NCBI GenBank assembly: GCA_013519935.1 | Contig: JACDUA010000003.1 | Span: 1 to 64,000 of the forward strand | Reading direction: 5' to 3' | Source: Ectothiorhodospiraceae bacterium WFHF3C12 | GTDB lineage: Bacteria > Pseudomonadota > Gammaproteobacteria > Nitrococcales > Nitrococcaceae | DNA length: 64,000 nucleotides | Shown: positions 1-64,000 of the stretch, one piece after another | Numbering within the stretch: the stretch's first letter is position 1 | How the letters are laid out: each line of letters starts with the position of its first letter | Translations under genes and position numbers: made by a program | The notes under the pieces: model-generated | Told to the model about the DNA's origin: nothing | What the model saw: only the letters and a program-made list of their open reading frames with translations | Database searches by the model: none

Positions 1-14
1 TGTGGGAGATGAGA

Positions 15-23
15 TAAAGCGGC
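15..23 (+). repeat. Left subterminal inverted repeat of the IS110 element
   Basis: TAAAGCGGC is the exact reverse complement of 1388-1396. It lies 6 bp inside the predicted left end. Confidence 0.8.
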
Positions 24-48
24 GCGGTTGAAGGATACGGAAGTGAGA

Positions 49-119
49 GGTCAACCTCCCGGGTATTTTCAACACGAGGTCGCGCAAGCGCCTCAAAAGC
101 AGACCCTGGGAGGTTGACC
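49..119 (+). promoter_or_regulatory. Stem-loop sequestering the transposase ribosome binding site
   Basis: GGTCAACCTCCC at 49-60 is perfectly complementary to GGGAGGTTGACC at 108-119. GGG (61-63) with CCC (104-106) extends the stem past a one-base bulge. The 3' arm contains the GGGAGG Shine-Dalgarno (108-113) and ends at the base before the ATG at 120. In an RNA reading in from outside, the ribosome site would be fully paired, which would keep transposase synthesis low. Translational control is inferred; the pairing is visible. Confidence 0.7.
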
Positions 120-1151
120 ATGAACAACGTTGGCATCGATGTAGCGGACCGGGCAAGTGCGATGTGCGTGGTCGATGAGCACGGCGAGCAGCTCGGGCAG
201 TGCGAGTGCGCGACCCAGGCCTCGGCGCTGGCCGAGGAGCTGGCTCGGTGGCCGCTCTCGCGGGTGATCATTGAGTCGTCGCCGCTGGCGGAGTGGGTGG
301 CCTCGGTGGCCGAGCGCTGCGGTCACGAAACGGTGATCATCGATGCCCGGGCGGCGCGGCATTTGGTGAACTCGAAGAAGAAGACCGATGCGCGGGATGC
401 CTACACGTTGGCGCGGCTTGGTCAGAGTGGCTGGTATGTGGAGGTTCACCGCAAGTCGGCCTCGGCGCGGGTGATGCGCAGTCGGTTGCAGGCGCGCCAG
501 GGTCTGGTGCGCACGCAGAAGGCGATGGCCGCCCAGATCCGGGGGCTGCTCAAGGCGCACGGGGTGCGCGTAGGCCGGGTGGCCGAGGGTGAGTTTGCCC
601 AGCGGGTGCGTGAGCTCGCCGGTGCCGAGGTGCCGCAGCTGCTGGAGAGCCTGGAGGCGCTGCTCGAGCTCTGGGCGCGGGCCGGCGAGCAGGCCAAGGC
701 GCTGAAGCGCTCGATGCAGCGCGCCCGTGTCGAGCCCGAGCACGAGGCGGTGGCCGAGCAGCTGCAGAGCGTGCCGGGGGTAGGCCCGCTGGTCAGCCGG
801 GCGTACGTGGCGACGGTCGATGATCCGCGGCGCTTTCACCGGGCCGAGGCGGTGCCGGATTACCTGGGGCTGTCGCCGAGCGTGCACCAGACGGGTGAGA
901 CTGAATACCGTGGGCGGATCACCAAGGAAGGCGATGAGCTGCTGCGCTGGCACTTGGTGGAGGCCGCCCATTCGCTGCTCAACCGGGGGCCGGACTGCGC
1001 ACTCAAGCGCTGGGGCGAAGCCCTTCGCCAGCGCAAGGGTGGGGCCAAGGCCAAGGTGGCCGTGGCGCGCAAGCTGGCGATGCTGCTCTATCGGCTGTGG
1101 TTGAGCGGGGAGCGATTCGACACGCAGCGCGGCCTGGCGACGGCGAGCTGA
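120..1151 (+). CDS. IS110-family DEDD recombinase/transposase
   Basis: A 343-aa recombinase that, guided by a bridge RNA, moves the element through a circular intermediate. The N-terminal RuvC-like DEDD domain shows GIDVAD (Asp7), the Glu of IIESS (about 49), and TDARDA with the last two Asp (near 90). A coiled segment follows. The C-terminal Transposase_20 domain includes SVPGVGPL and LGLSPSVHQTG...GRITKEGDELLRW. The ATG at 120 is chosen because GGGAGG lies 6 nt upstream; a TTG at 114 in the same frame overlaps that site. One oddity is that the Tnp-domain position usually written SG, holding the catalytic Ser in IS621, reads TG here. No frameshift or internal stop is present, so the copy looks recent or intact. 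Confidence 0.95.
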   Translation: MNNVGIDVADRASAMCVVDEHGEQLGQCECATQASALAEELARWPLSRVIIESSPLAEWVASVAERCGHETVIIDARAARHLVNSKKKTDARDAYTLARLGQSGWYVEVHRKSASARVMRSRLQARQGLVRTQKAMAAQIRGLLKAHGVRVGRVAEGEFAQRVRELAGAEVPQLLESLEALLELWARAGEQAKALKRSMQRARVEPEHEAVAEQLQSVPGVGPLVSRAYVATVDDPRRFHRAEAVPDYLGLSPSVHQTGETEYRGRITKEGDELLRWHLVEAAHSLLNRGPDCALKRWGEALRQRKGGAKAKVAVARKLAMLLYRLWLSGERFDTQRGLATAS

Positions 1152-1179
1152 GCTGCCATCGCGACAGAGCCCATGGCTG

Positions 1180-1345
1180 GCTAAGCCGATAGCCGAGTTC
1201 CAAGCGGGAGCGGTTTAAGGGTTCGGTCACGCGGACCAAGAACGCGCCTTGGGGCAGACGACCCCGTGTGGGAGATCCTGGCCGCGTGCTCCGAACCCAT
1301 CTTGCGGCGCACAGCGACCGCGTAGAGAAGCCTGAAGACCCTTAA
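1180..1345 (+). ncRNA. Predicted IS110 bridge RNA with target- and donor-binding loops
   Basis: The non-coding right end, where IS1111-type elements encode their RNA, folds into two internal-loop hairpins. Target loop: CGCGG (1230-1234) pairs with CCGCG (1282-1286), and an inner GGGG/CCCC hairpin lies at 1251-1265. Its two strands carry ACGCGCCT (1242-1249) and TGTGGGAG (1267-1274), which together spell both halves and the AG/CT core of the occupied 14-nt site. Donor loop: an inner GCGGCGC...GCG-A-CCGC hairpin (1304-1321) is flanked by CATCT (1298-1302) and TAGAGAAG (1323-1330). These match the element's left end with core (1-strand complement) and its right end with core (1395-1402). The RNA ends are approximate; the guide matches are direct sequence observations. 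Confidence 0.75.
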
Positions 1346-1375
1346 GCCGCAGTCCCTTCTACACAATCCGGGCGG

Positions 1376-1381
1376 TTGACA
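1376..1381 (+). promoter_or_regulatory. Outward-facing -35 box in the IS right end
   Basis: A perfect TTGACA points out of the element, 19 bp from its right end. In the circular form (right end-AG-left end) the hexamer 17 bp downstream would be GAAGAT; in the present insertion it is GAAGGC. IS110-family circles are known to build a junction promoter this way. The -10 partner is weak, so the call is tentative. Confidence 0.4.
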
Positions 1382-1387
1382 TCCGGG

Positions 1388-1396
1388 GCCGCTTTA
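1388..1396 (+). repeat. Right subterminal inverted repeat of the IS110 element
   Basis: GCCGCTTTA is the exact reverse complement of 15-23, 4 bp inside the predicted right end. Confidence 0.8.
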
Positions 1397-1400
1397 GAGA

Positions 1401-1700
1401 AGGCGCGTCCCCGCGGCGACGGCTTTCGGATGCCCGAATCGCTGCGGCGGGGACGATCGATCGGCCAAACCGGTTCGCGGCCAGAGGCCGCTCCTACAAC
1501 ACCCCGGGTGCCCCGGGGTATGGCGAATCTTGCGGGAGGCGCGTCCCCGCGGCGATGGTTTGCGGATGCCATGATCGCGGCGAGGACGCCGCTCCCACAG
1601 CAGGATTCCACCCCGGCGGGTCTGCGAAGGCTGTGGGAGGCGCGTCCCCGCGGCGATGGCTTTCGAATGCCCGGATCGCCGCAGGGATGCCACTTCGAAA
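1401..1700. repeat. Cluster of REP-like palindromes (half of one displaced by the IS)
   Basis: Three units of the GGCGCGTCCCCGCGGCGA type occur at 1402, 1537 and 1639. They alternate with inverted partners such as GGCGAGGACGCCGCTCCCAC (about 1579-1598), so adjacent units can fold into long hairpins, as in BIME/REP pairs. A second palindrome type, TTCGCGGCC-AGA-GGCCGCTCC (about 1471), resembles Pseudomonas putida REP ending in GCTCCTAC. The first unit lacks its TGTGGG half, which lies at position 1 on the other side of the IS. No gene is seen in this stretch. Confidence 0.8.
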
Positions 1701-1708
1701 TAACCGCG

Positions 1709-3001
1709 CTATTCGGCCGCGCCCGCCGCCTGCAGCGCCTGGTCGATATCCCAGAGGATGTCGTCGATGGTTTCCAGGCCGATGGACAGCCGGATCATGT
1801 CCGGGGGCACGCCCGCGGCCACCTGGTCTTCCTCGGATAGCTGCCGGTGGGTGGTGGACGCGGGGTGAATGACCAGGGTCTTGGCGTCGCCGACGTTGGC
1901 GAGATGGCTCAGGAACTGCACGTTCTCGATGAACTTCACCCCGGCTTCCTGGCCGCCGCGGATGCCGAAGCTGATGATCGCCCCGGCGCCCTTGGGCAGA
2001 TACTGCTGCGCCAGCTCGTTGTAGGGGCTGTCCGGCAGCCCGGCGTAGCGCACCCAGGACACGCCCGGATGCTCCGCCAGGAACCGCGCCACCGCCATGG
2101 CGTTCTCGCAGTGGCGCTCCATGCGCAGCGGCAGTGTCTCCAGCCCCTGCAGGAACAGGAAGGCGTGCTGCGGCGCCAGGGTCGGCCCCATGGTGCGCAG
2201 GGTCTCGGTCCGGCATTTCATGGTGTAGCCGAAGTCGCCGAAGGTCTCGTAGAAGCGCACGCCGTGATAGCCCGCCGACGGCTCCACCATGCCGGGGAAA
2301 TTGCCGTTGTCCCAGGGGAACTTGCCGGACTCCACGATCACGCCGCCGATGGCGGTGCCGTGGCCGCAGATGAACTTGGTGGCGGAATGGACGATGATAT
2401 CGGCGCCGTGCTCGATGGGCCGGCAGAGATTCGGCGTCGCCAGGGTGTTGTCCACCATCAGGGGCAGACCGGCCTCGTGGGCGATATCGGCCACGGCGGC
2501 GATATCCAGCACGTTGCCCAGCGGGTTGCCGATGGTCTCCGCGTAGACCACCTTCGTCTTCGGCGTGATGGCCCTGCGGAAGTTCTCCGGGTCGTGGGGA
2601 TCGACGAAGTGCGTGTTGATGCCCAGCTTGCGGAACGTGACGTCCAGCTGGCTGAACGTGCCGCCGTAGAGGGTCCGCGCGGCGACGATCTCGTCGCCGG
2701 CCTCCAGCAGCGTCAGCAACGCCACCGTCTGTGCCGCCATGCCCGAGGCGACCGCCAGCCCCGCCCGGCCCTTCTCCAGCGCCGCCATGCGCTCCTCGAA
2801 GACCGCGTTGGTCGGGTTCATCATCCGACCGTAGATGTTGCCGAAGGTCTGCAGGTTGAACAGGCTCGCGGCGTGATCGGTGCTGTCGAAAACGTAGGAC
2901 GTGGTCTGGTAGATGGGCGTCGCCCTGGCGCCCGTGGCCGCGTCCGGAATCTGGCCGGCGTGCAGGCAGAGCGTTTCGAATCCGTATTCCCGGTCTGTCA
3001 T
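1709..3001 (-). CDS. metY: O-acetylhomoserine sulfhydrylase (aminocarboxypropyltransferase)
   Basis: A 430-aa cytosolic PLP enzyme of the Cys/Met metabolism family. It condenses O-acetylhomoserine with sulfide to make homocysteine, the direct sulfhydrylation route to methionine. Visible features are the family start LCLHAGQ, YGRMMNPT (cofactor/substrate tyrosine), the PLP lysine in VHSATKF (about Lys209), and STTHRQLSEE followed by GVPPDMIRLSIGLE near the C-terminus. Length and motifs fit the MetY branch rather than the shorter MetB/MetC enzymes. It lies 36 bp downstream of the CoA-binding gene on the same strand and probably shares its transcript. Its downstream flank is the REP-like cluster. 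Confidence 0.93.
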   Translation of the reverse strand: MTDREYGFETLCLHAGQIPDAATGARATPIYQTTSYVFDSTDHAASLFNLQTFGNIYGRMMNPTNAVFEERMAALEKGRAGLAVASGMAAQTVALLTLLEAGDEIVAARTLYGGTFSQLDVTFRKLGINTHFVDPHDPENFRRAITPKTKVVYAETIGNPLGNVLDIAAVADIAHEAGLPLMVDNTLATPNLCRPIEHGADIIVHSATKFICGHGTAIGGVIVESGKFPWDNGNFPGMVEPSAGYHGVRFYETFGDFGYTMKCRTETLRTMGPTLAPQHAFLFLQGLETLPLRMERHCENAMAVARFLAEHPGVSWVRYAGLPDSPYNELAQQYLPKGAGAIISFGIRGGQEAGVKFIENVQFLSHLANVGDAKTLVIHPASTTHRQLSEEDQVAAGVPPDMIRLSIGLETIDDILWDIDQALQAAGAAE

Positions 3002-3037
3002 CGGTCAACCCCTGGTGAAACTGGATCGCGCCCCGGC

Positions 3038-3508
3038 TCAGTAGGGCACGTACCGCGAGCGGTGGGAGGAGACGACGCCGGTGTTGACGCCGACGAAGTT
3101 CAGCCCGCCGAAAAGCCGCGCATACTCGATCTTCATGCAGCGGTCCATGACCACGTCCAGCCCGGCTGCGCGCGCCTTGGCCGCGGCCTCTTCGTGCACG
3201 ACGCCGATCTGCATCCAGACCACCCTGGCGCCGATCTCGATGGCCTGATCCACCAGCGCCGGGACTTCCTCGGGCCGGCGGAAGATGTCCACCACGTCCA
3301 CGCGGGCCGGTACCTCCAGCAGGTCCGCATAGCAGCGCTGGCCCAGCACCTCGGTCTCGCCGGGGTTAACCGGGATGACCTCGTAACCGTGGTCAATGAG
3401 ATACTTGGCCGCGAAGTTGCTCGGGCGATGCCATTTGGACGACAGGCCCACGACGGCAATGCTGTGGTTTTCGCGCAGGATGCGGCGCATGGTTGGGATG
3501 TCGGTCAT
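3038..3508 (-). CDS. CoA-binding domain protein (YccU-like)
   Basis: A 156-aa single-domain protein of the CoA_binding_2 family, a Rossmann-like fold related to the nucleotide-binding domain of succinyl-CoA synthetase alpha. It shows SIAVVGLSSKWHRPSNFAAKYL, split here as the AVVGLS phosphate loop and the RPS..AAKYL helix. It also has VIPVNPGETEVLG, the DVVDIFRRPEEVP strand-turn, and the WMQIGV..EEAA segment. All are hallmarks of YccU/YneT proteins. The biological role of these proteins is not established. The gene precedes metY with a 36-bp gap, so co-transcription is likely and suggests a link to sulfur or acyl metabolism, which is inference only. Confidence 0.85.
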   Translation of the reverse strand: MTDIPTMRRILRENHSIAVVGLSSKWHRPSNFAAKYLIDHGYEVIPVNPGETEVLGQRCYADLLEVPARVDVVDIFRRPEEVPALVDQAIEIGARVVWMQIGVVHEEAAAKARAAGLDVVMDRCMKIEYARLFGGLNFVGVNTGVVSSHRSRYVPY

Positions 3509-3980
3509 GCGGTGATTCCTCGACTGTGCCGGCGGCCCGGTCTATTGTCGTGCAGGGCGGCGCCCATGAAAAGCACCGTGCGACGGCACGTCGTGCCGCG
3601 CGCATGGGGAAGGCATTAGCGCTGCAAACGGCTGGGGGTGGCACGCGCCGGTCAACGCCGCCGGCACGCGCTGCTGACACGACACGAAACCCGGCGCGGG
3701 GCTGGCGTGAACTGTGTTGCGTTACGTACATTCGCGAGTTGGCACGTCCGCGCGGTTTGAGTAGCGTGTGTGAGGGCTTTGGGTTCACCGAACGGACTGT
3801 TCGACTTGTACCGTTGCACATTGGATAGTGTTGATCCTCACGCGGCAGGGGGCCGCGCTCATCAGGGACGCCATCTCATCCCGGTGCCGCCTTCCGCCGC
3901 TTGCGAACCGTATCATCCGAGGCGAAACCGGCTCGGCACGGTGGCGCATGAAAAAGACTAAGGACGGGAGCGACGTCTAA
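3509..3980. other. Intergenic region, 472 bp, divergent between the CoA-binding gene and the phc-like operon
   Basis: It must contain the promoters for both flanking transcripts. I see no convincing -35/-10 pair at good spacing, no tRNA and no credible gene. A small CGAAC-5-GTTCG palindrome lies at 3789-3803. A sequence of GGGAG type at 3966-3970 is the ribosome site for the GTG at 3981. Confidence 0.5.
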
Positions 3981-5390
3981 GTGGCAACGGTTCACAGCCT
4001 GAATAACCTAATCGTCTTCCGGAACAGCCAGGGTGTCCAGGCGCGCGGCAACCTAGTCAAGGTCTCCCGTACCACCCTCATCTTCGAGGTCTACAACCCC
4101 TACTCCATCGTCCAGCTCAGTGAGGTTCTCCACGACGTGGAGATCCGCAGCGGCGATCGCGTGATCTACAGGGGCCGCGCGGTGGTCAGCGGCCTGGTGA
4201 ACACCGGGCTGATGCTCATCGTCTCCGCGAGCCTGCTGGACCCCTGGTCGGAGCTCATCGGCCTCGCCGGCGACAGCGAGACCATCCGCGAGCAGGTCAA
4301 CGAGTTCGTCGAGGAGTGGCAGGGCAACCAGCGCATCCGGCCCGACTACCAGCTCAGCGTCTCGCGCCTGCGCTCCTTCCTCAGCGCGCTCAACCGCTGG
4401 ATGGAGCATCTGGATTTCCAGGACGAGCCGGTGGCGGCCATGGAACCCGAACGGCTCGACGCCCTGTTCGAGGACCTGGCCCAACCGCTGGTGCCCCAGC
4501 TCATGGAGCTGTTCCAGGACTTCGAGGTCCAGGCCGCCCGGGTCGACGAGGAAGAGCGCGTCGCCCACATGCGCTACGCCCAGGAGGATCTGCATCCGCT
4601 GCTGATGCGCGCGCCCTTCGTGCACCGCACCTATCACAAGCCGCTGGGCTACGCCGGCGACTACGAAATGGTGAACATGATGCTGCGCGATTCCCGGGAG
4701 GGGCCGACCATCTACGCGCAGCTGATCAATACGCTCTATCTGGAGACGGGCCCCGCCGAGGCCCACCGCAACCGCATCGAGATCCTCGTGGACTGGCTGC
4801 GCCGGCGCGTGGAAGCCGGCGAGGGCCTGGACCGACCGCTTCGGGTGCTCAACATCGGCTGCGGTCCCGCCGTGGAGCTGCAACGCCTGCTGCGCCGGGA
4901 GCCGCGGCTGGCGAACTGCCAGATCACCCTGGTGGATTTCAGCGAAGAGACGCTGAACTACACCCGGGAACAGATGGAAAGGGCGATGTCCGAAAGCGGC
5001 GTGAAACCCGATATCCGCTACGTCCAGGAGTCGGTTCACGGCCTGTTGCGCCGCGCCACGAAGGGAGACGACGGCACCAGCGACGATTATTACGACGTCA
5101 TTTACTGCGCGGGCCTGTTCGATTATCTCTCAGACCGGATCTGCTCGCGGCTGCTCAACCTGTTCCACCAGTGGTGCGTGCCCCGCGGCGAGATCCTCGC
5201 CACCAATGTGCACCCGGCCAACCCCGCCCGGAACTGGATGGAACACCTGCTGGAGTGGTACCTGATCTACCGGGACGAGGCCGGCATGGAGAAGCTCGGC
5301 GCGCCGTTCACGGATCACGAGATCTTCCGCGACTCCACCGGGATCAACATCTTCCTCAAGATATTCAAGAGGCAGGGCGGCGGACGATGA
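3981..5390 (+). CDS. PilZ-like/SAM methyltransferase, PhcB-like (3-hydroxy-fatty-acid methyl ester synthase family)
   Basis: A 469-aa two-part protein. Residues 1-95 look like a PilZ-type barrel (GNLVKVSRTTLIFEVYNP, IRSGDRVIYRGRAVVSGL) without a clear c-di-GMP motif. A helical middle follows (LSALNRWMEHLDFQ, HPLLMRAPFVHRTYHKPLGYAGDYEMV). The class I methyltransferase core starts near residue 288 with LNIGCGPAVEL, then VDFSEETL and YCAGLFDYLSD. This arrangement matches proteins annotated as extracellular-factor 3-hydroxypalmitate methyl ester synthases (PhcB). The start is GTG, about 10 nt after GGGAG. It overlaps the kinase by ATGA and heads the operon. The substrate is inferred from family and neighbours. 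Confidence 0.75.
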   Translation: MATVHSLNNLIVFRNSQGVQARGNLVKVSRTTLIFEVYNPYSIVQLSEVLHDVEIRSGDRVIYRGRAVVSGLVNTGLMLIVSASLLDPWSELIGLAGDSETIREQVNEFVEEWQGNQRIRPDYQLSVSRLRSFLSALNRWMEHLDFQDEPVAAMEPERLDALFEDLAQPLVPQLMELFQDFEVQAARVDEEERVAHMRYAQEDLHPLLMRAPFVHRTYHKPLGYAGDYEMVNMMLRDSREGPTIYAQLINTLYLETGPAEAHRNRIEILVDWLRRRVEAGEGLDRPLRVLNIGCGPAVELQRLLRREPRLANCQITLVDFSEETLNYTREQMERAMSESGVKPDIRYVQESVHGLLRRATKGDDGTSDDYYDVIYCAGLFDYLSDRICSRLLNLFHQWCVPRGEILATNVHPANPARNWMEHLLEWYLIYRDEAGMEKLGAPFTDHEIFRDSTGINIFLKIFKRQGGGR

Positions 5391-8029
5391 GCCACAGCCC
5401 CGCAATCGTCGACGCGTGGCGCGATGAGGACCGGGCTGCCCGCGTGCGCTTCTCGAAGATCGGCTGCGTCCTGGCGATACTGCTGATACCGGCCGGCAGC
5501 ACGCTGGACTTCATGGTCTACCCGAGCCTGCTGGGTGACTTCCTGGTTTACCGGTTGCTGGCGGACGCCGTAATCGCCGCCATCCTCGCCCTGCACTTCA
5601 CGGAGATCGGCCGCCGCCACATCCGCGCGCTGATTCTGGGCTGGCTGATCACGCCCCAGGTGATCATCTGCTACATGATCTTTCTGACCGAGGGCTTCGG
5701 CTCCACGTATTACGCGGGCCTGAACCTGGCGATCCTCGGCATGGGCATTCTGCTTCCGGTCACTGTCTGGGAGCTGGGCGTGTTGGCGCTGGTCACCCTC
5801 GGCCTGTACTGCTGGGCCGGCCTGGCCCACGCCGGCGCGCCCGAGTTCGGCGCCACCTACAACAACGTCTACTTCCTGATCGCCACGTCGGTGATCAGCG
5901 GCACGGCCGTCTATTTCAACCGCCGGCGGCGCTATTCGGAGTTCAGCCTCAATTTCGAGCTGAACAGCCGCAACAAGGAGCTCGCCGAGCTGGACCGCGT
6001 CAAATCGGAGTTCTTCGCCAACGTAAGTCACGAGCTGCGCACCCCGCTGACGCTCATCCTGGCGCCGCTGGAGCGCCTCCTCCACGACCACCGCAACCTG
6101 CCCGAGCGCGTCACCGACACCCTGGACGTGATTCGCCAGAATGGCCTGCGGCTGCTGCGGCTGGTCAACGATCTGCTGGAGGTGATCCGCCTGGAGGAAG
6201 GCCGGGTCGAGCTGGACCGCCACACCCTGCGCCTGGACAGCCTGCTCGGCGGTGTCGTCGACGCCATGTCCCACCTGGCCGAGGCCCGGGGCATCGAGTT
6301 CCACAAGCGCACGACCACCTCGCCGGTGTGGATCCGCGGTGACCGCGGCGCGCTGGAAAAGGTCTTCTTCAACGTCCTGAGCAACGCCATCAAGTTCACC
6401 AACCCCGGCGGCAGCGTCACGGTCTCCAGTCACGTCAGCGGCGACGCCATGCGGGTATCCATTACCGATACCGGCATCGGCATGAGCAAGGAGAGCCTGC
6501 CTTACGTCTTCGACCGCTTCCGCCAGGGCGACAGCTCGGCCACCCGCAAGTATCCCGGCACCGGTCTCGGGCTGGCGCTGGTCAAGGAGCTCACCGAGCG
6601 CCACGGCGGGCACGCCGAGCTGACCTCCGCGCTGGGCGAGGGCACCACGGTCACCGTTACCCTCCCCATCATTCCCGAGTGGGAGACCATCGACCCGGAG
6701 ACGGAGCATGTCGAGCCGGAAGGCGAGGAGTCGTCGTCCTTTCGCTGGCTTGATCTCGCCGCCGAACGGGGCGCCATTCAGACGCCGCGAGCCAAGGCAT
6801 CCGAGGCCGAGCATGAACGCCGCCCCGTCACCCAGTCCGGAACGGTGCTGATCGTCGATGACGAGCCGGACATGCGCCATTACCTCATCGATCTGCTGCA
6901 GGACGAGTACCGGGTCCTGGTGGCCCGCGACGGGCGGGAGGGCCTGGAGCTTGCCGAGCGCGACCATCCCGAGCTGATGGTGCTGGACCTGATGCTACCG
7001 GAGATCGACGGCCTGGAAGTCTGCCACCGGATCAAGCAGAACACCGCGCTGCGCGCGACCCGCATCGTGCTGCTGACCGCCCGCGCCGACGAGTCCTCGA
7101 AGCTGGTGGCCCTGGAGAACGGCGCCGACGACTTCCTGACCAAGCCGTTCAGCGGTATCGAGGTGCAGACCCGGTTGCGCAACCTGCGCCGGTCCCGGGA
7201 GCTGGAGCACGATCTGGAGACCCGCAACGAGGAACTCCAGCACACGTTGACGGAGCTGACCGAAACCCAGAACAAGCTGGTCCACAGCGAGAAGCTGAAC
7301 GCACTCGGGCGGCTCTCGGCGGGACTGCTGCACGAGATCAACAACCCGCTGAACTACACGCTGACGGCCCTGGAGATGGCCAAGATCGATCCGGCCGTGG
7401 AGGAGAACGAGGAGCTGCGGGACACGCTGGGCGACATCGACGACGGCATGCAGCGCATCCGCAACATCGTCAAGGAGCTCCGCGCCTTCGCCTACCCCTC
7501 CAAGGGCGAACAGGGCACTTTCGATATCGGCGAGGCCATCGACGGCGCACTGCAGATCATGGCCCACGAGTCCCGCGGCGTGCACATCGACAACCAGGTG
7601 GAGCGCGGCTGGCAGGTCACCGGGTCGCGCAACCACGTCACCCAGGTGCTGGTGAATCTGCTCTCGAATGCCCTCAAGGCCGTGCACTCGGTCACCGACA
7701 GCCGCGAGGGCGAGCTGCGCATTCGCGGGCAGGTGGAACGCGGGCGGGTCTACATCTCTGTGCGGGACAACGGCACGGGCATACCACAGCAGGCCCTGGC
7801 GCAGATCTTCGATCCCTTCTACACGACCCGCGACGTGGGAGAAGGGATGGGCATGGGTCTGAGCATCTGTCAGACCATCATTCGCAATCACGGGGGGGAG
7901 CTGCTCGCGCGCAGCGAAGAAGACTCATGGACGGAATTCACCTTCGACCTGGCCCTGGCCGAATCCGAAAGCGAGCAGGCCGGCTCGGAAGCAGAGGGAG
8001 AGAGGCTTCGCAATGAACGGACCGCGTAA
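5387..8029 (+). CDS. Membrane hybrid sensor kinase with two histidine kinase cores and an internal receiver (PhcS-like)
   Basis: 880 aa. The ATG at 5387 overlaps the methyltransferase stop (ATGA). Six hydrophobic segments fill about 20-185. Kinase core 1 has VSHELRTP (His near 214), an N box in NVLSNAIKF, DTGIGM and GTGLGLAL. The receiver has VLIVDDEPD, Asp in LDLMLPEIDG (near 533), LLTARA and LTKPF. A coiled coil (RNEELQHTLTELTETQNKL) leads to kinase core 2, with GLLHEINNPL (His near 648), LLSNALKA, DNGTGI and GMGMGLSI. By analogy with PhcS it should sense the methyl ester made by the upstream gene. The fused receiver and second kinase core make it larger than a simple PhcS. The C-terminus overlaps the next gene by 17 bp. 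Confidence 0.85.
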   Translation: MSHSPAIVDAWRDEDRAARVRFSKIGCVLAILLIPAGSTLDFMVYPSLLGDFLVYRLLADAVIAAILALHFTEIGRRHIRALILGWLITPQVIICYMIFLTEGFGSTYYAGLNLAILGMGILLPVTVWELGVLALVTLGLYCWAGLAHAGAPEFGATYNNVYFLIATSVISGTAVYFNRRRRYSEFSLNFELNSRNKELAELDRVKSEFFANVSHELRTPLTLILAPLERLLHDHRNLPERVTDTLDVIRQNGLRLLRLVNDLLEVIRLEEGRVELDRHTLRLDSLLGGVVDAMSHLAEARGIEFHKRTTTSPVWIRGDRGALEKVFFNVLSNAIKFTNPGGSVTVSSHVSGDAMRVSITDTGIGMSKESLPYVFDRFRQGDSSATRKYPGTGLGLALVKELTERHGGHAELTSALGEGTTVTVTLPIIPEWETIDPETEHVEPEGEESSSFRWLDLAAERGAIQTPRAKASEAEHERRPVTQSGTVLIVDDEPDMRHYLIDLLQDEYRVLVARDGREGLELAERDHPELMVLDLMLPEIDGLEVCHRIKQNTALRATRIVLLTARADESSKLVALENGADDFLTKPFSGIEVQTRLRNLRRSRELEHDLETRNEELQHTLTELTETQNKLVHSEKLNALGRLSAGLLHEINNPLNYTLTALEMAKIDPAVEENEELRDTLGDIDDGMQRIRNIVKELRAFAYPSKGEQGTFDIGEAIDGALQIMAHESRGVHIDNQVERGWQVTGSRNHVTQVLVNLLSNALKAVHSVTDSREGELRIRGQVERGRVYISVRDNGTGIPQQALAQIFDPFYTTRDVGEGMGMGLSICQTIIRNHGGELLARSEEDSWTEFTFDLALAESESEQAGSEAEGERLRNERTA

Positions 8030-9212
8030 CGCCCCGATCGTACTGTTCGTCGACGACGAGCAGTTGGCGCGCAAGTACTTCGAGCGCGCCTTTGGCAAAG
8101 AGCTCAACGTCAAGACCGCCGGCAGCGCCGAGGAGGCTCGCGAGTTTCTTCACAAGCACGGTCAGGACGTCGCCATCGTCATGTCCGACCAGCGCATGCC
8201 GGCCGGGGACGGCGTTTCCCTGCTCAGCGAGGTCAAGGAGCACTACCCCCATGCCATTCGTCTGCTGACCACGGCCTACACGGAGATCGACGACGCCGTG
8301 GCCGCCGTCAACCGGGGCGAGGTCTGGCGCTACATCACCAAACCCTGGCAACTGGAGAACCTCCGCGCCGAGCTCAACGCCGCGATGGAGGTCTACCGCT
8401 ACCGGGTCTACGAGCAGGCCCTGCTCCAGGAACGCCGCCGCAGCATGCTGCTGGTGGCCAGCCATATCGCCCACGAGATGCGCACGCCGCTGCGAAGCAT
8501 CCATGCAGCGACCACCGGCATCGAGCGTTACCTGCCGCGGCTGCTCGACGCCTACGAAAAGGCCCAGGAGGCGGGGCTGGACGTCCAGCCCATCTCCGAG
8601 CACCACCGCGGGGCGCTGCGCGGGTCGACGGAGAGCATTCGGCGCGTGGTGGACCGGTCCAACGCCATGATCGATCTGTTGCTCGCCAACTGCGGCGCCC
8701 ACGAGATCGACCGCTCCGACTTCCAGGTGGTGTCCATGCGTGATTGCGTGGAGAGCGCGCTGCAGGACTACCCGTTCACGGACCGTGAGCGGCAACTGGT
8801 GAGCTGGGAGGGCGGCCCCGACTTCCACTTCCTGGGTTCCTCGAACCTGATGGTCTTCGTCATCAACAACCTGCTGCGCAACGCCCTCCGGGCCGTGGCG
8901 GCGGCCGGCGCCGGCGGCGTGAGGCTGTGGACCGACATCGAAGCGGACACGCCCGTGCTGCACATCCGCGACACCGGCACGGGTATCGAGCCGAAGATCA
9001 TGCCCAAGATCTTCGACGACTTCACCAGCTTCGCCGATGACGACGGCGCCGGCGGTGTCGGCATCGGGCTCGGCTTCTGCCGTCGCGTGGTCTCCGCTTT
9101 CGGCGGCCACATCGACTGCGACAGCGAGCCCGGGTCCTACACCCAGTTCGACCTCTGGCTGCCCGCGGCCAGGGGCGAGTCAGTCAACGACAGAGTGGGT
9201 ACTGGCAAATGA
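8013..9212 (+). CDS. Response regulator with C-terminal histidine kinase domain (PhcR-like)
   Basis: 399 aa. The N-terminal receiver has LFVDDE, phospho-acceptor Asp in MSDQRMP (near 59), LLTTAYTEIDDA and YITKPW. The SDQRMP/YITKPW wording is typical of the RpfG/PhcR receiver class. It continues into a kinase domain with SHIAHEMRTPLRSI (His near 154), a VINNLLRNALRA N box, DTGTGI and GVGIGLGF. This receiver-plus-kinase order is the unusual arrangement described for PhcR. The gene overlaps the preceding one by 17 bp and the next by ATGA, implying coupled translation and balanced amounts. It probably receives phosphate from the hybrid kinase; the output partner is not in the window. Confidence 0.82.
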   Translation: MNGPRNAPIVLFVDDEQLARKYFERAFGKELNVKTAGSAEEAREFLHKHGQDVAIVMSDQRMPAGDGVSLLSEVKEHYPHAIRLLTTAYTEIDDAVAAVNRGEVWRYITKPWQLENLRAELNAAMEVYRYRVYEQALLQERRRSMLLVASHIAHEMRTPLRSIHAATTGIERYLPRLLDAYEKAQEAGLDVQPISEHHRGALRGSTESIRRVVDRSNAMIDLLLANCGAHEIDRSDFQVVSMRDCVESALQDYPFTDRERQLVSWEGGPDFHFLGSSNLMVFVINNLLRNALRAVAAAGAGGVRLWTDIEADTPVLHIRDTGTGIEPKIMPKIFDDFTSFADDDGAGGVGIGLGFCRRVVSAFGGHIDCDSEPGSYTQFDLWLPAARGESVNDRVGTGK

Positions 9213-10354
9213 ACAACCACACGACCGATCCGGCCTCGGATTTCGCCATCCTCTACGTCGACGACGAGGAGATGGCGCTCAAGTACTTTCGCCGGGCGGT
9301 GGGCAATGAATTCACGGTGCATACCGCCGGCGACGTCCCGGAAGGCCTCGCGGTGCTCGAGGAGATGGGGGAGCGGATCGGCGTCCTGGTTACCGATCAG
9401 CGCATGCCCGGGCAGTCCGGCGTGGATCTGCTGAAGAAGGTGCGCGAGCGCTGGCCCCATATCGTACGGCTGCTGACCACGGCCTACGCGGACCTGGAAG
9501 ACGCCATCGAGGCGGTCAACCGCGGCGAGATATTCCGCTACATCACCAAGCCCTGGGACATCAAGGCCCTGCGCGCGGAGATCAACCAAGCCATGGAGGT
9601 CTTCCGCCTGCGCTACGAGCACGCCGCGCTGATGCGCGAGAAGCTCAGCGTCTGGCAGCGGCTGATCCAGCTCGGGCGCATCCGCGACCTGATCGTCATG
9701 GGCGGCAGCTTCGCCCACCTGCGCCACAGCGACGCCGCCGTGGCGGCGTTTCTGCACGACCACCTGCAGGGCGATGACGAGGACGTGGCGGACAGCCGGC
9801 ACCTGGACCTGTGGGGCCTGACCGAAGCGGAGATCCAGCGAACCCTGGCGTTCGTGGACACCGTGCTCGGTCGCACGCGCCTGGAAACTGCCGCGCCGGA
9901 GCCGCTATCGGCGCGCGAGCTGATCGCCCTAGGCGGCGAGCCGCTGGGCGAGGTCTCCGGGCAGGATGACGCCGCGCTCCCCGAGGTATGCCTGGAGAAG
10001 GCATCGGCGGGACGGCTGTTACACGAGCTCGCCGCCATTCGTGCGGCGGTGAGCGAACCCAACCGCCATGCCCACATCTCGGCCGGTGAGACCCGCGGCG
10101 GGAGCAGCGGCCTGGTCGTGGAGCTGCCCGCCCCCGGAGAGGACATTCGAGTGCTCACCAGCAGCGAGCGCGCCGGCACACTGATCGCTTACCTGCTCGC
10201 CTATCATCTCGGCGGCAGCCTGGCGCGCAGCCCCGGCGGCGAGGGAATCGTCTACCGCCTGGCGCTGCCCGAGGACCAGGACACCGCCCACGTGGAGCCC
10301 CCACGCCCGGGCTGGCTCGAGAACCTCCTGGTCCGCCTGGAGAGCTGGGATTAG
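9209..10354 (+). CDS. Response regulator with degenerate kinase-like tail (PhcQ-like)
   Basis: 381 aa. The receiver has ILYVDDEEMALKYF, Asp in VTDQRMPG (near 61), LLTTAYADLEDA and YITKPWD. It closely parallels the receiver of the gene before it, so the two probably arose by duplication. The C-terminal 240 residues occupy the kinase position, but I see no H-box (H-E-x-R/N), N box or GxGxG motif, only a weak GSSGLVVELP...TLIAYLLAYHLGGSLARSPGG pattern. It is therefore probably a non-catalytic scaffold or effector. It overlaps the upstream stop by ATGA and is the last gene of the operon. PhcQ is the matching position in Ralstonia. Confidence 0.8.
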   Translation: MNNHTTDPASDFAILYVDDEEMALKYFRRAVGNEFTVHTAGDVPEGLAVLEEMGERIGVLVTDQRMPGQSGVDLLKKVRERWPHIVRLLTTAYADLEDAIEAVNRGEIFRYITKPWDIKALRAEINQAMEVFRLRYEHAALMREKLSVWQRLIQLGRIRDLIVMGGSFAHLRHSDAAVAAFLHDHLQGDDEDVADSRHLDLWGLTEAEIQRTLAFVDTVLGRTRLETAAPEPLSARELIALGGEPLGEVSGQDDAALPEVCLEKASAGRLLHELAAIRAAVSEPNRHAHISAGETRGGSSGLVVELPAPGEDIRVLTSSERAGTLIAYLLAYHLGGSLARSPGGEGIVYRLALPEDQDTAHVEPPRPGWLENLLVRLESWD

Positions 10355-10370
10355 GCTGCGGGCCCGCAGC
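10355..10370. terminator. Perfect GC palindrome after the phc-like operon
   Basis: GCTGCGGGCCCGCAGC begins 1 nt after the last stop and is followed by AGCCTTTG. The stem is strong but has only three Ts, so it may be a weak terminator or an mRNA-end stabiliser. Confidence 0.4.
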
Positions 10371-10379
10371 AGCCTTTGA

Positions 10380-11225
10380 TTCGCCCCGGCGCTCGTAACC
10401 GATTGTGGGAGGGGCGTCCCCGCCGCGATTGTTGCCGCAGCCCCGTAGGGTGGATTAGCGAAGCGTAATCCACCATGCCCCCAAATCACTGCCCCGGCGG
10501 CGATGTCCCATCGCTTCGGTGGATTACGGCTCCCGCCTGATCCACCCTGCCCTCCGTGGCTCACGGGCTCGAATGACGACATAAGGCCGGCGAGACGACT
10601 CGCGGCCCCATCGCCGCGAGGACGCGCCTCCCACAACTCTTCGATTCCCATCGGGGTAAGCACCACGCTGTGGGAGCCGCGTCACAGCCGCGAGTCCTCC
10701 CACGGCCCTTCGATTCGCCTCGGGGCCCGTAACCGGCTGTGGGAGCGGCGTCCCCGCCGCGATTCCTCCCACGGCCCTTCAATTCGCCTCGGGGCCCGTA
10801 ACCGATTGTGGGAGGGGCGTCCCCGCCGCGATTCCTCCCACAGCCCTTTAATTCGCCTCGGGGCTCGTAACCGGTTGTGGGAGGGGCGTCCTCGCCGCGA
10901 TTACCCCCACAGCCCTTCGATTCGCCCCGGGGCTCGTAACCGATTGTGGGAGGGGTGTCCCCGCCGCGATTACTCCCACAGCCCTTTCATTCGCCTCGGG
11001 GCCCGTAACCGGCTGTGGGAGCGGCGTCCCCGCCGCGATTCCTCCCACGGCCCTTCAATTCGCCTCGGGGCCCGTAACCGGTTGTGGGAGCGGCGTCCCC
11101 GCCGCGATTACCCCCACAGCCCTTCGATCCGCCTCGGGGCTCGTAACCGGTTGTGGGAGGGGCGTCCTCGCCGCGACTGCTATCCGGAGACTCCGGCGTA
11201 ACGGGCCGGGTTAATGGACATCCAT
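10380..11225. repeat. Tandem array of REP-like palindromes (69-bp period)
   Basis: TGTGGGAG starts at 10739, 10807, 10876, 10945, 11014, 11083 and 11152, giving spacings of 68, 69, 69, 69, 69 and 69 bp. More diverged units lie at 10404 and 10671. Each unit holds a hairpin (TGTGGGAG-GGGCGTCCCCGCCGCGA...CTCCCACA) followed by a spacer beginning GCCCTTCGATTCGCC and ending GTAACCGG. Unit differences are few, so the array is young. Reading frames cross it only because 69 is a multiple of three. It separates the signalling operon from tadA (convergent ends) and contains no gene. Confidence 0.85.
10446..10690. repeat. Composite repeat, copy A
   Basis: It begins with the hairpin GGTGGATTAGCGAAGCGTAA followed by TCCACC. 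It continues through GCTTCGGTGGATTACGGCTC, GATCCACC, TGGCTCACGGGCTCGAATGA and CGACAT, to an inverted REP unit (ACGCGCCTCCCACA at 10622-10635) and a direct unit near 10671. The same order recurs twice between guaA and guaB (13455 and 13783). The GTGGATTA hairpin is a widespread proteobacterial intergenic repeat. Confidence 0.7.
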
Positions 11226-11230
11226 GCCGA

Positions 11231-11701
11231 TCAGGAGGCCGCCCCCTTGCGCCTCGCGCGGAAGAACGCGCGCAGCATGTCGGCGCAGGCCTCCGCCTCG
11301 ACGCCCCCTTCCGCGGCGAGCCTGTGGTTGTGCGAGGGCTCCGCGGTCAGGTCGAAGGCCCCGCCGCAGGCGCCCGTCTTGGGATCGCCGGCGCCGAACA
11401 CCACCCGCGCCACCCGGGCATGGATCATGGCGCCGACACACATGGCACAGGGCTCCAGGGTGACGTACATGACGGTGCCGGGCAGGCGATACGCTCCCAG
11501 GGTCTGCGCTGCCTCGCGCAGGGCCACGATCTCGGCATGGGCGGTGGGGTCCCGGCTGGATATGGGCCGGTTGTAGCCCTCGCCAACGACCTCGCCCGCC
11601 TGGACCACCACGGCCCCGACGGGCACCTCGCCCGCCGCCTCGGCCTCGGCCGCCAGCGACAGGGCGCGCCGCATGAATTCGATGTCCCGGTCAACGGCCA
11701 T
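11231..11701 (-). CDS. tadA: tRNA-specific adenosine deaminase
   Basis: 156 aa. It deaminates A34 to inosine in the anticodon of tRNA-Arg(ACG), an essential cytosolic step in decoding. The zinc deaminase signature is complete: HAE (His55, Glu57) and PCAMC (Cys85, Cys88). The tRNA-binding surroundings VPVGAVVV, NRPISSRDPTAHAEI and GAGDPKTGACG are typical of TadA rather than of free-base deaminases. The C-terminal RRKGAAS basic tail is also normal. It lies 18 bp downstream of guaA on the same strand, so it likely shares the guaA transcript. Its 3' side abuts the 69-bp array. Confidence 0.95.
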   Translation of the reverse strand: MAVDRDIEFMRRALSLAAEAEAAGEVPVGAVVVQAGEVVGEGYNRPISSRDPTAHAEIVALREAAQTLGAYRLPGTVMYVTLEPCAMCVGAMIHARVARVVFGAGDPKTGACGGAFDLTAEPSHNHRLAAEGGVEAEACADMLRAFFRARRKGAAS

Positions 11702-11719
11702 GGCCCGGAGCGCGGGGCG

Positions 11720-13297
11720 CTACTCCCACTCGATGGTCGCCGGCGGCTTGCCGGAGATGTCGTAGACCACCCGGGAGATACCCTCGATCTCGTTGATGAT
11801 GCGACGGGAGACGGTATCGAGGAAGTCGTAAGGCAGGTTCGCCCACCGGGCGGTCATGAAATCGATGGTCTCCACCGCCCGCAACGCCACCACGTACTCG
11901 TACCGGCGGCCGTCGCCGGTCACCCCGACGGATTTCACGGGCAGAAACACCGCGAAGGCCTGGCTGACCTGATCGTAATAACCCGCCCGGCGCAGCTCCT
12001 CGATGAAGATGGCGTCGGCGCGGCGCAGCGGATCCGTGTACGCCTTGCGCACCTCGCCCAGAATACGCACGCCCAGGCCCGGCCCGGGAAACGGATGCCT
12101 GTAGACCATCTCCGAGGGCAGCCCCAGCTCCAGGCCGATGCGACGCACTTCGTCCTTGAACAGCTCCCGCAACGGCTCCAGCAGCTTGAGGTTCATCTTC
12201 TCCGGCAGGCCGCCCACGTTGTGGTGGGACTTGATGACGTGAGCCTTGCCCGTGCGTGCTCCGGCGGATTCGATCACGTCCGGGTAGATGGTGCCCTGGG
12301 CCAGCCACTGCACGTTCTGCAGCTTGCCGGCCTCCTCGTCGAAGACGTCGATGAAGGTGTTGCCAATGATCTTGCGCTTCTCCTCGGGGTCCTCGACGCC
12401 GGCGAGGCGGTCCAGGAAGCGATCCTCGGCGTCGACGTGGATGACGTTGACGCCCATGTGCCGGGCGAAGGTGGCCATCACCTGCTCGCCCTCGTCCAGA
12501 CGAAGCAGCCCGTTATCAACGAACACGCAGGTGAGCTGCTCGCCGATGGCCTGGTGCAGCAGGGCCGCGACCACCGAGGAATCCACGCCGCCGGACAGGC
12601 CCAGCAACACGTTATCGTCGCCCACCTGCTCGCGGATGCGGGCGATGCTGTCTTCGACGATATTGCCCGGGGTCCAGTCTCCGCGGCACTCGCAGATCTC
12701 CAGGACGAAGCGCTCCAGAATGCGCTTGCCCTGGGTGGTATGGGTCACCTCGGGATGGAACTGCACCCCGTACCAGCGCCGGTCGTCGTCGCCGATGCCG
12801 GCCACCGGCGCGCTGTCGGTGCTGGCGATCACCTTGAAGCCTTCCGGCAGCTCGGTGACCTTGTCGCCATGACTCATCCACACATCCAGCAGCCCGTAGC
12901 CCTCGGGGCTGGCATGGTCCTCGATGTTCTTCAGCAATCTGGAATGGCCGCGCGCGCGAACCTGGGCGTAGCCGAACTCCTTCTGCCCGGAGGGCTCCAC
13001 CCGGCCGCCGAGCTGGCTCGCCATGGCCTGCATGCCGTAGCAGATGCCCAGCACCGGCACGTCGGTATTCATGACGGCGTCGGGGATGCGTGGCGTATCC
13101 GCGAAATGAACCGACTCCGGGCCGCCGGAGAGGATCACGCCGCTGGCGCCGAACCCGGCAACCTCGGATTCCTCGGCGTCGCAGGGCAGTATCTCGCAGT
13201 ACACGCCGGCCTCGCGAACCCGCCGGGCAATGAGCTGGGTGTACTGGGAACCGAAGTCGAGAATCAGGACCTTGTGGGCGTGAATGTCGTGGGACAT
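11720..13297 (-). CDS. guaA: GMP synthase (glutamine-hydrolysing)
   Basis: 525 aa from the chosen ATG, the same length as the E. coli enzyme. It converts XMP to GMP with glutamine and ATP. The N-terminal class I amidotransferase domain has [18 protein letters not shown], the nucleophile Cys in GICYGM and the HPEVTHT His/Glu pair. The ATP pyrophosphatase loop [10 protein letters not shown] sits at the start of the synthetase domain. The dimerisation tail ends in PATIEWE. The longer reading frame adds MGIS from 13309, but MSHDIHAHK aligns with known N-termini. guaB lies upstream on the same strand, separated by about 1 kb of repeats, so the classical tight guaBA operon is stretched here. Confidence 0.96.
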
Positions 13298-13439
13298 GGA
13301 TATACCCATTTCGCCGGGAGCTGGAGTCGAAACTGCGCGCCGCGCGGCCGCGGGCCGCAGATGGCCGCGTAGGATACCGCATAACCGAAAGGCGTAATAA
13401 TCACGGCCGATGAAGCCGGTCGCCTGCGCCCCCTACCGC

Positions 13440-14160
13440 ACTCTGGGTATCAACCATGCCCCCAATCATTGCCGCGGCGGCGAAGTCCCACCGCTTCGGT
13501 GGGTTACGGTTCATGCCTGATCCACGCGACCCTTCGTGGCTCACGGGCTCGAATGACGACGTGTGGAGGGCGAGACGACTTGCGGCCCCCATCGCCGCGG
13601 GGACGCGCCTCCCACAGCCTTTTGACCAACCTCGGGGCAGATACCCGGCTGTGGGAGCGGCGACCCGCCGCCATTGCCGCCACAGCCCTTCGATTCGCCT
13701 CGGCGCTCGTAGCCGATTGTGGGAGGGGCGTCCCCGCCGCGATTCCTCCCACAGCCTAGTAGGGTGGATTAGCGGGACCACCATGCACCAATCATTGCCG
13801 CGGCGGCGAAGTCCCATCGCTTCGGTGGATTACGGCTCATGCCTGATCCACCGTGCCCTCCGTGGCTCACGGACGCGAATGACGACGTGTGGAGGGCGAG
13901 ACGACTTGCGGCCCCCATCGCCGCGAGGACGCGCCTCCCACAGCCTTTTGACCAACCTCGGGACAGATCCCCGGCTGTGGGATCGGCGTCCCGCCGAGAT
14001 TGCTCCCACAGCCCTTCGATTCGCCTCGGGGCTCGTAGCCGATTGTGGGAGGGGCGTCCCTGCCGCGATTCCTCCCACAGCGCTTTGACCAACCTCGAGG
14101 CAAATACCCGGCTGTGGGAGCGGCGTCCCCGCCGCGATAGGGTCGATGCCAGGATACGGC
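13440..14160. repeat. Tandemly duplicated composite repeat block between guaA and guaB
   Basis: Copy B (from 13455) and copy C (from 13783) are offset by 328 bp and share the order seen in copy A at 10446. That order is ATGC(CC)CCAATCATTGCCGC, GCTTCGGTGG, TGGCTCACGG, ACGACGTGTGGAGGGCGAGA, an inverted REP unit (ACGCGCCTCCCACA at 13603 and 13929), CCTTTTGACCAACCTCGG, and direct REP units. The two copies differ at scattered bases, so the duplication is not brand new. A further REP unit lies near 14114. No gene is seen from 13298 to 14289. A GC hairpin, CCCCTCTCCC...GGGGCAAGGGGAGAGGGG, lies near 14232-14268. Confidence 0.8.
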
Positions 14161-14289
14161 CGTTCGCGGCATGCGCCGCTTTTACGGATGCCGGATCCAC
14201 GGCCGCGTTGCGCGTTGGCAATGCCCCGGTTCCCCTCTCCCCTGGCGGGAGAGGGGCAAGGGGAGAGGGGGAAGGCTCCCACTGCCCGA

Positions 14290-15846
<1,557 letters not shown>

Positions 15847-15927
15847 TTATATGTCCGCGCTGAAACAGCGTAAACCACTGACCCGACATGCTCCGCCCGG
15901 CGACCACGCACTGCTATCATCGCGGCC

Positions 15928-17328
15928 ATGCAGCAAGAAGCCTCAAGCCAGGGCGCGGACCGCGACGTCTATACGGTCTCCCGCCTCAACCAGGAAGTGA
16001 AGTTCCTCCTGGAGGACACCTTCCCACTTATCTGGGTGGAGGGGGAGCTATCCAATTTCTCCCGCCCCCGGTCGGGTCACTGGTACTTCACACTCAAGGA
16101 CGAGGCCGCCCAGGTACGCTGCGCCATGTTCCGCGGCCGCAACGCCAACGTGCGCATGGAGCCCCGGGAAGGCGAGCAGGTGCTGATCCGCGCGCGCATC
16201 GGCCTGTACGTGCCGCGCGGGGAATACCAGCTCGTCGCCGAGCACATGGAGCCGGCGGGCGCCGGCGCCCTGCAGCGGGCCTTCGAGCAGCTCAAGGCCC
16301 GCCTGGAGAAGGAGGGCCTCTTCGACGGCGCCCACAAGAAGCCGCTGCCACGTATGCCGAAGCGCATCGGCGTGGTCACCTCGCCAACCGGCGCCGCCAT
16401 CCGCGACGTGCTGACCGTCTTCCGGCGGCGTTTTCCGTCGCTGCGGGTACTGATCTATCCCGTGCCGGTCCAGGGCGAGAACGCAGCGCCCGAGATTGCC
16501 GCCATGATCCGCACCGCCGATCAGCGCCGGGAGGTGGACGCCCTGCTGGTCACCCGTGGCGGCGGTTCCATGGAAGACCTCTGGGCGTTCAACGAGGAGG
16601 TGGTGGCCCGGGCCATCTACGACTGCGGCCTGCCCGTGGTCGCCGCCGTGGGCCACGAGGTGGACTTCACCATTGCCGAGTTCGTCGCCGACCAGCGCGC
16701 GCCCACCCCGTCGGCCGCCGCGGAGCTGCTCAGCCCGGACGGCGCGGCCTGGCTGGAGGGATTCAGGCAGCAGGAGCAGCGCCTGCTGCGGCTCATGAGC
16801 CAGGGCCTCGAACGTCGCCGCGAGCGCATGACCTACCTGCGCCACCGGCTGGAGCAGCGCCACCCGGGCCGCCGCCTGCAGGAGCTGGCGCAACGCGTTG
16901 ACGAGCTGGAGCGGCGCCTGCATGGCGCCCTGAGTGCCGCGCTTGGGCGCCGGCGCGAGACCTGGCGTCACCTGGACCAGCGGCTGCGCGCCGCCGACCC
17001 GTCGGGCCGGATCCGGCTGTTGCGGGAGAAACGGGCCGATCTCACCCGGCGACTGGAGCGGGCCATGACGCAGGCGCTGCGCCAGCGCCGGGAGGCCCTG
17101 GCCGCCACCAGCCGCGCGCTTGAGGCGGTCAGTCCGCTGGCGACCCTCAACCGGGGCTACGCCGTGGTCCGCACGGAAGACGGCGAGGTGGTGCGGGACG
17201 CCGAACGGCTGCTGCCGGGAACCCGGGTGCTCGCCCGCGTGCAGCATGGCGAGCTCCTCTGCCGGGTCGAGGACATCGATCCGGACCCGAGCTTCGGTCG
17301 CGTCGGCAGCGATTCGGAGCAGCCGTAA
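15928..17328 (+). CDS. xseA: Exodeoxyribonuclease VII large subunit
   Basis: 466 aa. Together with several XseB small subunits it degrades single-stranded DNA in both directions. The N-terminal OB-fold shows VSRLNQEVKFLLEDTFPLIWVEGELSN, given here as VSRLNQ and WVEGELSNF, then GHWYFTLKDE. The catalytic domain shows IGVVTSPTGAAIRDV, VTRGGGSMEDLWAFN, VGHEVDFTI and DQRAPTPSAAAE, followed by a long coiled coil (about 270-400) and the LNRGYAVV end. The ATG at 15928 fits the family N-terminus. xseB is not in the window. The gene diverges from guaB. Confidence 0.95.
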   Translation: MQQEASSQGADRDVYTVSRLNQEVKFLLEDTFPLIWVEGELSNFSRPRSGHWYFTLKDEAAQVRCAMFRGRNANVRMEPREGEQVLIRARIGLYVPRGEYQLVAEHMEPAGAGALQRAFEQLKARLEKEGLFDGAHKKPLPRMPKRIGVVTSPTGAAIRDVLTVFRRRFPSLRVLIYPVPVQGENAAPEIAAMIRTADQRREVDALLVTRGGGSMEDLWAFNEEVVARAIYDCGLPVVAAVGHEVDFTIAEFVADQRAPTPSAAAELLSPDGAAWLEGFRQQEQRLLRLMSQGLERRRERMTYLRHRLEQRHPGRRLQELAQRVDELERRLHGALSAALGRRRETWRHLDQRLRAADPSGRIRLLREKRADLTRRLERAMTQALRQRREALAATSRALEAVSPLATLNRGYAVVRTEDGEVVRDAERLLPGTRVLARVQHGELLCRVEDIDPDPSFGRVGSDSEQP

Positions 17329-17717
17329 GACGACCATCGGTCCCCGGCAGCTGTAGTCAGATACCCGGGCGGGACAGGCGTGCCAGCCGACTACGGTCCC
17401 GGCGATAGCACCGGGCTGTCGGCGCCGCCTTCGGCGGTGCCGACCTACGGGCTCCCCGGCCGTGGACCATTGGGCCGTCGCCGGCCCCGGCGAAGGGACA
17501 CGGATTCGCGCCGGGGACGGCGCCCCCACGAGCGAACAACGCACCGAGGCGGATCGAAGGGCCGTGGGAGGCGCGTCCTCGCGGCGACTCGGGGGCGGAT
17601 CCACAACCGGCGCTTCGGCACCGTCTTCGTAGCCTTCGTAGATCGGACGGACTCGCCGTCCGACAACCGGCCCGGCGATGGCATCTGGCTGTCGGCGCCG
17701 CCTTCGGCGGTGCCGAC
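17329..17717. repeat. Intergenic hairpin repeats (GTCGGCGCC family) plus one REP unit
   Basis: Two near-identical hairpins, GTCGGCGCCGCC-TTC-GGCGGTGCCGAC, occur at about 17417-17443 and 17692-17718, each preceded by GATAGCAC or GATGGCAT and CTGG/GGCT. A CGTGGGAGGCGCGTCCTCGC REP unit lies near 17565. No gene is seen. The second hairpin overlaps the 3' end of the hydrolase gene and may end its transcript and that of xseA. Confidence 0.75.
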
Positions 17718-18371
17718 CTACGAACTGCGCCAACCCGCCTGGAGCCCGGCCAGCCCCCGCAAAAAGGCGTCCGCCTGCGCCACCGCCCAGGCCAGGTTGC
17801 CGGCCTCGGAGTGGCCCGAGCGTTTGCGCGGCTTGAAGCTGTGGTCGCCGTCGGGCACCCACGCCAGCCGAATCTCCTCGGGCAGGTCATAGCCCGCCAC
17901 CTCGTCCGGTTTGCCGAAGCTGTCCCGCTCTCCCTGGAGGATCAGCGCCGGGCAGCGCAGATCGCCGAGGTGCTCGATCCGGGGCCGGTCCGGCTTGCCC
18001 GGCGGATGAAACGGGTAGCCGAGAACAAGCAGCCCGGCCGGCCGGACTCGCGCGGCCATCAGGCTCGCCATGCGCCCGCTCATGGATTTTCCACCTAGTA
18101 CGAGCCCCTCCGGCCCACCCAATTGGTCGATCACTGAACGCCAGGTGTCCAGCAACCGGCCCTGGGCGTCAGGCGGGCGCCGGCGGCCCTCCTCCCGGGC
18201 CCGCGTCATGTAGGGGAACTCGAAGCGCACCACCCGCCAGCCCGCCGCCGCGAGACCTTCAGCCATGGTTTCCATGAACGGCGTGTCCATGCCGGCACCG
18301 GCGCCGTGGGCCAGAACCAGGGTCAACGGGGCGTCAGCCGGCCCCGTAATCAGCGTCGGAATCGCGGGCAT
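17718..18371 (-). CDS. Alpha/beta hydrolase of the KANSL3/TEX30-like family
   Basis: 217 aa, with a single alpha/beta hydrolase domain and no signal peptide. An oxyanion-side LAHGAGAGMDTPFM is followed by the nucleophile elbow GGKSMSGRMAS (Ser near 96). An acid in LQGERDSFG and the catalytic His in DGDHSFKPRKRSG complete the triad. This GAGAGM/GKSMGGR pattern marks a conserved family of unknown substrate found from bacteria to vertebrates. Its start lies 38 bp inside the AMMECR1-like gene, so it is translated from the same mRNA as the amrB-amrA pair. The tight overlap suggests a shared process, but no function is assigned. Confidence 0.82.
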   Translation of the reverse strand: MPAIPTLITGPADAPLTLVLAHGAGAGMDTPFMETMAEGLAAAGWRVVRFEFPYMTRAREEGRRRPPDAQGRLLDTWRSVIDQLGGPEGLVLGGKSMSGRMASLMAARVRPAGLLVLGYPFHPPGKPDRPRIEHLGDLRCPALILQGERDSFGKPDEVAGYDLPEEIRLAWVPDGDHSFKPRKRSGHSEAGNLAWAVAQADAFLRGLAGLQAGWRSS

Positions 18372-18933
18372 GTCCCCTCTCTTCGACGGTGTGGCTCTGA
18401 TAGCGACTGAAGCGCAGGGCCGGGGACCAGTAGTCCCCCGGCAGACCGGCTTTCCGGCGTAGCTGGTGAAGAAACGCCGCCGGCTCCGGAAGCTGCGCCC
18501 AGACCGCCGGCAGGAAAGTGGCCCTGGCGGCGCCGAGCTCCAGGGTCAGCCCGTCCACCCCGGGCCGCAGCGTCTCCAGTAACTCCGCCTCGCTGGCGGC
18601 CTCCAGCGGGCGCGCCGGGCCGATAATCGTCACGCTGATCCGCACGGCACCCAGCTCGGCGGCCACGAGGGGCGGGAAACGTGGGTCCCTCAGGGCCGCG
18701 GCCCGGGCATTGGCGGCCACGTCCTCGGCCAGCGCCCGGCAGGCCTCCAGCGTACCCACGCAACCCCGCAGCATGTCGGCCGCGTGCAGGGTGACGAAGG
18801 CGGCGCCGGGCTCGCGCAGCGCGGGTGCGACGGCCTCCAGGGCGATGCCCGGGGGATGGCGTGCCTCGGCCGCCGCGACGAGGGCGTCGCGGGCGATCTC
18901 GAGCACTTCGAGCTCCGCCTCAGGCGGCAGCAT
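18334..18933 (-). CDS. amrA: AmmeMemoRadiSam system protein A (AMMECR1 domain)
   Basis: 199 aa. The AMMECR1 fold is shown by GAAFVTLHAADMLRGCVGTLE (conserved LRGCxG), RDPRFPPLVAAEL and a central ISVTIIGPARPL strand. LPAVWAQLPEPAAFLHQLRRKAGL and the closing YWSPALRFSRYQ are family landmarks. The biochemical role is unsettled, but the gene nearly always travels with a MEMO protein and a radical SAM enzyme, and both are adjacent here. The start at 18933 (MLPPEAELE) overlaps the MEMO stop by 14 bp. An in-frame upstream extension is unlike the family. The stop overlaps the hydrolase start by 38 bp. Confidence 0.92.
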   Translation of the reverse strand: MLPPEAELEVLEIARDALVAAAEARHPPGIALEAVAPALREPGAAFVTLHAADMLRGCVGTLEACRALAEDVAANARAAALRDPRFPPLVAAELGAVRISVTIIGPARPLEAASEAELLETLRPGVDGLTLELGAARATFLPAVWAQLPEPAAFLHQLRRKAGLPGDYWSPALRFSRYQSHTVEERGHARDSDADYGAG

Positions 18934-19717
18934 CGTACACCGCGAAGGACCCGTAGCCCACGACGCGCCGCTTGTCGCCCGCGGTGTCTCCCGAGTTCTG
19001 GTACATGAGCTGCTCGACACGCATGCCCCGGCGCTCGGCCAGCCAGAGCAGCCCCTTGATGGGATTGCGGCCGCAGGCGTCCTCGAGGCCTATGTCTTCC
19101 GGTTCCAGCTCCCGGATATGGCGGCAGGTCACGGCATCCCGTTCCCGGGCCGTGTCGTAGTCGAGATAGTGGCTGAGGTCGGAGCTTATGAGGATCAACG
19201 TCTCGTCGCCGCCCCAGAGCCGCTCCAGCACCTGACCCACCCGTTCCGCCGACGCTTCCCCCACCACCAGCGGGATCAGCTCGAAGGCGCCGAGCAGGTG
19301 CTGCAGGAACGGCAGCTGGACCTCCAGGCTGTGCTCATCGGCATGGGGCGCGTCCATCTCCACCACCTGGGGCAGCTCCAGAATGTCGTCGATGGCCATT
19401 CGGTCCAGGGCCACCTCCCCCAGCGGCGTGGCGAACCATTCCACCGAGGGCGCGGCCAGACCCCGGAATGGGACCCGGTGCGCCGGCCCCAGCAGGACCA
19501 CGCGGCTGATACGCCCCGCCTCGGCTGCCAGCTGCGCATAGGCCCGGGCCGCCACGCCGCCGGAATAGGGATAGCCGGCATGGGGCACGATCAGCGCCTT
19601 CGGCACTGGCGCATCGGAAACCATTTCCGTCATCAGCTGGTCCAAAGTTATCAACAGTCTTTCGCGATCGTCGGGGTAGAAAAGCCCCGCAACGGCCGGC
19701 TGCCTCACCGCTGTCAT
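18920..19717 (-). CDS. amrB: AmmeMemoRadiSam system protein B (MEMO1 family)
   Basis: 265 aa. MEMO proteins share the fold of class III extradiol dioxygenases. Putative metal-site positions are visible: VPHAGYPYSG (His near 48), the DAPHADEHSLEVQLPFLQ segment given here as APHADEHSLEVQLPF, SSDLSHYLDY, and DACGRNPI with its Cys. The N-terminus MTAVRQPAVAGLFYP is canonical. The ATG at 19717 has GGGAGG 9 nt upstream. It heads the minus-strand set amrB-amrA-hydrolase and is divergent from the radical SAM gene, with only about 100 bp between the chosen starts, so the two halves are likely co-regulated. Confidence 0.93.
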   Translation of the reverse strand: MTAVRQPAVAGLFYPDDRERLLITLDQLMTEMVSDAPVPKALIVPHAGYPYSGGVAARAYAQLAAEAGRISRVVLLGPAHRVPFRGLAAPSVEWFATPLGEVALDRMAIDDILELPQVVEMDAPHADEHSLEVQLPFLQHLLGAFELIPLVVGEASAERVGQVLERLWGGDETLILISSDLSHYLDYDTARERDAVTCRHIRELEPEDIGLEDACGRNPIKGLLWLAERRGMRVEQLMYQNSGDTAGDKRRVVGYGSFAVYDAAA

Positions 19718-19820
19718 GACCCGATACCTCCCTTTGAGCCGATTCTTCGAAGATATGGCGGCGGACCGGGACGGGGTCAACAAGCGGCCGCCCCATCGCC
19801 CAATACCCCGGAGTACCGGC

Positions 19821-20915
19821 ATGCGTGAACAACTCGGGAACGATACCGTCACCACGGAATACTGGCACTCGCTGGAGGACGGCCGGATCCAGTGCGATCT
19901 CTGCCCGCGCGAGTGCAAGCTGCGCGAGGGCCAGCGCGGGTTGTGCTTCGTGCGCGCCCGCGACAACGACCAGGTGGTGCTGACCACCTACGGGCGCTCC
20001 AGCGGCTTCTGCATCGATCCCATCGAGAAGAAGCCCCTGAACCATTTCCTGCCCGGCAGCTCCGTGCTGTCCTTCGGCACCGCCGGCTGCAATCTCTCCT
20101 GCAAGTTCTGCCAGAACTGGGATATCAGCAAGTCCCGGGAGATCGACACCCTGGCCGACCAGGCCTCGCCGGAGCAGCTCGCCGTGGCCGCGGAGCGCAG
20201 CGGCGCCCGCAGCGTGGCGTTCACCTATAACGACCCGGTGATCTTCCTGGAATATGCGGTGGACGTCGCCCAGGCCTGCCGGGAACGGGGCATCAACAGC
20301 GTGGCCGTGTCCGCGGGTTACATCAGCCCGGCGCCGCGACGCGAGTTCTTCGCCCCCATGGACGCGGCCAACATCGACCTGAAGGCCTTCAGCGAGCGCT
20401 TTTACCGCAAGCTCACCGGCTCCGCCCTGGCACCGGTCATGGACACCGTGCTCTACCTCCGGCACGAGACCCGCGTCTGGTTCGAGCTGACCACGCTGCT
20501 GATACCGGGCCAGAACGACTCCAACGAGGAGATCGAGGCCATGAGCCGCTGGATTCACGACGAGGTCGGGCCGGACGTACCGCTGCATTTCAGCGCCTTT
20601 CATCCGGATTTCCGCATGCGCGACGTACCGGCCACCCCGCCGGCCACGCTCAGCCGGGCCCGGGAGATCGCCATGCAACAGGGCCTGCGTTACGTCTACA
20701 CCGGCAACGTTCACGATCCCGCCGGCGGCAGCACCTACTGTCACGGCTGCGGCGAGATGCTGATCGGCCGCGACTGGTATGCCCTGTCCACATGGCACCT
20801 GCGCGCCGGGGCCTGCACCCGCTGCGGCACGCCCCTGCCCGGCGTGTTCGAGGACCAACCGGGACGCTGGGGCCGGCGACGCATGCCGGTGAACGTCGCC
20901 GCGATCGGCGTGTGA
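19821..20915 (+). CDS. amrS: AmmeMemoRadiSam system radical SAM enzyme
   Basis: 364 aa from the ATG at 19821. An N-terminal Cys set (CDLCPRECKLREGQRGLC) precedes the radical SAM cluster GCNLSCKFCQNW, which is CxxxCxxC, then VAFTYNDPVIF and a SAM-binding GYISPAPR segment. A C-terminal metal-ribbon-like pair, YCHGCGE...ACTRCGTPLPG, is also present. The reaction is unknown. It is the third member of the conserved trio and diverges from amrB. The open frame extends 35 codons further upstream, into the amrB start, but that extension is not conserved in look, so the internal Met is preferred. Confidence 0.92.
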   Translation: MREQLGNDTVTTEYWHSLEDGRIQCDLCPRECKLREGQRGLCFVRARDNDQVVLTTYGRSSGFCIDPIEKKPLNHFLPGSSVLSFGTAGCNLSCKFCQNWDISKSREIDTLADQASPEQLAVAAERSGARSVAFTYNDPVIFLEYAVDVAQACRERGINSVAVSAGYISPAPRREFFAPMDAANIDLKAFSERFYRKLTGSALAPVMDTVLYLRHETRVWFELTTLLIPGQNDSNEEIEAMSRWIHDEVGPDVPLHFSAFHPDFRMRDVPATPPATLSRAREIAMQQGLRYVYTGNVHDPAGGSTYCHGCGEMLIGRDWYALSTWHLRAGACTRCGTPLPGVFEDQPGRWGRRRMPVNVAAIGV

Positions 20916-21035
20916 CCGGGCAGCGGGCATCAGGCGTGGAACCTTTTTGCCAATCCCTGCGTGTCAGTGGAGGGACCCAAAAAAAATGCGCTGAACGCGC
21001 CGCGCGCCGGCGTGCTGACCAAAGGCGGACCTGGC

Positions 21036-21497
21036 ATGGCAGAACTGGACGCACTGAACCCGAACACGCTGGTGGACTCCGAATTCTCGCTGTTTTTCAC
21101 GTCCGCCAGCTCGGACGAAATCCGCGCCCGGCTCACCGCCTCCAGCTACTGGTCCGACGTCGACTTCCACGAGTGGTCGGCCCATGGCGGCATGTGGCGC
21201 ATCGCGCCGGAATCCGGCGCCGTTCCGGGTACCCGGTCGGCATTGTCCGCCGTCGGCTACGTGGCCAGCGTTCGCCGCGACAGCATCTTTCTGCTCAGCG
21301 AGCTGGAAGGCCCGCTCCAGTCCCAGGGCCTGCAGATGGCGCTGCTGGGCGCCCTGACGTTGCGAACGCCGGCCCGGCGCAGGGTCATCCTGCCGGTTGA
21401 GAACGCCCCGATTCCGCTGGACCTCGCTCACATCAGCACCGATCTGGGCCGGGCTGCGTCCATGACCTATCCCCGACTGGCCGTGGTGCGGGAATAG
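21036..21497 (+). CDS. Hypothetical protein
   Basis: 153 aa from the ATG at 21036, which follows an AAAGGCGGA-like site. No family is recognised. It is a soluble, mixed alpha/beta-looking protein with acidic N-terminus (MAELDALNPNTLVDSEFSLFF), a W/H-rich middle (YWSDVDFHEWSAHGGMWRI) and a strand-rich end (RRVILPVENAPIPLDLAH). It has no signal peptide or membrane segment. A GTG at 20961 would add 25 residues. Codon use resembles its neighbours. It lies between amrS and the large flavoprotein on the same strand, with gaps of 120 and 213 bp, so it may be a separate transcript. Confidence 0.55.
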   Translation: MAELDALNPNTLVDSEFSLFFTSASSDEIRARLTASSYWSDVDFHEWSAHGGMWRIAPESGAVPGTRSALSAVGYVASVRRDSIFLLSELEGPLQSQGLQMALLGALTLRTPARRRVILPVENAPIPLDLAHISTDLGRAASMTYPRLAVVRE

Positions 21498-21710
21498 CCC
21501 GGCTCTGAAGCGCCGCGTCGGCGGCTTCCAGCAGGCCGCACCCTCCCACGACGGACCATCGCGAACGGCATCCGCCGAGCCACCGGTGGCCATCAAGCGC
21601 CGGCGGGATCCGCTCGCCAGGGCGGGCTCTTGTGCTTGATCGGGGGGCCGCGACCGGCCACCATGGCCGGTTACCGTCCCCCGTACCGATGACCGGCCAG
21701 ACGACCATCC

Positions 21711-24700
21711 ATGAGCCTCCAAGACGCCCTGAACGCGCACGGTTTCACCTTTGATGACCTCGCCCACCCCGAGGGGCTGGAGCGGCTCGATGCCCGGTTC
21801 CGGGACCGCCTGCGGGCCGCCGACCCGGAGCTTGACGAGCGCCTGCTCGCCTACCGCCGCCAGCCGGATGCCCTGTCCAACCTGCAGGTCAGCGAGCTGT
21901 TGCTGGCACTGGCGCCGCACCTCGAGGCCTTCATCGGTGAGCTGTTCGGTATCGAGGAAGCCGCGGAGGCGCTCCGCGAGCGCACCCTCGGCCACGACCC
22001 GGTCATGCGCTTCAAGAACGAGTTCGTACAGAAAAGGGCCCGCAAGCGCCGGCATGACTCGACCGAGCGCTTCGCGGATCTGAGCCGATGGCTTCGTGAC
22101 CAGCTGCCCCAGGGCACCGAGGATATCGAGCTTGCGGTGGCCGAGTACGCGCTGGGCCTGCTGGAGGACGAGACCGGCAATGCCGACGCCATCGACCGGG
22201 TCACCCAGTGGTGCCGGATGGCCCGGGAAGACGAGCCCGCCCGCGCCACCGTGGCCCACTGGGCCAGCTTCAAGCTGCCGGAGAAGGTGGACCATGCCCA
22301 CCTGGTACCCCTGGAGCCGAGCGACGGCGGCCGCGTCCAGACGCTGCAGAGCCCGGCCATCGGCCTGCGCCGGCGCGACGGCTTCCAGCTCACCGACCGG
22401 CGCTGGGACGCCCGCACCGTGCAGAGCGACGTGCATTACTGCATCTACTGCCACGAGCACGACGGCGACTTCTGCTCCAAGGGGTTCCCGGAGAAGAAGA
22501 GGCGCCCGGAGCTTGGCTACAAGGTCGACCCGCTGGGCAACACGCTGACCGGATGCCCGCTGGAGGAGAAGATCTCGGAGATGCACGCCCTCAAGCGCGA
22601 CGGGCGTGGCATCGCCGCCCTGGCGGTGGCCATGGTGGATAATCCCATGATCCCGGCCACCGGCCACCGGATCTGCAATGACTGCATGAAGGGCTGCATC
22701 TACCAGAAGCAGGATCCGGTCAACATCCCGCAGATCGAGACCCGGGTCCTCACCGACGTGCTGGATCTGCCCTGGGGCGTGGAGGTCTACCACCTGCTGG
22801 CGCGCTGGAACCCGTTGCGCAACAAACAGTTCCTGCCGGCCGGCTACAACGGCCGCAAGGTGCTGATCGCCGGCATGGGCCCGGCGGGCTTCACCATGGC
22901 CCATCACCTGACCCAGGAAGGCTGCGCCGTCGTTGGTATCGATGGCCTGAAGATCGAGCCGCTGCCGGAGGAGTTGCTCAACGAGCCGATTCGCGACTAC
23001 GGCCAGCTGGAGGAATCCCTGGACGAGCGTATTCTGCTCGGCTTCGGCGGGGTGGCCGAATACGGCATTACCGTGCGCTGGGACAAGAACTTCCTCAAGC
23101 TCATCTACCTGACACTGGCGCGCCGGCACAACTTCCGCGCCTACGGCGGCGTGCGGCTGGGCGGCACGCTGACCCTGGAGGACGCCTGGGAGCAGGGTTT
23201 CGATCATGTCTGCAACGCCACCGGCGCCGGCCTGCCCAGGGTGCTGCATATCGGCAACAGCCTGGCCCGCGGCATGCGCCAGGCCAGCGACTTCCTCATG
23301 GCCCTGCAGCTCACGGGGGCCGGCAAGGAAAGCAGCATCGCCAACCTGCAGGTACGCCTGCCGGCGGTGGTCATCGGCGGGGGCCTGACCGGCATCGACA
23401 CCGCCACGGAGGTCCAGGCCTACTACATCAAGCAGGTGGAGAAGATCCTCGGCCGCTACGAGACGCTGGTCGGCGAACGCGGCGAGGAAGCCGTGACGAA
23501 GGGCCTCAACGATGAGGATCTGGAAACCCTGGCGGAGTTCCTGGAACACGGCCGTGCCGTGCGCGCCGAACGCCGGCGCGCGGCGGAGGCCGGCGAGACG
23601 CCCGAATTCATTCCCCTGCTGCAGCGCTGGGGCGGCGTGACCATCGCCTACCGCAAGGGCATGAACAGCTCGCCCGCCTATACCCGCAACCACGAGGAAG
23701 TGCAGAAGGCCATCCAGGAGGGCATCTACTACGCCGAGGGACTGGATCCCATCCACGTGGAGCTGGACGACTACCAGCACGTCAGCGCGCTCGTGGCGCG
23801 GCGCATGGAATGCAAGGAGGGCCGCTGGCTGGCCACCAAGGAAGAGGTCACCCTGCCCGCCCGGGCCGTTTTCGTCGCCGCCGGCACGGTGCCGAACACC
23901 ATCTACGAGCGCGAGCACAAGGGGACCTTCGAGCTGGAGGGCGATCACTTCCGGCCGTTCGTGGACCACTCCGAAGGCCTGCAGCCGGTGGACGACGCCG
24001 ATCACTGCAAGGCCAGGGAGTTCGGCCCGTTCACCTCCTACGAGCGCGGCGAGCACCGTGTGAGCTTCCTGGGCGACACCCATCCGGCCTTCAACGGCAG
24101 CGTCGTCAAGGCCATCGCCTCCGCCCAGCGCAGCTACCCGCAGGTGATGGCCGCGATGGACGTGCGCGCCGCGGATGACGGTGACGACGCCGAATGCCGG
24201 GGATTTCTGGAACAGACCGACGACCTGTTCACCGCGCGGGTGGTCTCCGTGAACCGGGACAACCCGGCCATGGTCGAGCTATGGGTGCGCGCCCCGATGG
24301 CCGCCCGCAGCTTCCGGCCGGGCCAGTTCTTCCGGCTGCAGACCTTCGAAACCGGCAGTCCCGTCGTCGAAGGCACCCGGTTGCAGGTGCCGCTGATCAC
24401 CGTCTCCGGCACCGGGGTGAAAGACGACATGATCCGGCTGCTGGTCCTGCAGTGGGGTGCCGGGCCCCGGCTGGTGGGCCGACTTCAGCCGGGGGACCCT
24501 CTGGTGCTGATGGGCCCCACCGGGGCGCCCACCGACATGCCGGAGGGCAAGACCATCATGGTGGTGGCCGGACGCTGGGGCGCCGCGGTGATGCTGGACA
24601 TCGGAGCGGCCCTGCGCGCCGCGGGCAACCGGGTGCTCTACGTCGGCGCCTTCGGCGCCGCCTCGGACGTGGACCACCAGGAAGAGCTGGAGTCCGGCGC

Positions 24701-25205
24701 GGACCAGATCATCTGGTGCACCGCTTCGGAGCCGACCATCGAGGCCCGACGTTCCCAGGACATCAGCCTGGTGGAAACCGACATGCTGCGGCTGGTCCGC
24801 CGCTACGGCGACGGCGATATCGCCCGGCCGGAAGGCGGCATCGCCCTGAACGAGGTGGACCGGGTCATGGTCATGGGCGGAACCGGTCTGCTCAAGGGCT
24901 TCCAGTCCGCGCTCAAGGATGACCTCAAGCCGTACTTCGCGCCGGGCTGTCAGGCCTACGGCACGGTGGGCAGCCCCATGCAGTGCATGCTCAAGGGCGT
25001 CTGCGCGCAGTGCCTGCAATGGCAGATCGACCCGGAGACCGGCGAGCGGACCAGGCCGGTGTTCTCCTGCGCCGGCCAGGACCAGCCCCTGTCCTGGGTG
25101 GACCTGGACAACCTCGCCGCGCGGCAGCAGCAGAACCGGCTCTCGGACCGCATCACCGGCCAGTGGGTGGATTACGTCCTGTCCCGGGCGGAGCAGGCCG
25201 GGTGA
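21711..25205 (+). CDS. Large fused iron-sulfur/FAD/NAD(P) oxidoreductase (GltD-like core plus ferredoxin-reductase-like C-terminus)
   Basis: 1164 aa. After a helical N-terminal domain (1-230), two Cys clusters resemble those of GltD/PreT-type electron-transfer subunits: CIYCHEHDGDFC...GCPLEE (about 245-285) and CNDCMKGC (about 323). An FAD-binding motif KVLIAGMGPAGFTMAHHL follows near 385. The second nucleotide site VVIGGGLTGIDTATEV lies near 550 and VFVAAGTVPN near 725. From about 840 the protein turns into a PyrK/FNR-like flavin reductase (FRPGQFFRLQTF, GDPLVLMGPTGAP, IMVVAGRWG). It ends with a Cys set (CQAYGTVGSPMQCMLKGVCAQC), as in DHOD electron-transfer subunits. The substrate is unknown. 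The shikimate-kinase-like gene is coupled through a GTGA overlap. Confidence 0.8.
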   Translation: MSLQDALNAHGFTFDDLAHPEGLERLDARFRDRLRAADPELDERLLAYRRQPDALSNLQVSELLLALAPHLEAFIGELFGIEEAAEALRERTLGHDPVMRFKNEFVQKRARKRRHDSTERFADLSRWLRDQLPQGTEDIELAVAEYALGLLEDETGNADAIDRVTQWCRMAREDEPARATVAHWASFKLPEKVDHAHLVPLEPSDGGRVQTLQSPAIGLRRRDGFQLTDRRWDARTVQSDVHYCIYCHEHDGDFCSKGFPEKKRRPELGYKVDPLGNTLTGCPLEEKISEMHALKRDGRGIAALAVAMVDNPMIPATGHRICNDCMKGCIYQKQDPVNIPQIETRVLTDVLDLPWGVEVYHLLARWNPLRNKQFLPAGYNGRKVLIAGMGPAGFTMAHHLTQEGCAVVGIDGLKIEPLPEELLNEPIRDYGQLEESLDERILLGFGGVAEYGITVRWDKNFLKLIYLTLARRHNFRAYGGVRLGGTLTLEDAWEQGFDHVCNATGAGLPRVLHIGNSLARGMRQASDFLMALQLTGAGKESSIANLQVRLPAVVIGGGLTGIDTATEVQAYYIKQVEKILGRYETLVGERGEEAVTKGLNDEDLETLAEFLEHGRAVRAERRRAAEAGETPEFIPLLQRWGGVTIAYRKGMNSSPAYTRNHEEVQKAIQEGIYYAEGLDPIHVELDDYQHVSALVARRMECKEGRWLATKEEVTLPARAVFVAAGTVPNTIYEREHKGTFELEGDHFRPFVDHSEGLQPVDDADHCKAREFGPFTSYERGEHRVSFLGDTHPAFNGSVVKAIASAQRSYPQVMAAMDVRAADDGDDAECRGFLEQTDDLFTARVVSVNRDNPAMVELWVRAPMAARSFRPGQFFRLQTFETGSPVVEGTRLQVPLITVSGTGVKDDMIRLLVLQWGAGPRLVGRLQPGDPLVLMGPTGAPTDMPEGKTIMVVAGRWGAAVMLDIGAALRAAGNRVLYVGAFGAASDVDHQEELESGADQIIWCTASEPTIEARRSQDISLVETDMLRLVRRYGDGDIARPEGGIALNEVDRVMVMGGTGLLKGFQSALKDDLKPYFAPGCQAYGTVGSPMQCMLKGVCAQCLQWQIDPETGERTRPVFSCAGQDQPLSWVDLDNLAARQQQNRLSDRITGQWVDYVLSRAEQAG

Positions 25206-25729
25206 GCGGGACATACGGCGCCGACGGGCGCAGTAACGTGGTCCTCATCGGCATGCCGGGCGCCGGCAAGAGCACCGTCGGCGTTCTCCTCGCCAAGGCC
25301 CTGGCCCTGGGGTTCGTCGACACGGACCTGCTCATTCAAAGCGCCGAGGGCCGCACCCTCCAGGACATCGTCGACAGCGAGGGCCATTTCGCCCTGCGCC
25401 GCATCGAGGAGCGGGAGCTGCGCCGGCTCAACGTCACACACCAGGTCATCGCCACCGGCGGCAGCGCCGTCTACAGCCCCGCGGCGATGGACGCGTTGCG
25501 CGCGCGGGGTATCGTGACCTACCTGCGGGCCTCCCTGGATACGCTGAACGCCCGGATCACGAACCAGGGCACGCGGGGGATCGCCAAGGGGCCGGAGCAG
25601 AGCTTCGCGGACGTCTATAGCGAACGCACGCCGCTTTATGAGCGCTACGCCGAGGTCATCGTGGACTGCGACGGGCTGGACGCGGAGGCCACCATGGAAG
25701 CGATTCGCGCGGCGCTCCCCGGCGACTGA
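25202..25729 (+). CDS. Shikimate kinase-like P-loop kinase
   Basis: 175 aa. Walker A is IGMPGAGKSTVG. DTDLLIQSAEGRTLQDIVDSEG matches the shikimate-binding DxD region of AroK, followed by RIEERELRRL, the GGSAVYSP loop (AroK GGG), a lid around RGIAKGPEQSFADVYSERTPLYERYA and a final VDCDG strand. The GTG start at 25202 overlaps the stop of the flavoprotein (GTGA). The first ATG, at 25252, would cut into the P-loop. Tight coupling to an oxidoreductase instead of aroB suggests this may be a specialised paralogue phosphorylating another small molecule. That is inference. Confidence 0.75.
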   Translation: MSGTYGADGRSNVVLIGMPGAGKSTVGVLLAKALALGFVDTDLLIQSAEGRTLQDIVDSEGHFALRRIEERELRRLNVTHQVIATGGSAVYSPAAMDALRARGIVTYLRASLDTLNARITNQGTRGIAKGPEQSFADVYSERTPLYERYAEVIVDCDGLDAEATMEAIRAALPGD

Positions 25730-25753
25730 CCCTGCCGCCGGGGCCCGGCCCGG

Positions 25754-26233
25754 TCATCCGCCGCCGGCCTGGATGGGGACGGAGCCGCTGTATTCGAACG
25801 GCAGGCGCAGATCGAACCCGCTCAATCGCACGCTGCCATCCAGGGCATATTCCACCGCATCCGGCGGCGCGGTCCGCCACTTGAGCACCTGCTGAACCGT
25901 ATCCAGGAGGTTCGCGGTCACCGGCACGCGCACCAGTGCCTCCCCGCTGGCCGGAACGCGCGCGCCCGTGTTGCTGACGCCGGCGGCGAAAGGCGCCCCG
26001 TTCAGCGCCACCTGGTAGTCCATGCCACTGATATTGATGGGGAACCCGTTGGGGTTCTGGACGCGCAGGGTGAGCTCGAAGCGCTGCTCCAGCAGCCCGA
26101 GACTCTCGATGCCGATGGCGGCGAGCGTCACCCTGGGGGCCTCCACCTGCGAGCGCAGCGCCGCGCATCCGGCAACCAGCAGGGCCAGGGCCAGGACGGC
26201 CGAGAGATGGCCGAACCGCACTATTCGTCGCAT
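25754..26233 (-). CDS. LEA type 2 family lipoprotein
   Basis: 159 aa. A lipoprotein signal peptide ends in LLVAGC (Cys near 23), so the protein is predicted to be membrane-anchored in the periplasm. The rest is one WHy/LEA14 domain, with LRVQNPNGFPINISGMDYQVALNG (given as VQNPNGFPINISG) and VPASGEALVRVPVTANLLD, the typical beta-sandwich of water-stress-associated proteins. The role in bacteria is not established. The gene is convergent with the shikimate-kinase-like gene (24-bp gap). Upstream lies a 396-bp gap shared with the cold shock gene. Confidence 0.85.
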   Translation of the reverse strand: MRRIVRFGHLSAVLALALLVAGCAALRSQVEAPRVTLAAIGIESLGLLEQRFELTLRVQNPNGFPINISGMDYQVALNGAPFAAGVSNTGARVPASGEALVRVPVTANLLDTVQQVLKWRTAPPDAVEYALDGSVRLSGFDLRLPFEYSGSVPIQAGGG

Positions 26234-26485
26234 GATTTATCCTCCCGTGAACCGGCCACGAAGGGCCGCCGCCCCGCACCCCGCCACTACTTTACAGGGA
26301 AGCCGGCCATATCCCATCGTCGACGGCGTCGGACGGTCAATTCCGGCCCATTCATTGAATTGTCACCGATGACAGGTCGCCAACGGCAGAGAACGGTGCT
26401 ATAAACCGAATTGTCGTGTCGGAATGCGGCCTTGGGCCACCGACCCGACGGGAGAGCGCGGTTCGCTGAGCCGAGTGAAAAGCGC

Positions 26486-26513
26486 TTGCAAACGTGATCC
26501 ATAAGTGTAAGAT
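26486..26513 (+). promoter_or_regulatory. Sigma70-type promoter for the cold shock gene
   Basis: TTGCAA (26486-26491) and TAAGAT (26508-26513) are separated by 16 bp. Transcription from about 26520 would give a 5' leader near 110 nt, the kind of long leader that serves as a thermosensor in cspA mRNAs. Confidence 0.6.
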
Positions 26514-26629
26514 CGGGCCATTGCATTTCCGTAGGTCTTCTCAGCAGTACCCTTCCGGTATGTCCTGTAGGTTACCTTCAAGAACTGCAATACCCGAGTT
26601 AGAAACACAACGTTAGGAGGTAACCCCGG

Positions 26630-26833
26630 ATGGTTACAGGTACCGTGAAGTGGTTTGACGAGGCCAAGGGCTTCGGTTTCATTCAGCCGTCTGACGGCGG
26701 CAAGGACGTTTTCGTCCATTTCTCCGCCATCGAAGGCTCCGGATTCAAGACCCTCGCCGAGGGCCAGTCGGTTAGCTTCGAGATTCAGCAGAGCCCCAAG
26801 GGCCCGCAGGCCTCCAAGGTCGTCGCTGAATAA
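26630..26833 (+). CDS. Cold shock domain protein, CspA family
   Basis: 67 aa, exactly one cold shock domain. It binds single-stranded RNA/DNA and acts as an RNA chaperone. RNP1 is KGFGFIQ and RNP2 is VFVHFSAI, with the aromatic residues intact. The C-terminal [10 protein letters not shown] is typical. A strong AGGAGGT site (about 26615) precedes the ATG. It has its own promoter, a leader of about 110 nt and a textbook terminator, so it is a monocistronic unit. A convergent reading frame in the leader is not a credible gene. Confidence 0.96.
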
Positions 26834-26858
26834 GGAACGCTGTCCAACTGCGTTCTGG

Positions 26859-26886
26859 AACCCCGCTTCGGCGGGGTTCTTTGTTT
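26859..26886 (+). terminator. Rho-independent terminator of the cold shock gene
   Basis: AACCCCGC-TTCG-GCGGGGTT (26859-26878) is a perfect stem with a TTCG tetraloop, followed by CTTTGTTT. Confidence 0.9.
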
Positions 26887-27003
26887 CCGGGCAATGCCCC
26901 GACCCCTACACTGTCAGCCCCGGTGCGTTAGAATAAGGTCCGGCATGGACACCGCCACGTTGGCGGCCATTGATAGAACGACCGTTTCCGAGGCCATCCC
27001 GGT

Positions 27004-27714
27004 TTGTATTCCGAAGCTTTCCTCGGCATCGCCGATCCCGTCAGCGCGGCGACCCACTTGCTGGGCGCCCTGATCGCGCTGGTCGCCGGTATCGCCCTGA
27101 TGCTCCGCCGTTACCGCCACTGGGGGCACCGCCTCGCCGCCATGGTCTTCCCGCTGGGCTGCGTCTTCCTGCTTTCCATGAGCGGCGTCTACCACGTCCT
27201 GCCGGAAGACACCGAGGCCCGCGAGGTGCTGCAGGTCCTGGATCATGCCGCGATCTTCGCGCTCATCGCCGCGACCTTCACGCCGATACACGCCATCGTC
27301 TTCCGCGGCGCCTGGCGCTGGGGCATGCTCGGCCTGGTCTGGGGGGTGGCCATCACGGCCGCGAGCCTGAAGTCCGTCTTCTTCGCCGAGACCCCGGAAT
27401 GGCTCGGCCTGAGCCTCTACCTGGGCCTCGGGTGGCTGGGGGCCGTTTCCGGCTCCGTGCTCTGGCGCCGGCTGGGCTTCGAGTTCATCCGGCCGTTGCT
27501 CTGGGGCGCGCTGGCGTACACCATCGGCGCGTTGATGGACTTCCTGAAGTACCCCACTGTCCTGCCGGCGGTGGTGGGCCCCCATGAGCTGTTCCACCTT
27601 GCCGTGCTGGCGGGCATTGCCTGGCACTGGCGATTCATTCTGCGGGTCGCCAGCGGCCACACGGTCGTGCATAAGAACGCCGGTAGCGGCAAAGAGGCTA
27701 CCGCCACGGCGTGA
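27004..27714 (+). CDS. Hemolysin III / PAQR family membrane protein
   Basis: 236 aa with seven hydrophobic segments. The PAQR signatures are all present: PVSAATHLLGALIALV, SGVYHVL (Ser/His), DHAAIFALIAATFTP (Asp) and HELFHLAVLAGIAWHW (HxxxH). These Ser, Asp and His residues form a zinc site in PAQR hydrolases. The bacterial members' substrate is unknown and the hemolysin name is historical. The start is a TTG at 27004 with GAGG 10 nt upstream. A stop lies 30 nt further up with no ATG between. It is convergent with the DUF3108 gene. Confidence 0.88.
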   Translation: MYSEAFLGIADPVSAATHLLGALIALVAGIALMLRRYRHWGHRLAAMVFPLGCVFLLSMSGVYHVLPEDTEAREVLQVLDHAAIFALIAATFTPIHAIVFRGAWRWGMLGLVWGVAITAASLKSVFFAETPEWLGLSLYLGLGWLGAVSGSVLWRRLGFEFIRPLLWGALAYTIGALMDFLKYPTVLPAVVGPHELFHLAVLAGIAWHWRFILRVASGHTVVHKNAGSGKEATATA

Positions 27715-27732
27715 ACGCCTCGCGGAGGCGTG

Positions 27733-28554
27733 TCAGGGCTCGACGGCCTGGCGCCCTTCCACGTCCACCAGGTACATCTCGAAGGCCTCACCCTTGTCCG
27801 TGTAGTCGATGCGCACCGGCAACCATTTCAGCGCCGGCGCCAGGTAGACCGTGAGGGTGTAGTCCGGATTGCCGCCCTCGCGCTCGAGCTTTCGGGCCCG
27901 CCATTCCCGGCCGGCCGCCTCGACCTCCGCCCAGCCGTGATCGCGAATGCCGTAGCGGCGCACGTCCCCGTCCTCGTCCACCAGGGTGTACTGCTCACGC
28001 AGCTGCCCGCTGCCGGCGTCGTGCATCAACGCGAGCGTCAGGCTGGCCGGGTCCAGGGCATCGGCGGGGATTGAACCGCCCGCGTCGCCGTCAAAACGCA
28101 CCTCCTCATCCTTCCAACCGTCGTCCTTCTTCACCGACCGGCGATAGAGCGCCGGCACCGGCCCATCGCACTGCCACTGCCCCCGGCTGAGCTCCTTGAG
28201 CTGGCGGCCCGTGAACACCGAAATGAAGCTGCTGGGCTCGGCCACCGAGGTATAGCGGTAAGCCCCCGTCTCGCTGACATGCAGCCGCAGGAAGTAACGG
28301 CCCACCTCGAAGAAGCGGTATTTCACCCGGTATTCCGCCCGGAATGACTCCGGGGCAGTATCATCCCCGGCCAGTGCCGGCGTGGCAGCCGGAACGAAGG
28401 CGATAAGCGATGCCAGCAACAGGCGTCTCAGGCTTGCCCGGATGCCGCAGCCGGCGGGGTAAAAGCGCCAGGGAGGGGTTTCTCGGTGGGCTGCGATTCG
28501 GTGCAATGCCCTTGCTCCAGGATGTCTGAGATGGATGATGCCCCCGTCCACCAT
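27733..28554 (-). CDS. DUF3108 periplasmic protein
   Basis: 273 aa from the first ATG. The mature part is one DUF3108 domain, a beta-rich fold of envelope proteins: FRAEYRVKYRFFEVGR, YRYTSVAEPSSFIS, the central RRSVKKDDGWKDEEVRFD, and YTLVDEDGDVRRYGIRDHGWAEVE. It ends in LKWLPVRIDYTDKGEAFEMYLVDVE. A signal peptide (RRLLLASLIAFVPAATPALA) follows an unusually long 40-residue basic lead, so the true start may be a non-ATG codon nearer the hydrophobic core. The function of DUF3108 proteins is not defined. The 3' end is 18 bp from the hemolysin III stop. Confidence 0.8.
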   Translation of the reverse strand: MVDGGIIHLRHPGARALHRIAAHRETPPWRFYPAGCGIRASLRRLLLASLIAFVPAATPALAGDDTAPESFRAEYRVKYRFFEVGRYFLRLHVSETGAYRYTSVAEPSSFISVFTGRQLKELSRGQWQCDGPVPALYRRSVKKDDGWKDEEVRFDGDAGGSIPADALDPASLTLALMHDAGSGQLREQYTLVDEDGDVRRYGIRDHGWAEVEAAGREWRARKLEREGGNPDYTLTVYLAPALKWLPVRIDYTDKGEAFEMYLVDVEGRQAVEP

Positions 28555-28786
28555 GTAGAGTCCGCATTCACGAACCAGGCCGGGATTGCTCGGTGTCTCC
28601 CCTAGACCATTCGAAGCGGTGGAAATTCAGATTCGACCGGATACCGCCCGCTTCCTCAAGGGCCCGTGTCACGGAATCGCCACGTCCCGGCGCGCAGCCC
28701 CGGGTTATCCTCTGCCAACCGCCGAAGACGTTGAAGCGAACCGATAGCTCGCCGGGCCCCAACCGGCGACCGCCACGGAGCTATCC

Positions 28787-29365
28787 ATGCGGGACTATGT
28801 GACGCTCACCGGCGTCCTCGATCAACTCAACGAGACCATCGACGATGACCGGGTGCCGCTGGGCCAGATCGTCGAGTCGCTGAACCAGCGCGGTTTCGGC
28901 CCGCTCCTGGTGGCGCCGGCCCTGATCGCCATACTGCCCACCGGCGCCATCCCGGGCGTACCGACGTTCTGCGCACTGACCATCCTGCTGGTGGCGCTGC
29001 AATTGCTGGCCGGCAAGCGCTCGCCGTGGCTGCCCGGCTGGTTGCGCCGGCGCCAGATCGACCGCGCCAGCTTCAGGCGTGCCTATGGCGTGGCGCGTCC
29101 GGTCACGTCGCGACTGGACCGGCTGATACGCCCCCGGTTGGTGGGACTGGTCAGCGACCCCGTGGCGAGACTGCTCTCCGTGCTCTGCGTCGGCCTGGCC
29201 GTGCTCATGGTCCCGCTGGAGCTGGTGCCGCTGGCCGCCGCCATGCCCGGCTCCGCTATCGCCTTCCTCGGTCTGGGGCTGAGCGCACGGGACGGCGTGC
29301 TGGTAATCATCGGCCTGGCCGCGGCCGTCGGTGCGGTCGCGGCCAGTGCCTGGATCCTGTTCTGA
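28787..29365 (+). CDS. ExoD-family membrane protein
   Basis: 192 aa. The family start is LNETIDDDRVPLGQIVESLNQRGFGPLLVAPALIAILP, recognised by the RGFGPLLV/PALIAILPTGAIPG stretch. Three or four hydrophobic segments follow, with the RLDRLIRPRL basic loop between them. ExoD was named from Sinorhizobium exopolysaccharide mutants and its molecular action is unclear. It stands alone between divergent and convergent neighbours. The ATG at 28787 fits the family. Confidence 0.88.
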   Translation: MRDYVTLTGVLDQLNETIDDDRVPLGQIVESLNQRGFGPLLVAPALIAILPTGAIPGVPTFCALTILLVALQLLAGKRSPWLPGWLRRRQIDRASFRRAYGVARPVTSRLDRLIRPRLVGLVSDPVARLLSVLCVGLAVLMVPLELVPLAAAMPGSAIAFLGLGLSARDGVLVIIGLAAAVGAVAASAWILF

Positions 29366-29375
29366 GCGAGTGCCC

Positions 29376-30035
29376 TCAGCCGCCGGATTTCATCTGCTTG
29401 AGGAATGCCTCCAGGCCCGCCTTGTAGTCGGCCATGACCTGTTGCATGGAGGCGCGCTCGCGCACCTTGCCGACGAAGGGCTTGATCTGGGGCACTTCGG
29501 CCCAGGGATCCTCGCCGTAGATGGTGCGGTGGGCATCCCGAATCAGCGGCAGGTGTATGGCCCCGACGAGGTCGGCATAGGTGAACTCAGCGCCGGCGAG
29601 GTACGGATCGAATCGCGCCACCCGCGTGAACGCCCCCATGCCCTTGGCCAGCAGCGGCTTGACTTCCTGCTTGGTCTCGTCGCTGACACGCCCGCCGAAG
29701 AACGCCTCGGCATAGAGCCGCCGCGCGGGCAGTTCCAGGTAGAGCTCGATGACACGCATGATCTCCCGGACCTTGGCCCGCTGGAAGGGGTCCGCAGGGT
29801 AGAGCGCGGGCTGCGGGTGGGCGTCCTCGAGATAGTCCAGCGCCACCTGGGACTCGCTGATGGCGCCCTGCTCCACCTCCATGCACGGCACCTTGCCCAT
29901 GGGGCTCTTCGAACGGTAATCGTCGTCGGAGGAGCCGCGGGTGAACACCTCCTCGAACTCCAGACCCTTCTCGAGCAGGGCGGCCTTGACGACGTTGTAA
30001 TAGTTGCTCACGGAAAACCCGTACAGTTTGATCAC
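29376..30035 (-). CDS. Glutathione S-transferase family protein
   Basis: 219 aa. The thioredoxin-like N-domain opens MIKLYGFSVSNYYNVVKAALLEKG. The glutathione-site loop GKVPCMEVEQGAISESQVALDYLE carries the usual cis-Pro and ES pair. An all-helical C-domain (about 90-215) ends in a Lys-rich tail. The catalytic residue is uncertain; SxSN replaces the common S/Y-P pattern. It is cytosolic, and the substrate cannot be predicted. The gene ends 10 bp from the ExoD stop (convergent) and stands apart from the LysR gene by 88 bp. Confidence 0.85.
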   Translation of the reverse strand: MIKLYGFSVSNYYNVVKAALLEKGLEFEEVFTRGSSDDDYRSKSPMGKVPCMEVEQGAISESQVALDYLEDAHPQPALYPADPFQRAKVREIMRVIELYLELPARRLYAEAFFGGRVSDETKQEVKPLLAKGMGAFTRVARFDPYLAGAEFTYADLVGAIHLPLIRDAHRTIYGEDPWAEVPQIKPFVGKVRERASMQQVMADYKAGLEAFLKQMKSGG

Positions 30036-30123
30036 GATCGCGCTCCTCCGTCCGAATCGGTAGCTATTTGAAACCGGTCGATCGTACCATCCCTTCCTTG
30101 ACCGCGGGGAGCCAATGCACGCT

Positions 30124-31035
30124 TCAAACCTCGCCCAGCGTTCGCGTCAGGAAATCGATGAACACGCCGATCTTCGCCGACAGCCGCCGGTTCTCCGGGT
30201 AAAGGGCGAAAATGCTCGGCCCCAGGGTCAGGTAATCCTCCAGCAAGGGCACCAGGGTCCCGTCCTCGATGGCCCGGCGGGCGATGAAGTCCAGCGTCTG
30301 GATCACCCCGCCGCCCGATACCGCCGCCTCGACCTGCGCCTCCACGGTATTGACCGTGAGGTTCCCGCGCACGGCAATGGACTGCGGCCGGCCGTCGTGC
30401 TCGAAAACCCAGTCGAGCAGCGCGCCGGTGCTCGGCAGCAGAAAACCGACGCAGTTGTGCCCGCGCAGGGCCTCCGGCCGCTCCGGTACGCCGCGCTCGC
30501 GCAGATACGCTGGTGACGCCGCCGTCACCATGCGGGTGCGGCGTATGCGCCGCGCAACGAGCCGGGCTTCGGAACGCCGGCCAATGCGCACGGCCACGTC
30601 GTAGCCTTCCTCCGCCAGATCCACCGCCCGGTCGGTCAGATTCGCGTCCACCGTGAGCTCCGGGTTCTGCTCCAGGAAGCCGGGCATCAACGGCATGACC
30701 TCCAGCCGGCCGAAGGCCAGCGGCAGGCTGACGCGCAGGTGGCCGCGGGGCTCGGCCTGGGCCGTGGACACCGACTCACGGGCCTCTTCGATGTCACTGA
30801 CGATCTGACGGCAGCGCTCGTAGAACGCCGCGCCTTCCGGCGTCAGCGTCACGCTGCGCGAGGTCCGATGCAGCAGCGCCACGCCCAGGTCGCCTTCGAG
30901 CTTGGCGATGGCCTTGCTGACGGCCGAAGGCGTCAAACCCAGGCGCTTGGCGGCGCCGGTGAAGCTGCGGGCCTCGGCGACGCGCACGAACGGCACGATG
31001 CCGGCGAAGTGATCGCCGCCGCGTTCCTTGGCCAT
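30124..31035 (-). CDS. LysR-family transcriptional regulator
   Basis: 303 aa from the ATG at 31035. The N-terminal winged helix shows FVRVAEARSFTGAAKRLGLTPSAVSKAIAKLE, cited here by SFTGAAKRLGLTPSAVSKAI. A linker helix and a periplasmic-binding-protein-like effector domain follow, with LRVSLPLAFGRLEVMPLMPGFL and DLAEEGYDVAVRIG. It belongs to the CrgA/DmlR-like branch (VRIG...LVARRI). A TTG at 31053 could add six residues by overlapping the thioesterase stop. It follows the thioesterase on the same strand, and the SDR/isomerase set is divergent, so it may control that set. Confidence 0.9.
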   Translation of the reverse strand: MAKERGGDHFAGIVPFVRVAEARSFTGAAKRLGLTPSAVSKAIAKLEGDLGVALLHRTSRSVTLTPEGAAFYERCRQIVSDIEEARESVSTAQAEPRGHLRVSLPLAFGRLEVMPLMPGFLEQNPELTVDANLTDRAVDLAEEGYDVAVRIGRRSEARLVARRIRRTRMVTAASPAYLRERGVPERPEALRGHNCVGFLLPSTGALLDWVFEHDGRPQSIAVRGNLTVNTVEAQVEAAVSGGGVIQTLDFIARRAIEDGTLVPLLEDYLTLGPSIFALYPENRRLSAKIGVFIDFLTRTLGEV

Positions 31036-31042
31036 GGCCGGC

Positions 31043-31480
31043 TCAGTCCGCAACCAGCACGCTTTCCAGGGCCTGGCGCATGGTCGCGGGAATGGGCGTC
31101 GGCCGCTGGGTGTCGCGATCCACGAATACGTGGGTGAAGGTACCCACGGCGCAGGCGGCGTCCTCTCCTTCCTTGAAGATGCCGATACCGTACTCCACGG
31201 AGCTGTTGCCCAGCCGATTCACCCGAAACCCGCCCTCGATGCGGTCCGGATAGGCGATGGCGCTTTTGTAACTGCACTGGGAATTGACCACGAAGCCGAT
31301 GATGTCGCCGTCATGGATGTCCAGCCCGCCCTGGGTAATCAGGAAGTGGTTGGCGATGGTGTCGAAATAGGAGTAATAGACGACGTTGTTCACGTGCCCG
31401 TAGATGTCGTTATCCATCCACCGGGTCGTGATGGGCAGGAAATAGTGATAGCCGGAGCGGTCGAGCGACGTCTCGTCCAC
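31043..31480 (-). CDS. Acyl-CoA thioesterase, hotdog fold (YbgC/4HBT-like)
   Basis: 145 aa from a GTG at 31480 preceded by AGGGGGA. The fold is shown by RWMDNDIYGHVNNVVYYSYFDT, a 4HBT signature of D-x-D-x-x-G-H-V-N-N in which the first Asp is the catalytic position. A strand IGFVVNSQCSYKSAIAYPDRIEG and a VGTFTHVFVDRDTQRP tail follow. It hydrolyses acyl-CoA thioesters; chain preference is unknown. An in-frame ATG at 31555 would add 25 Cys/His-rich residues with no family look. It is followed at once by the LysR gene. Confidence 0.88.
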   Translation of the reverse strand: MDETSLDRSGYHYFLPITTRWMDNDIYGHVNNVVYYSYFDTIANHFLITQGGLDIHDGDIIGFVVNSQCSYKSAIAYPDRIEGGFRVNRLGNSSVEYGIGIFKEGEDAACAVGTFTHVFVDRDTQRPTPIPATMRQALESVLVAD

Positions 31481-31671
31481 GCTGCATTCCCCCTGGTGTC
31501 GGTGTGTTTTGCGGACGGCAGAATGATCCTCCGGGCAACAGCACCCGGGGTTCATCCCGCCGCAGATGCCCGCGCGATCAACTGTTGAATCTGATTCACA
31601 TTGCGCTTTCTTTCCGCGGCAATTATAAAGCTTCGATCATCGCTGACAACGCGCTGGAGCCGCCCGAACCC

Positions 31672-32406
31672 ATGACTCCGGACGAACCCCGCACGGCCCT
31701 CGTTATCGGCGCCGGCGACGCCACCGGCTCGGCCATTGCCCGGCGCTTCGCCCGGGCCGGCTATACGGTATGCGCCGTGCGCCGCAACGGCGACAAGCTG
31801 GCGCCGCTGGTGGAGCGCATCGAAGCCGAGGGCGGCCGGGTGCACGCCTTCGGCGTGGACGCCCGCCGCGAAGAGCAGGTGGTGGATCTGGTGGAACGCA
31901 TCGAACGGGACATCGCACCGCTGGACGTCGCCGTCTTCAACATCGGCGCCAATGTGCGCTTTCCCATCGCCGAGACCACGGCCCGCGTCTACTACAAGGT
32001 CTGGGAAATGGCCTGCTTCGGCGGCTTTCTGATGGGCCGGGAGGCCGCCCGGGTCATGACCCCGCGTGGCCGGGGCTCGATCTTCTTCACCGGCGCAACG
32101 GCCAGCGTGCGCGGCGGCAGCGGCTTCGCCGCCTTCGCGGGCGCCAAGCATGCCCTGCGGGCTCTGGCCCAGAGCATGGCCCGGGAACTGGGCCCCGAGG
32201 GCATTCACGTGGCCCACCTGGTGATCGACGGGGCGATCGACACCGCCTTCATCCGCGACAACTTCCCGGAGCGCTACGCCCTGAAGGCGGAGGATGGCAT
32301 TCTCGACCCGGAGCACATCGCCGAGGCCTACTGGCAGCTCCACTGCCAGCCGCGGGATGCCTGGACCCACGAAATGGACCTACGGCCCTGGATGGAGGGT
32401 TGGTGA
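31672..32406 (+). CDS. SDR-family protein with the catalytic Tyr replaced
   Basis: 244 aa from the ATG at 31672. Rossmann start is ALVIGAGDATGSAIARRFARAG (GxxxATG variant), followed by DVAVFNIGANVRF in place of NNAG. The active-site segment GSIFFTGATASVRGGSGFAAFAGAKHALR keeps a Lys, but the YxxxK Tyr is Phe (FAGAK). The family therefore probably differs in chemistry from ordinary dehydrogenases. It is the first of a run SDR-isomerase-nitronate monooxygenase-thioesterase on this strand, 1 nt before the isomerase ATG, and is divergent from the thioesterase/LysR pair. Confidence 0.85.
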   Translation: MTPDEPRTALVIGAGDATGSAIARRFARAGYTVCAVRRNGDKLAPLVERIEAEGGRVHAFGVDARREEQVVDLVERIERDIAPLDVAVFNIGANVRFPIAETTARVYYKVWEMACFGGFLMGREAARVMTPRGRGSIFFTGATASVRGGSGFAAFAGAKHALRALAQSMARELGPEGIHVAHLVIDGAIDTAFIRDNFPERYALKAEDGILDPEHIAEAYWQLHCQPRDAWTHEMDLRPWMEGW

Positions 32407-32407
32407 C

Positions 32408-33007
32408 ATGAGCAAGCAGGTGGAATTCTTTTTCGATTTCGGCAGCCCCAACGCCTACCTCGCCTACACGCAGCTCCCCGCGCTGGCGCAGCGCCAGGGG
32501 GCGGAAATCGCCTGGCGGCCGATGCTGCTCGGTGGCGTGTTCCAGGCAACCGGCAACCGCAGCCCCGCGGAGATTCCGGCCAAGAGCCGCTGGAGCCAGC
32601 AGGACATCCAGCGCTGGGTGCGGCGCTACGGGATCGAATTCCGTCACAATCCCTATTTCCCGGTGAACACCCTGGCGCTGATGCGCGGCGCGGTGGGTCT
32701 GCAGTTGAACGGCGACGCGGATGCCTTCCTGCGCTACGTGGACGCCATGTTCCGGGCCATGTGGGTCGATGAGCGCAACCTCGCCGAGCCGGCGGAGATC
32801 GGGCGGGTCCTGTCCGATGCCGGTTTCGACCCCGAGGCCTTCCAGCGGATGATCGCCGACCAGGCCGTCAAGGACGAGCTGAAACAGTGCACCGAGAGCG
32901 CCGTGGAGCGCGGGGTTTTCGGCGCCCCAAGTTTCATCGTCGGCGACACGCTCTTCTTCGGCCAGGACCGGCTGCATTTCGTCGAAGAGGCCCTGGCCGA
33001 GGCCTGA
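32408..33007 (+). CDS. 2-hydroxychromene-2-carboxylate isomerase / DsbA-like (kappa GST) family protein
   Basis: 199 aa, thioredoxin fold with helical insertion. It opens VEFFFDFGSPNAYLAYTQLP, where the Ser of FGSPNAY binds glutathione in HCCA isomerases. RWRPMLLGGVF-like text (AWRPMLLGGVFQATG), FPVNTLALMRGA and the C-terminal GVFGAPSFIVGDTLFFGQDRL complete the signature. The family isomerises a naphthalene-pathway intermediate, but many members act on other ring or acyl compounds. The start is 1 nt after the SDR stop, so the two are translated from one mRNA. Confidence 0.88.
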   Translation: MSKQVEFFFDFGSPNAYLAYTQLPALAQRQGAEIAWRPMLLGGVFQATGNRSPAEIPAKSRWSQQDIQRWVRRYGIEFRHNPYFPVNTLALMRGAVGLQLNGDADAFLRYVDAMFRAMWVDERNLAEPAEIGRVLSDAGFDPEAFQRMIADQAVKDELKQCTESAVERGVFGAPSFIVGDTLFFGQDRLHFVEEALAEA

Positions 33008-33067
33008 ATCAACCCTGCGAACTCAAATATCCGGCCGGCCCGCCCGGCCCCCTGACTGGAGGTAGTG

Positions 33068-34075
33068 ATGAGTCTCCCCGCCATTCTGGAGAACAACCTG
33101 CGCCTGCCGTTGATCGGCTCGCCGTTGTTCATAGTCTCCAACCCCGAGCTGGTCATCGCCCAGTGCAAGGCCGGCATCGTCGGCGCCTTCCCGGCCCTGA
33201 ACGCGCGGCCCGCCGGGGAACTGCACGTCTGGCTGGAGCGCATCACCACGGAGCTGGCCGCCTACCGGGAGTCCCACCCCGACGAGCCGGTGGCGCCGTT
33301 CGCGGTCAACCAGATCGTGCACAAGAGCAACGACCGGCTGGAGCATGACCTCGAAGCCTGCGTGAAGTACCAGGTGCCGATCATCATCACCAGCCTGCGC
33401 GCACCTCACGAGGCCATCCCGGCCATCCACTCCTACGGCGGGCTGGTCTTCCACGACGTCATCAACGTGCGTCACGCCGAGAAGGCCCTGGAGGCCGGCG
33501 TGGACGGCCTCATTCTGGTCTGCAGCGGCGCGGGCGGTCACGCCGGCGCCATGAGCCCGTTCGCCCTGGTCTCGGAAGTCCGCCGCTTCTACGACGGGCC
33601 GATCATCCTCTCCGGCGCCATGAGCAAGGGCGAGCACATCCTCGCCGCCCAGTCCATGGGCGCGGACCTTGCCTACATGGGCACCCGGTTCGTCGCCACC
33701 GAGGAGGCCAACGCCGCCCGGGGCTACAAGGACATGATCGTCGAATCCGGCGCCAGGGACATCGTCTACACCAACCTGTTCACCGGCGTGCACGGCAACT
33801 ACCTGCGCGCCAGCATCGAGAACGCCGGGCTGGACCCGGATAACCTTCCCGAGGCGGACAAGTCGGCCATGAGCTTCGGCTCCGGCGGCAGCAGCAAGTC
33901 CAAGGCCTGGCGGGACATCTGGGGCGCCGGCCAGAGTGTGAGCGGGGTCGAGGACGTCCGCCCCACCCGCGAGGTGGTGCTCCAGCTCGAGCGGGAGTAC
34001 CAGGCCGCCTGGGAGCGCATGCTCGCCGGCCGCTGGGCCCCGGGCCTCGCGAGCCTCGAATCGGGCGTCGCCTGA
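33068..34075 (+). CDS. Nitronate monooxygenase (2-nitropropane dioxygenase family)
   Basis: 335 aa, FMN-dependent TIM barrel. LPLIGSPLFIVSNPELVIAQ opens it, CSGAGGHAGAMSP holds the catalytic-His loop, ILSGAMSKGEHILAA and DLAYMGTRFVATEEA give the phosphate site, and YTNLFTGVHGNYLR closes the barrel. It oxidises nitronates and related toxic nitro compounds. GGAGG just upstream supports the ATG at 33068 over the GTG one codon earlier. It lies 60 bp after the isomerase gene, probably in the same operon. Confidence 0.9.
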   Translation: MSLPAILENNLRLPLIGSPLFIVSNPELVIAQCKAGIVGAFPALNARPAGELHVWLERITTELAAYRESHPDEPVAPFAVNQIVHKSNDRLEHDLEACVKYQVPIIITSLRAPHEAIPAIHSYGGLVFHDVINVRHAEKALEAGVDGLILVCSGAGGHAGAMSPFALVSEVRRFYDGPIILSGAMSKGEHILAAQSMGADLAYMGTRFVATEEANAARGYKDMIVESGARDIVYTNLFTGVHGNYLRASIENAGLDPDNLPEADKSAMSFGSGGSSKSKAWRDIWGAGQSVSGVEDVRPTREVVLQLEREYQAAWERMLAGRWAPGLASLESGVA

Positions 34076-34147
34076 TCGACTGCCCGCTTGCCGACAATCG
34101 CCGGCCGGCGGGCCCGTCGCCCCCGGCCGCCATTCAGGATGAATCCA

Positions 34148-34594
34148 ATGTCCATTGATCCCAGAACGCTGTCAGGCCTGGAATTGCTGCGCCTCTCCGT
34201 GGCCGGCGAGATTCCCCGGCCTTCCATCGCCGAGACCATGGGCATGGATATGGCGGAGATCAACGAGGGTGAAGTCATCTTCATGGCCCGTCCCGACCGG
34301 CGGCACCTGAACCCAATGGGCGGCGTCCACGGCGGGTTCTACGCGACGGTGCTCGACTCCGTCACTGGATGCGCCGTGCACACCATGCTGTCGCCGGGCG
34401 ACACCTACGGCACGGTCGACCTGAACGTGAAGATGCTCAGGGCGGCCAGCGTGGACACCACACTGCGGGCCGTCGGCCGGGTCGTCCACGTCTCCCGTCA
34501 GCTGGGCGTGGCCGACGGCCAGATCCTCGACGAGGAAGGCCGGCTCTATGCCCACGCCACCGCCTCCTGCCTGATCAAGCGGGCCGGAAAGTGA
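34148..34594 (+). CDS. PaaI-family acyl-CoA thioesterase
   Basis: 148 aa, hotdog fold. HLNPMGGVHGGFYATVLDSVTGCAV contains the PaaI core (N-P-x-G-x-x-H-G-G and the following Asp). TVDLNVKMLRAASVDTTLRAVGRVVH and VADGQILDEEGRLYAHATASCLI are the usual strands. It is related to phenylacetate-pathway and 1,4-dihydroxy-2-naphthoyl-CoA thioesterases. AGGA 8 nt upstream favours the ATG at 34148; an ATG at 34139 is in frame. It ends the SDR-isomerase-monooxygenase run, fitting release of a CoA product. Confidence 0.88.
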   Translation: MSIDPRTLSGLELLRLSVAGEIPRPSIAETMGMDMAEINEGEVIFMARPDRRHLNPMGGVHGGFYATVLDSVTGCAVHTMLSPGDTYGTVDLNVKMLRAASVDTTLRAVGRVVHVSRQLGVADGQILDEEGRLYAHATASCLIKRAGK

Positions 34595-34797
34595 CCGGGG
34601 GCCGGTGAAAGACCCAGCCGAGCGTTTGCAGGCAACCCCCACCACGGCTAAATTGGGTGAACGCGCGCCGAGAACACGCTGAGTGAGGGCGTTTTCTCGC
34701 GAATTACCGGAGGATCAAGTCGCCCTCACCCAGCCGGAACAAGGCAAAAGACCTTGTCGATGCTGGCAATCGCAATGCTCCACCGGCTGGAGGAGTC

Positions 34798-36444
34798 ATG
34801 GCAGGCGACTGGTTCTCCGCGTCCGTGGCGGGTTTCATGCCCCACGGTGGGTGTTATCTATGGCGTCCCGACGTGCTCTGGCTGCACGTCGTCTCCGACA
34901 CCCTGACCGGGCTTGCCTATTATTCCATTCCGGTGGCGCTTCTGGTCTTCCTGCGAAGACGCGAGGACGTCGTCTATCACTGGATGTTCCTGCTCTTCGC
35001 CGCCTTCATTTTCGCCTGCGGCACGACCCACCTGTTTTCGGTCTGGAACGTCTGGAACGCCCACTACTACACCGAAGGTGCGGTCAAGGGCGCGACCGCC
35101 GCGGTATCCGTGCTGACCGCGATACTGCTCTGGCCGCTGATTCCCCGCGCCGTGGCCCTGCCCAGCCCCGGTCAACTGCGCGAGAGCAACACGCGGCTGG
35201 CCGCGGAGGTCGAGCGCCGGGAAGCGGTCGAGCGGGAGCTGCGGGAACACCAGGACACCCTGGAACAGCGGGTGGAGGAGCGTACGCGCGCCCTCGAGGA
35301 TCTCAACCGCACTCTGGAGCGGGAGGTGCGCGAGCGCCGCGCCGCCGAGGCGCGCTTCCGTCAGCTTTTCCAGGCGAGCCCCGACGGCATGATCGAGGCC
35401 GACGCCGAGGGTGTCGTGCAGCTGGCCAATCCCGAGGCCGAGCGCATATTCGGCTACGACAGCGGCGAGCTCATCGGGCGCGGCGTCGAGTCTCTGATCC
35501 CGGCGGGTTCGCGCGAGCAGCACGCCGAGTTCCGCCGCAGCTATGCCCGCAATCCCGAGGCGCGGCCCATGGGTCAGGGCCGCGACCTGCGGGGCCTGCG
35601 CAGAGACGGCAGGGAGGTACCGCTGGTCATCGGGCTGAGTCCGATCACGGACGGCGAGGACGCCGGGTCGGTGCTCGCCTCGATCATCGACATCAGCGAT
35701 CGCAAGCGCCTGGAGCAGCGCCTGGCGGCCAACAACCAGGCATTGCGCCGCTCCAACGCCGAGCTGGAACAGTTCGCGTTCATCGCCTCCCACGACCTGC
35801 GCGAGCCCCTGCGCAAGATCCAGTCTTTCTCGAACCTCCTGACCTCCGGCCGTTATGGGCGGTTCGACGAACAGGGCAACGAGTTCATCGGCTACATCAC
35901 GAGCGCGGCCGAGCGCATGGAGGCGCTGCTGGACAGCCTGCTCCGCTACAGCCGAATCACGTCCAAGGCCGCGCCTTTCGAGTGGCTGTCACTGGACGAC
36001 GTGCTGCGGGCGGTACAGGCGGACCTTCAGCTGCGCCTTGAAGAACGCGGCGCAATACTGGAATGGGCGTCTCTGCCCGAGATCGAAGCCGACGCCGCAC
36101 AGATGCGTCAGCTCGTGCAGAACCTGGTTGGCAACAGCCTGAAATACGCGCGGGAGGATTTGCCGCCGCGCGTCCGGATCAGCGGTGAGATCGGCGACGA
36201 CGGTCTATGCCGTCTGACGCTGTCCGACAACGGCATCGGCTTCGACCGTAGTTACGCCGAGCAGATCTTCGAGGTGTTCAAGCGCCTGCACGGTCGCGGC
36301 GTTTACGAGGGCACCGGCATGGGATTGGCGATCTGCCGCAAGATCGTTGAGCGGCACGGCGGTCATATCGAGGCCGACAGTGCACCCGGCCAGGGCGCCA
36401 CCTTCCACATCACCCTGCCGGTGACGCAAGGGGACCATTCATGA
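34798..36444 (+). CDS. Histidine kinase with ethylene-receptor-like N-terminal domain and PAS
   Basis: 548 aa. Three membrane helices (about 28-120) carry the plant/cyanobacterial ETR1 ethylene-binding pattern: SDTLTGLAYYSIP, and FACGTTH. The key positions keep ETR1 spacing: Asp34-Tyr41 (7 apart), Cys74-His78 (4 apart, copper ligands) and Asp34-Cys74 (40 apart). A coiled coil (RESNTRLAAEVERREAVE to RRAAEARF) leads to a PAS domain (about 190-300). HisKA follows with FIASHDLREPLRKIQSF (His near 329) and HATPase with NLVGNSLKYA, DNGIGF and GTGMGLAI. Its stop overlaps the next receiver (ATGA). A predicted membrane sensor of ethylene or a similar small hydrophobic ligand; ligand identity is inference. 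Confidence 0.87.
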   Translation: MAGDWFSASVAGFMPHGGCYLWRPDVLWLHVVSDTLTGLAYYSIPVALLVFLRRREDVVYHWMFLLFAAFIFACGTTHLFSVWNVWNAHYYTEGAVKGATAAVSVLTAILLWPLIPRAVALPSPGQLRESNTRLAAEVERREAVERELREHQDTLEQRVEERTRALEDLNRTLEREVRERRAAEARFRQLFQASPDGMIEADAEGVVQLANPEAERIFGYDSGELIGRGVESLIPAGSREQHAEFRRSYARNPEARPMGQGRDLRGLRRDGREVPLVIGLSPITDGEDAGSVLASIIDISDRKRLEQRLAANNQALRRSNAELEQFAFIASHDLREPLRKIQSFSNLLTSGRYGRFDEQGNEFIGYITSAAERMEALLDSLLRYSRITSKAAPFEWLSLDDVLRAVQADLQLRLEERGAILEWASLPEIEADAAQMRQLVQNLVGNSLKYAREDLPPRVRISGEIGDDGLCRLTLSDNGIGFDRSYAEQIFEVFKRLHGRGVYEGTGMGLAICRKIVERHGGHIEADSAPGQGATFHITLPVTQGDHS

Positions 36445-36890
36445 GCGAGCTGCAGCCCATCCCGATTCTGATGGCGGAGGACGACCCCGAGGATCGCCTG
36501 CTGACCCGCGAGGCGTTCCGGGAGGGGCGCCTCGCGAACCCGCTGTTCTTCGTCGAGGACGGCGAAGCCCTGATGGACTACCTGCGACGCCGCGGAAGCT
36601 ACGCCGATGAAGCGCTATACCCGTTCCCCGGCGTCGTGCTGCTGGACCTGAACATGCCGCGCAAGGACGGCCGCACCTGCCTCGCCGAGATCAAGCGCGA
36701 CCCCGGGCTGCGGCATCTGCCCGTGGTTGTGCTCACCACCTCCGCCCAGGAAGAGGAGGTGGTCCGCAGCTACGACCTCGGCGCCAACTCCTTCGTCAGC
36801 AAACCCGTGGACTTCAACAAGCTGGTAGGCATCGTGCAGACGTTCGGGTGCTACTGGTTCTCTATCGTGGAGCTGCCCGATGCCCCCTGA
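36441..36890 (+). CDS. Rcp1-like single-domain response regulator
   Basis: 149 aa, receiver only. ILMAEDDPEDRLLTREAF, phospho-acceptor Asp in VVLLDLNMPRKDGR, TTSAQEEEVVRSYDLGANSF and the Lys in VSKPVDFNKL are all intact. The PEDRLL/NMPRKDGR/KPVDF wording and the extended C-terminus place it in the phytochrome-associated Rcp1 group, which dimerises through that tail. It overlaps the kinase by 4 bp and the GGDEF-EAL gene by 11 bp, so it is the obvious partner of the upstream kinase. Confidence 0.92.
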   Translation: MSELQPIPILMAEDDPEDRLLTREAFREGRLANPLFFVEDGEALMDYLRRRGSYADEALYPFPGVVLLDLNMPRKDGRTCLAEIKRDPGLRHLPVVVLTTSAQEEEVVRSYDLGANSFVSKPVDFNKLVGIVQTFGCYWFSIVELPDAP

Positions 36891-38589
36891 CGTTCTGAAG
36901 GTTGCGGTCATCGAGGACGACGACGAGGACTTCGTGCTCGTCTCCGAGGCGCTCAAGGCCGCCCAGCGCACGCGCTTCGAGATCGTACACGCCGCCGGTC
37001 TCGCCCAGGGCCGCCTCGCGCTGCTCGACGACAGCTACGACGTCTTCCTGGTGGACTACTTCCTGGACGAAAACAGTGCCGATTCACTCATCAGCGAGGC
37101 ACGGCGGCTGAGCCACCCTAGCCCCCTGGTGGTGCTCACCGGCGCCGACTCCCGGGACCTCGACGACCGGCTGATCGAGATGGGTGCGGCCGACTTCCTT
37201 CCAAAGCGGGAGCTGGCGCCCGCGCTGCTGGAACGCACCATACGCCACGCCGTCGACCGCAAGCAGTCCGAGAACCAGATGGCGCGGCTCGTGAAGCAGG
37301 ACGCCCTGACCGGGCTGGGCAACCGTCAGCTCTTCGAGGAGAACGTGGAACGGGCCATCTCGCGGGCGAGGCGGCACAACGGCAGCTTCGCGATCATCTT
37401 TCTCGACCTGGACCGTTTCAAGGAGGTCAACGACACCCTCGGCCATCACGTCGGCGACCTGCTGCTGATACTGGTGGCGGACCGGCTGCAGCGCGCCACC
37501 CGGGATAGCGACTTCGTCGCTCGCATCAGCGGGGATGAGTTCACCCTGCTGCTGGACGACATCCGCGAGACGGGCGACGCCGAGATAATCGCGGAAAAGC
37601 TGCTCGATACCCTGCGGTCACCGACGCCCATTCATGACGTCACGCTGAACATCACCGCCAGCCTTGGCGTCGCCTGTTTCCCGGAACACGGCGACACGCC
37701 CATGGAGCTCATGCAGAAGGCGGATATGGCCCTGTACGAGAGCAAGCGCGCCGGCAGCGGCCGGTACCGCTTCTTCAGCCAGGAGATGCAGGCGCGGCTG
37801 GAGCGCAACATCGACATGGAGCAGGGCCTGCGCCACGCGCTGGATGCCGGCGAGCTCTCGCTGCACTTCCAGCCCATCTGGCGGTTGTCGGACCGGCGGA
37901 CCGTAGCGGCCGAGGCGCTGCTGCGCTGGCGTCACCCTGCTGGGTACATGGTTTCCCCGGCTGAATTCATCCCGGTCGCGGAGCGAACGGGGCTGATCCT
38001 GCCCGTCGGCAACTGGGTGCTGGATGAAGCCTGCCGGTTCCTGCGGCGGCTCGACGACGCAGGGCATTCCCGGCTCGATCTGGCGATCAACGTCTCGCCC
38101 AGGCAGCTCGGTCCACACACCTTCACGGAGACCGTCGAGCGCCACCTGGCTGCCCACGGCGTCGAGGCTTCGCGCCTGGAGCTGGAGCTCACGGAGGAGA
38201 CGTTCATCGAGACCGGAGACGAGATGAAATCACTGCTGACGGATTTCCGGAAGCTGGGTTGCAGCATCGCGATCGACGACTTCGGCACCGGCTACTCGTC
38301 CCTGCGCTACCTCAAGCACTTTCCCGTTCACCGGCTGAAGATCGACAAGAGCTTCATCTCCGGCGACGGCGCGGACGTTGCCGAGCCGGCGATCACCCAG
38401 GCCATCGTCAATCTCGCAAAGTCCCTCGGCCTGACCCTGGTGGCGGAAGGCGTCGAAACCCCGCAACAGGCTGATTTCCTGCTCGCCGAGGGTTGCCAGT
38501 TCGGCCAGGGCTTCCTCGTGGCACCGCCGATGGAAGCCGATGAATTCATCCAGTTCCTGCAGAACCAGCATCGTGACGGACCGCCGTGA
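36880..38589 (+). CDS. Receiver-GGDEF-EAL cyclic-di-GMP enzyme
   Basis: 569 aa. The receiver (1-125) has VIEDDDEDF, LVDYFLDENSAD (Asp near 52), LTGADS and the Lys of LPKREL. GGDEF domain (about 135-300) has DALTGLGNRQLFEENV, LDLDRFKEVNDTLGHHVGD and a signature written SGDEF, a form compatible with activity. The EAL domain (about 310-560) has AAEALLRWRHP, the TEETFIE helix, DDFGTGYSSLRYLKHFPVHRLKIDKSF (cited by DDFGTGYS) and VAEGVET, so its metal and catalytic residues look complete. It is probably bifunctional with one activity dominant, controlled by phosphorylation through the operon's kinase. It overlaps the upstream gene by 11 bp. Confidence 0.93.
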   Translation: MPPDVLKVAVIEDDDEDFVLVSEALKAAQRTRFEIVHAAGLAQGRLALLDDSYDVFLVDYFLDENSADSLISEARRLSHPSPLVVLTGADSRDLDDRLIEMGAADFLPKRELAPALLERTIRHAVDRKQSENQMARLVKQDALTGLGNRQLFEENVERAISRARRHNGSFAIIFLDLDRFKEVNDTLGHHVGDLLLILVADRLQRATRDSDFVARISGDEFTLLLDDIRETGDAEIIAEKLLDTLRSPTPIHDVTLNITASLGVACFPEHGDTPMELMQKADMALYESKRAGSGRYRFFSQEMQARLERNIDMEQGLRHALDAGELSLHFQPIWRLSDRRTVAAEALLRWRHPAGYMVSPAEFIPVAERTGLILPVGNWVLDEACRFLRRLDDAGHSRLDLAINVSPRQLGPHTFTETVERHLAAHGVEASRLELELTEETFIETGDEMKSLLTDFRKLGCSIAIDDFGTGYSSLRYLKHFPVHRLKIDKSFISGDGADVAEPAITQAIVNLAKSLGLTLVAEGVETPQQADFLLAEGCQFGQGFLVAPPMEADEFIQFLQNQHRDGPP

Positions 38590-39037
38590 CACAGCAACGC
38601 GTCCCGACGACGGCATCGACATTCTGCTGTCAGTCGCCGACGGCGACGTTCGTCGCACATTGCAGCAGACCCTGCGCAGCAGCCGGCTCGGGCACCGGCT
38701 CACCCTCGTCGACAGCACCGAAGCGATGTTCCGTTACCTCGAGGACACCATCCAGCGTGCACGTCCCCTGCCGAACCTCGTTCTGCTCGGCCTCGATCGC
38801 GATGGCGGCGAGGACGTCCGGGTCATGCAGGCGCTGAAGGCCGACCCCGAACTGCGCCCCATCCCGGTCATTGTCCTGGTCGGCCGCGGAGACGGGATAC
38901 GCACCCGGCAACTCTACGAGCTGGGCGCCAGCTCGGTGGTCCGCGTGCCCCTGCACTTCGCGGATCTGGTGGACATCATGCGGGTCCTTGAGCGCTATTG
39001 GGGCACGGTCGCCAGGCTACCCGGGACAGACCGTTAG
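38573..39037 (+). CDS. Degenerate receiver (pseudo-receiver) protein
   Basis: 154 aa from a GTG at 38573, overlapping the GGDEF-EAL stop by 17 bp. The fold is Rcp1-like: IDILLSVADGDVRRTLQQTL, MFRYLEDTIQRARPLPNLVLL, ALKADPELRPIPVIVLVG and GASSVVRVPLHFADLVDIM align with the strands of the 36441 gene. However, the phospho-acceptor Asp is Gly (NLVLLGLD), the Thr is Val and the Lys of KP is Val (RVPLHF). It should not be phosphorylated and may instead compete for dimerisation or for the kinase. The exact start is uncertain because the frame is open further upstream. Confidence 0.72.
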   Translation: MTDRRDTATRPDDGIDILLSVADGDVRRTLQQTLRSSRLGHRLTLVDSTEAMFRYLEDTIQRARPLPNLVLLGLDRDGGEDVRVMQALKADPELRPIPVIVLVGRGDGIRTRQLYELGASSVVRVPLHFADLVDIMRVLERYWGTVARLPGTDR

Positions 39038-39166
39038 AACCACGGACAGCGTGTGGCCTCTGCGACCGTTCGGCAGGGGCCACCGTCCCCGGGGCCAGGG
39101 AGGGGCTGTCCGGCCCCGATCGCGGGTCATGGCCCTGTAGCCCGCCTATGCGCGCCGGAGCAGTAT

Positions 39167-40243
39167 TCAGTCTTCCCGGAAGGCCTCGGCCAGGGACCGT
39201 TCCCGCTCGCCGAAATAACGGCCCAGCAACGCCTCGAGCTGTTCGCGCTTGTCCGCCTCCGTCAGTCCGGCTTCGAGAATGGCCTGACGCTCGCTGCGAT
39301 ACAGCGCCAGCTGACGCTGCCAGGCCGCGCGATCTTCCTCGGATTCGATGGCGTCGCCGGCGGCGGCAAGGCCCAGGGCCTGGGAACGCACGAAATCCCG
39401 GAAGGCCTGGGAAGCGCCCTGCTCGCGCAGCATCCGCATCTCGCTGCGCAGCTGCCGGGCCTCGGGCGTATCGCGTCCGCGCAGGTGCATCACGCCGCGC
39501 AGGAGGTCATCCTGCAGGGCGGTCTGAAGCGCCACCCGCTGCTGCTGGCTGAGATCCGTACGGGAGGCGATGCGTTGACGCTCCAGCACGAAACGCCGGT
39601 ACGCCTCCTCGTCGGCATAGACACGCGTCGCCACGTCCGCCCCCAGGTGACGCCGGCGCAGTGCCACGAGCTCGTCGAACCGGGTACGCGCGGAGCCCGC
39701 CGCCCGGGGCCTGCTTCGCGCCTCGCGCGCCGCAAGTGCCTGGGTATAGGCCTGGTAGTCGCGCACCAGGTCGATCACCTGTTCCGCGGCGGCACCATCG
39801 AGGCGCCGGCGAAGCGCGAGTGCCATATCGTCCAGCTCACGCTCCGTCAGTGGGCGCTCCAGCCCCGCGAGCGCCTCTTCCAGGGCCTGGCCGGCCGCCT
39901 TGTCCACCACGAGCTTGCCGTGCTCGTCAAAGGCGAGGCGATCCAGGGCCTGACCGAGCACCAGGATAGCCCGCGGCGCGTCGGGGGCCTTTTCCCGGTC
40001 CGGTCGCGGCGAATCCCCGGATTCGGGCCGCGCGGGCCCGCGCTCGCCGCCCAGGAGGACGTCGAATGCGGGCCAGGACCGATCTTCGGCCTTCCGCTCC
40101 GTTTTGGGCTCGTCGGCCACCGCGGGCGCGGCACGCCGGGCCTCTTCGCCGGGCAAGAACATCCACGCGGCGAACCCGACCGCCAGGCCCGCGACCGCCG
40201 CCAGCGCGATCCGTCCCGTCCATGTCCCGGGCAACATAGCCAT
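39167..40243 (-). CDS. Lipase secretion chaperone (LifO/Lif)-like protein
   Basis: 358 aa. It has one N-terminal membrane helix (IALAAVAGLAVGFAAWMFL), then a long, almost all-helical, Arg/Glu/Ala-rich periplasmic part. LAFDEHGKLVVD near residue 110, LRRRHLGADVATRVYADEEAYRRFVLERQRI and the LLRGVMHLRGRDTPEARQLRSEM region resemble steric chaperones that fold secreted lipases. The RxxFDY motif is not fully matched, hence moderate certainty. The ATG at 40243 has GAGGA 6 nt upstream; an ATG at 40264 adds seven residues. No lipase gene is adjacent, which is unusual for this family. Confidence 0.6.
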   Translation of the reverse strand: MAMLPGTWTGRIALAAVAGLAVGFAAWMFLPGEEARRAAPAVADEPKTERKAEDRSWPAFDVLLGGERGPARPESGDSPRPDREKAPDAPRAILVLGQALDRLAFDEHGKLVVDKAAGQALEEALAGLERPLTERELDDMALALRRRLDGAAAEQVIDLVRDYQAYTQALAAREARSRPRAAGSARTRFDELVALRRRHLGADVATRVYADEEAYRRFVLERQRIASRTDLSQQQRVALQTALQDDLLRGVMHLRGRDTPEARQLRSEMRMLREQGASQAFRDFVRSQALGLAAAGDAIESEEDRAAWQRQLALYRSERQAILEAGLTEADKREQLEALLGRYFGERERSLAEAFRED

Positions 40244-40393
40244 CCCGTATCCTCGCATTCCCATGCAGGATTCTAACCCGGTCGGCGCGCGGTTCTCCCC
40301 CGCCAGCCGGCATCCACACCCCCGTCCGGGGGTGAGCGCTATACTCGCGGCAGACTACCGCGAAGCGGGCGCAACGCAGCCAGGGAAACCGCT

Positions 40394-42139
40394 ATGAACG
40401 ATGGCGCCGATGACCTCAGTGTCCTCTACAGGGGGTTTCGCGAACGCTATCTCGACTACGAGACGCTCACCGCCCAGCTTCGCGGCTGGGCCGAGGCCCT
40501 GCCCGGGCTGGTGCGCCTGGACAGCCTCGGCGGCACGCCGGAGGGACGGGACCTGTGGCTGCTGACCATCGGCCCGGAACCGGAACGGCTGCGCCCGGCG
40601 GTATGGGTCGATGGCAACCTCCATGCCGTGGAGCTCGCCGGCTCCAGCGTGGCCCTGGCCATCGCCGAGGACGCAATCCGGATGCACCTCGACGGCGCCC
40701 TTCCAGCCGGCGTGCCCGAGGTGGCCGGCACCGCGGCGGGGGACGTGCTGTTCTACGTCATGCCCCGGATCAGCCCGGACGGCGCCGAGGCCATCCTCAC
40801 CAGCGGGCGGTACGTGCGCTCGGTTCCCCGGGACGACCGGCCCAACCGGCAGCACCCGCGCTGGCGCGCCGGCGACGTGGACGGCGATGGCCAGGCCATG
40901 GCGATGCGCCTGGAAGATCCCGCCGGCGAGTACGTCGAGTCCGATGCGGTGCCCGGCCTGATGCTGGAGCGCCGCCTGGGCGATCAGGGGCCGTTCTACC
41001 GGATCTATCCCGAGGGCTTTATCGAGCACTTCGACGGTCACACCCTGCCGGACACCGGTTTCCTCGACGACAACACCCCGGACCTCAACCGCAATTTCCC
41101 CTATGACTGGCGCCCGGAACCGGAGCAGACCGGCGCCGGTCCCTTCCCGGCCAGCGAGCCGGAATCCCGCGCCATTGTCGAGTTCGCCACGGCCCACCCG
41201 AATATCTTCGCCTGGTTCAACCTGCACACCTTCGGCGGCGTCTACATCCGACCCCGCCAGGACGTGCCGGACGGCGAGATGAACCAGTCCGATCTCGCGC
41301 TGTATCGGCAGCTGGAGGCGTGGGGCGAAGACGTCGGCGGCTACCCGATGGTCAGCGGCCATGCGGAGTTCACCTACGAACCCGGCAAGCCGCTGCGCGG
41401 CGACCTGACCGATTTCGCCTACCACCAGCGTGGCTGCCTGGCCCTGGTGTGCGAGCTCTGGGATCTGTTCCGGGAACTGGACATCCCCCGCCACAAGCCC
41501 TTCGTCGACCACTACACCCACACTACCTCGGAGGAACTGGTGCGGCTGGCCGAATGGGACCGCTCGCACAATGCCGGGCGTGTCTTCCAGCCCTGGCGGC
41601 AGGTCGAGCATCCCCAGCTCGGGCCAGTGGAGGTGGGCGGATGGGACCCGCGCGTGGGCATATCCAATCCCCCTTTCGAGCGTCTGCCCGAGATCTGCGC
41701 CCGCCAGAGCGCCTTTTACTTCCAAATCGCGGCGCTCGCACCGCGTCCGGAGCTGCGCGTCCTGGAAGTCCGTGCCCTGGGCGACGACGTCCACCGCGTG
41801 GAGATGGAGGCCACGAATATCGGTTACCTGCCCACGTACGTACTCGATTCCGCCCGGGACAGGGACTGGAACGAGGAATTGACGGCAGTGGTGGAACCGG
41901 GCGATTGCAGGCTCGCGCGCGACGCCGATGCCCGAAGGACCATTGGCCATCTCGCGGGCTGGGGGCGCGGGCTGCACAGCGGCGGCAACTCGCTGTTCCA
42001 CCGGTTCAGCCGGGGTACCGGCAACCGGGTGCGGTTCGGCTTCACGGTAACCGGCAGTGGAACCATCGAAGTCCGCGCCGGCAGCTGCCGGGTGGGCTGG
42101 CTTACATGCACGGTCGCCATCCCGGCCCCGTCGGCATGA
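40394..42139 (+). CDS. M14-family zinc carboxypeptidase
   Basis: 581 aa. The zinc ligands are in VDGNLHAVELAG (H..E, about 77-80) and in NLHTFGGVYI (His near 277). The substrate-binding DLNRNFPYDW lies near 230 and the catalytic Glu in LVCELWD near 353. A C-terminal domain of about 200 residues (LRVLEVRALGDDVHRVEMEATNIGYLPTY) is probably a beta-sandwich. No signal peptide is seen, so it is likely cytosolic, like other long M14 proteins that open MNDGADDLSVLYRGF. AGGGAAA precedes the ATG. The peptide substrate is unknown. Confidence 0.88.
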   Translation: MNDGADDLSVLYRGFRERYLDYETLTAQLRGWAEALPGLVRLDSLGGTPEGRDLWLLTIGPEPERLRPAVWVDGNLHAVELAGSSVALAIAEDAIRMHLDGALPAGVPEVAGTAAGDVLFYVMPRISPDGAEAILTSGRYVRSVPRDDRPNRQHPRWRAGDVDGDGQAMAMRLEDPAGEYVESDAVPGLMLERRLGDQGPFYRIYPEGFIEHFDGHTLPDTGFLDDNTPDLNRNFPYDWRPEPEQTGAGPFPASEPESRAIVEFATAHPNIFAWFNLHTFGGVYIRPRQDVPDGEMNQSDLALYRQLEAWGEDVGGYPMVSGHAEFTYEPGKPLRGDLTDFAYHQRGCLALVCELWDLFRELDIPRHKPFVDHYTHTTSEELVRLAEWDRSHNAGRVFQPWRQVEHPQLGPVEVGGWDPRVGISNPPFERLPEICARQSAFYFQIAALAPRPELRVLEVRALGDDVHRVEMEATNIGYLPTYVLDSARDRDWNEELTAVVEPGDCRLARDADARRTIGHLAGWGRGLHSGGNSLFHRFSRGTGNRVRFGFTVTGSGTIEVRAGSCRVGWLTCTVAIPAPSA

Positions 42140-42343
42140 CCGGGCCCGGACCTGCCCCTCGCGGCCGTAAAAACCCCGAGAATGGATTACATAAATCTCG
42201 CAACCGGTTGTTATAGCGAGTAATCGCTGCGGCACACCTGCGTGCGCCGAAGGCGCATGGCCCGTATGGGGGATATGACCGGGGGCTGGCGGTTGTTACT
42301 GGTGTGTGGCGAAGGTTTTCAACGTGTCGGGGGACAAAGACCA

Positions 42344-43438
42344 ATGAGACCACTGGCCAGAATCGCCATTCCGCTGAGCCTCCTCGCGGCGACGCTGGGA
42401 CTCACCGCCTGCGGCGGGGGCGGCTCCAGCACGTCGCAGGTCGACCGCGTCGAGGTCGAAGCGAGCCATACGCCGATCATCGCCACGGACACCCAGCAGG
42501 TCACCGTCACGGCCGAGGCGGACACCGACGCCAACGAGTTCTGGACGTTCCTGTTCGTCGACGGCAGCCTGGAGGAGATCTGCGATTCCCAGGCCAGCTG
42601 CTCCGTTACGGTGGGGCCGCTCAGCAGCTCCCCGGTGAGCAGCACCAGCACCGGCCGGCCGGTCAATTACCAGGCCATACTCCTGCCCATCAATTATGAC
42701 CAGTGCGCCCTGTCACCCTGCAACGCCGAGGACGTCAACACGTTCGGCGTCACCGACGGCACCTACACCTACCAGGCGAACTCCGGAAACTATATCCCGG
42801 CGCTCAGCCACGCGCCGTCCAGCGACGCCGTGGACGTCGTCTTCCACATGGCCTCGGGCAGCGACGAATACACCACCGGCAGCGACCTGACCCGGGCCTT
42901 CATCAACGACGTCGAGGACAAGATCTACGAGGAATACGGCCGTCAGGCGATCATCCGGGAGCATCTCGACGACTTCAATTTCTGGGTCTACACCGTGCCC
43001 GCCAGCACCAACGACTGCGGCACGCCGGATTCCAGCATTTCCTCCAACATGCCGTTCCGCGACGCCGACGCCGTGCTCCATGTGCAGACCTTCGGCGACT
43101 GCTCCAAGGGCAGCCGCTTCACCGCTGAAGGCCATGACACCAAGGCCTTCCTCCACGAGTCCGGTCACGGGGTATTCAACATGGCCGACGAGTACGACGG
43201 CCCCACCTATTACTTCGAGCCGGACAACGAGCCCAACATCTTCGACACCGAGAGCAACTGCACGACCGAGCAGAACAACAAGGGCCGTTCGACGTCCGCC
43301 TGCAGCCAGTTCACCTCGCGTCAGGGCGGCTGGTACAAGATCCATACCGGCCGGACCGTCATGAGCTGGGGCGACACCGGCGATGCCTGGGACACCGAGG
43401 GTGAAGAACACATGAACTGGTTCTTCAACAACCTGTGA
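42344..43438 (+). CDS. Lipoprotein metalloprotease, M64-like (HExxH...DEY)
   Basis: 364 aa. A lipoprotein signal peptide ends LGLTAC followed by a GGGGSS tether. After an Ig-like segment (VEASHTPIIATDTQQVTVTAEA) comes the protease domain. It shows AVDVVFHMASGSDEYT, a VYTVPASTNDCGTPD segment, and the zinc motif HESGHGVFNMADEYDG (about 271-286). This motif has the HExGHxxxxLxDEY form of the M64 IgA-peptidase group. WGDTGDAWDTEGEEHMNWFFNNL closes the protein. ATG 42344 gives a normal signal peptide; the frame is open upstream. A small exported protein follows 39 bp downstream and may be its partner. Confidence 0.78.
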   Translation: MRPLARIAIPLSLLAATLGLTACGGGGSSTSQVDRVEVEASHTPIIATDTQQVTVTAEADTDANEFWTFLFVDGSLEEICDSQASCSVTVGPLSSSPVSSTSTGRPVNYQAILLPINYDQCALSPCNAEDVNTFGVTDGTYTYQANSGNYIPALSHAPSSDAVDVVFHMASGSDEYTTGSDLTRAFINDVEDKIYEEYGRQAIIREHLDDFNFWVYTVPASTNDCGTPDSSISSNMPFRDADAVLHVQTFGDCSKGSRFTAEGHDTKAFLHESGHGVFNMADEYDGPTYYFEPDNEPNIFDTESNCTTEQNNKGRSTSACSQFTSRQGGWYKIHTGRTVMSWGDTGDAWDTEGEEHMNWFFNNL

Positions 43439-43477
43439 CGTCGCCGTAAACCGAACAAGGCCCGGAGGTAAGAACCC

Positions 43478-44044
43478 ATGCGATACGGACTCATTGTGCG
43501 AACCGCCGCGGCCGCCGCGGCGCTAACGGCGGCAGGCCTGGTTCACGCCGCCGAGAACGAGGTGGTCGTCGTTCCCATGAGCTATGGCGACGGCGTCTAT
43601 TTCCAGCGGGACGCGGCGCGGATACTGCCCTGCGAACCGCCGACCCTGCCGGTAGCCGGCGGCGGCGTGACCCCGCGGGTCGAGGGCCTGCGCAACAGCG
43701 AACAGGTCTTCAGCAAACCGTTGCGCGACCCCCGGCTGAAGCTGGTGGAAGACCCCACGGCGGACGTACCGTCGGAGCGCGTTACGGCCACGGACTTCAC
43801 CCTCTACCTCCCATGGACCAACGAGTACGAAGAACTGCGTTTCTTCAGTAATCAGGAACGCCGGGAGGCCAACGTGGTCATCAACCTGGCCGATGCCATC
43901 GGCACTTACGAGGCCGCTGGCGGCCGGGATCAGGACGCGCCTTGCCAGTACCCCGAGCGGTTGCGGGCCGAGCGGGACGCGATAGACACCCCGGCGCGCA
44001 TCGACGAGGGCCTGAGCCAGGCGGAAGACCAGCAGAGCGACTAG
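43478..44044 (+). CDS. Hypothetical secreted protein
   Basis: 188 aa with a signal peptide (VRTAAAAAALTAAGLVHAAE, cleavage near 25). No family is recognised. The mature part starts NEVVVVPMSYGDGVYFQRD, contains two Cys (LPCEPPT and APCQYPE) that could form a disulfide, and ends in an acidic, polar tail (GLSQAEDQQSD). CCGGAGGT supports the start. It follows the M64-like lipoprotein by 39 bp and precedes a strong hairpin, so these two genes form a transcription unit. Confidence 0.7.
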   Translation: MRYGLIVRTAAAAAALTAAGLVHAAENEVVVVPMSYGDGVYFQRDAARILPCEPPTLPVAGGGVTPRVEGLRNSEQVFSKPLRDPRLKLVEDPTADVPSERVTATDFTLYLPWTNEYEELRFFSNQERREANVVINLADAIGTYEAAGGRDQDAPCQYPERLRAERDAIDTPARIDEGLSQAEDQQSD

Positions 44045-44074
44045 CAGCGGCAACGCAGCCGCGCCAAGCGTTGC

Positions 44075-44105
44075 GTGAGCCCGGCCGGTCCGGGCTCACG
44101 TCCTT
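44075..44105. terminator. Bidirectional terminator between the M64 unit and the HupE-like gene
   Basis: GTGAGCCCGG (44075-44084) and CCGGGCTCAC (44090-44099) form a perfect 10-bp stem with a 5-nt loop, followed by GTCCTTTTC. It can serve the two convergent transcripts. Confidence 0.75.
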
Positions 44106-44106
44106 T

Positions 44107-45288
44107 TCAGACCCATCCCGCCCGCTCAGCGAACCAGACCAGCCCCACCACCGCCAACGCCGCCGAGAGACCCAGCACCAGCACGGGATAGCCCCGCTGC
44201 CGCGCGAGAAGCCGCAGCACGGGAAACGCCAGAGCGACGGCCGCGAGCTGGCCCACCTCGACCCCAACGTTGAACAGCGCCAGCGCGGTGACCGTAGCCT
44301 CCTCGGGCAGGCCGATTTCCCGGAGCATGCCGGCGAAACCAACACCGTGTATGAGCCCGAAGAGAAACGTCAGGAACCACCGGGCCCGCCGTATTCCATA
44401 CACCGCCGCGTCGAACGCCGCCGTGGATCGACCCGCCCGGAGTGCGGCGGGTGGCACCTGCCGCAGCACGGCCACCACGTTGGCGACGGCGACCCAGCTC
44501 ACGGACAGGGCGATCAGGCTCTCGGTCAGGGCCGCCGGCACCGCGATATACCCGAGGGTCGCCAGACCGAGGGTAATGGAGTGGGCGACGGTGAAAGCGG
44601 TGACCAGCACGGCGATGGCGCTGAAGCGTAGCGTGACCAGGATCAGCCCGGCCAGGAACAGCAGGTGATCGTAGCCGGTGACGATGTGCTCCAACCCGAG
44701 CACCAGGAAGGTGTCCGCGTCCGGCGTCTCGCTGCCGGGCGGCTCGGGCCTTGCCGGCAGGCTTGGCAGCTCGAAATCCGGCTGGGCACGCAGCTGCGCG
44801 ACGGGGATGTCCAGACTGTCGCGGCCATGGTGCAATACCGCCCGCAGGCCCTGGTCTCCGGCGTAAACGCGGGTGAGGTTGCGGTGCGCCCGGTCGAAAC
44901 CCACGAACAACCCGTAGTCGATCCGCAGCGTTTCCAGTGGACGCGGACAACGATAACGCAGCCGGTATTCGTAGGAACCGATGTCATCCAGGACGGCGGC
45001 ATCCCGGGCGAACAGCGTGCAAGGCGCGCCGCCGTTCTCGACAGCGAATCCCTGCCGCACCGCCTTCGCATACTCGCCGGGCGGCGGCGCCGCGTCCGGC
45101 TGTTCCCCGCCCACCACGCGCCAGAGCTCATCGACGGGAACCGTGTAAACCAGCTCCACGCGGTCCCGTCCCAGATAGACGTCCGTGGCGGTTACGCCGC
45201 TGGGATGGGCCTCCGCCCGCCCGAACACGGCCACCAATAGCACCAGTGCCAGCCATATTGTCCGGGCGACGGACGAAGTGCTTCTCAT
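44107..45288 (-). CDS. HupE/UreJ-family membrane protein
   Basis: 393 aa from ATG 45288 (GGGGA upstream). A signal peptide ends FGRAEAHP; the first mature His is the conserved N-terminal metal-ligand position of this family. A periplasmic beta-domain (about 30-200) precedes six or seven membrane helices with LGLEHIVTGYDHLLFLAGLI, TAFTVAHSITLGLATLG and FGLIHGVGFAGMLRE. These His/Asp motifs mark HupE/UreJ_2 proteins, thought to handle nickel or cobalt. No hydrogenase or urease genes are in the window, so the metal role is unconfirmed. It is convergent with the M64 unit. Confidence 0.85.
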   Translation of the reverse strand: MRSTSSVARTIWLALVLLVAVFGRAEAHPSGVTATDVYLGRDRVELVYTVPVDELWRVVGGEQPDAAPPPGEYAKAVRQGFAVENGGAPCTLFARDAAVLDDIGSYEYRLRYRCPRPLETLRIDYGLFVGFDRAHRNLTRVYAGDQGLRAVLHHGRDSLDIPVAQLRAQPDFELPSLPARPEPPGSETPDADTFLVLGLEHIVTGYDHLLFLAGLILVTLRFSAIAVLVTAFTVAHSITLGLATLGYIAVPAALTESLIALSVSWVAVANVVAVLRQVPPAALRAGRSTAAFDAAVYGIRRARWFLTFLFGLIHGVGFAGMLREIGLPEEATVTALALFNVGVEVGQLAAVALAFPVLRLLARQRGYPVLVLGLSAALAVVGLVWFAERAGWV

Positions 45289-45364
45289 CGAATCCCCGCT
45301 GGCGGATTGTCCGTGAGCGAATGCGCGAACGCGCGGCCACAACAGCTGCATCAGTCGACAGGAA

Positions 45365-45391
45365 GGCACCGGCCACACCACGGCCGGTGCC
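45365..45391 (-). terminator. Hairpin after the beta-propeller gene
   Basis: GGCACCGGCC (45365-45374) pairs with GGCCGGTGCC (45382-45391) over a 7-nt loop. There is no T-run on the minus side, so it may only stabilise the 3' end of the propeller mRNA. Confidence 0.4.
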
Positions 45392-45410
45392 CTGTCCGGT
45401 GCCGGTGCCC

Positions 45411-47345
45411 TCAGTCGTAGACGGCGAAGATGTCTGCCGCGTCGTGGAGATAGTCCGGGGTCAGTCGAACCCGGCCGGATCCATCCGCTCGAACCGAGAA
45501 GAGCTCGATGGTGCCGGCCATGCGCTCATCCGCCGCGTAAACGATCCGGCTACCGTCCGCAGACCATTCATATTCGCCGTAACTGGTGTAACCGATTCCG
45601 GGCAGCGTGGGGACCACCTGCGTGTGCCCGGAGCCGTCGGCACCAACCACGTAAACTTCTCTGGCATTGCCATTGGCGCTGTCCACGTCCGCCCAGTAGG
45701 CAATGTATTGCCCGTCGGGCGACCATCTGTAGCTGCGCACCGATCCGTCGTTGAGCGGATCGGGCGACACCTGGACAACGCCCGAGCCATCGGCGTTGAC
45801 GCTGAACAGATCGTACACGCCGTCACCATCGTCGTTGGACCGGAAGACGACCCGGCTCGAGTCGGGGGCGATCTGCGCCAGGCCGGCCGAGCCCTGGTGC
45901 GCGTCGGGGCTGAGCCCGGCCCAGCTGCCGCCGTCCGGGGCCGCCCGGTAGACCTGCGTCTTATCGTCGGTCGCCTGGTCGGCGACGTAGATCAGGAAGC
46001 TGCCGTCCGGCGCCCATTCGAAGTCCCCGGCCGTCCTGTTGGCCGCGAGATCCGGATGCACCTTGGCCAGGCCGGTGCCGTCGGGGTTGACGGTGAATAT
46101 CTCGTCCACCTCGTCGGTATCCGCGTCCGCCGAGAACGCGATCCGCTGGCTGTCGGGGGACCAGGCCACCTCGTGGACATCGCCGTTCGACTGCATCGTT
46201 CCGCTGATCTTCACGTTGGCGGTGCCATCCGGAAGCGACGTATACAGCTCGTAGACCCCGTCCGTGTCCTGATCGGCCGTGTAGGCGATGCGAGAACCGT
46301 CCGGGGCCCACCACATATCGGTGACGTCACCGGTGCTGCCCAGCGCGCCGCTGGCGACTACCGGATTGCCCGGGTCGTGGACCGAGACCAGCATCAACTC
46401 GAACGTATCATCAGTGATCGCATCAGCCAGGTAGGCCACCGTCTGGCTGTCCGGCGCCCAGGCGAAGTCCTGGACGTTGCCGCCGCTGACCAGACCGCCG
46501 CTGAGCACCGCCCGGCCACTGCCGTCGGCCAGAATGCTGTAGAGGTGAACGGGGCTGCCGCTGGCGGCTATGCCCCGATAGGCAACGAGCTGACCATTCG
46601 GCGACCAGTCGTGTCCGTAAACCGAGCCCGAGGCCGGGTCGACGTTCCCGGACAGCTTGACGGCACCGCTGTCGGTGCGCAGGTCGGCCGCGTAGAGCTC
46701 GTTGCCGTATCCCGGCTGATTCGTCATCCGGAACGCCACCTGCTCGCCGTCGGGGGCACGCTCCACCGCACTGATGGGATTGATGACTTCCGAGGAATCG
46801 GGCGCGGCGATCCGCACGGTCCCGCCCTCGTAGCGTGCCCGCCAGAGCGTGTGCATGCCGTCGAGGCTCACGTCCGCCGTGAACACGACCCCGCTGAAGC
46901 TGTCGGCGCTCTGACTGCAGAGGAGCTCGGAGGACGTCACCTCCGTATCGTCGAGCACGCCGTTGCCGTTGGCGTCGACCCCCGCCTCCACACGGGTGCC
47001 GCCATCGGGGCACTCGGTGCCCGGCTCCACCGTCTCCACGTGGGTCAGTCCGGCATCGCCGTTGCAGACCACGGCGGTCTCGTCCACCTCCGAGGCATCC
47101 AGTACGCCGTTGGCGTTCTCGTCGATACCGGACTCGATCTGAACTCCACCGGTCGGGCAGGTGTTGCCGGGCGGGATCACGGTCTGGGCGTTCACGACCG
47201 TGGAGGGATTCGGATCGCTTCCACCGCCGCCGCCATCATCACTGCTGCTGCCGCCGCCTCCACCGCCGCAGCCGGCGAGGAGAAACGCGGCGGCCACGAA
47301 GGCGGCGTATGGACCCAACTTAAACGAGCGGGAGATTTCGCGCAT
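45411..47345 (-). CDS. Lipoprotein with two DUF7151-type repeats and a TolB-like beta-propeller
   Basis: 644 aa. The lipoprotein signal ends FLLAGC and is followed by a long Gly/Ser linker. Two similar segments, CPTGGVQIESGIDENANGVLDASEV and CPDGGTRVEAGVDANGNGVLDDTEV (shown by SGIDENANGVLD and AGVDANGNGVLD), look like Ca-binding dockerin-like repeats. From residue 150 there are 9-10 PD40-type blades with WSPDG/WAPDS turns (YRWSPDGQYIAYWAD, FEWAPDGSFLIYVAD). TolB-like propellers usually mediate protein contacts. AAGGAG precedes the ATG. The role is unknown. Confidence 0.82.
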   Translation of the reverse strand: MREISRSFKLGPYAAFVAAAFLLAGCGGGGGGSSSDDGGGGGSDPNPSTVVNAQTVIPPGNTCPTGGVQIESGIDENANGVLDASEVDETAVVCNGDAGLTHVETVEPGTECPDGGTRVEAGVDANGNGVLDDTEVTSSELLCSQSADSFSGVVFTADVSLDGMHTLWRARYEGGTVRIAAPDSSEVINPISAVERAPDGEQVAFRMTNQPGYGNELYAADLRTDSGAVKLSGNVDPASGSVYGHDWSPNGQLVAYRGIAASGSPVHLYSILADGSGRAVLSGGLVSGGNVQDFAWAPDSQTVAYLADAITDDTFELMLVSVHDPGNPVVASGALGSTGDVTDMWWAPDGSRIAYTADQDTDGVYELYTSLPDGTANVKISGTMQSNGDVHEVAWSPDSQRIAFSADADTDEVDEIFTVNPDGTGLAKVHPDLAANRTAGDFEWAPDGSFLIYVADQATDDKTQVYRAAPDGGSWAGLSPDAHQGSAGLAQIAPDSSRVVFRSNDDGDGVYDLFSVNADGSGVVQVSPDPLNDGSVRSYRWSPDGQYIAYWADVDSANGNAREVYVVGADGSGHTQVVPTLPGIGYTSYGEYEWSADGSRIVYAADERMAGTIELFSVRADGSGRVRLTPDYLHDAADIFAVYD

Positions 47346-47598
47346 GCACGGGACTCCTTGGGCGAGTTTCTTTTTCTGTCACGACACGCCCCGGGCGGGA
47401 CGCCGAATGAGCTCAAGGTTATGCATGTGCGCACCGCGTCAGTACCCCTCAAACAGGGGGTGTGATGATGCTCACAGCGGATGAGTAATCGGAGACCGCC
47501 GCGACGGTTCGGGGCGTCGAGACTGCCGCGCGGGTCCGGCATGGCCGACCGGCGGGAGAGGCAGAGCGGTCAGTCCCCGGCGCGGGTGTGGATCCTGG
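47346..47598. other. Intergenic region, 253 bp
   Basis: It holds the leader of the propeller gene (minus strand) and the downstream end of the cytochrome gene. I see no repeat, RNA gene or clear promoter boxes. Confidence 0.4.
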
Positions 47599-48834
47599 CT
47601 AGTCCCGCCGAACGTCGATGGTGGAGACCGGCGGGGCCCGGTTGCCCCAGCTCTGACGTATGAAGGTCGCGACGGCGGCCACCTCCCGATCGGAAAGGTC
47701 GTAGTGCGGCGGCATGCCGTGAGGCCGTTCGTGGCCGGGCACGCTGGCTGGAAAACCGCCGAGACGGATCGCGTTGACCACGTTGGCGGGGTTCACGGTG
47801 GTGACGCCCGGGTTCCCCGCCAGCGGCACCACGCCCTCGCCACCTTCCCCCGATTCGCCGTGGCAATCCGAGCAGTGGTCGTCGTAAACGCGCCGGCCCA
47901 ACGCCAGCTTGCGCGCGCCCCCTTCCGCCGCGTTGCCGGCTCGCGCGCCCGAATCGGGCAAAGACGCAAGATAGGCGGCCATGGCGCGGGCGTCGGTTTC
48001 GCTCAGGTACTGCAGGCTCTCGAACACCACACCGGCCATGGGCCCCATCATCACGGCCCGCGTGCTTCGACCCGTGCGCAGGAAAGCCGCCGCCTCGACT
48101 TGGCTCATGCCCTGCAGCCCCGCCTCCGCCCGGCTGTCCAGCGACGGCGCATACCACCCATGGACCATGCTCCCGCCCTCGCCCGGGTCGTCGCTGACGG
48201 CCCCCAGGAAATTGCGCTCGCGATGGCACTCGAGGCAGTGGCCGAGCCCCCGGACCAGGTAGGCGCCGCGGTTCCAGGCATCGCTCTCGCCGGCGCGCGG
48301 CTCGAAAACACCCTCGTCGAAGTACAGCCCTTTCCAGATGGGCAGCAGAGCGCGATACCCAAAGGGAAAGTCCAGCTCATGGGGGGCCGTGCGGTTCCCC
48401 GCCGGCGGAACCGTACGCAGGTACGCGTGGATATCGTCCACGTCCCGGCGGGTCACCCGAGTCAGGCTCGGATAGGGGCAGGCCGGATAAAGGCTGGACC
48501 CGTCCGGGCGCTCGCCCCGGTGAAGCGCGGCCCACAGGTCGTCGCTGGACCACGTGCCGATGCCTGATTCCGCGTGCGGGGTGATGTTGGGGGTGTGGAA
48601 GACACCCAGATCGCTCTCCAGTCGAAGCCCGCCGGCGAAAGGCGCTCCACCTGGCGCCGTATGGCAACCCGCGCAATTGGCGATACGGGCCAGATACTCG
48701 CCTCGGGCGACGGAGCCGCTCGGCGAGCCCGAGTTGGCTCCGGATTCGCTCTGGGCGGGAGACGGTGTCGCGGCCGCGACGCCCAGCAGTGCCGTCGCCA
48801 CGATGAGCAGTCGGCGAAAGCGCGTCCCGCTCAT
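47599..48834 (-). CDS. Triheme periplasmic cytochrome c (alcohol-dehydrogenase cytochrome-subunit type)
   Basis: 411 aa from ATG 48834. The signal peptide is LLIVATALLGVAAATPSPAQS. Three haem c sites are present: CAGCH (about 55), CLECH (about 200) and CSDCH (about 330), each followed by a plausible axial Met segment (for example MMGPMAGVVFESL). YLARIANCAGCHT, FHTPNITPHAESGIGTWS and HDLWAALHRGERP-like text (DDLWAALHRGERPDG) match the cytochrome subunit of membrane alcohol/aldehyde dehydrogenases. No dehydrogenase partner is adjacent. It overlaps the diheme gene by ATGA, so the pair probably works as an electron-transfer unit. Confidence 0.85.
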   Translation of the reverse strand: MSGTRFRRLLIVATALLGVAAATPSPAQSESGANSGSPSGSVARGEYLARIANCAGCHTAPGGAPFAGGLRLESDLGVFHTPNITPHAESGIGTWSSDDLWAALHRGERPDGSSLYPACPYPSLTRVTRRDVDDIHAYLRTVPPAGNRTAPHELDFPFGYRALLPIWKGLYFDEGVFEPRAGESDAWNRGAYLVRGLGHCLECHRERNFLGAVSDDPGEGGSMVHGWYAPSLDSRAEAGLQGMSQVEAAAFLRTGRSTRAVMMGPMAGVVFESLQYLSETDARAMAAYLASLPDSGARAGNAAEGGARKLALGRRVYDDHCSDCHGESGEGGEGVVPLAGNPGVTTVNPANVVNAIRLGGFPASVPGHERPHGMPPHYDLSDREVAAVATFIRQSWGNRAPPVSTIDVRRD

Positions 48835-49535
48835 CGCGCCGGCTCCTCGATGCTGCCGCACTCCATGGGCGGATCCACCGCCGCGGCCGGCGCGGGATCG
48901 GTATCTACCGGCAGCGGCCGGGAGGCCAGCCACGCGGCAACCGCGGCGATATCCGACGGCGACAGCCGCTCGACGATCGCGGCCATGCAGTCCGGTGCGG
49001 CCGCCCGGCGCTCGCCCTCTCGCCAGGCACCGAGCTGGCCCATGATGTAGTGACGCGGCAAACCGATAAGGCCCGGCGTCGCCGGCAACGCCCCGGCCAG
49101 GCGCTCGCCATGGCAAGCCTGGCAGGCGGGAACGTCGGCACCGGGGTCCCCTTCCCGGACCAGCATTCGCCCGCGTTCGGCCACGGCCGGGTTCGCGGGC
49201 GGCGTGGCGGGTTCCGGATACGGCGGCGTGCGCCCGGCGAAGTGCTCGGCGATTTCCCAGAGATAGACGTCGGAAAGATGCCGGACCATGTGGTTCATGG
49301 TGTCGTTGCGCCGGCGCATCGCCTGGTAGTTGCGCAGCTGGTTGTAGAGATAGCCGGCGGGCTTGCCCTGGATTCGCGGGACGTAACCTTCCTCTATCTC
49401 GATGGCATCCTCGCCGTGACAGGCCGTGCAGGCGCGCAGACGCTCGGCCATGGCCTGCTCGGAAAGCGCGGCGGCAGGCGCCAGGCACGCCATCAAGAGA
49501 CCGAGCAGACCGATTGTGCGAGCCACCAAAGTCAC
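48831..49535 (-). CDS. Diheme c-type cytochrome (c4-like)
   Basis: 234 aa from a GTG at 49535 with GGGGAG 8 nt upstream. A signal peptide (GLLGLLMACLAPAAALS) is followed by two cytochrome c domains with haem sites CTACH (near 35) and CQACH (near 134). GKPAGYLYNQLRNYQAMRR and GLPRHYIMGQLGAWREGERR are the usual c4/c-class I helices. The Met in DTMNHMV is a likely axial ligand. The frame is open further upstream, but the residues there are not signal-like. It is the first gene of the two-cytochrome operon. Confidence 0.85.
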   Translation of the reverse strand: MTLVARTIGLLGLLMACLAPAAALSEQAMAERLRACTACHGEDAIEIEEGYVPRIQGKPAGYLYNQLRNYQAMRRRNDTMNHMVRHLSDVYLWEIAEHFAGRTPPYPEPATPPANPAVAERGRMLVREGDPGADVPACQACHGERLAGALPATPGLIGLPRHYIMGQLGAWREGERRAAAPDCMAAIVERLSPSDIAAVAAWLASRPLPVDTDPAPAAAVDPPMECGSIEEPAR

Positions 49536-49984
49536 GTGAGCACTCCCCTGCGCGAACGCGCGACATAGTACAACGCACCGTTGCCCGGCATAAGGGGCGC
49601 CGCTGCCGATCGAAGACGCGCCTGCCGTGAGACGCCGGCGCTTCTCAGGCCGCCCGCCCGCTGGATGCAGGTCGGCACCGGCAAAGCCGGCGCCGACGTC
49701 TTCTCCCTGAATGTCGGATGGCAGGACCATCCGATCTTCGGCTTTCCGGCCGGGTGCAAGAGGCTCCACAGGGTACTTGCCCACTTGCGTGCGCCGCTTT
49801 CCGCTCCCACTACTGAAGCGGGCCATGGGCCGTGCCTCGCGGTCGCGCGGCGACATGACGCCGCGCGGCAGGCGTTTGCCCGGCAAGCCGTCCGGTGTAC
49901 CCTTCCGCGGGTCCGATCCCGCCGACCGCACAGGGTCGCGGGCTATGGCCACTGCTCCAGTCTCGGCAACCCCAAGGACATCGA
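49536..49984. other. Intergenic region, 449 bp, with a GTCGGC-family hairpin
   Basis: It separates the divergent cytochrome and ABC transporter units. A hairpin GGTCGGCACCGGC-AAA-GCCGGCGCCGAC at about 49676-49704 belongs to the same family as those at 17417 and 17692. It is followed by an ATGTCGGATGG-CAGGA-CCATCCGAT inverted pair (49711-49735). AAGGA at 49976 is the ribosome site for the GTG at 49985. No gene or RNA is seen. Confidence 0.55.
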
Positions 49985-50907
<923 letters not shown>

Positions 50908-50911
<4 letters not shown>

Positions 50912-51669
50912 ATCCCAACGGCATTCGCGCCATCTATCGCTTCGAGCTGGCTCGTACCTGGCGCACGCCGATGCAGAGCATCCTCTCCCCGGTGCTGTCG
51001 ACGTCGCTGTATTTCATCGTCTTCGGCTCGGCCATCGGCTCGCGGATGATCTCCATAGACGACATCCCCTATGGCGCCTTCATCATCCCCGGCCTGATCA
51101 TGCTGACGCTGCTTAACGAGAGCATTTCCAACGCTTCCTTCGGCATCTACCTGCCCAAATTCACGGGGACCATCTACGAAGTGCTTTCCGCGCCCGTCTC
51201 GGCCTGGGAGATCGTGCTCGGCTACGTGGGCGCGGCGGCCACCAAGTCGCTGATGCTGGGGATACTGATACTGATCACGGCGCGCTTTTTCGTCGACTAC
51301 GACGTGGCCCACCCGGTCTGGATGCTGACCTTTCTGGCCCTGACCTGCGTCACTTTCAGCCTGTTCGGATTCATCATCGGTGTCTGGGCGGACGGTTTCG
51401 AGAAACTGCAGATCGTCCCGCTGATGGTGGTCACGCCGCTGACCTTCCTGGGTGGGAGCTTCTACTCCATCGAGATGCTGCCACCCTTCTGGCACACGGT
51501 GACCCTGTTCAATCCGGTGGTGTACCTGATCAGCGGCTTCCGCTGGAGCTCCTACGGGGTGTCGGACGTGCACGTGGCCGTCAGCACCGGCATGACCCTG
51601 CTGTTCCTGTGCGCCTGCATGGCCGTGATCTGGTGGATTTTCCGGACCGGCTACCGGTTGAAGAGCTGA
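50908..51669 (+). CDS. ABC-2 type permease (YadH-like)
   Basis: 253 aa with six membrane helices. The N-terminal amphipathic [20 protein letters not shown] is followed by [15 protein letters not shown], the ABC-2 loop [31 protein letters not shown] (cited by [14 protein letters not shown]) and [19 protein letters not shown]. These are diagnostic of YadH/NodJ permeases. It starts inside the ATPase stop codon (ATGA), so stoichiometry is probably coupled. The pair is homologous to exporters of unknown lipids or drugs. Confidence 0.92.
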
Positions 51670-51756
51670 CCACCCGGGGTTGCCGCGACGTGCCTTGCGG
51701 CCGGCCCTTGCCCGGCACGGCGCGCGCGAATTCCATATGGCAGCTCGCCGGGGATT

Positions 51757-52260
51757 CTACTGACGCCGTGACGTATCCAGGACCACCCCTGTCTGATTGA
51801 CCACCTTGACGTCGAGGCCCGAGAAGCGAAGCAGCATCTCGCCGTCACCGGTCGACACCAGGCGCATGTGCTCGCCCAGGCCCATCACGGGATTGCCGCG
51901 GACGCCGGCGAGCTGGGCCTCCAGCGTGCGCACCCGGTCCCGGAGGCGCTCCAGCTCCGCCGCCAGCGCGGCCGGTTCCGTGCGCTCGTCCGCAGATGGC
52001 TGTCCCGCCAGGAAGCGACTGGGTTCGGACACCAGAAACAGGAATGGCAGGGCGCCGATAACGAGCAGGATGGCACCCGGCAAATACTGTAGCCGTCGGA
52101 GCAGCTCACCCCGTCGGTCTCCAGGCCACTCCAAACCGGAGTCGCCGCGTCTGGAAATCTGCGCGCGCTTCCGCACACCTAGCCCCACCCTGTTGCCGCT
52201 ATCGCGATCTCGCGTAGGCCCTTTAGGGGAACCACAGGGGTTCCCCGAAGGCTCTGTCAT
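51757..52260 (-). CDS. Hypothetical single-pass membrane protein with coiled coil
   Basis: 167 aa, no recognised family. The N-terminal 50 residues are Arg/Gly rich. One membrane helix lies at about 60-78 (YLPGAILLVIGALPFLFLVS). A coiled coil (LAAELERLRDRVRTLEAQLAG) and a C-terminal strand-rich tail (HMRLVSTGDGEMLLRFSGLDVKVVNQTG) follow. The order basic cytosolic tail, helix, coiled coil suggests an inner-membrane adaptor. It sits between the ABC permease (convergent) and the NarL-type kinase gene (same strand, 113-bp gap). Confidence 0.6.
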   Translation of the reverse strand: MTEPSGNPCGSPKGPTRDRDSGNRVGLGVRKRAQISRRGDSGLEWPGDRRGELLRRLQYLPGAILLVIGALPFLFLVSEPSRFLAGQPSADERTEPAALAAELERLRDRVRTLEAQLAGVRGNPVMGLGEHMRLVSTGDGEMLLRFSGLDVKVVNQTGVVLDTSRRQ

Positions 52261-52373
52261 TCGCTCAATGGTTCGACGCGCGAAAACACGCTCGACTCAT
52301 TTGGCGATACCGGCAGGTTAATGCTTGCGAAAGCCACGCCACACCCCCCATTCGGGTTGTGGTCAAGCGCGGG

Positions 52374-54548
52374 TCAATTGAGGGGGAGGCTGAGGGCGAC
52401 CCGATAGACCGCGCCATCCGCCTCGTTGTGGAAGCCTGTTTCGATTTCTCCGCCCAGCTCGTCGACCCGGGTCCGCATGTTCGAAAGCCCGCGTCCGCCC
52501 GGAGCGTCCGGTTCATTCACCGCGCTACCAAGCAGCCCGTCGTGTTCCAGGGCCAGTTGCAGCCGGCCGTCCTGCTGACCGAGCCAGACCCTCAGCCAAC
52601 GGGGGCTGGCATGCTTGAGGGCGTTGGTGAGCGATTCGTCCAGAACCCGGCGCAGATTGATCGCCTGACGCGGCGAGAGATTATGGTGCGCCACGGCGTC
52701 CCAGTCGCCCGCCACGATGAGCTCCGTGCCCGCCGGCCCCAGCCGCTGACTGGCACCATCTCGCCAGTCGTCCAGAAAATCCGCCAGCAACCGGTTCTGA
52801 TCGTCATCCAGGGCGTTGATCGCCTCGCGCAGGCTTTGCAGGGCCCGGCGTGCAAGGGCCTCGCGCTCTTCGTCCTCGGCGGTGAGAATCAGGCTGAGAA
52901 GCTGTCCACCCACGTCGTCGTGTAGGTCGCGCATGATCCGGCGCCGCTCCGTGCTCGCGGCCTCTTCCTTGGCCCGGCGCACGCCGTGAATGCGCGTGGC
53001 CAGCTCATGCATGGTGCGCACGAGCGCCACGTCCTCGCGCGAGAACAGCCGCCGTCCCTGCTTTCCGAAGCGCAGCATGACCCCGGCGCCCCCGGCGATG
53101 CCGGGCACATCCAGCCGAGCACCGTTCTCCGACAGCGCCACCACCTCAATCGGCCGCCCCTCAGGCGCCGGATCGACGGCCAGCGGCTCCAGGCGCGAGG
53201 CCAGCGCCTCCTGCCAGCTGCGCTCCACGGCATCGTCATTGCCCGCCGCCAGGACCCGCTGGACGAGATCCGCCAGTTCCCGGGCATTATTCGACCCACC
53301 GCCGCCGCTCAGCCGGCGCCACAGCCACTGCCGCGCGGGAAAGTAGCCCCAGCCGGCGAATATGACCGCCAGCCCCAGTGCATAGACCGGCTCGAACCCG
53401 AGCAATAGCACCAGGGCGGCGTCGACGGCCACGACCGAAAGACCGCCGAAGAACCAGACCCATGCCCCGAACCACCAGCGCTCCAGGTCGAACAGACGGT
53501 AGCGCAGCACGCCCAGGGCGAAGCCCACGTAGAGCGTGACGGCGAGCCCCACCATCACGGCCGTGGACACCAGCGCCTCCCCGGTGAACAGCAGCGGCAT
53601 GAAGTACGCCACCAGGCCGGCGCCGGTGCTCGTGAGCACGGACAGCACCACCCACCGCAGAGCGCCCCGGTCCAGCGGATCGTTACTGGACCGCCGCCAC
53701 TGGGCCAGCGCCAGGCCGGCCCCCAGTACGTAGTACGCCAGGATGGGGATATAAAAGCTGTGCTGCGGCCAGTCGAACAGGTGCAGGTTCTCGTTCAGCT
53801 GCACCACGGCCACCATGCCGAAGGAGGCCCATATGGCCCGCCGTCCGTGGCCAAGCCGGCGCGGGTAACTCGCCAGCAACGCCATCAGGGCCCCCAGCAT
53901 CAAGTGCAGTCCGAGGTTATTGGCCCGGAGGACGAGGTCGAACCAGTGCCCGACCATGGCAAGATCGCGAACGGTGTAGACGCTGTTGTTCCAGGTCGCC
54001 GCGAAGAAGCCGATGCCGGAAATGGCAAGCAGCCGAGCCGAGTCCAGCCCGGGCCGGAAGACCCACACCGATAGCCCGATCAGCGCCGCCATGCAACCGA
54101 ACAGATTGAACAGCCAGAAATCCAGTCCCAGCGCGTACCAGGGGTGTCTAGCGCGTGGCGAGAGCGTTACGGTCCGATCGTCCGCCAGGCGCAGCATCAG
54201 CGTCCCGGTGCGGGTCGCATCCGCCAGGCGGTCCTGAAAGGCCAGATAGGCCTCGTATTCCGCGAACGTGGGATAGATGTGCGGCGCGACGTCGGGGTTG
54301 TAGTGCGCCAGGGAAACCGGATTTCCGGGACGGCCCGCCGCGCTGATCACGTCCCCGGGGGACAAGAGGCCGCTCGCCGGACCGTCCTCGGCAACGGCGG
54401 CGACCCGGACACCCGCCGCGCCAGCCGGCTCCAGATCCAGACCCAGCCATCGCTGTTGCGATGCGGCCCACACGGCGCCGGCCACGGCCACGATAACGGC
54501 CAGAACCGCGGCAAAAAGCACCTGTAACGGGGCAAACCGGCTCAGCAT
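52374..54548 (-). CDS. NarL-type sensor histidine kinase with periplasmic PDZ-like domain
   Basis: 724 aa. An N-terminal helix is followed by a periplasmic segment (about 30-130) with PASGLLSPGDVISAAGRPG, which reads like the ligand loop of a PDZ domain. Seven or eight membrane helices span about 135-380. A GAF-like stretch (about 420-530) then leads to HisKA_3 with ERRRIMRDLHDDVGGQLLSLI (His near 552). The HATPase shows LDESLTNALKHA and GGRGLSNMRTRVDELGG. The kinase follows the regulator gene by 15 bp. The signal is unknown; the PDZ-like sensor suggests envelope peptides or stress. Confidence 0.88.
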   Translation of the reverse strand: MLSRFAPLQVLFAAVLAVIVAVAGAVWAASQQRWLGLDLEPAGAAGVRVAAVAEDGPASGLLSPGDVISAAGRPGNPVSLAHYNPDVAPHIYPTFAEYEAYLAFQDRLADATRTGTLMLRLADDRTVTLSPRARHPWYALGLDFWLFNLFGCMAALIGLSVWVFRPGLDSARLLAISGIGFFAATWNNSVYTVRDLAMVGHWFDLVLRANNLGLHLMLGALMALLASYPRRLGHGRRAIWASFGMVAVVQLNENLHLFDWPQHSFYIPILAYYVLGAGLALAQWRRSSNDPLDRGALRWVVLSVLTSTGAGLVAYFMPLLFTGEALVSTAVMVGLAVTLYVGFALGVLRYRLFDLERWWFGAWVWFFGGLSVVAVDAALVLLLGFEPVYALGLAVIFAGWGYFPARQWLWRRLSGGGGSNNARELADLVQRVLAAGNDDAVERSWQEALASRLEPLAVDPAPEGRPIEVVALSENGARLDVPGIAGGAGVMLRFGKQGRRLFSREDVALVRTMHELATRIHGVRRAKEEAASTERRRIMRDLHDDVGGQLLSLILTAEDEEREALARRALQSLREAINALDDDQNRLLADFLDDWRDGASQRLGPAGTELIVAGDWDAVAHHNLSPRQAINLRRVLDESLTNALKHASPRWLRVWLGQQDGRLQLALEHDGLLGSAVNEPDAPGGRGLSNMRTRVDELGGEIETGFHNEADGAVYRVALSLPLN

Positions 54549-54563
54549 AGCCAGTCCCGCGGG

Positions 54564-55214
54564 CTAACGCCCCGAGTCGATGATGCCGAGCTGGACGGCT
54601 TCCAGCGTGGCTTCGGCCCGCCCCGAAACGTTGAGCTTGCGGTAAATCGCCTTGACGTGCCCGGCGGCGGTGTGTGGCGAAATATCCAGTGCCTGGGCAA
54701 TGTCGTTGCGGTTGAATCCGCGCGAGAGCAGGTCCAGTACTTCTCGCTCGCGATCGGTGAGCTGCGGTGCATCCGCCACATCCGGCGTCGGACGCCGACT
54801 GAAGTAGCGCAGGATGCGCCGGGCCACGCTGGGGGAGATCGGCGGCTCGCCGCGGACGATGCCCTGGAGCTGATCCACCAGGCGCTTGCGTGGCTGGTCC
54901 TTCAGCAGATAGCCCCTGGCGCCGGCCTCCAGGGCCGTGAAAAGGTGCTGATCGTCGTCGTAGATAGTGGTGACGACCGAATAGGTTTCCGCCTTGGCGT
55001 CCTCGGCGAGCTCGCCAATCAGCGCCACGCCGCTGCCGTCGGGCAGGCTGATATCCACCAGCGCCAGGCCGAAGCTGCGCTCGGCCACCAGGGCGCGTGC
55101 CTCCTCAAGCGTGCTGGCCGCTGTCACCGCCGCGCCCGGAAACGCCTCCGCGGCGACCTTGGACAGCCAATCGCGCATCCGGTCGTGATCCTCGACGACC
55201 AGTGCGGTGCTCAT
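54564..55214 (-). CDS. NarL/FixJ-family response regulator
   Basis: 216 aa from ATG 55214 (GGGGGAA upstream). The receiver has LVVEDHDRMRDWL, Asp in LALVDISLPDGSG (near 53), a TTIYDDDQ switch and Lys in LLKDQPRKRL. The DNA-binding LuxR-type helix-turn-helix reads LTDREREVLDLLSRGFNRNDIAQALDISPHTAAGHVKAI (shown by LTDREREVLDLL and SPHTAAGHVKAIYRKL). It is first in the pair with the kinase gene, 15 bp away. Target genes are unknown; the unit may be autoregulated. Confidence 0.93.
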   Translation of the reverse strand: MSTALVVEDHDRMRDWLSKVAAEAFPGAAVTAASTLEEARALVAERSFGLALVDISLPDGSGVALIGELAEDAKAETYSVVTTIYDDDQHLFTALEAGARGYLLKDQPRKRLVDQLQGIVRGEPPISPSVARRILRYFSRRPTPDVADAPQLTDREREVLDLLSRGFNRNDIAQALDISPHTAAGHVKAIYRKLNVSGRAEATLEAVQLGIIDSGR

Positions 55215-55339
55215 GTCGGATTCCCCCGGCTCGACCACCATCGCTCAGTACCCCCCTGTACGCTTCGAGTATCCGGCGCGGGGCATTCGCGTTCAAGCGC
55301 GACCCGCACAGGTGTGACACATCGTCCATAAAAAGTATT

Positions 55340-56383
55340 TCAAGACATTATTATTTCATCCCATTCCCGGCGCAGCGCGGCGCCGGTCCAGGGTGTCACG
55401 TCGGCCCGCGGCGGCAGACTCCCGCCGAGCCATGCCGCCAGCCGGCGCGCCAGCGCGCCGGCATCGCCGGGCCTGTATCGGTAGAGCTCGGCGTACTGTT
55501 CCCGGTAGCACAATGCATCCGGCACCAGGGGCCGGACGCCGGCGCTTGCCGCCTCCAGCATGGCAAGCCCCTGGAACTCGTGGCGAGCGGTGCTGACGAC
55601 GATCCCGGCCCGTCTCACCACGTCCCGGTAGTCCGTGTCATCCAGACAGCCGTCCGCCACAATGCGCCCCCCGTGCTCATGCCGTATTGCCCGCAGCGCC
55701 GCCGGCGCCCGCTCGGGCCGCTGACCCAGTAGTGCGAGCCGGAAATCCACGCCCGCCTTCGCAAGACCGTCCAGGGCCTCGGCGAAGACTTCCGGCGCCT
55801 TGTCGTACTCCCAGCGGTGATTCCAGACGATCAGGCCCCGATCACGTTGCGCCACCGGCTCGAATTTCTCCACCGGTATGGGAAGAACACGTGAACGGGG
55901 TCTCAAACGTTCCACCACACCATCGGGCAGGGCGTCCGGGAGCCGACCCAACAACTCGGCCACGCCGTCCAGGAAAGAGTCCCGGTTGAAGGCGGAATTG
56001 AACAGCAGCCGATCGGCGGCCAGCGCGCCATAGATCTGCACCATCTGCGGCTCCACTGAGCGCACCTGCTGCTCGCTTACCGGGTAGGCGAACTGGTTTT
56101 CGTGGAAGTAATAGTCCACCGGCACGGCTGCCAGAGCGGGGTTCAGGCCCTTCAGGGTGGCCAGATCCACCATGGATGTGGCGATGATCCGGTCCGGTGG
56201 CTGCGCCGGAAGCGTATCCAGCCATGACAGGGGGTTGCCGCGGATGCGCCAGCGAAAATGGCGTCCCGGCAGCTCGAATCGCTCCCACGCGACGTCGGGA
56301 TAGGCGCCGGTGAGCCAGTCCGCCCAGGCACCGTGGCTCCGGGATCTATAGGCGTTTAGCAACCAGATACGACGGCCGGACAT
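55340..56383 (-). CDS. Glycosyltransferase of the GTDC1 / tRNA-queuosine alpha-mannosyltransferase family
   Basis: 347 aa. The N-terminal DUF3524 domain shows IWLLNAYRSRSHGAWADWL, WERFELPGRHFRWRIRG, DYYFHENQFAYP and LFNSAFNRDSFLDG, all landmarks of vertebrate GTDC1 (QTMAN) and its bacterial relatives. The C-terminal GT-B half has IVWNHRWEYDKAPEVFAEAL, VSTARHEFQGLAMLEAASAG (the nucleotide-sugar E-x7-E type loop). The vertebrate enzyme mannosylates queuosine in tRNA-Asp; the bacterial substrate is presumed similar but not shown. It is monocistronic, bounded by the 56.4-56.9 kb repeat block and a 125-bp gap. Confidence 0.85.
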   Translation of the reverse strand: MSGRRIWLLNAYRSRSHGAWADWLTGAYPDVAWERFELPGRHFRWRIRGNPLSWLDTLPAQPPDRIIATSMVDLATLKGLNPALAAVPVDYYFHENQFAYPVSEQQVRSVEPQMVQIYGALAADRLLFNSAFNRDSFLDGVAELLGRLPDALPDGVVERLRPRSRVLPIPVEKFEPVAQRDRGLIVWNHRWEYDKAPEVFAEALDGLAKAGVDFRLALLGQRPERAPAALRAIRHEHGGRIVADGCLDDTDYRDVVRRAGIVVSTARHEFQGLAMLEAASAGVRPLVPDALCYREQYAELYRYRPGDAGALARRLAAWLGGSLPPRADVTPWTGAALRREWDEIIMS

Positions 56384-56903
56384 GGCGGGAGTCTACCAGC
56401 CGGGCGGGCGCCCGGTACCGCCAAGGGTTATCGGCGGCCTGTGGGAGGCGCGTCCCCGCGGCGACCGGTTGCGGCATGGCCATCGCGGCGGGGTCGCCGC
56501 TCCCACAACTGCGACTATGCCCTGCGGCCGGCCGAAGGGCTGTGGGAGGCGCGTCCCCGCGGCGATGGGTGCGCCATCGGTTCGCGGCCAGGGGCCGCTC
56601 CTACACCCGCCGCCGGTCCGCCAAGGCGGATCGGAGGAATGTGGGAGGCGCGTCCCCGCAGCGATAGCTTCCGGATGCCCCTTTCGCGGCGGGGTCGCCG
56701 CTCCCACAACTGCGACTATGCCCCGCGGCCGGCCGAAGGGCTGTGGGAGGCGCGTCCCCGCGGCGATGGGTGCGCCATCGATTCGCGGCCAGGGGTCGCT
56801 CCTACACCGCTGCCGGTACCGTCACGGCGGGCCGGAGGCCTGTGGGAGGCGCGTCCTCGCGGCGATCGCCCGGGCGTACGCGCCGCACATTCGGGGGTGA
56901 AGC
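56384..56903. repeat. REP-like array with a duplicated 201-bp higher-order unit
   Basis: TGTGGGAGGCGCGT occurs exactly at 56440, 56541, 56640, 56742 and 56841, spacings 101, 99, 102 and 99. Alternate gaps carry different partners: an inverted unit GGGGTCGCCGCTCCCACA, then TTCGCGGCCAGGGGCCGCTC of the second REP type. The two-unit block 56440-56640 is therefore repeated at 56640-56841 with few differences. No gene is seen in this stretch. Confidence 0.85.
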
Positions 56904-57449
56904 TCAGTTCATGGGCGCGGCGAGCACCAGCGTCCAGTAGAGACGGTCATCCGCGCCACGGGCCGCCGCCACGCCGACTTCCGTGTAGGCCGGGTTCATG
57001 ATGTTCCGGCAGTGGCCGGGGCTGTCCAGCCAGGCCTCGATCGCAGCGCCCGCGCTGCGCTGCCCCGAGGCGACGTTCTCCGCCCAGGCCCGGGGCTGGT
57101 AACCGGCGGCGCGTATGCGCGCCTCCAGCGTGCTGCCGCCCCGACCCGTATGGCTGAGCCGGCCCGTCGATGCCAGGAACACGCTCTGGCGGCGGGCCGC
57201 GTCCGCCAGGCCCTCGTTCCAGGCTACGGGGCCGGCGGCGGCAAACCGCTCACCGCCGCAAGCACGGGCCTCGTCGCGGGCAGCCGACAGGCGTCTGGCG
57301 AAACCGGCGGTGACTTCAGGGGCGGATAACTGTACGGACGCCGCCGGCGCGGTCTCTCCGGCACGCCCGGCACAGCCGGACACGAGCGCGGCGAAGACCG
57401 CCAGCATGACCGGCCACCACCAGCCCGCGTGGCGCCCTGCCCCGGTCAC
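56904..57449 (-). CDS. CAP/SCP-domain lipoprotein
   Basis: 181 aa from a GTG at 57449 that overlaps the GntR stop (GTGA). The signal ends LVSGC, so a lipid anchor is predicted. The CAP (cysteine-rich secretory/PR-1) domain has AWNEGLADAARRQSVFLA, STGRLSHTGRGGSTLEARI, AWAENVASGQRSAGAAIEAWLDSPGHCRNIMNPAYTEVGV (shown by AENVASG and WLDSPGHCRNIMNPAYTEVGV in part) and YWTLVLA. The His/Glu pairs of the CAP cavity are present. An ATG at 57407 would leave a signal lacking its charged start. It is an odd last gene for a fatty-acid operon. Confidence 0.85.
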   Translation of the reverse strand: MTGAGRHAGWWWPVMLAVFAALVSGCAGRAGETAPAASVQLSAPEVTAGFARRLSAARDEARACGGERFAAAGPVAWNEGLADAARRQSVFLASTGRLSHTGRGGSTLEARIRAAGYQPRAWAENVASGQRSAGAAIEAWLDSPGHCRNIMNPAYTEVGVAAARGADDRLYWTLVLAAPMN

Positions 57450-58210
57450 GCGCCGGATACCCCGGCCCCGCCCTCGGGAAGAATCTGGCCCACCGGGCAG
57501 TCCATATCGATCTGATTGCGGTCGAAGGCGCGCCGGAAATCCTCGATATGCTTGCGCATCCAGGTCTCGGCACGCGCCGGCTCCCCGTCGCGGATGCCCT
57601 CGTAGATCCAGGTATGGGCATCCAGCAGACGCTGCGCCGCGTCCGGATTGACCTTCATTATCGGGCCGACGGACGGATAGATCAGGGCCGATATGGGCTC
57701 CCGGCACAGCAGCAGCACCCGGTTGTCCACGGCCTCGGCGATCAACCGGTGGAACTCCACGTCCAGACCGACCACGGACTCGCCATCGGCCACGGCGCGG
57801 CCCGTTTTATCCAGATTGACCTCCAGCGCGCGAAGGTCGGCGGAACTGCGCGTCCGCGTCGCCTGGGCGGCGGTGGGCGGCTCCAGCATCATCAACACTT
57901 CCCAGAGCTCGCGCAGGGTGACCTTCTGCAGCAGCAGGTTCTTGGTCAGTCCCGGCGCCATGTCGATGTGGCGCGGCACCGCCACGTGCAACCGCCGGCC
58001 GCCGCCACGCCGGAGCAGTCCCCGCTGCTCCAGAAGCCGAAGACCCTCGCGGACCGTGGAACGGTTGACGCCGAGCTGGGACGCCAGATCCGTTTCGGTG
58101 GGCAGCTGGTCGCCCTCCTCCAGCCGTCCGCTGAGGATCTGCCGCTCGATGGCATCGCAGACCACCTTGTAGGCGGGGCTGACGTCGATCTTGCCGAAGC
58201 ACTCGTTCAA
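57446..58210 (-). CDS. GntR-family (FadR/FCD subgroup) transcriptional regulator
   Basis: 254 aa. The winged helix is seen in LPTETDLASQLGVNRSTVREGLRLLEQRGLL. The all-helical FCD effector domain (about 95-235) shows ELWEVLMMLEPPTAAQATRT, DVEFHRLIAEAVDN and HTWIYEGIRDGEPARAETWMRKHIEDF (cited by EFHRLIAEA and HIEDF). These include the Asp and His residues that commonly bind metal or acids. It is the fourth gene of the fadB-like operon, 31 bp after the SDR, and is the natural candidate to bind the palindrome over the operon promoter and so regulate itself. Confidence 0.92.
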   Translation of the reverse strand: MNECFGKIDVSPAYKVVCDAIERQILSGRLEEGDQLPTETDLASQLGVNRSTVREGLRLLEQRGLLRRGGGRRLHVAVPRHIDMAPGLTKNLLLQKVTLRELWEVLMMLEPPTAAQATRTRSSADLRALEVNLDKTGRAVADGESVVGLDVEFHRLIAEAVDNRVLLLCREPISALIYPSVGPIMKVNPDAAQRLLDAHTWIYEGIRDGEPARAETWMRKHIEDFRRAFDRNQIDMDCPVGQILPEGGAGVSGA

Positions 58211-58241
58211 CGTTACGCCCGATCGCCCGCAGCGAGGATCA

Positions 58242-59012
58242 TTACAGCGACCCCCAGAGATGGCCGCCGTCCACGGGCAGCACCACGCCGCTCATGTAGC
58301 TGGAGGCGTCGCTGGCCAGCAGCAGGAGCGGGCCGGTGAGCTCGTCCAGGGTGCCCAGCCGGCGCGGCGGAATGCGCTTGACGTACTGCTGCCCCTTCTC
58401 CGAGTCGAAGAAGTCCGCGTTGATCTCGGTCTTGAAATAGCCGGGCGCCAGCGCGTTGACGCGGATGCCGTAGCGCCATAGCTCCGAAGCCATGGCGTGC
58501 GTCATGTGGGCGACCGCCGCCTTGGAGGCCGAGTAGTGGCTCTGCATGCCCTGCACGCCCAGGCCCAGGACGGAGGACAGGTTGACCACGGCCCCCGGCT
58601 TGCCGGCATCGATCAGGCGCCGGCAGCACTCGCGGGCCACGCGCCAGACACCCTTGAGGTTGGTGTCCATCATGAAGTCCCAGCTGGCCTCGTCGATGTC
58701 CACGAACCATTTCGGGTCGGCGACACCGGCATTGTTCACCAGCACGTCGACGTGACCGAATACCGCCTCGGCGCTTTCGAAGGCCGCGGTGACGCTGTCG
58801 CCGTCGGTCACGTCCATGGCCACGGCGTGGGCCTCGCCACCCGCCGCCTGGATGTCGTTGACCAGGGACTCCAGCCGCTCAACGCGGCGGGCACCGACCA
58901 CGACGCGGGCACCGGCGTCCGCCAGGACCCGGGCGAAGTGATTGCCGAGGCCGCTGGATGCGCCGGTGACCAGCGCCGTGCGCCCCTGAAGTGAGAAGAG
59001 ATCGGTGTTCAT
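58242..59012 (-). CDS. SDR-family oxidoreductase (3-hydroxyacyl-CoA dehydrogenase-like)
   Basis: 256 aa from ATG 59012. Classical SDR: ALVTGASSGLGNHFA cofactor motif, DVLVNNAGVAD, catalytic Ser in VNLSSVLGLG, YSASK (Tyr and Lys intact), APGYFKTEIN. SDRs of this length inside beta-oxidation operons usually act on hydroxyacyl-CoA or acyl-ACP. Co-oriented with thiolase (55-bp gap) and GntR (31 bp). An in-frame upstream extension overlaps the intergenic space and lacks similarity. Confidence 0.9.
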   Translation of the reverse strand: MNTDLFSLQGRTALVTGASSGLGNHFARVLADAGARVVVGARRVERLESLVNDIQAAGGEAHAVAMDVTDGDSVTAAFESAEAVFGHVDVLVNNAGVADPKWFVDIDEASWDFMMDTNLKGVWRVARECCRRLIDAGKPGAVVNLSSVLGLGVQGMQSHYSASKAAVAHMTHAMASELWRYGIRVNALAPGYFKTEINADFFDSEKGQQYVKRIPPRRLGTLDELTGPLLLLASDASSYMSGVVLPVDGGHLWGSL

Positions 59013-59067
59013 AGACGCTCCCGGTAGGCGAACCCCGCGGCCATCCGGCCGCGGGGCGGGCGGTGAT

Positions 59068-60252
59068 TCAGACCACCTCGAACAGGCCGGCGGCACCCAT
59101 GCCGCCACCGACGCACATGGTCACCACGACGTACTTCACGCCGCGACGCTTGCCCTCGATCAGGGCGTGGCCGGCCATCCGGTTGCCGCTCATGCCGTAG
59201 GGATGGCCGATGGAGATGGCACCGCCGTTGACGTTGAGCTTGTCGTTGGGAATGCCCAGCTTGTCGCGGCTGTAAAGGACCTGCACGGCGAAGGCCTCGT
59301 TGAGCTCCCACAGGCCGATGTCGTCCATCTGCAGGCCGGTCTTCTCCAGCAGCCTCGGCACGGCATAGACCGGGCCGATGCCCATCTCGTCGGGCTTGAG
59401 ACCGGCCACCTGCATGCCCCGATAGATGCCCAGCGGCTGCAGACCTTTCTGCTCGGCCACCTTGGAGTCCATGATCACGCACGCGGAGGCGCCGTCGGAA
59501 AGCTGACTGGCGTTGCCGGCGGTGATCGAGCCGTTGTCGCGCACCGGGTTCAGGCCGTTGAGCCCGTCCAGCGTGGTGCTCGGTCGGTTGCCCTCGTCCT
59601 GCTTCAGGGTCACTTCCTCGTAGCTGACCTCCTTGGTCTCCTTGTCCACCACTGCCTTGATGGTGGTCATCGGCGCCAGCTCGTCGTCGAACCTGCCGGC
59701 CTCCTGGGCCGCGGCGGTCCGCTGCTGGCTCTGCAGGGCGTACTCGTCCATGTACTCGCGGCTGATGCCGTAGCGCTCGGCGACGGTTTCCGCGGTGTCC
59801 AGCATGGGCATGTAGGCGTCGGGGGCGTACTTGAGGACGTTCTCGTCCTTCTCCTCCATGGCCAGCGGACCGGCCTTCGGCTGCACCAGCGAGATGGACT
59901 CCTGACCGCCGGCCACGACGATTGAGAAGCCATCGTCCATCACCTGCTTGGCGGCGGTGGCGATGCTCATCAGGCCCGAGGCGCACTGACGGTCGATGCT
60001 CATGCCGGCGACCGTATTCGGCAGGCCCGCGGCCAGCGCGCTCATGCGGCCGACGTTCCAGCCCGAGGTGCCCGCCTGCTGGGCGGTACCGACGATGCAG
60101 TCCTCGACCTCGGCGGGATCGATGCCGGCACGCTCGACCGCCGTGCGGATGGCGTGACCGGTCATGGTCGGGCTCTTGGTGTTGTTGAACGCGCCCCGGA
60201 AGGCCTTGCCGATCGGCGTGCGCGCGGTGGATACAATGACAGCTTCACCCAT
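59068..60252 (-). CDS. Acetyl-CoA acyltransferase (thiolase)
   Basis: 394 aa. It cleaves 3-ketoacyl-CoA with CoA in the last step of beta-oxidation. The nucleophile Cys is in [13 protein letters not shown] (near 90), NEAFAVQ supplies the Asn-Glu-Ala-Phe loop, [14 protein letters not shown] the His, and CVGGGMGAA the second Cys. Residues WELNEAF and the 120-residue loop domain are as in FadA/AtoB. It directly follows fadB (54-bp gap), the usual partner for a trifunctional complex, and precedes an SDR. Confidence 0.95.
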
Positions 60253-60306
60253 GACGTTACTCCTCGTGATTGTGCGTTTACCCGGGTCCGGACCGGCCAG
60301 CGGAGG

Positions 60307-62412
60307 CTAGCCGAGATCCCCGAACCGCTTGTCTTCCTTCACCAGCCGCTCAAGCAGGGGTGAGGGTTTGAACCACATCCGCCCGTACTCGCCGAGCGAC
60401 TCGCGGTACTTGTTGATGCCGTCCAGGACGGTCTTCGGCCCGATCTCATCGGCATACTGCATGGGACCGCCGCGGAATCGGGGAAAACCGTAACCGTTGC
60501 ACCAAACCACGTCGATGTCACCGGGGCGGTAGGCAATGCCCTCTTCCAGGATGTCCGCGCCCTCGTTGACGAGCATGTACATGCAGCGCTCGAAGATCTC
60601 CTCGTCGGAGATCTCGCGCCGCGCAATGCCCAGCTCGGCGGCGATATCCTCGCAAAGCTGCTCGACTTCCGGGTCCGGCTTCTGTTCGCGGCCCTCGTAG
60701 ACGTAGAAGCCACGCCCGGTCTTCTGGCCGTAACGGCCCATCTCGTAGAGCCGATCCGCCACCAGCTCGTAGCTGGGATCGTGGGCCAGCTCGTCGCGGC
60801 GGGATTCGCGAACGTGGAAGCCCACGTCGATACCCGCCAGGTCGTACATGGACAGCACGCCCATGGCCATACCGAAATCGGTGAGCACCCCGTCCACCTG
60901 GCTCGGCGTCGCGCCCTCCAGCAGCAGCCGGTGGGCCTCACGCGCGTAGGGCTCCAGCATGCGATTGCCGATGAAGCCGAAGCACACACCCGCCACCACC
61001 GGCACCTTGCCGATGGTCTTCGCCAGTGAGACGGCCGTGGCCAGCACGTCCGGCGCGGTCTTCGCGCCACGGACGATCTCCAGCAGCTTCATGACGTTGG
61101 CCGGGCTGAAGAAATGCAGGCCGACGACTTCCTCGGGGCGCTTCGTGAACCCGGCGATCCGGTCGACGTCCAGGGTGGAGGTATTGCTGGCGAGGATGGC
61201 GCCGGACTTGCAGACGGCATCGAGCTGCTCGAAGACCTGCTGCTTGACCGACATGGACTCGAACACCGCCTCTATGACCAGATCCGCCTCGCCGAGGTCT
61301 TCGAAGGACAGCGACGGCCGGATCAGGGACATGCGCTCTTCGACCTGCGCGTCGGTTATACGGCCCTTCCTGGCGGTGCTCTCGTAGTTCTTGCGGATGG
61401 TGGCGAGCCCGCGCTGCAGCGCCTCGTCCTTCACCTCAACGATCGTGACGGGAATACCGGCGTTGGCGAAGCACATGGCGATGCCGCCGCCCATGGTACC
61501 GGCGCCGACCACGCCCACCGACCTGACCGGGCGCGTGGCGGTACCCTTGGGCAGGTCGGGGATTACCGAGGAACCCCGCTCGGCGAAGAATATGTGCTGC
61601 TGGGCGCGTGCCTGCGGCGTATCCATGCACTCGCTGAACAGCGCCGCCTCGCGCTCCAGACCCTCCGGGTAAGGCAGCTCGCAGGCCGCCTCCACCGCCT
61701 GTATGCAGCGCTCCGGCGCGTAGTAGCCGCGGGTGCGGGCGGCGATGCGCTCCCGGTAGGCGTCAAAGAAGCCCTCATCGAGGCCGGATTTGTCCACCGG
61801 CAACGCCGACGTGCGCCGCACCGGTCCGCCCGCCTTGGCGCGGGCGAAACGCACGGCGGCGTCCACCAGGCTTTCATCGCCCTGGTGAACCTCGTCGACC
61901 ACGCCCAGCTCCAGGGCCTCGGCGCTGGCGATGGGGGTGCCGCTGACGATCATGTCGAGCGCCCTGGCGGGCCCCGCCAGGCGCGGCAGCCGCTGTGTTC
62001 CCCCGGCGCCCGGCAGAATACCCAGGGTCACCTCGGGCAGCCCCAGGCGCGTGCCGGCGTCGACCACCCGGTAATGGCAGGCCAGCGCCAGCTCGAGCCC
62101 GCCGCCCAGCGCCGCGCCGTTGACGGCGGCCACCACGGGCTTGTCCAGCGCCTCCAGCTCGTCCAGGAGCGCCGGCAACGACGGCGCGGAGAAGAAGGTG
62201 CCGTCGCTGAATTCCGAGATATCGGCGCCGGCGCAGAAGAGCTTCAGCGCCGAGGCCACCACGACGGCCTCGACCGCGGAGTCGTCGCGGGCCTGGCCGA
62301 TGGCCTGCTGCAGCCCCCGGCGAAGCTCCAGGCCCAGCGCGTTGACCGGCGGGCTGTTCAGGGTAATGACGGCGACGCCGGATTGAATATCGAGCTGCAC
62401 GGGCTGTGCCAT
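60307..62412 (-). CDS. 3-hydroxyacyl-CoA dehydrogenase / enoyl-CoA hydratase (FadB-like)
   Basis: 701 aa, fused beta-oxidation enzyme. The N-terminal crotonase domain (1-190) shows GAALGGGLELALACHYRV and LPEVTLGILPGAGGTQRLPRL (Glu of the active site). NAD-binding domain (about 300-480) shows VGVVGAGTMGGGIAMCFANAG and the His of LHFFSPANVMKLLE. The C-terminal 3HCDH part has CFGFIGNRMLEPYAREA. It is the shorter bacterial form, about 700 aa. First gene of the operon fadB-thiolase-SDR-GntR-CAP, with a promoter/operator just upstream. Confidence 0.95.
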   Translation of the reverse strand: MAQPVQLDIQSGVAVITLNSPPVNALGLELRRGLQQAIGQARDDSAVEAVVVASALKLFCAGADISEFSDGTFFSAPSLPALLDELEALDKPVVAAVNGAALGGGLELALACHYRVVDAGTRLGLPEVTLGILPGAGGTQRLPRLAGPARALDMIVSGTPIASAEALELGVVDEVHQGDESLVDAAVRFARAKAGGPVRRTSALPVDKSGLDEGFFDAYRERIAARTRGYYAPERCIQAVEAACELPYPEGLEREAALFSECMDTPQARAQQHIFFAERGSSVIPDLPKGTATRPVRSVGVVGAGTMGGGIAMCFANAGIPVTIVEVKDEALQRGLATIRKNYESTARKGRITDAQVEERMSLIRPSLSFEDLGEADLVIEAVFESMSVKQQVFEQLDAVCKSGAILASNTSTLDVDRIAGFTKRPEEVVGLHFFSPANVMKLLEIVRGAKTAPDVLATAVSLAKTIGKVPVVAGVCFGFIGNRMLEPYAREAHRLLLEGATPSQVDGVLTDFGMAMGVLSMYDLAGIDVGFHVRESRRDELAHDPSYELVADRLYEMGRYGQKTGRGFYVYEGREQKPDPEVEQLCEDIAAELGIARREISDEEIFERCMYMLVNEGADILEEGIAYRPGDIDVVWCNGYGFPRFRGGPMQYADEIGPKTVLDGINKYRESLGEYGRMWFKPSPLLERLVKEDKRFGDLG

Positions 62413-62474
62413 GGGACGAAACCTCCGCCTCTATCCGGGCCGCCCGGAAACGTTCGGCCCTTTGCTGTTCAGTC

Positions 62475-62499
62475 TGTCGGTTTGTCGGACAAACGGACA
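62475..62499. promoter_or_regulatory. Palindromic operator, GntR/FadR-type
   Basis: A 25-bp near-perfect palindrome is centred on TTTGTCGGACAAA (62481-62493), flanked symmetrically by TGTCGG on the left and CGGACA on the right. Its inner TTGT-N3-ACAA matches the general T-GT-N-AC-A pattern of FadR-subfamily GntR operators. It lies immediately downstream of the -10 box of the fadB promoter and overlaps it by 3 bp, the position expected for a repressor. The protein-site link is inferred. Confidence 0.7.
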
Positions 62500-62525
62500 T
62501 TATGCGGGTCAACAGACGCTGTCAA
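62497..62525 (-). promoter_or_regulatory. Sigma70 promoter of the fadB-like operon
   Basis: On the minus strand, TTGACA (62525-62520) and TAATGT (62502-62497) are separated by exactly 17 bp. Predicted transcription starts near 62490, inside the palindrome, about 80 nt before the ATG at 62412. Confidence 0.8.
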
Positions 62526-62699
62526 TGCGCCTCGCCTGGCAGCCCGACGGACGGGATAGCGGCCGCCGTGCCTCCATCTCCGCCAGGACTCGAGCGCCCA
62601 TACCAACGCGGGCGCCACCCTGCATACCTCAATATGGTCTTTCTTTGCGACTTTCGCGACCGGGCACCCAGCCGGGATCGGGGCGGGAACGGTCAAATG

Positions 62700-63225
62700 G
62701 CCAGGCCTGTTCGCGGCCAGGGGCCGCTCCTACGCCCGCTGCCGGTATCGTCACAGCGGAGCGGAGGAATGTGGGAGGCGCGTCCCCGCGGCGACGACTT
62801 TCGGATGCCTCTTTCGCGGCGAGGACGCCGCTCCCACAAAGGGTCCGGCCCCGAGGCTCAACGAAGACCTGTGGGAGCCGCGTCCCCGCGGCGACGACTC
62901 TCAGATGCCTCTTTCGCGGCGGGGTCGCCGCTCCCACAGCCGGATCAGGCCCCGAGGCTTAACGAAGACCTGTGGGAGCCGCGTCCCCGCGGCGACGACT
63001 CTCAGATGCCTCTTTCGCGGCGAGGACGCCGCTCCCACACCCGGATCCGGCCCCGAGGCTCAACGAAGCCCTGTGGGAGGTGCGTCCCCGCGGCGATAGC
63101 TTTCGGATGCCTCTTTCGCGGCGGGGTCGCCGCTCCCACAGCCGGATCCGGCCCCGAGGCTTAACGAAGGCCCGTGGGAGGCGCGTCCCCGCGGCGACGG
63201 CTCTCGGATGCCGACTGCACGGCGG
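62700..63225. repeat. Tandem REP-like array, 101-bp period
   Basis: (C/T)GTGGGAG occurs at 62770, 62870, 62971, 63072 and 63173, spacings 100, 101, 101 and 101. Each period carries a forward unit GCGTCCCCGCGGCGA, a TTTCGGATGCC/CTCAGATGCC link with TCTTTCGCGGCG, an inverted unit ending CGCTCCCACA and a spacer CGGCCCCGAGGCT-AACGAAG. A TTCGCGGCCAGGGGCCGCTC element lies at about 62709. No gene is seen between 62526 and 63231. Confidence 0.85.
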
Positions 63226-63231
63226 CTGCGC

Positions 63232-64000
63232 TCATACCGACAGCCCCGGCACCACCACCTTTTCCAGCCCCGTGCGCATGCCGTCGGGAATGGCTATGGC
63301 CTTGCGCGCTTCCATGTCCAGGGCCACGGCAACGGCTTCCGCCGTCGCCACGGCCTCCCCGGAGGACCGGTCGAACATCCAGTGGCAGAAAGTGTAAGCC
63401 TTGCTGGCAATGTCCTTGATGCCCGTCCGCAGCGCGATGACATCATCCTGGCGCGGAGCCTGGCGGTAGACGAAGCGATACTCCAGGGCGGCGCCGCCAA
63501 TGCCGCTCCTGGAGCGGTCCTCCCCGCGGGTCTGCGCCAGCAGGTTGGGCACGGAATCCGAGATCACGCCCATGTAGGCGCGAGTCGCCATGCGTCCGTC
63601 ATCCGCGCACATCTCCGGGCGGACGAGTCCCGTGTAGGTGGGCACCATGCCGTTCGCTTCGGCGTCGGCCAGCGTCGGGGCATCCCGCGGCGGGTCCATG
63701 CGCAGCCCCCTTGGGGCGCCGTGATCCGGCAGCTCAATGCGGTGGGCGTCCGCCGCCGCCATCACCGCCCGCGGCAGCGGCATCCATTCCCGCGTCCCGC
63801 GTTGCTGGAGCGTCACCTCACTGACGAACGTGGCCGCCACATCGTCGCTCAGGGTGTTCCGCATCTCCTGATAAACGCGCAGCCGTTCCGGCCCCGTCTC
63901 CAGAACGCCGGCGAGAATGCGAATCGGCGCGCCGGGCCGTTGCTCGCGGAGGAACCGGATGTGCTGCTCCACCGGCAGGAGCCGGGCGTCCCGGGCCCGG
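63232..64000 (-). CDS. Thioesterase-like (double hotdog) protein, 5' end beyond the window
   Basis: The reading frame stays open to the window edge (upstream residues RARDARLLPVEQHIRFLREQ), so the visible 256 codons are the 3' part. VEQHIRFLREQRPGAPIRILAGVLE and LRVYQEMRNTLSDDVAATFVSEVTL look like the end of one acyl-CoA thioesterase hotdog domain. YMGVISDSVPNLLAQTRGEDR to ALEYRFVYRQAPRQDDVIALRTGI and CHWMFDRSSGEAVATAEAVAVALDMEARKA form a second hotdog domain. The pattern resembles C-terminal thioesterase parts linked to carnitine or 3-hydroxyacyl dehydrogenases. Function beyond thioesterase is unassigned. Confidence 0.7.
   Translation of the reverse strand, partial: RARDARLLPVEQHIRFLREQRPGAPIRILAGVLETGPERLRVYQEMRNTLSDDVAATFVSEVTLQQRGTREWMPLPRAVMAAADAHRIELPDHGAPRGLRMDPPRDAPTLADAEANGMVPTYTGLVRPEMCADDGRMATRAYMGVISDSVPNLLAQTRGEDRSRSGIGGAALEYRFVYRQAPRQDDVIALRTGIKDIASKAYTFCHWMFDRSSGEAVATAEAVAVALDMEARKAIAIPDGMRTGLEKVVVPGLSV

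What the first reader, a model, noticed from the sequence alone, without database searches (positions are those of the whole stretch)
1..1402. The IS lies inside a REP-like palindrome, flanked by a duplicated AG core
Flanks are TGTGGG-AG (1-8) and AG-GCGCGTCC (1401-). Excision with one AG gives the standard repeat unit. A guided IS specialised on a genome's own repeats gets many safe intergenic landing sites.
Basis: seen in the sequence. Interest (0 to 1): 0.7.

Follow-up and report, generated by a model that had tools for sequence, protein, structure and literature searches.

The report
RNA-guided insertion sequence parasitising host repeats
A small jumping gene sits exactly inside one of this bacterium's own abundant intergenic repeats because it carries a guide RNA matching both halves of that repeat; relatives in other bacteria carry changed guides that match their own hosts' repeats, so this is a well-supported new example of a known behaviour.

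Summary
Window 1-1410 is a complete IS1111-type member of the IS110 family, flanked by TGTGGG-AG and AG-GCGCGTCC. Joined with one AG, the flanks give TGTGGGAGGCGCGTCC, which occurs 129 times in this genome and 0 times as the reversed control. Six contig ends carry the element: three with a left flank and three with a right flank, so probably three copies, all in this site. The non-coding region after the transposase gene holds ACGCGCCT (1242-1249, complement of AGGCGCGT) and TGTGGGAG (1267-1274). They face each other in a covariation-supported stem-loop, in the order published for IS1111 seekRNAs. Relatives in three other lineages keep the scaffold but carry different right guides; each guide fits its own target best, and in three of the four lineages that target is a host-specific REP. 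The same genome also holds an IS110-type element, and probably a third element, whose guides fit other REP arms. Insertion of IS110/IS1111 elements into REPs (ISPa11, IS621, ISPpu9/10) and natural guide reprogramming are already published, so this is a new member of a known kind. The repeated REP-to-REP retargeting is the most interesting part. 'Safe landing' is plausible but its benefit is untested.

The parts
1..8 (+). Left target half TGTGGG plus core AG; start of a host REP unit
9..1400 (+). IS1111-type insertion sequence body (1392 bp without the core, 1394 bp with one AG)
15..23 (+). Left subterminal inverted repeat TAAAGCGGC (6 bp in from the AG core)
120..1151 (+). Transposase, 343 aa, DEDD_Tnp_IS110 + Transposase_20; NF033542 'IS110 family RNA-guided transposase'; motif GLSPSVHQTG
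1219..1298 (+). Predicted seekRNA target-binding stem-loop: outer stem 1219-1234 / 1282-1298
1242..1249 (+). Right-target guide ACGCGCCT, complementary to the top strand AGGCGCGT (includes the core)
1248..1266 (+). Hairpin CTTGGGGC...GACCCCG separating the two guides
1267..1274 (+). Left-target guide TGTGGGAG, complementary to the bottom strand (includes the core)
1323..1330 (+). TAGAGAAG, identical to the right IS end 1395-1402; candidate donor-end guide (not tested by covariation)
1388..1396 (+). Right subterminal inverted repeat GCCGCTTTA
1401..1410 (+). Core AG plus right target half GCGCGTCC; REP continues CCGCGGCGA
1632..1647 (+). Uninterrupted target (REP) nearest to the IS
56440..56856 (+). 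Cluster of five uninterrupted target REPs spaced about 100 bp, with oppositely oriented REPs between them (BIME-like)

Best explanation
The element is an IS1111-type IS110-family insertion sequence. A short RNA from the non-coding region 3' of its transposase gene (seekRNA / bridge RNA) pairs with both strands of a 14-bp target, TGTGGG-AG-GCGCGT, through two guides that overlap at the AG core. The DEDD transposase recombines a circular form of the IS (joined at one AG) with that target, leaving AG on both sides. The target is the head of the host's abundant intergenic REP, so the IS is aimed at many non-coding sites. Related elements have kept the RNA scaffold and changed mainly the right guide, each fitting its own target: host REPs in G000, G004 and G310/G406, and a non-REP site in G539. 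Shown by sequence: IS, flanks, empty sites, guide matches, stem covariation, guide-target agreement in relatives. Inferred: RNA expression, the circular form, the cleavage chemistry, and the advantage of REP targeting.
For: Transposase family: Pfam, NCBIfam and PDB relatives IS621/ISCro4. Empty sites: 129 exact copies of the joined target, 0 in the reversed control. Left flanks x3 and right flanks x3 are identical only across the target half. Both 8-nt guides are in the NCR, chance of both about 0.0005 in Markov-1 shuffles. The order (top-strand complement before bottom-strand match, NCR downstream, sTIR present) is that reported for IS1111 seekRNAs (PMC11187229). Relatives at 61%, 58% and 46% aa identity: right guide against own right target 8/8 (G004), 7/8 (G406, G310), 8/8 (G539), and at most 6/8 against other lineages' targets. 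Stem: 10 of 27 predicted pairs have a double change that keeps pairing. Host specificity of the REP halves: 156 in G000 only; 22 in G004 only; 58 and 51 in G310/G406 against 3 in congeneric G199, which lacks the IS.
Against: No RNA-seq or transposition data. Left guides of relatives match only 6-7 of 8 (5 of 8 in G539), and the left half hardly varies among the REP-targeting lineages, so the left guide is poorly tested by covariation. A left donor-end guide did not show lineage-specific agreement. G310/G406 right guides each have one mismatch to the occupied site. Only four lineages were found. The spacing from sTIR to end (6 bp left, 4 bp right outside the core) differs slightly from the published 6-7/3 bp.
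Confidence: 0.92

Rival explanations
1. The transposase itself recognises the REP (its hairpin or GTGG head) by protein-DNA contacts, and the guide-like sequences are incidental.
For: REPs are hairpin-forming and are targeted by non-guided families too, e.g. ISPsy8 of the IS3 family (PMC1525189).
Against: Both halves of the target are matched by 8-nt guides in the expected strand and order. Relatives change the guide together with the target, including one whose target is not an obvious REP (G539). All three right flanks are the GCGCGTCC type, although of 42 TGTGGGAG sites in the window only 10 continue so.
Confidence: 0.04
2. The REP-like flanks are part of the IS ends, not target DNA; the IS is longer than thought.
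For: All six ends in this genome share the same 8 bp and 10 bp.
Against: The joined flanks occur 129 times without the IS, and relatives with the same IS ends have other right flanks.
Confidence: 0.01
3. The copies arose by recombination or amplification of a REP array that already carried one IS, not by targeted transposition.
For: Copies are identical in sequence, and REP clusters recombine.
Against: Sequence outside the target half diverges at once on the left and within 1-20 bp on the right, and three copies in G004 show the same pattern in unrelated surroundings.
Confidence: 0.03

Closest known systems
ISPa11 (IS1111-type, Pseudomonas aeruginosa REP; Siddiquee et al. 2024 PMC11187229; Tobes & Pareja 2006 PMC1525189)
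   Same: IS1111 architecture, downstream NCR, seekRNA with guides for both strands, insertion near the REP head in all copies
   Different: Different transposase and REP sequence; here relatives in other lineages carry guides for other REPs
IS621 (IS110-type, E. coli REP; Durrant et al. 2024 PMC11208160)
   Same: Guide RNA pairs with both target strands including the core; REP target
   Different: IS621 has its RNA in the left end, the opposite guide order and a CT core (core from my own recall); only the C-terminal part of the transposase matched in a PDB sequence search
ISPpu9 / ISPpu10 (P. putida REP; PMC1525189, PMC8450116)
   Same: Two dissimilar IS110-family elements in one genome use the same REP; AG direct repeat for ISPpu9
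   Different: Here the two or three elements use different REP arms or types, and the guides are identified
ISEc11 / ISXne4 natural reprogramming (PMC11187229)
   Same: Close relatives share the RNA scaffold but have exchanged guides that match different targets
   Different: Here the exchange is mainly on the right half and goes from one host's REP to another's

Membership tests
IS110 family | DEDD (RuvC-like) plus Transposase_20 transposase | tested here: met
   PF01548 and PF02371 above cut-off; NF033542 above cut-off; GLSPSVHQTG motif
IS1111 group | Subterminal inverted repeats (7-17 bp by PMC11208160) | tested here: met
   TAAAGCGGC 15-23 / GCCGCTTTA 1388-1396, 9 bp perfect
IS1111 group | Terminal extensions of 6-7 bp left and 3 bp right | tested here: inconclusive
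   6 bp left; 4 bp right outside the AG core
IS1111 group | Long NCR downstream of tnp | tested here: met
   About 250 bp after tnp against about 110 bp before it
IS1111 group | Guides in the order top-strand complement, then bottom-strand match | tested here: met
   1242-1249 then 1267-1274, same order in relatives
IS1111 group | 70-100 nt seekRNA co-purifying with the transposase and required for movement | not testable with these tools
   needs RNA and transposition experiments
REP (repetitive extragenic palindrome) | High-copy, intergenic, short palindrome with GTAG-like head | tested here: met
   129-156 copies; 10 of 10 intergenic in the window (crude gene calls); head GTGG; a REP with its inverted neighbour folds at -47 kcal/mol
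REP (repetitive extragenic palindrome) | Associated Y1 (TnpA-REP/RAYT) transposase | tested here: met
   Six PF01797 hits in G000; one at C167 lies in an array of this REP, 14 TGTGGGAG in 3.3 kb
Bridge RNA with donor-binding loop (IS621 sense) | Guides matching both IS ends | tested here: inconclusive
   TAGAGAAG matches the right end; no lineage-specific match for the left end

The most novel reading that the evidence does not exclude
Guided IS110/IS1111 elements track the turnover of their hosts' REP families. Each time a lineage acquires a new REP, resident ISs are re-guided to it, mainly by changing one half-guide while the other stays on the conserved REP head. Several independently organised guided ISs then share out the different arms or types of one genome's REPs.
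Probability: 0.45. Interest if true: 0.6.

Novelty: new member of a known kind. Interest (0 to 1): 0.42.

Why it matters
It gives a clean natural series in which one RNA scaffold has been re-aimed at least three times, mostly from one host's REP to another's. That lets guide rules (core inclusion, mismatch tolerance, which half changes) be read from sequence. It also suggests REPs are a general refuge for guided insertion sequences, so REP abundance and guided-IS content may evolve together, which can be tested across genomes.

Tried and rejected
Rfam had no match in 1-3000. The one genome-contig scan returned only a distant Sphingomonas locus (36%). Viral contigs: none. Plasmids: no record at 60% identity or more; best listed rows about 40%. 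Left and right contigs could not be paired, so the window's own left neighbour is unknown. A donor-loop guide for the left IS end was looked for and is not convincing. One structure count failed because of a wrong string length; RNAalifold was used instead. Idea dropped: that the left guide discriminates GTGGGAG from GTAGGAG in G004, because empty sites are already 19 to 3 in favour of GTGGGAG.

Full report
What was checked. The window opens with TGTGGGAG at 1-8, and AGGCGCGTCC lies at 1401-1410. Joined with one AG these give TGTGGGAGGCGCGTCC, which occurs 64 times forward and 65 times reverse in the window's genome, and never as the reversed control. The element between them is present at six contig ends, identical over 1-1410. 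Three contigs (C166, C157, C152) carry the left flank and stop 10 bp past the IS; three (C92, which is the window, C50 and C39) start 8 bp before it and carry the right flank. This is how an assembler collapses a repeat, so I count about three copies. The collapsed stretch is exactly IS plus target halves; outside it the sequences diverge at once on the left and within 1-20 bp on the right. The insertions are therefore independent events in the same site.

What the element is. The 343-aa protein at 120-1148 matches PF01548 and PF02371 above their cut-offs and NCBIfam NF033542, 'IS110 family RNA-guided transposase'. Its only relatives among solved structures are ISCro4 and IS621 transposases. 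It has the GLSPSVHQTG motif, which fits the GL-P----S(t)G motif given for IS1111 transposases (PMC11187229). The element has 9-bp subterminal inverted repeats, TAAAGCGGC/GCCGCTTTA, and its long non-coding region is downstream of the gene. Both are IS1111-group features (PMC11187229; PMC11208160).

How it finds the REP. In the downstream non-coding region the longest matches to the target are ACGCGCCT at 1242-1249, the complement of the top strand AGGCGCGT, and TGTGGGAG at 1267-1274, identical to the top strand and so complementary to the bottom strand. Both include the AG core. A first-order Markov shuffle of this region gave both matches of 8 or more, on either strand, in 0.0005 of trials. 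The order, top-strand complement first, is that found for all IS1111 seekRNAs studied experimentally, and the reverse of the IS110 type (PMC11187229). The two guides face each other across a hairpin inside a long stem. Across four lineages the consensus fold has 27 pairs, of which 10 keep pairing through a change on both sides.

Relatives as a natural experiment. The subfamily is rare: 2 of 54 genomes of the order and 3 of 369 sampled from the class had a close relative, the window's own genome counted in each. G004 (61% identity) has three copies with right flank AGCGGTCTCC, and its guide reads AGACCGCT: 8 of 8. G406 and G310 (58%) have right flanks AGCGGCATCC and AGGGGCTTCC with guide AAGCCGCT: 7 of 8 each. 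G539 (46%) sits at a site that is not an obvious REP, right flank AGCCTGAATT, with guide TTCAGGCT: 8 of 8. Against another lineage's right target no guide exceeds 6 of 8. Left guides match less well: 6-7 of 8 in G004 and G310/G406, and 5 of 8 in G539. GTGGGAG scarcely changes on the left among the REP-targeting lineages, so the retargeting is mainly on the right half.

The target belongs to each host. The 15-mer GTRGGAGGCGCGTCC occurs 156 times in the own genome and in none of five others. GTRGGAGCGGTCTCC occurs 22 times, only in G004. RGRAGNGGCWTCC occurs 58 and 51 times in G310 and G406, but 3 times in G199 of the same genus, which lacks the IS. The own repeat behaves as a genuine REP. It has a GTGG head, and units pair with inverted neighbours into BIME-like structures. 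The genome has six Y1-transposase hits, one of them in an array with 14 TGTGGGAG in 3.3 kb. All ten exact 14-bp targets in the window lie outside genes by my own crude gene caller. The ten fall in only a few clusters, so they are not ten independent trials.

Other guided elements in the same genome. A second element (325 aa; nine contig ends) has its long non-coding region upstream, as in the IS110 type. It breaks the opposite arm type of the REP, GACGCCGCT before it and CTCCCAC after it, at a CT core, in eight of the nine ends exactly (one left end reads GACATCGCT). Its upstream region carries GACGCCGC and, 3' of it, GTGGGAG, the IS110 order. A third, single-copy element (L050) splits yet another REP, GCGCCGCTCCT before it and CTACAGG after it, with CGCTCCT and CCTGTAG upstream of the gene (sequence). 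Chance of both matches in shuffles is 0.002 and 0.006 respectively, so the second is convincing with its nine ends and the third is only probable.

What is known already. REPs as specific targets of IS110-family elements were described in 2006 (ISPa11, ISPpu9, ISPpu10, ISRm19; PMC1525189). The RNA guidance of IS1111 elements, ISPa11 on REPs included, and natural reprogramming between relatives were shown in 2024 (PMC11187229). IS621 inserts into E. coli REPs by its bridge RNA (PMC11208160). The window element is therefore a new member of a known kind. What I did not find described, in a limited literature search, is a set of relatives re-aimed from one host's REP to another's, and several differently organised guided ISs sharing the REP arms of one genome.

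Limits. No RNA or transposition data exist here. The window's own left neighbour is beyond a contig edge. The donor-end guides are not established. The benefit of REP targeting is an inference; about three of some 130 sites are occupied.

Noticed in passing
L051-L059 (G000 C20, C96, C142, C9, C106, C13, C163, C3, C129): A second, IS110-type element (325 aa, upstream NCR) breaks the other REP arm type (GACGCCGCT / CTCCCAC); its NCR holds GACGCCGC and GTGGGAG in IS110 order.
   Followed up: partly
L050 (G000 C7): A third IS110-type element (338 aa, single copy) splits a GTAGGAG-type REP (GCGCCGCTCCT / CTACAGG), with CGCTCCT and CCTGTAG upstream of its gene.
   Followed up: partly
L068 (G000 C167:3688-3996 and flanks): A Y1 (RAYT-like) transposase gene lies inside an array of the same TGTGGGAG REP, 14 heads in 3.3 kb at about 100-bp spacing.
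   Followed up: partly
L039 (G004 C1:566914-567900 region): One G004 copy has a tandem duplication of the hairpin arm plus left guide (GTGACCCCGTGTTTGGGA twice) in its guide RNA region; whether it still works is unknown.
   Followed up: no
G199 versus G310 and G406: In one genus, the genome without the IS has almost none of the REP (3 against 58 and 51), so IS and REP presence go together in this small sample.
   Followed up: no
L049 (G000 C98:21860-22858): A distant IS110-family element (26% identity, one in-frame TAG in the matched stretch) with terminal repeats AGAAGGCCCCC / GGGGGCCTTCT; target unknown.
   Followed up: no

What the first reader, a model, noticed from the sequence alone, without database searches (positions are those of the whole stretch)
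1230..1345. A complete IS110 bridge RNA can be read from the sequence, with guides matching both the occupied target and the element ends
The right-end non-coding segment holds two internal-loop hairpins. The first carries ACGCGCCT (1242-1249) and TGTGGGAG (1267-1274), which together specify TGTGGG-AG-GCGCGT, exactly the 14-nt site rebuilt when the IS is removed. The second carries CATCT (1298-1302; 6 of 8 matches when extended) and TAGAGAAG (1323-1330; 8 of 8), matching the element's left and right ends with the same core. Guide order, 14-nt length and CT core on the opposite strand all agree with the IS621 bridge-RNA mechanism. Four independent guide matches arising by chance within 100 nt is very unlikely.
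Basis: partly seen in the sequence, partly recalled or inferred. Interest (0 to 1): 0.9.

Follow-up and report, generated by a model that had tools for sequence, protein, structure and literature searches.

The report
IS1111 element with REP-targeting bridge RNA

Summary
Window 7-1402 is an IS1111-group (IS110 family) insertion sequence. Its gene (120-1151) matches the IS110 "RNA-guided transposase" models, and an RNA-forming segment (about 1210-1350) follows it. The two target guides match the rebuilt site TGTGGG-AG-GCGCGT 8/8 and 8/8; none of 20,000 shuffles had both. All six IS ends in the genome (three left flanks, three right flanks) fit this site. The intact 14-mer occurs 130 times in this genome, once in one relative's genome, and in none of 21 others of the family. 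Relatives settle the matter. A 60% identical transposase in another genus carries guide AGACCGCT and sits at AGCGGTCT, abundant in that genome and absent here. Across 11 element types from the phylum, each RNA fits its own target better than the others' (0 of 100,000 permutations). Three corrections apply: the left donor guide (6/8) is weak alone (24% of shuffles), the RNA extends beyond 1230-1345, and the guide order relative to the gene is the IS1111 order, the reverse of IS621. RNA-guided IS1111 elements and REP-targeting by them are published, so this is a new member of a known kind.

The parts
7..1402 (+). IS1111-group insertion sequence, from core AG (7-8) to core AG (1401-1402); one AG belongs to the target
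   Evidence: six identical IS ends in the genome; same ends in relatives
1..8 (+). left half of the occupied target, TGTGGG-AG (contig edge)
   Evidence: three other contigs have the same left half
1401..1408 (+). right half of the occupied target, AG-GCGCGT
   Evidence: three right flanks
120..1151 (+). tnp: IS110/IS1111 DEDD transposase/recombinase, 343 aa; D7, E52, D90, D93; TG (T258) at the catalytic SG position
15..23 (+). left subterminal inverted repeat TAAAGCGGC
1388..1396 (-). right subterminal inverted repeat (GCCGCTTTA on +)
1210..1350 (+). bridge RNA / seekRNA segment: closing stem P1 1210-1222 with 1338-1350, target hairpin P2, donor hairpin P3
   Evidence: folds; compensatory changes in P1
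1242..1249 (+). [quoted passage not shown]
1251..1265 (+). apical hairpin between the two target guides (GGGG 1251-1254 / CCCC 1262-1265)
1267..1274 (+). [quoted passage not shown]
1295..1302 (+). left-end donor guide ACCCATCT, 6/8 against LE AGATGAGA (7-14); weak alone
1304..1321 (+). donor hairpin P3 (GCGG/CCGC) between the donor guides
1323..1330 (+). right-end donor guide TAGAGAAG, 8/8 against RE 1395-1402
1376..1402 (+). TTGACA (1376-1381) + 17 nt + GAAG; with AT of the left end this would form a promoter at the circle junction
   Evidence: junction sequence; conserved spacing in relatives; function inferred
49..119 (+). 5'-UTR hairpin burying the GGGAGG ribosome-binding site of tnp
   Evidence: kept in relatives
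1632..1645 (+). intact copy of the target 14-mer 230 bp right of the IS (one of 10 in the window, 130 in the genome)

Best explanation
Window 7-1402 is an IS1111-group element of the IS110 family. Transcription, probably strongest from a promoter formed when the ends join in the excised circle, gives tnp mRNA and a downstream non-coding RNA (about 140 nt). One internal loop of the RNA carries two 8-nt guides that pair with opposite strands of the target TGTGGG-AG-GCGCGT. The second hairpin region carries guides for the element's own joined ends TAGAGA-AG-ATGAGA. The recombinase, bound to the RNA, brings both DNAs together and exchanges strands at the shared AG core. This puts the element, always in one orientation, into one position of a REP-like repeat of this host. 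Shown here: the element, the guides, the target at all ends, the guide-target covariation, the fold. Inferred from published work on relatives: transcription, RNA binding, circle intermediate, strand exchange.
For: Family models. Guides exact and rare in shuffles. Three left and three right flanks agree. 130 intact sites, 0 for the reversed control. Host-specific repeats: this 14-mer 130 here, 1 in G008, 0 in 21 other family genomes; G008's site 19 there, 0 here. The right target guide changes with the target between genera. In 11 element types the own RNA-target fit beats permutation, 0 of 100,000, and still does without the window. Shared architecture with guides in loops and two-sided changes at 10 of 12 P1 positions. 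The published IS1111 rules (PMC11187229, PMC11208160) match: RNA downstream of tnp, subterminal repeats, top-strand complement first.
Against: No expression data. The left donor guide is 6/8 and does not follow the donor in relatives (64 of 120 permutations as good). No Rfam family reaches threshold. In some distant relatives one of the two guides is only 5-6/8.
Confidence: 0.94

Rival explanations
1. The transposase protein alone recognises the REP palindrome, and the guide-like strings are remnants of REP sequence or chance.
For: Other IS families reach REP sequences through the transposase itself (PMC1525189). The host REP is abundant, so REP-like strings could be copied into the IS.
Against: The matches are exactly 8 nt long on each strand, end at the core and are not extended; they lie at the same place in a conserved fold; they change with the target in relatives, including L056 (target AGCCTGAA, guide TTCAGGCT 8/8).
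Confidence: 0.03
2. The downstream RNA is mainly a regulator of tnp expression, like Ssr9 proposed for ISPpu9, not a guide.
For: ISPpu9, a REP-targeting IS110-family element with an AG repeat at its ends, has a downstream sRNA reported to counteract an activator of tnp (PMC8450116), and tnp here has a 5'-UTR hairpin that buries the ribosome site.
Against: A regulator would not need to match the insertion target and covary with it. Both roles could coexist.
Confidence: 0.02
3. The element is a decayed or inactive copy whose RNA no longer acts.
For: The transposase has Thr instead of Ser at the nucleophile position.
Against: TG is a recorded natural form of this motif in IS1111 transposases (PMC11187229). 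The frame is open, all copies are identical where compared, and guides and ends are intact.
Confidence: 0.1

Closest known systems
IS1111-group elements with seekRNA (ISEc11, ISKpn4, ISPa11)
   Same: DEDD transposase of about 340 aa, RNA segment downstream of tnp, subterminal inverted repeats, top-strand complement before bottom-strand complement in the RNA, promoter expected at the circle junction; ISPa11 also targets a REP
   Different: Different guides and target. The recognisable subterminal repeat here is 9 bp where 11-13 is usual; the spacing is the usual one if an A/C mismatch is counted as the repeat's first position.
IS621 (IS110 group) bridge RNA
   Same: Two-loop bridge RNA, two guides per loop sharing a 2-nt core, REP target, core CT on one strand
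   Different: RNA is downstream rather than upstream of the gene; guide order relative to the gene is reversed; donor guides lie in a multiloop; transposase only remotely similar (E 5e-7, C-terminal part)
ISPpu9 of Pseudomonas putida
   Same: REP insertion giving an AG repeat, downstream small RNA, 5'-UTR structure covering the ribosome site
   Different: Sequence relationship not tested here; its sRNA was described as an sRNA sponge, not as a guide; an Asr9-like antisense RNA was not examined here

Membership tests
[quoted passage not shown]
   both over Pfam cut-offs; NF033542 'IS110 family RNA-guided transposase' 222 bits, cut-off 140; D7, E52, D90, D93 invariant with relatives
IS110 family | SG motif (S nucleophile) in GL-P----S(t)G | tested here: met
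   GLSPSVHQTG: the TG form, recorded for IS1111 members
IS1111 group | long non-coding region downstream of tnp | tested here: met
   251 nt after the stop codon (1152-1402) versus 111-113 nt before the start codon
IS1111 group | subterminal inverted repeats, 7 + 3 bp terminal extensions | tested here: met
   TAAAGCGGC / GCCGCTTTA, 9 bp perfect here, longer in a close relative; same end geometry as relatives with GTAACGGGCC repeats
IS1111 seekRNA | RNA with a top-strand complement 5' of a bottom-strand complement, overlapping at the core | tested here: met
   1242-1249 then 1267-1274, 8/8 each, sharing AG
IS1111 seekRNA | RNA is made and copurifies with the transposase | not testable with these tools
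   needs RNA sequencing or purification
IS110/IS1111 bridge RNA | guides follow the insertion site in relatives | tested here: met
IS110/IS1111 bridge RNA | donor guides match both element ends | tested here: inconclusive
   right end 8/8, and 8/8 with a changed base in L060; left end 6/8 and not better than permutation
Rfam families | match above gathering score | tested here: not met
   no family in the window

The most novel reading that the evidence does not exclude
A lineage of IS1111 elements is repeatedly re-addressed, guide by guide, to the REP repeat family peculiar to each new host genus: the left guide stays near the conserved REP head TGTGGGAG while the right guide tracks the host-specific REP stem. 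The bridge RNA would then be adapting to host repeats as safe insertion sites.
Probability: 0.45. Interest if true: 0.5.

Novelty: new member of a known kind. Interest (0 to 1): 0.33.

Why it matters
It is a clean natural example, readable from one genome, of an RNA-programmed recombinase with a fully matching 14-nt address that exists about 130 times in its host. With its 60% relative it gives a natural retargeting pair (right guide changed at four of eight positions, left nearly constant), useful for studying how these guides evolve and as a further candidate recombinase.

Tried and rejected
Rfam scan: nothing. The genome-contig scan gave one distant hit, Sphingomonas L044, without clear ends. 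Plasmids gave nothing at E 1e-60 and viral contigs gave no relative. RNAalifold on a MAFFT alignment of four ncRNAs gave a poor consensus because the stems differ too much to align, so single folds with guides kept unpaired were compared instead. Realignments for a covariance model were no better, so no model was built. In one search the hand-set P2 arms of G406 were out of register; only its P1, apical and P3 counts are used. A first guide-target matrix had a coordinate error for the window row and was replaced. The 'chance' reading was rejected by shuffles and permutation.

Full report
What is there. Window 7-1402 is an insertion sequence. Its gene (120-1151, +) codes for 343 residues that pass the Pfam cut-offs for DEDD_Tnp_IS110 and Transposase_20 and NCBIfam's 'IS110 family RNA-guided transposase'. 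It has short subterminal inverted repeats (TAAAGCGGC 15-23, GCCGCTTTA 1388-1396) and 251 non-coding bases after the gene, which places it in the IS1111 group rather than with IS621. The IS lies at a contig edge: window base 1 is base 1 of contig C92.

The observation. The two target guides match the rebuilt site TGTGGG-AG-GCGCGT 8/8 each and share the AG core. In 20,000 dinucleotide shuffles neither exact guide occurred in more than 0.9%, and both never occurred together. The right-donor guide is 8/8 (0.3% of shuffles). The left-donor guide is 6/8, which 24% of shuffles reach. 'Four independent matches' therefore overstates the case, but three remain strong.

The target is real. Six IS ends occur in the genome, all on contig edges: three right flanks (C92, C50, C39) and three left flanks (C152, C157, C166). 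The right flanks read AGGCGCGTCC and the left flanks TGTGGGAG, in otherwise different sequences; this fits at least three insertions whose identical bodies broke the assembly. The intact 14-mer occurs 130 times in the genome and the reversed control 0 times. It heads a REP-like repeat often facing an inverted partner (TGTGGGAG ... CTCCCACA), and the genome has six genes of the Y1_Tnp family to which REP-associated transposases belong. Of 23 genomes of the family only G008 has it too, once.

Guides follow targets. Genome G008, of another genus in the family, has three copies of a 60% identical transposase. They sit at GTGGGAG / AGCGGTCT, and their RNA has AGACCGCT at the homologous place: 8/8 for their site, 4/8 for this one. 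GTGGGAGCGGTCTC occurs 19 times in G008 and 0 times here. G406 and G310 (56-58% identical) fit 7/8. For the more distant L056, taking the 8 nt before the apical hairpin as guide gives TTCAGGCT, which fits its right flank AGCCTGAA 8/8. Across 11 element types the best ordered pair of guide matches averages 13.3 of 16 for the own target and 11.1 for others' targets; 0 of 100,000 permutations reach the own sum, and the result holds without the window element (wobble-weighted run). The window's own fit, 16 of 16, is the best of all. The core is the same dinucleotide on both sides in all 11 (AG in ten, AC in one).

Fold. The segment 1205-1350 folds 3.6 standard deviations better than shuffles. With guides held unpaired, three element types share one architecture: closing stem P1, hairpin P2 whose internal loop carries the two target guides around a GGGG/CCCC hairpin, and hairpin P3 flanked by the donor guides. 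P1 is fully paired in all three, with two-sided changes at 10 of 12 positions. Published IS1111 bridge RNAs also place donor guides in a multiloop (PMC11208160).

Guide order. In IS1111 seekRNAs the complement of the top strand comes first; in the IS110 group the order is reversed (PMC11187229). Here the top-strand complement ACGCGCCT comes first.

How it probably works. Joining the ends would bring TTGACA (1376-1381), a 17-nt spacer and GAAG|AT together as a weak promoter reading into tnp and the RNA; the spacing is kept in relatives. Junction promoters are published for ISEc11 and ISEc21. The RNA-bound recombinase would then join the circle to the REP at AG. These steps are inferred. A strong 5'-UTR hairpin (-42.6 kcal/mol, z -5.0) buries the ribosome site of tnp, as reported for ISPpu9 (PMC8450116).

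Standing. RNA guidance of IS1111 elements, REP-targeting by IS110-family elements (PMC1525189) and natural retargeting (PMC11187229) are all published. This is a new, unusually clean member. What is of some interest is the host-matched pair of guides in two genera of one family.

Noticed in passing
window 49-119: Very stable 5'-UTR hairpin (15-bp arms, 93% complementary, z -5.0) that buries the GGGAGG ribosome site of tnp; a similar inverted repeat and an inner ACGAGGTCGC...GCGCCTCAA hairpin are kept in G008 and G406.
   Followed up: partly
window 891-893 (T258 of the transposase): Thr stands where most relatives and IS621 have the catalytic Ser; the TG form is recorded in IS1111 transposases, but no tested activity of it was found in the passages read.
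   Followed up: partly
L046 1234-1404 (minus strand): One of the three G008 copies has an 18-nt tandem duplication in the target loop that doubles the left guide, and its left target differs at one base from the consensus.
   Followed up: no
window 56412-56866, 62770-63212, 10669-11176: Tandem arrays (periods about 200, 101 and 69) built from REP-like units TGTGGGAG...; the first contains intact target 14-mers about every 100 bp.
   Followed up: no
G000 contigs C127, C167, C140, C96, C105, C136: Six Y1_Tnp (RAYT-like) genes in this genome, possible movers of the REP family that the IS uses as target.
   Followed up: no

Follow-up and report, generated by a model that had tools for sequence, protein, structure and literature searches.

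Whether a bacterial histidine kinase that carries a membrane domain of the plant ethylene-receptor kind could itself be an ethylene receptor, and to what output it would then be coupled, is the question raised by this locus of Ectothiorhodospiraceae bacterium WFHF3C12. We analysed the kinase in its surroundings on the window, i.e. the whole stretch of 64,000 nucleotides, and we read it as a membrane-bound ethylene receptor like the bacterial Etr1 proteins, with its own phosphosignalling operon, which would pass the signal to c-di-GMP; we put the probability of this reading at roughly two in three. The order receptor kinase, response regulator (RR1), REC-GGDEF-EAL enzyme and receiver-like protein (RR3), here called the cassette, was found in 12 genomes. 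The kinase gene of the window contains the following features:

34798..36444, + strand: ethylene-receptor-like sensor histidine kinase of 548 aa, composed of sensor domain (EBD, three helices), linker, PAS, HisKA and HATPase (open reading frame, Pfam, alignment, model)
34873..35160, + strand: ETR1_N domain, aa 26-121 (PF25487, 128.6 bits, E 1.1e-37), with helices 24-54, 61-87 and 90-119
34897..34932, + strand: helix-1 site residues D34, Y41, I44 and P45 (ETR1 D25, Y32, I35, P36), from sequence, kept in 12 of 12 cassettes
35008..35031, + strand: helix-2 site residues I71, C74 and H78 (ETR1 I62, C65, H69), kept in 12 of 12 cassettes and invariant in a 60-row alignment
35086..35088, + strand: K97, counterpart of the output lysine (ETR1 K91, AzoEtr1 K98), from sequence, kept in 12 of 12 cassettes
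35353..35694, + strand: PAS domain, aa 186-299 (PF00989, E 8e-15)
35767..36426, + strand: HisKA with phospho-acceptor H332, and HATPase_c (Pfam); H332 is invariant in six aligned rows including the window

The start codon of the kinase, an ATG, lies two bases downstream of the sequence GGAGGAG. An ethylene-receptor-like domain on a bacterial histidine kinase had been proposed in the preliminary description, and this was borne out: PF25487 is matched from profile position 2 to 97 of 97, with 128.6 bits against a cut-off of 27 bits, and is followed by PAS, HisKA and HATPase domains. By these scores the ETR1_N match is far beyond chance, and the sensor domain was matched once in its own genome, whereas 14 control genomes gave no match. 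Asp34, Tyr41, Cys74 and His78, put forward earlier as a copy of the ETR1 site, indeed reproduce its spacing (D-Y 7, D-C 40, C-H 4). All seven ETR1 binding residues and the helix-3 lysine are present in the window protein (D34, Y41, I44, P45, I71, C74, H78 and K97); Y41 matches ETR1 Y32, which we take to be an ethylene-binding residue. In the literature, ETR1 C65, H69, I35, P36, I62, D25 and K91 are named as site or output residues (PMC6586836, PMC11819568), and D35, C75, H79 and K98 of AzoEtr1, the receptor of Azospirillum brasilense, are equated with ETR1 D25, C65, H69 and K91 (PMC11819568). The window residues D34, C74, H78 and K97 are these AzoEtr1 residues minus one position. The three-helix architecture assumed at the outset was recovered in an AlphaFold2 model built from 60 aligned domains, which predicts three long helices (24-54, 61-87 and 90-119) with a mean pLDDT of 88. 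Neither a sequence search (E up to 1) nor a fold comparison with the PDB (E 0.001) found a solved relative of the sensor domain, and a GAF domain was not among the seven Pfam families matched at E 0.001. Judged from sequence, the window protein is a real, well-conserved sensor of the known ethylene-receptor type.

The ligand of such a site could be another one. A copper (or redox) sensor, or a sensor of some other small alkene or alkyne, might use the same Cys/His site, which is formally a Cu(I) site with a ligand specificity that is unreadable from sequence, and we saw no sign here that the organism meets ethylene. We nevertheless regard this as improbable, since conservation extends beyond the Cys and His to all seven ETR1 ethylene residues in every one of the 12 cassettes, and since 60 aligned domains show no variation at Y41, I44 and I71 and a conservation of at least 90% at D34 and P45. 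That the domain is vestigial, or a membrane anchor without ligand, is very unlikely: degenerate ETR1_N domains are known, with L012, L013 and L040 lacking one or more site residues, but the 11 other cassettes have kept the complete site at a domain identity to the window of 51-63%.

The preliminary description had further named plants and cyanobacteria as the known bearers of ethylene receptors and called a candidate in a proteobacterial operon notable. A restriction to these two groups is wrong, as AzoEtr1 of the alphaproteobacterium A. brasilense binds ethylene directly (PMC11819568). Binding of 14C-ethylene resides in its first 130 aa, and both gene disruption and ethylene result in less biofilm (PMC11819568). 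A 2020 review predicted genes for the domain in many proteobacteria and cyanobacteria, with varied outputs (PMC7700396), and our scan of genome contigs yielded at least 583 stretches encoding a relative of it, obtained with two patterns so that some genes are perhaps counted twice. Given these three lines, a proteobacterial candidate is not remarkable in itself. When the best 80 of the at least 583 loci were kept, they gave together with the window 81 full-length EBD proteins, among which Pfam matched ETR1_N in 81, HATPase_c in 66, a receiver in 13, GGDEF in 8 and EAL in 8. At the level of the class, 12 of 369 genomes (the own genome counted) have a domain above the cut-off; the figures are 28 of 398 for the phylum and 2 of 54 for the order, again with the own genome. 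The distribution is therefore patchy, and near the window the EBD is rare, a point that counts against our reading; the other positive genome of the order encodes EBD and GGDEF-EAL in one frame.

ETR1_N-type domains were also encountered on 19 plasmid records (H1-H19), including those of Deinococcus aquaticus, a root-nodule Rhizobium and a Pseudanabaena plasmid typed as conjugative. On a plasmid of Eleftheria terrae (L049, 5926-7686), an ethylene-receptor-type protein with a receiver match near its C-terminus is annotated merely as ATP-binding protein.

AzoEtr1 is described as a 525-aa EBD-PAS-histidine kinase with an overlapping response-regulator gene, AzoRR-etr1 (PLoS Genet 2025, PMC11819568). 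A likely counterpart in our data is an open reading frame on a plasmid of A. brasilense Sp 7, which has the 525 aa given for AzoEtr1 (PMC11819568) and a domain that is 58.5% identical to that of the window over 118 aa. AzoEtr1 and the window share the EBD-PAS-kinase build, the seven binding residues and the output lysine, an overlapping gene for a stand-alone response regulator and about 58% domain identity. By its architecture, compared with the available description of AzoEtr1, the window encodes a putative bacterial Etr1-type two-component receptor, i.e. an EBD-PAS-kinase with an overlapping downstream response-regulator gene. The two differ in what follows, as the available text on AzoEtr1 describes no adjoining c-di-GMP enzyme or pseudo-receiver (PMC11819568). 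The GGDEF, kinase and RR1 of the window, used as queries, had no match in the 12.4-kb Sp 7 locus at E 1e-4; this reflects divergence rather than absence, because the published response regulator was missed as well.

Downstream of the kinase, the window continues with three genes:

36441..36890, + strand: RR1, stand-alone Rcp1-like response regulator of 149 aa with acceptor D69, T100 and K121 intact, overlapping the kinase stop by 4 nt (PF00072, E 3e-18)
36880..38589, + strand: REC-GGDEF-EAL protein of 569 aa with REC D59 and K109, SGDEF and an RxxD I-site, and EAL catalytic motifs, overlapping RR1 by 11 nt (Pfam, alignment, motif search)
38573..39037, + strand: RR3, degenerate (pseudo-)receiver of about 154 aa from a GTG (alternative ATG start at 38540), overlapping the preceding stop by 17 nt (alignment, receiver-fold model)

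A promoter scan upstream of the operon returned no convincing promoter. In the REC-GGDEF-EAL protein, the motifs SGDEF (in place of GGDEF), RxxD, EALLRW, INVS, ELTE, DDFGTG, KIDKSF and EGVE were all matched. With all searched catalytic and inhibitory motifs present, the protein is a predicted c-di-GMP enzyme. Its REC domain scores below the Pfam cut-off (27.7 versus 30.2 bits) with key residues conserved. RR3 has G73 at the aligned position of the acceptor Asp and V125 at that of the conserved Lys, and the Pfam receiver match is marginal (E 0.0056). A model of RR3 from five rows (pLDDT 74) nonetheless displays the (beta-alpha)5 receiver topology, with the cyanobacterial Rcp1 as best PDB match (E 1.9e-9), so that RR3 is modelled as a pseudo-receiver, folded like a receiver but with no phospho-acceptor Asp at the aligned position. 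RR1 is a relative of RR3, and both have a C-terminal YW motif.

The 12 cassettes are those of the window, of four named genomes, namely Marinobacter sp. (L051), M. lipolyticus (L052), Saccharospirillum salsuginis (L054) and Hahella ganghwensis (L091), and of seven further genomes. Among 121 genomes of the M. lipolyticus family, 44 gave matches at E 1e-80, and regions from 13 of these were examined: eight contain the cassette (one being the Hahella genome again), in one (G824) the EBD is arranged differently, and in four the stretch examined gave no EBD match. With M. lipolyticus counted, at least 9 of the 121 genomes carry the cassette. RR1 is intact in all 12 cassettes, and in all 12 RR3 lacks both the acceptor Asp and the conserved Lys at the aligned positions; a few RR3s, that of the window included, have an Asp two residues beyond the aligned acceptor position. 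Taking in each case the start codon closest to the preceding stop, the kinase and RR1 genes overlap in 12 of 12, as do the RR1 and enzyme genes, and RR3 overlaps in the window only, following at a gap of 0-34 nt in the other 11. The PAS domain was found in four cassettes (window, L054, L091, L210) and not in the other eight, and is thus outside the constant core of the cassette. In the Hahella enzyme, one searched EAL motif had no match. Among the matches listed in searches of open-licence papers on ethylene receptors together with c-di-GMP enzymes or Marinobacter, we found no description of the four-gene operon, the kind of sensor itself being known. A link of the window protein to c-di-GMP, named in the preliminary description as a response to look for, gains support from this conserved operon with its predicted REC-GGDEF-EAL gene.

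Two loci hold related but looser arrangements. In a gammaproteobacterial MAG (L060), an EBD kinase is encoded together with an RR1-like gene and a REC-GGDEF gene of 323 aa, and there is no RR3 match, hence RR3 does not accompany every EBD-linked set of c-di-GMP genes; in Microcoleus (L089), an EBD kinase is accompanied by RR1 (54%) and a REC-bearing gene without GGDEF match. As a side observation, genes with GGDEF and receiver matches lie divergent from the ETR1_N gene in L007, L030 and L036. A GGDEF match inside the ETR1_N open reading frame itself was seen in L059, L067, L070, L071, L082, L086, L114 and L127, with a GGDEF-EAL alignment for L059, L071, L114 and L127. Their hosts are Methylobacter, Methylomonas and other Methylococcaceae, a Methylophilaceae genome and deltaproteobacterial MAGs. 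Such proteins represent a second predicted route from the sensor to c-di-GMP.

The kinase might signal to RR1 only, the enzyme being merely co-transcribed and controlled elsewhere, in a manner compatible with ethylene binding; RR1 is the better-scoring receiver (66.4 versus 27.7 bits for the enzyme REC), and a response regulator is the only such gene described beside the receptor in the available account of AzoEtr1 (PMC11819568). We hold this to be a substantial though less likely alternative, given that D59 and K109 of the enzyme REC are conserved in five of five aligned enzymes, that the gene order is common to 12 genomes and that RR1-like genes keep company with REC-bearing genes elsewhere too. 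The latter emerged from 14 comparison regions chosen by REC similarity, which cover all but one of the 15 places that rank next to the window by their REC; none of the 14 had an EBD match. In nine of these 14, an RR1-like gene lies directly 5' of the REC-bearing gene, and the kinase alongside has no EBD (same strand in six, divergent in three). A full-length GGDEF-EAL gene is present in five of the nine, and REC-kinase or REC-GGDEF genes in the rest. The idea of output genes unique to ethylene receptors was rejected on these grounds: as similar kinase/RR1/REC-bearing gene sets occur without EBD, the output is not specific to ethylene.

As to origin, a tree of REC-GGDEF-EAL proteins places those of five EBD cassettes in a single clade (support 100/99), apart from 11 similar proteins without EBD. 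In the EBD tree, the window, L051, L052, L054, L091 and the cut-short L057 belong to a supported set of eight (98/82), which also holds the non-cassette L006 and L110, few columns being available for this tree. Since three changes of the cassette label are needed there, it is not proven that sensor and operon were inherited together.

The 14 regions gave no support to RR3 being a general part of the gene set without EBD, as their only RR3 match was RR1 itself. A search of 339 genomes of the class, in which the window is the sole known cassette, gave one high score, the window with 165 bits, followed by a place with 91 bits; the places examined were the window and the 11 next-best (L225-L235), and all 11 of these possess the acceptor Asp and are ordinary receivers. 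Across the cassettes, the 14 regions without EBD and the best places in the 339 class genomes, RR3 as a separate gene was thus found only with this receptor. We tentatively propose, at somewhat less than even odds, that Marinobacter, Saccharospirillum, Hahella and the organism of the window use a dedicated four-gene relay from ethylene to c-di-GMP, of which a conserved, phospho-dead Rcp1-like RR3 would be part.

The working of the receptor can be sketched from its homologues, and the steps below are what we infer. The three-helix domain would be a dimer in which C74 and H78, kept in position by D34, coordinate Cu(I); the published ETR1 model places C65 and H69 in the dimer interface (PMC6586836). 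Ethylene would bind at this Cu(I) site, by homology with ETR1 and AzoEtr1, and the signal may run through K97 and helix 3 to the linker, the PAS domain and the kinase. By analogy with other receptors, ethylene probably lowers autophosphorylation at H332, as the authors of the AzoEtr1 study predicted for their protein (PMC11819568). The kinase would phosphorylate RR1, the REC domain of the enzyme, or both, less phosphate being passed on with ethylene present. Ethylene might thereby change c-di-GMP and hence attachment or motility; in A. brasilense, c-di-GMP and biofilm are lowered by ethylene (PMC11819568), and the sign may differ here. RR3 could be a non-phosphorylatable partner, probably binding RR1 or the enzyme: the YW motif common to RR1 and RR3 would suggest an RR1-RR3 or an RR3-enzyme complex.

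Other known systems resemble the window in part. SynEtr1 of Synechocystis (slr1212/slr1213) is likewise a bacterial ethylene receptor with a histidine kinase and a separate response regulator, but it is a light and ethylene receptor with a chromophore-binding GAF domain, and its regulator activates a small RNA (PMC11819568, PMC7700396); the window protein instead has a PAS domain, no GAF match and a c-di-GMP enzyme in its operon. The transmembrane sensor domain of Arabidopsis ETR1 is homologous and has every site residue, but ETR1 also has a cytoplasmic GAF domain (PMC6586836), and signalling by plant receptors is for the most part independent of histidine kinase activity (PMC11819568), whereas the window has no GAF between sensor and kinase, an intact kinase and partner genes. 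RR3, finally, recalls Rcp1-type phytochrome regulators, the best PDB matches of its model being Rcp1 and bacteriophytochrome regulators; those systems have a phytochrome as sensor where an ethylene-type membrane domain is found here, and RR3 is without the acceptor Asp.

The pathway from receptor to response is stated as unknown by the authors of the AzoEtr1 study (PMC11819568). Because receptor, regulator and enzyme form one conserved operon, the link from receptor to c-di-GMP is open here to a direct genetic test. If the proposed relay is real, ethylene sensing coupled directly, by its own genes, to a c-di-GMP output would occur beyond plant-associated bacteria and cyanobacteria. The genera Marinobacter, Saccharospirillum and Hahella, and probably the organism of the window, are marine or halophilic, and the mechanism, if as proposed, would extend ethylene sensing to bacteria usually found in sea or salt water.

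Relatives of the domain also occur in viral sequences. Maribacter phage Molly_1 (L048, 5977-6846) encodes a 289-aa protein with an ETR1_N match of 60.9 bits (cut-off 27), in which the copper-site Cys and His are kept and an Asn stands instead of the Asp. In a fold comparison, a single viral model reached E 0.001, a BFVD model of 289 aa that is probably, by its length only, this same protein. Its gene adjoins that of an N-acetylmuramoyl-L-alanine amidase, similar stretches are present in eight Molly/Colly records, and being beside a lysin the protein might be holin-like. In addition, eight IMG/VR contigs (L237-L244), whose classification as viral we took as given, encode relatives of the domain that are up to 56% identical.

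Follow-up and report, generated by a model that had tools for sequence, protein, structure and literature searches.

The window analysed here, 64,000 nucleotides of Ectothiorhodospiraceae bacterium WFHF3C12 (contig JACDUA010000003.1), contains four genes on the forward strand between positions 34798 and 39037. Gene 1 (34798-36444; ORF and Pfam) encodes an ETR1_N-PAS-HisKA-HATPase sensor kinase of 548 aa, and gene 2 (36441-36890; ORF, Pfam and residue table) an Rcp1-like single-domain receiver of 149 aa with canonical acceptor Asp, Thr and Lys. Gene 3 (36880-38589; ORF, Pfam and motifs) encodes a receiver-GGDEF-EAL enzyme of 569 aa and gene 4 (38540-39037; ORF, PDB sequence match and predicted fold) an Rcp1-type pseudo-receiver. 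This is the layout proposed by an earlier sequence-only reading, and ORFs, Pfam and PDB matches bear it out. The overlaps of 4-17 bp claimed there are also recovered, with 4 nt between genes 1 and 2, 11 nt between genes 2 and 3, and 17 nt between genes 3 and 4 when gene 4 begins at GTG 38573, evidently the start used in that reading; from the alternative ATG 38540 the last overlap is 50 nt. A GGAGGAG motif lies directly 5' of the gene 1 ATG, and a promoter scan of the gap 5' of gene 1 gave no match. The flanks are a thioesterase-family ORF ending at 34594 and a convergent lipase-chaperone (Lif) family ORF on the reverse strand (39167-40264), which marks the four genes as a closed unit. A single signalling operon is the best explanation for four co-directional and overlapping genes. 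Among the eight proteins scanned between 33065 and 42136, none has a Pfam match to an HNOB or FIST sensor.

The ETR1_N domain of gene 1 (PF25487; 34873-35160, forward strand) is the sole match to this family in the genome and scores E 1.1e-37 and 128.6 bits against a cut-off of 27. PAS, HisKA and HATPase_c are the further Pfam domains, with PAS in the stead of a SynEtr1-like GAF, for which there was no match in gene 1 at E 0.001. The domain carries D34, Y41, I44, P45, I71, C74 and H78 (protein numbering), and the spacing of this DYIPICH set is that of the seven residues which we take to be those that bind ethylene in AtETR1 and which were used to score ETR1_N, copper ligands Asp, Cys and His included. 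The AtETR1 copper site is given as Asp25/Cys65/His69 in the available text of PMC12643061. All seven residues are present in gene 1 and in four orthologous operons described below (5/5), as are the kinase motif IASHDLREP and the N-box NxxxN[SA]LKY. More widely, the set is complete in 101 of 120 ETR1_N loci, comprising 78 of 80 from named genomes (the best 80 of at least 557 relatives) and 23 of 40 from samples of the class and phylum. An AlphaFold2 model of the domain has three long helices at pLDDT 90, predicted to be transmembrane as in ETR1-type receptors; a search of the PDB with the ETR1_N profile returned no solved relative. ETR1_N-domain proteins of a cyanobacterium and of Azospirillum bind ethylene, according to the portions available of PMC11819568 and PMC5812497. 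Gene 1 is consequently best described as an ETR1-type, ethylene-receptor-like kinase for which ethylene is the presumptive ligand.

Genes 2 and 3 supply the putative output. Gene 2 matches Response_reg at E 3e-18, and gene 3 matches GGDEF at E 3.9e-48 and EAL at E 1.1e-73. At 27.7 bits the receiver of gene 3 falls short of the 30.2-bit Pfam cut-off; its Asp, Thr and Lys are present in all five operons. The cyclase site reads SGDEF rather than GGDEF in the window and [SG]GDEF across the five, and the RxxD I-site, EAL, NVSP, E-TE/D, DDFGTGYSS, KIDKSF, AEG-ET and QG motifs are intact throughout (5/5). Gene 3 is therefore a predicted bifunctional c-di-GMP response regulator with both cyclase and phosphodiesterase motifs preserved. 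GGDEF-EAL proteins are abundant in the genome of the window by genome-wide search, and one related operon (L106) has a second such gene nearby (L106_1385), which falls outside the clade formed by the five gene 3 proteins (support 100/99).

Gene 4 has no Pfam match. By sequence it is closest in the PDB to Rcp1-type receivers, its AlphaFold2 model (five orthologues; mean pLDDT 77) has five alternating strands and helices, and the best PDB fold match is Rcp1 itself (1jlk, E 5.6e-9). The position of the acceptor Asp is occupied by Gly in the window, Ala in L099 and L100, and Leu in L106 and L113, and that of the Lys by Val, Met, Tyr, Val and Val in the same order. The loss of the acceptor in 5/5 is the basis for the term pseudo-receiver. 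The acceptor is kept in all 33 other receivers of the residue table, which omits nine receiver-bearing ORFs of more than 330 aa (one of them L180) and one L194 row. Two acidic residues of the pocket persist in L100 and a Thr in L113, and a C-terminal Tyr-Trp is retained in all five operons. No part of the operon diverges more than gene 4 (25-49% identity between species), whose five proteins form one clade (100/98). A spurious ORF is ruled out by the orthologues at the same place together with the predicted receiver fold. Elsewhere, locus L194 (genome G539) has tandem Rcp1-like receivers 3' of a PAS kinase (1004-1980), both with the acceptor Asp and one with Thr replaced by Val, and perhaps represents an early stage of a duplication like that behind gene 4.

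The full four-gene order recurs in 4 of 80 named-genome loci, which are the best 80 of at least 557 ETR1_N relatives and may lack the window's own records; such recurrence is beyond chance. The carriers are Marinobacter sp. ADLJBbin10, M. sediminum R65, Marinobacter sp. C7 and Saccharospirillum salsuginis (L100). Identity to the window is 53-54% for the kinase, 35-66% for the Rcp1-like receiver, 48-51% for the enzyme and 26-37% for the pseudo-receiver. The first two junctions overlap in all five operons (4+17, 4+8, 4+8 and 17+7 nt in the four relatives, with starts chosen by hand in L100, L106 and L113) and the last is variable. M. sediminum and Marinobacter sp. C7 have flanking ORFs (120 aa or longer) in common. 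No flank is common to these two, Saccharospirillum and the window (BLASTP, 1e-15) except a GGDEF-EAL paralogue; L099, a 9 kb contig, contributes little flank to this comparison. The Rcp1-like receiver of Saccharospirillum (10610-11068 in L100) has diverged much further than the genes beside it and lies elsewhere on a long branch, apart from a clade of the other four (98/99). It may have been replaced inside an otherwise conserved operon, as its placement suggests (82/88, long branches). A recent swap of the sensor is unsupported, given the single clade that gene 3, and likewise gene 4, forms across all five operons, with the Saccharospirillum receiver the exception.

ETR1_N is uncommon in these groups, being found in 2 of 54 genomes of the order, in 16 of 369 of the class sample at E 0.001 (12 above the family cut-off) and in 29 of 398 of the phylum sample (28 above), the genome of the window included each time. 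From the class and phylum samples 42 loci were fetched, setting aside five sub-cut-off places and one 26-position fragment (G306), and 40 have a recognised domain; L067 and L078 were dropped as their weak ETR1_N was missed by single-sequence search. Three loci encode ETR1_N-GGDEF-EAL fusions (L069 in G564, L072 in G671 and L080 in G004, the last from the window's own family) and four, L058, L074, L097 and the window (L079), have a receiver-GGDEF gene downstream on the same strand. This strict linkage to c-di-GMP is present in 7 of 19 gammaproteobacterial against 0 of 21 other Pseudomonadota loci (p 0.003), and in 10 of 19 against 1 of 21 (p 0.001) if divergent or convergent neighbours are allowed, with p-values that are rough because the loci are not independent. 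Nine of the 19 recognised gammaproteobacterial loci lack a GGDEF gene within 7.5 kb, and L068 and L086 consist of kinase and Rcp1 only. As a control for adjacency, kinase loci were examined for a GGDEF gene within 1.5 kb downstream: 0 of 29 had one, compared with 4 of the 16 gammaproteobacterial ETR1_N loci that are not fusions (p 0.012). This control comprises 30 high-scoring HATPase loci from ten ETR1_N-bearing genomes minus L223, itself an ETR1_N kinase; it is rich in hybrid kinases, whose next gene may lie beyond 1.5 kb, and single-sequence search recognised a kinase domain in some but not all of the 16. The GGDEF upstream of control locus L214 is part of the L097 operon. The linkage counts of 7, 10, 4 and 1 were read by eye from the locus listing.

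Among the best 80 of at least 557 named-genome loci, strict links number seven, namely the four full operons, a kinase/Rcp1/receiver-GGDEF set in Teredinibacter (L138), and ETR1_N-GGDEF-EAL fusions in a Deltaproteobacteria MAG (L105) and Nostoc sp. WHI (L133). Three further loci of these 80 have a same-strand GGDEF neighbour (L108, L145 and L151), and most of the cyanobacterial ones have no GGDEF link in the stretch examined. Similarly, no GGDEF was found in the stretch examined around ETR1_N of Azospirillum soli and A. canadense. The fusions are a candidate kinase-free route from alkene to c-di-GMP; two of them depart from the seven residues, with Pro to Ser in L069 and Asp to Asn in L072. 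At L071 (G661), L092 (G315) and L098 (G306) a receiver-GGDEF gene is transcribed divergently from ETR1_N, which represents a possible further link.

Taken together, conserved gene order, single clades and the existence of ETR1_N-GGDEF-EAL fusions provide good comparative support for a wiring from sensor to c-di-GMP, and to this extent the earlier proposal of such an operon holds. We consider it probable that phosphorylation of the bifunctional enzyme is controlled by ethylene, or an alkene like it, bound through Cu(I), and that the pseudo-receiver encoded in the same operon is a partner which cannot itself be phosphorylated. To judge from its residues, the membrane ETR1_N domain would hold Cu(I) and thereby bind the alkene. 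Bound ligand would then lower kinase autophosphorylation, since ethylene inhibits the kinase activity of AtETR1, with indirect evidence for SynEtr1, in the available text of PMC11819568. Substrates of the kinase would be the gene 2 protein and the receiver domain of gene 3, with the gene 3 enzyme thereby shifted between c-di-GMP synthesis and breakdown; the Rcp1-like protein may serve as phosphate sink or side branch. Taking no phosphate on the usual Asp, the pseudo-receiver could act constitutively to set the gain. The simplest ways would be to pair with the gene 2 protein, with which it has the C-terminal Tyr-Trp in common, or to occupy the kinase.

By analogy, the chance that ethylene lowers c-di-GMP is slightly better than even. 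Phosphorylation precedents conflict on the sign: lower phosphorylation favours the phosphodiesterase in PcrK-PcrR (PMC7700396, in part), whereas phosphorylation itself favours it in HnoB and NarR (PMC8846402, in part). In A. brasilense ethylene lowers c-di-GMP by a path from the receptor that the authors call unknown in the portion available of PMC11819568. An opposite hint, toward a sessile response, may be taken from Komagataeibacter, where ethylene raises cellulose output and no known receptor is reported in the text available of PMC4686702.

The same circuit may instead answer another signal, be it a different alkene, an alkyne, some cue from the membrane or copper status, perhaps with added input from PAS. 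With ETR1_N lacking a solved relative, the ligand is deduced from residues; PAS is present in the kinases of the window and Saccharospirillum and missing from the three Marinobacter kinases; and SynEtr1 is bifunctional, serving both light and ethylene (PMC11819568, in part). Copper ligands are also missing from some members of the family: the Asp/Cys/His trio is kept in 111 of 120 loci (80 of these the best of at least 557 named), and the other nine depart in some cases merely by Glu or Asn for Asp. At least one copper ligand is lost in L076, L064, L065, L077 and L066, and ETR1_N proteins without these ligands possibly sense something else. However, the seven ethylene residues are intact in all five operons and relatives of the domain do bind ethylene, as noted above, so that we regard a different signal as unlikely, if plausible.

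Less likely still, and in our view improbable, is that the locus is an ordinary kinase/Rcp1/receiver-GGDEF-EAL cassette in which gene 4 is a decaying and functionless Rcp1 duplicate. At a threshold of 1e-5 the pseudo-receiver profile picks up receivers in 141 of the 369 genomes of the class sample, and among 19 non-window Rcp1-type loci fetched, nine have a receiver-GGDEF(-EAL) gene beside the Rcp1 gene, six of them with a co-directional kinase. None of these six genomes is among the class-sample genomes with an ETR1_N match. The triad is thus a generic cassette for which ETR1_N is one possible input. Its use by other kinases rules out the triad as unique to ethylene sensing and makes it in itself no pointer to ethylene. 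High divergence and affinity to Rcp1 receivers are what a decaying gene 4 would show, but its frame, place and Tyr-Trp are kept in 5/5, its clade is single and a receiver fold is predicted. The gene 3 clade is also separate from the enzymes of the generic cassettes sampled; its weakly supported sister (90/89) is the L080 fusion enzyme on a long branch. No second pseudo-receiver was found in the 19 loci, where 18 keep the Asp in the residue table and L180 by alignment. The special parts are therefore the ethylene-type input and the pseudo-receiver.

The alkene-controlled operon we favour has relatives among characterised systems, each compared here with the portion available of the sources cited. 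AzoEtr1/AzoRRetr1 of Azospirillum brasilense (PMC11819568) likewise combines an ETR1-type domain, PAS and histidine kinase with an overlapping downstream receiver gene, but this is a single receiver of 135 aa in place of a c-di-GMP enzyme and pseudo-receiver. SynEtr1/UirS (slr1212) of Synechocystis also joins an ethylene-binding domain and histidine kinase to a dedicated response regulator (PMC5812497, PMC7700396, PMC11819568); there a light-sensing GAF is present and the signal goes to slr1213, which activates a small RNA, whereas the operon described here has no GAF match and an enzyme as output. PcrK-PcrR of Xanthomonas campestris places a response regulator with c-di-GMP phosphodiesterase activity under a kinase that binds a hormone, although PcrK is a CHASE-domain cytokinin receptor without ETR1_N (PMC7700396). 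The route from gas to kinase to c-di-GMP enzyme is shared with HnoX-HnoK-HnoB-HnoD of Shewanella and NosP-NahK-NarR of Legionella, where NarR is a DGC-PDE response regulator and the sensors differ in being separate haem or FIST proteins (PMC8846402, PMC6335343). The nearest precedent for the role of gene 4, by analogy, may be HnoD, which restrains HnoB and differs in being a degenerate HD-GYP protein rather than a lone Rcp1-type receiver (PMC6335343). Rcp1-type phytochrome response regulators (PDB 1i3c, 1jlk and 6xvu) are the top matches of gene 4 in both sequence and fold, and gene 2 belongs to this type too; unlike phytochrome Rcp1 systems, the kinase here is of ETR1_N type and gene 4 is without the acceptor Asp.

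Our searches of the open-access literature turned up no account of this operon, nor of ETR1_N proteins fused to GGDEF-EAL. The word 'ethylene' is absent from the main text, as available, of a 2022 census of c-di-GMP stimuli (PMC8846402). The wide range of output domains attributed to bacterial ethylene-domain proteins in the accessible part of a review (PMC7700396) means that the fusions may already figure there. The parts are thus known, and the generic nature of the triad lowers its novelty; a conserved operon with an Rcp1 partner that has lost its Asp is what we did not find described in open-access work. The suggestion that the sensor might bind a plant volatile is the component of the sequence-only reading that found no support. 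Named carriers of the full set, among the best 80 of at least 557 loci, are Marinobacter and Saccharospirillum, which is the reason for dropping it as default. To our knowledge these are marine or saline genera and not recognised as plant partners. An abiotic aquatic source of ethylene, sunlight acting on dissolved organics, is also published (PMC6682694, in part).

Tentatively, and with less confidence than in the circuit itself, we propose a dedicated pathway from alkene gas to c-di-GMP in marine and saline gammaproteobacteria, in which the kinase would drive the enzyme and the pseudo-receiver would act as brake or dimer partner. In cyanobacteria and Azospirillum, biofilm behaviour changes in response to ethylene (PMC11819568, in part), and if correct the pathway would provide a wired mechanism for an ethylene effect on c-di-GMP of the kind seen in Azospirillum without a known path. 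With a receptor-type kinase and a c-di-GMP enzyme in one conserved operon, and the same four-gene set in four other bacteria, a route from gas to lifestyle switch becomes open to direct testing, and the focus shifts from plant partners to saline waters.
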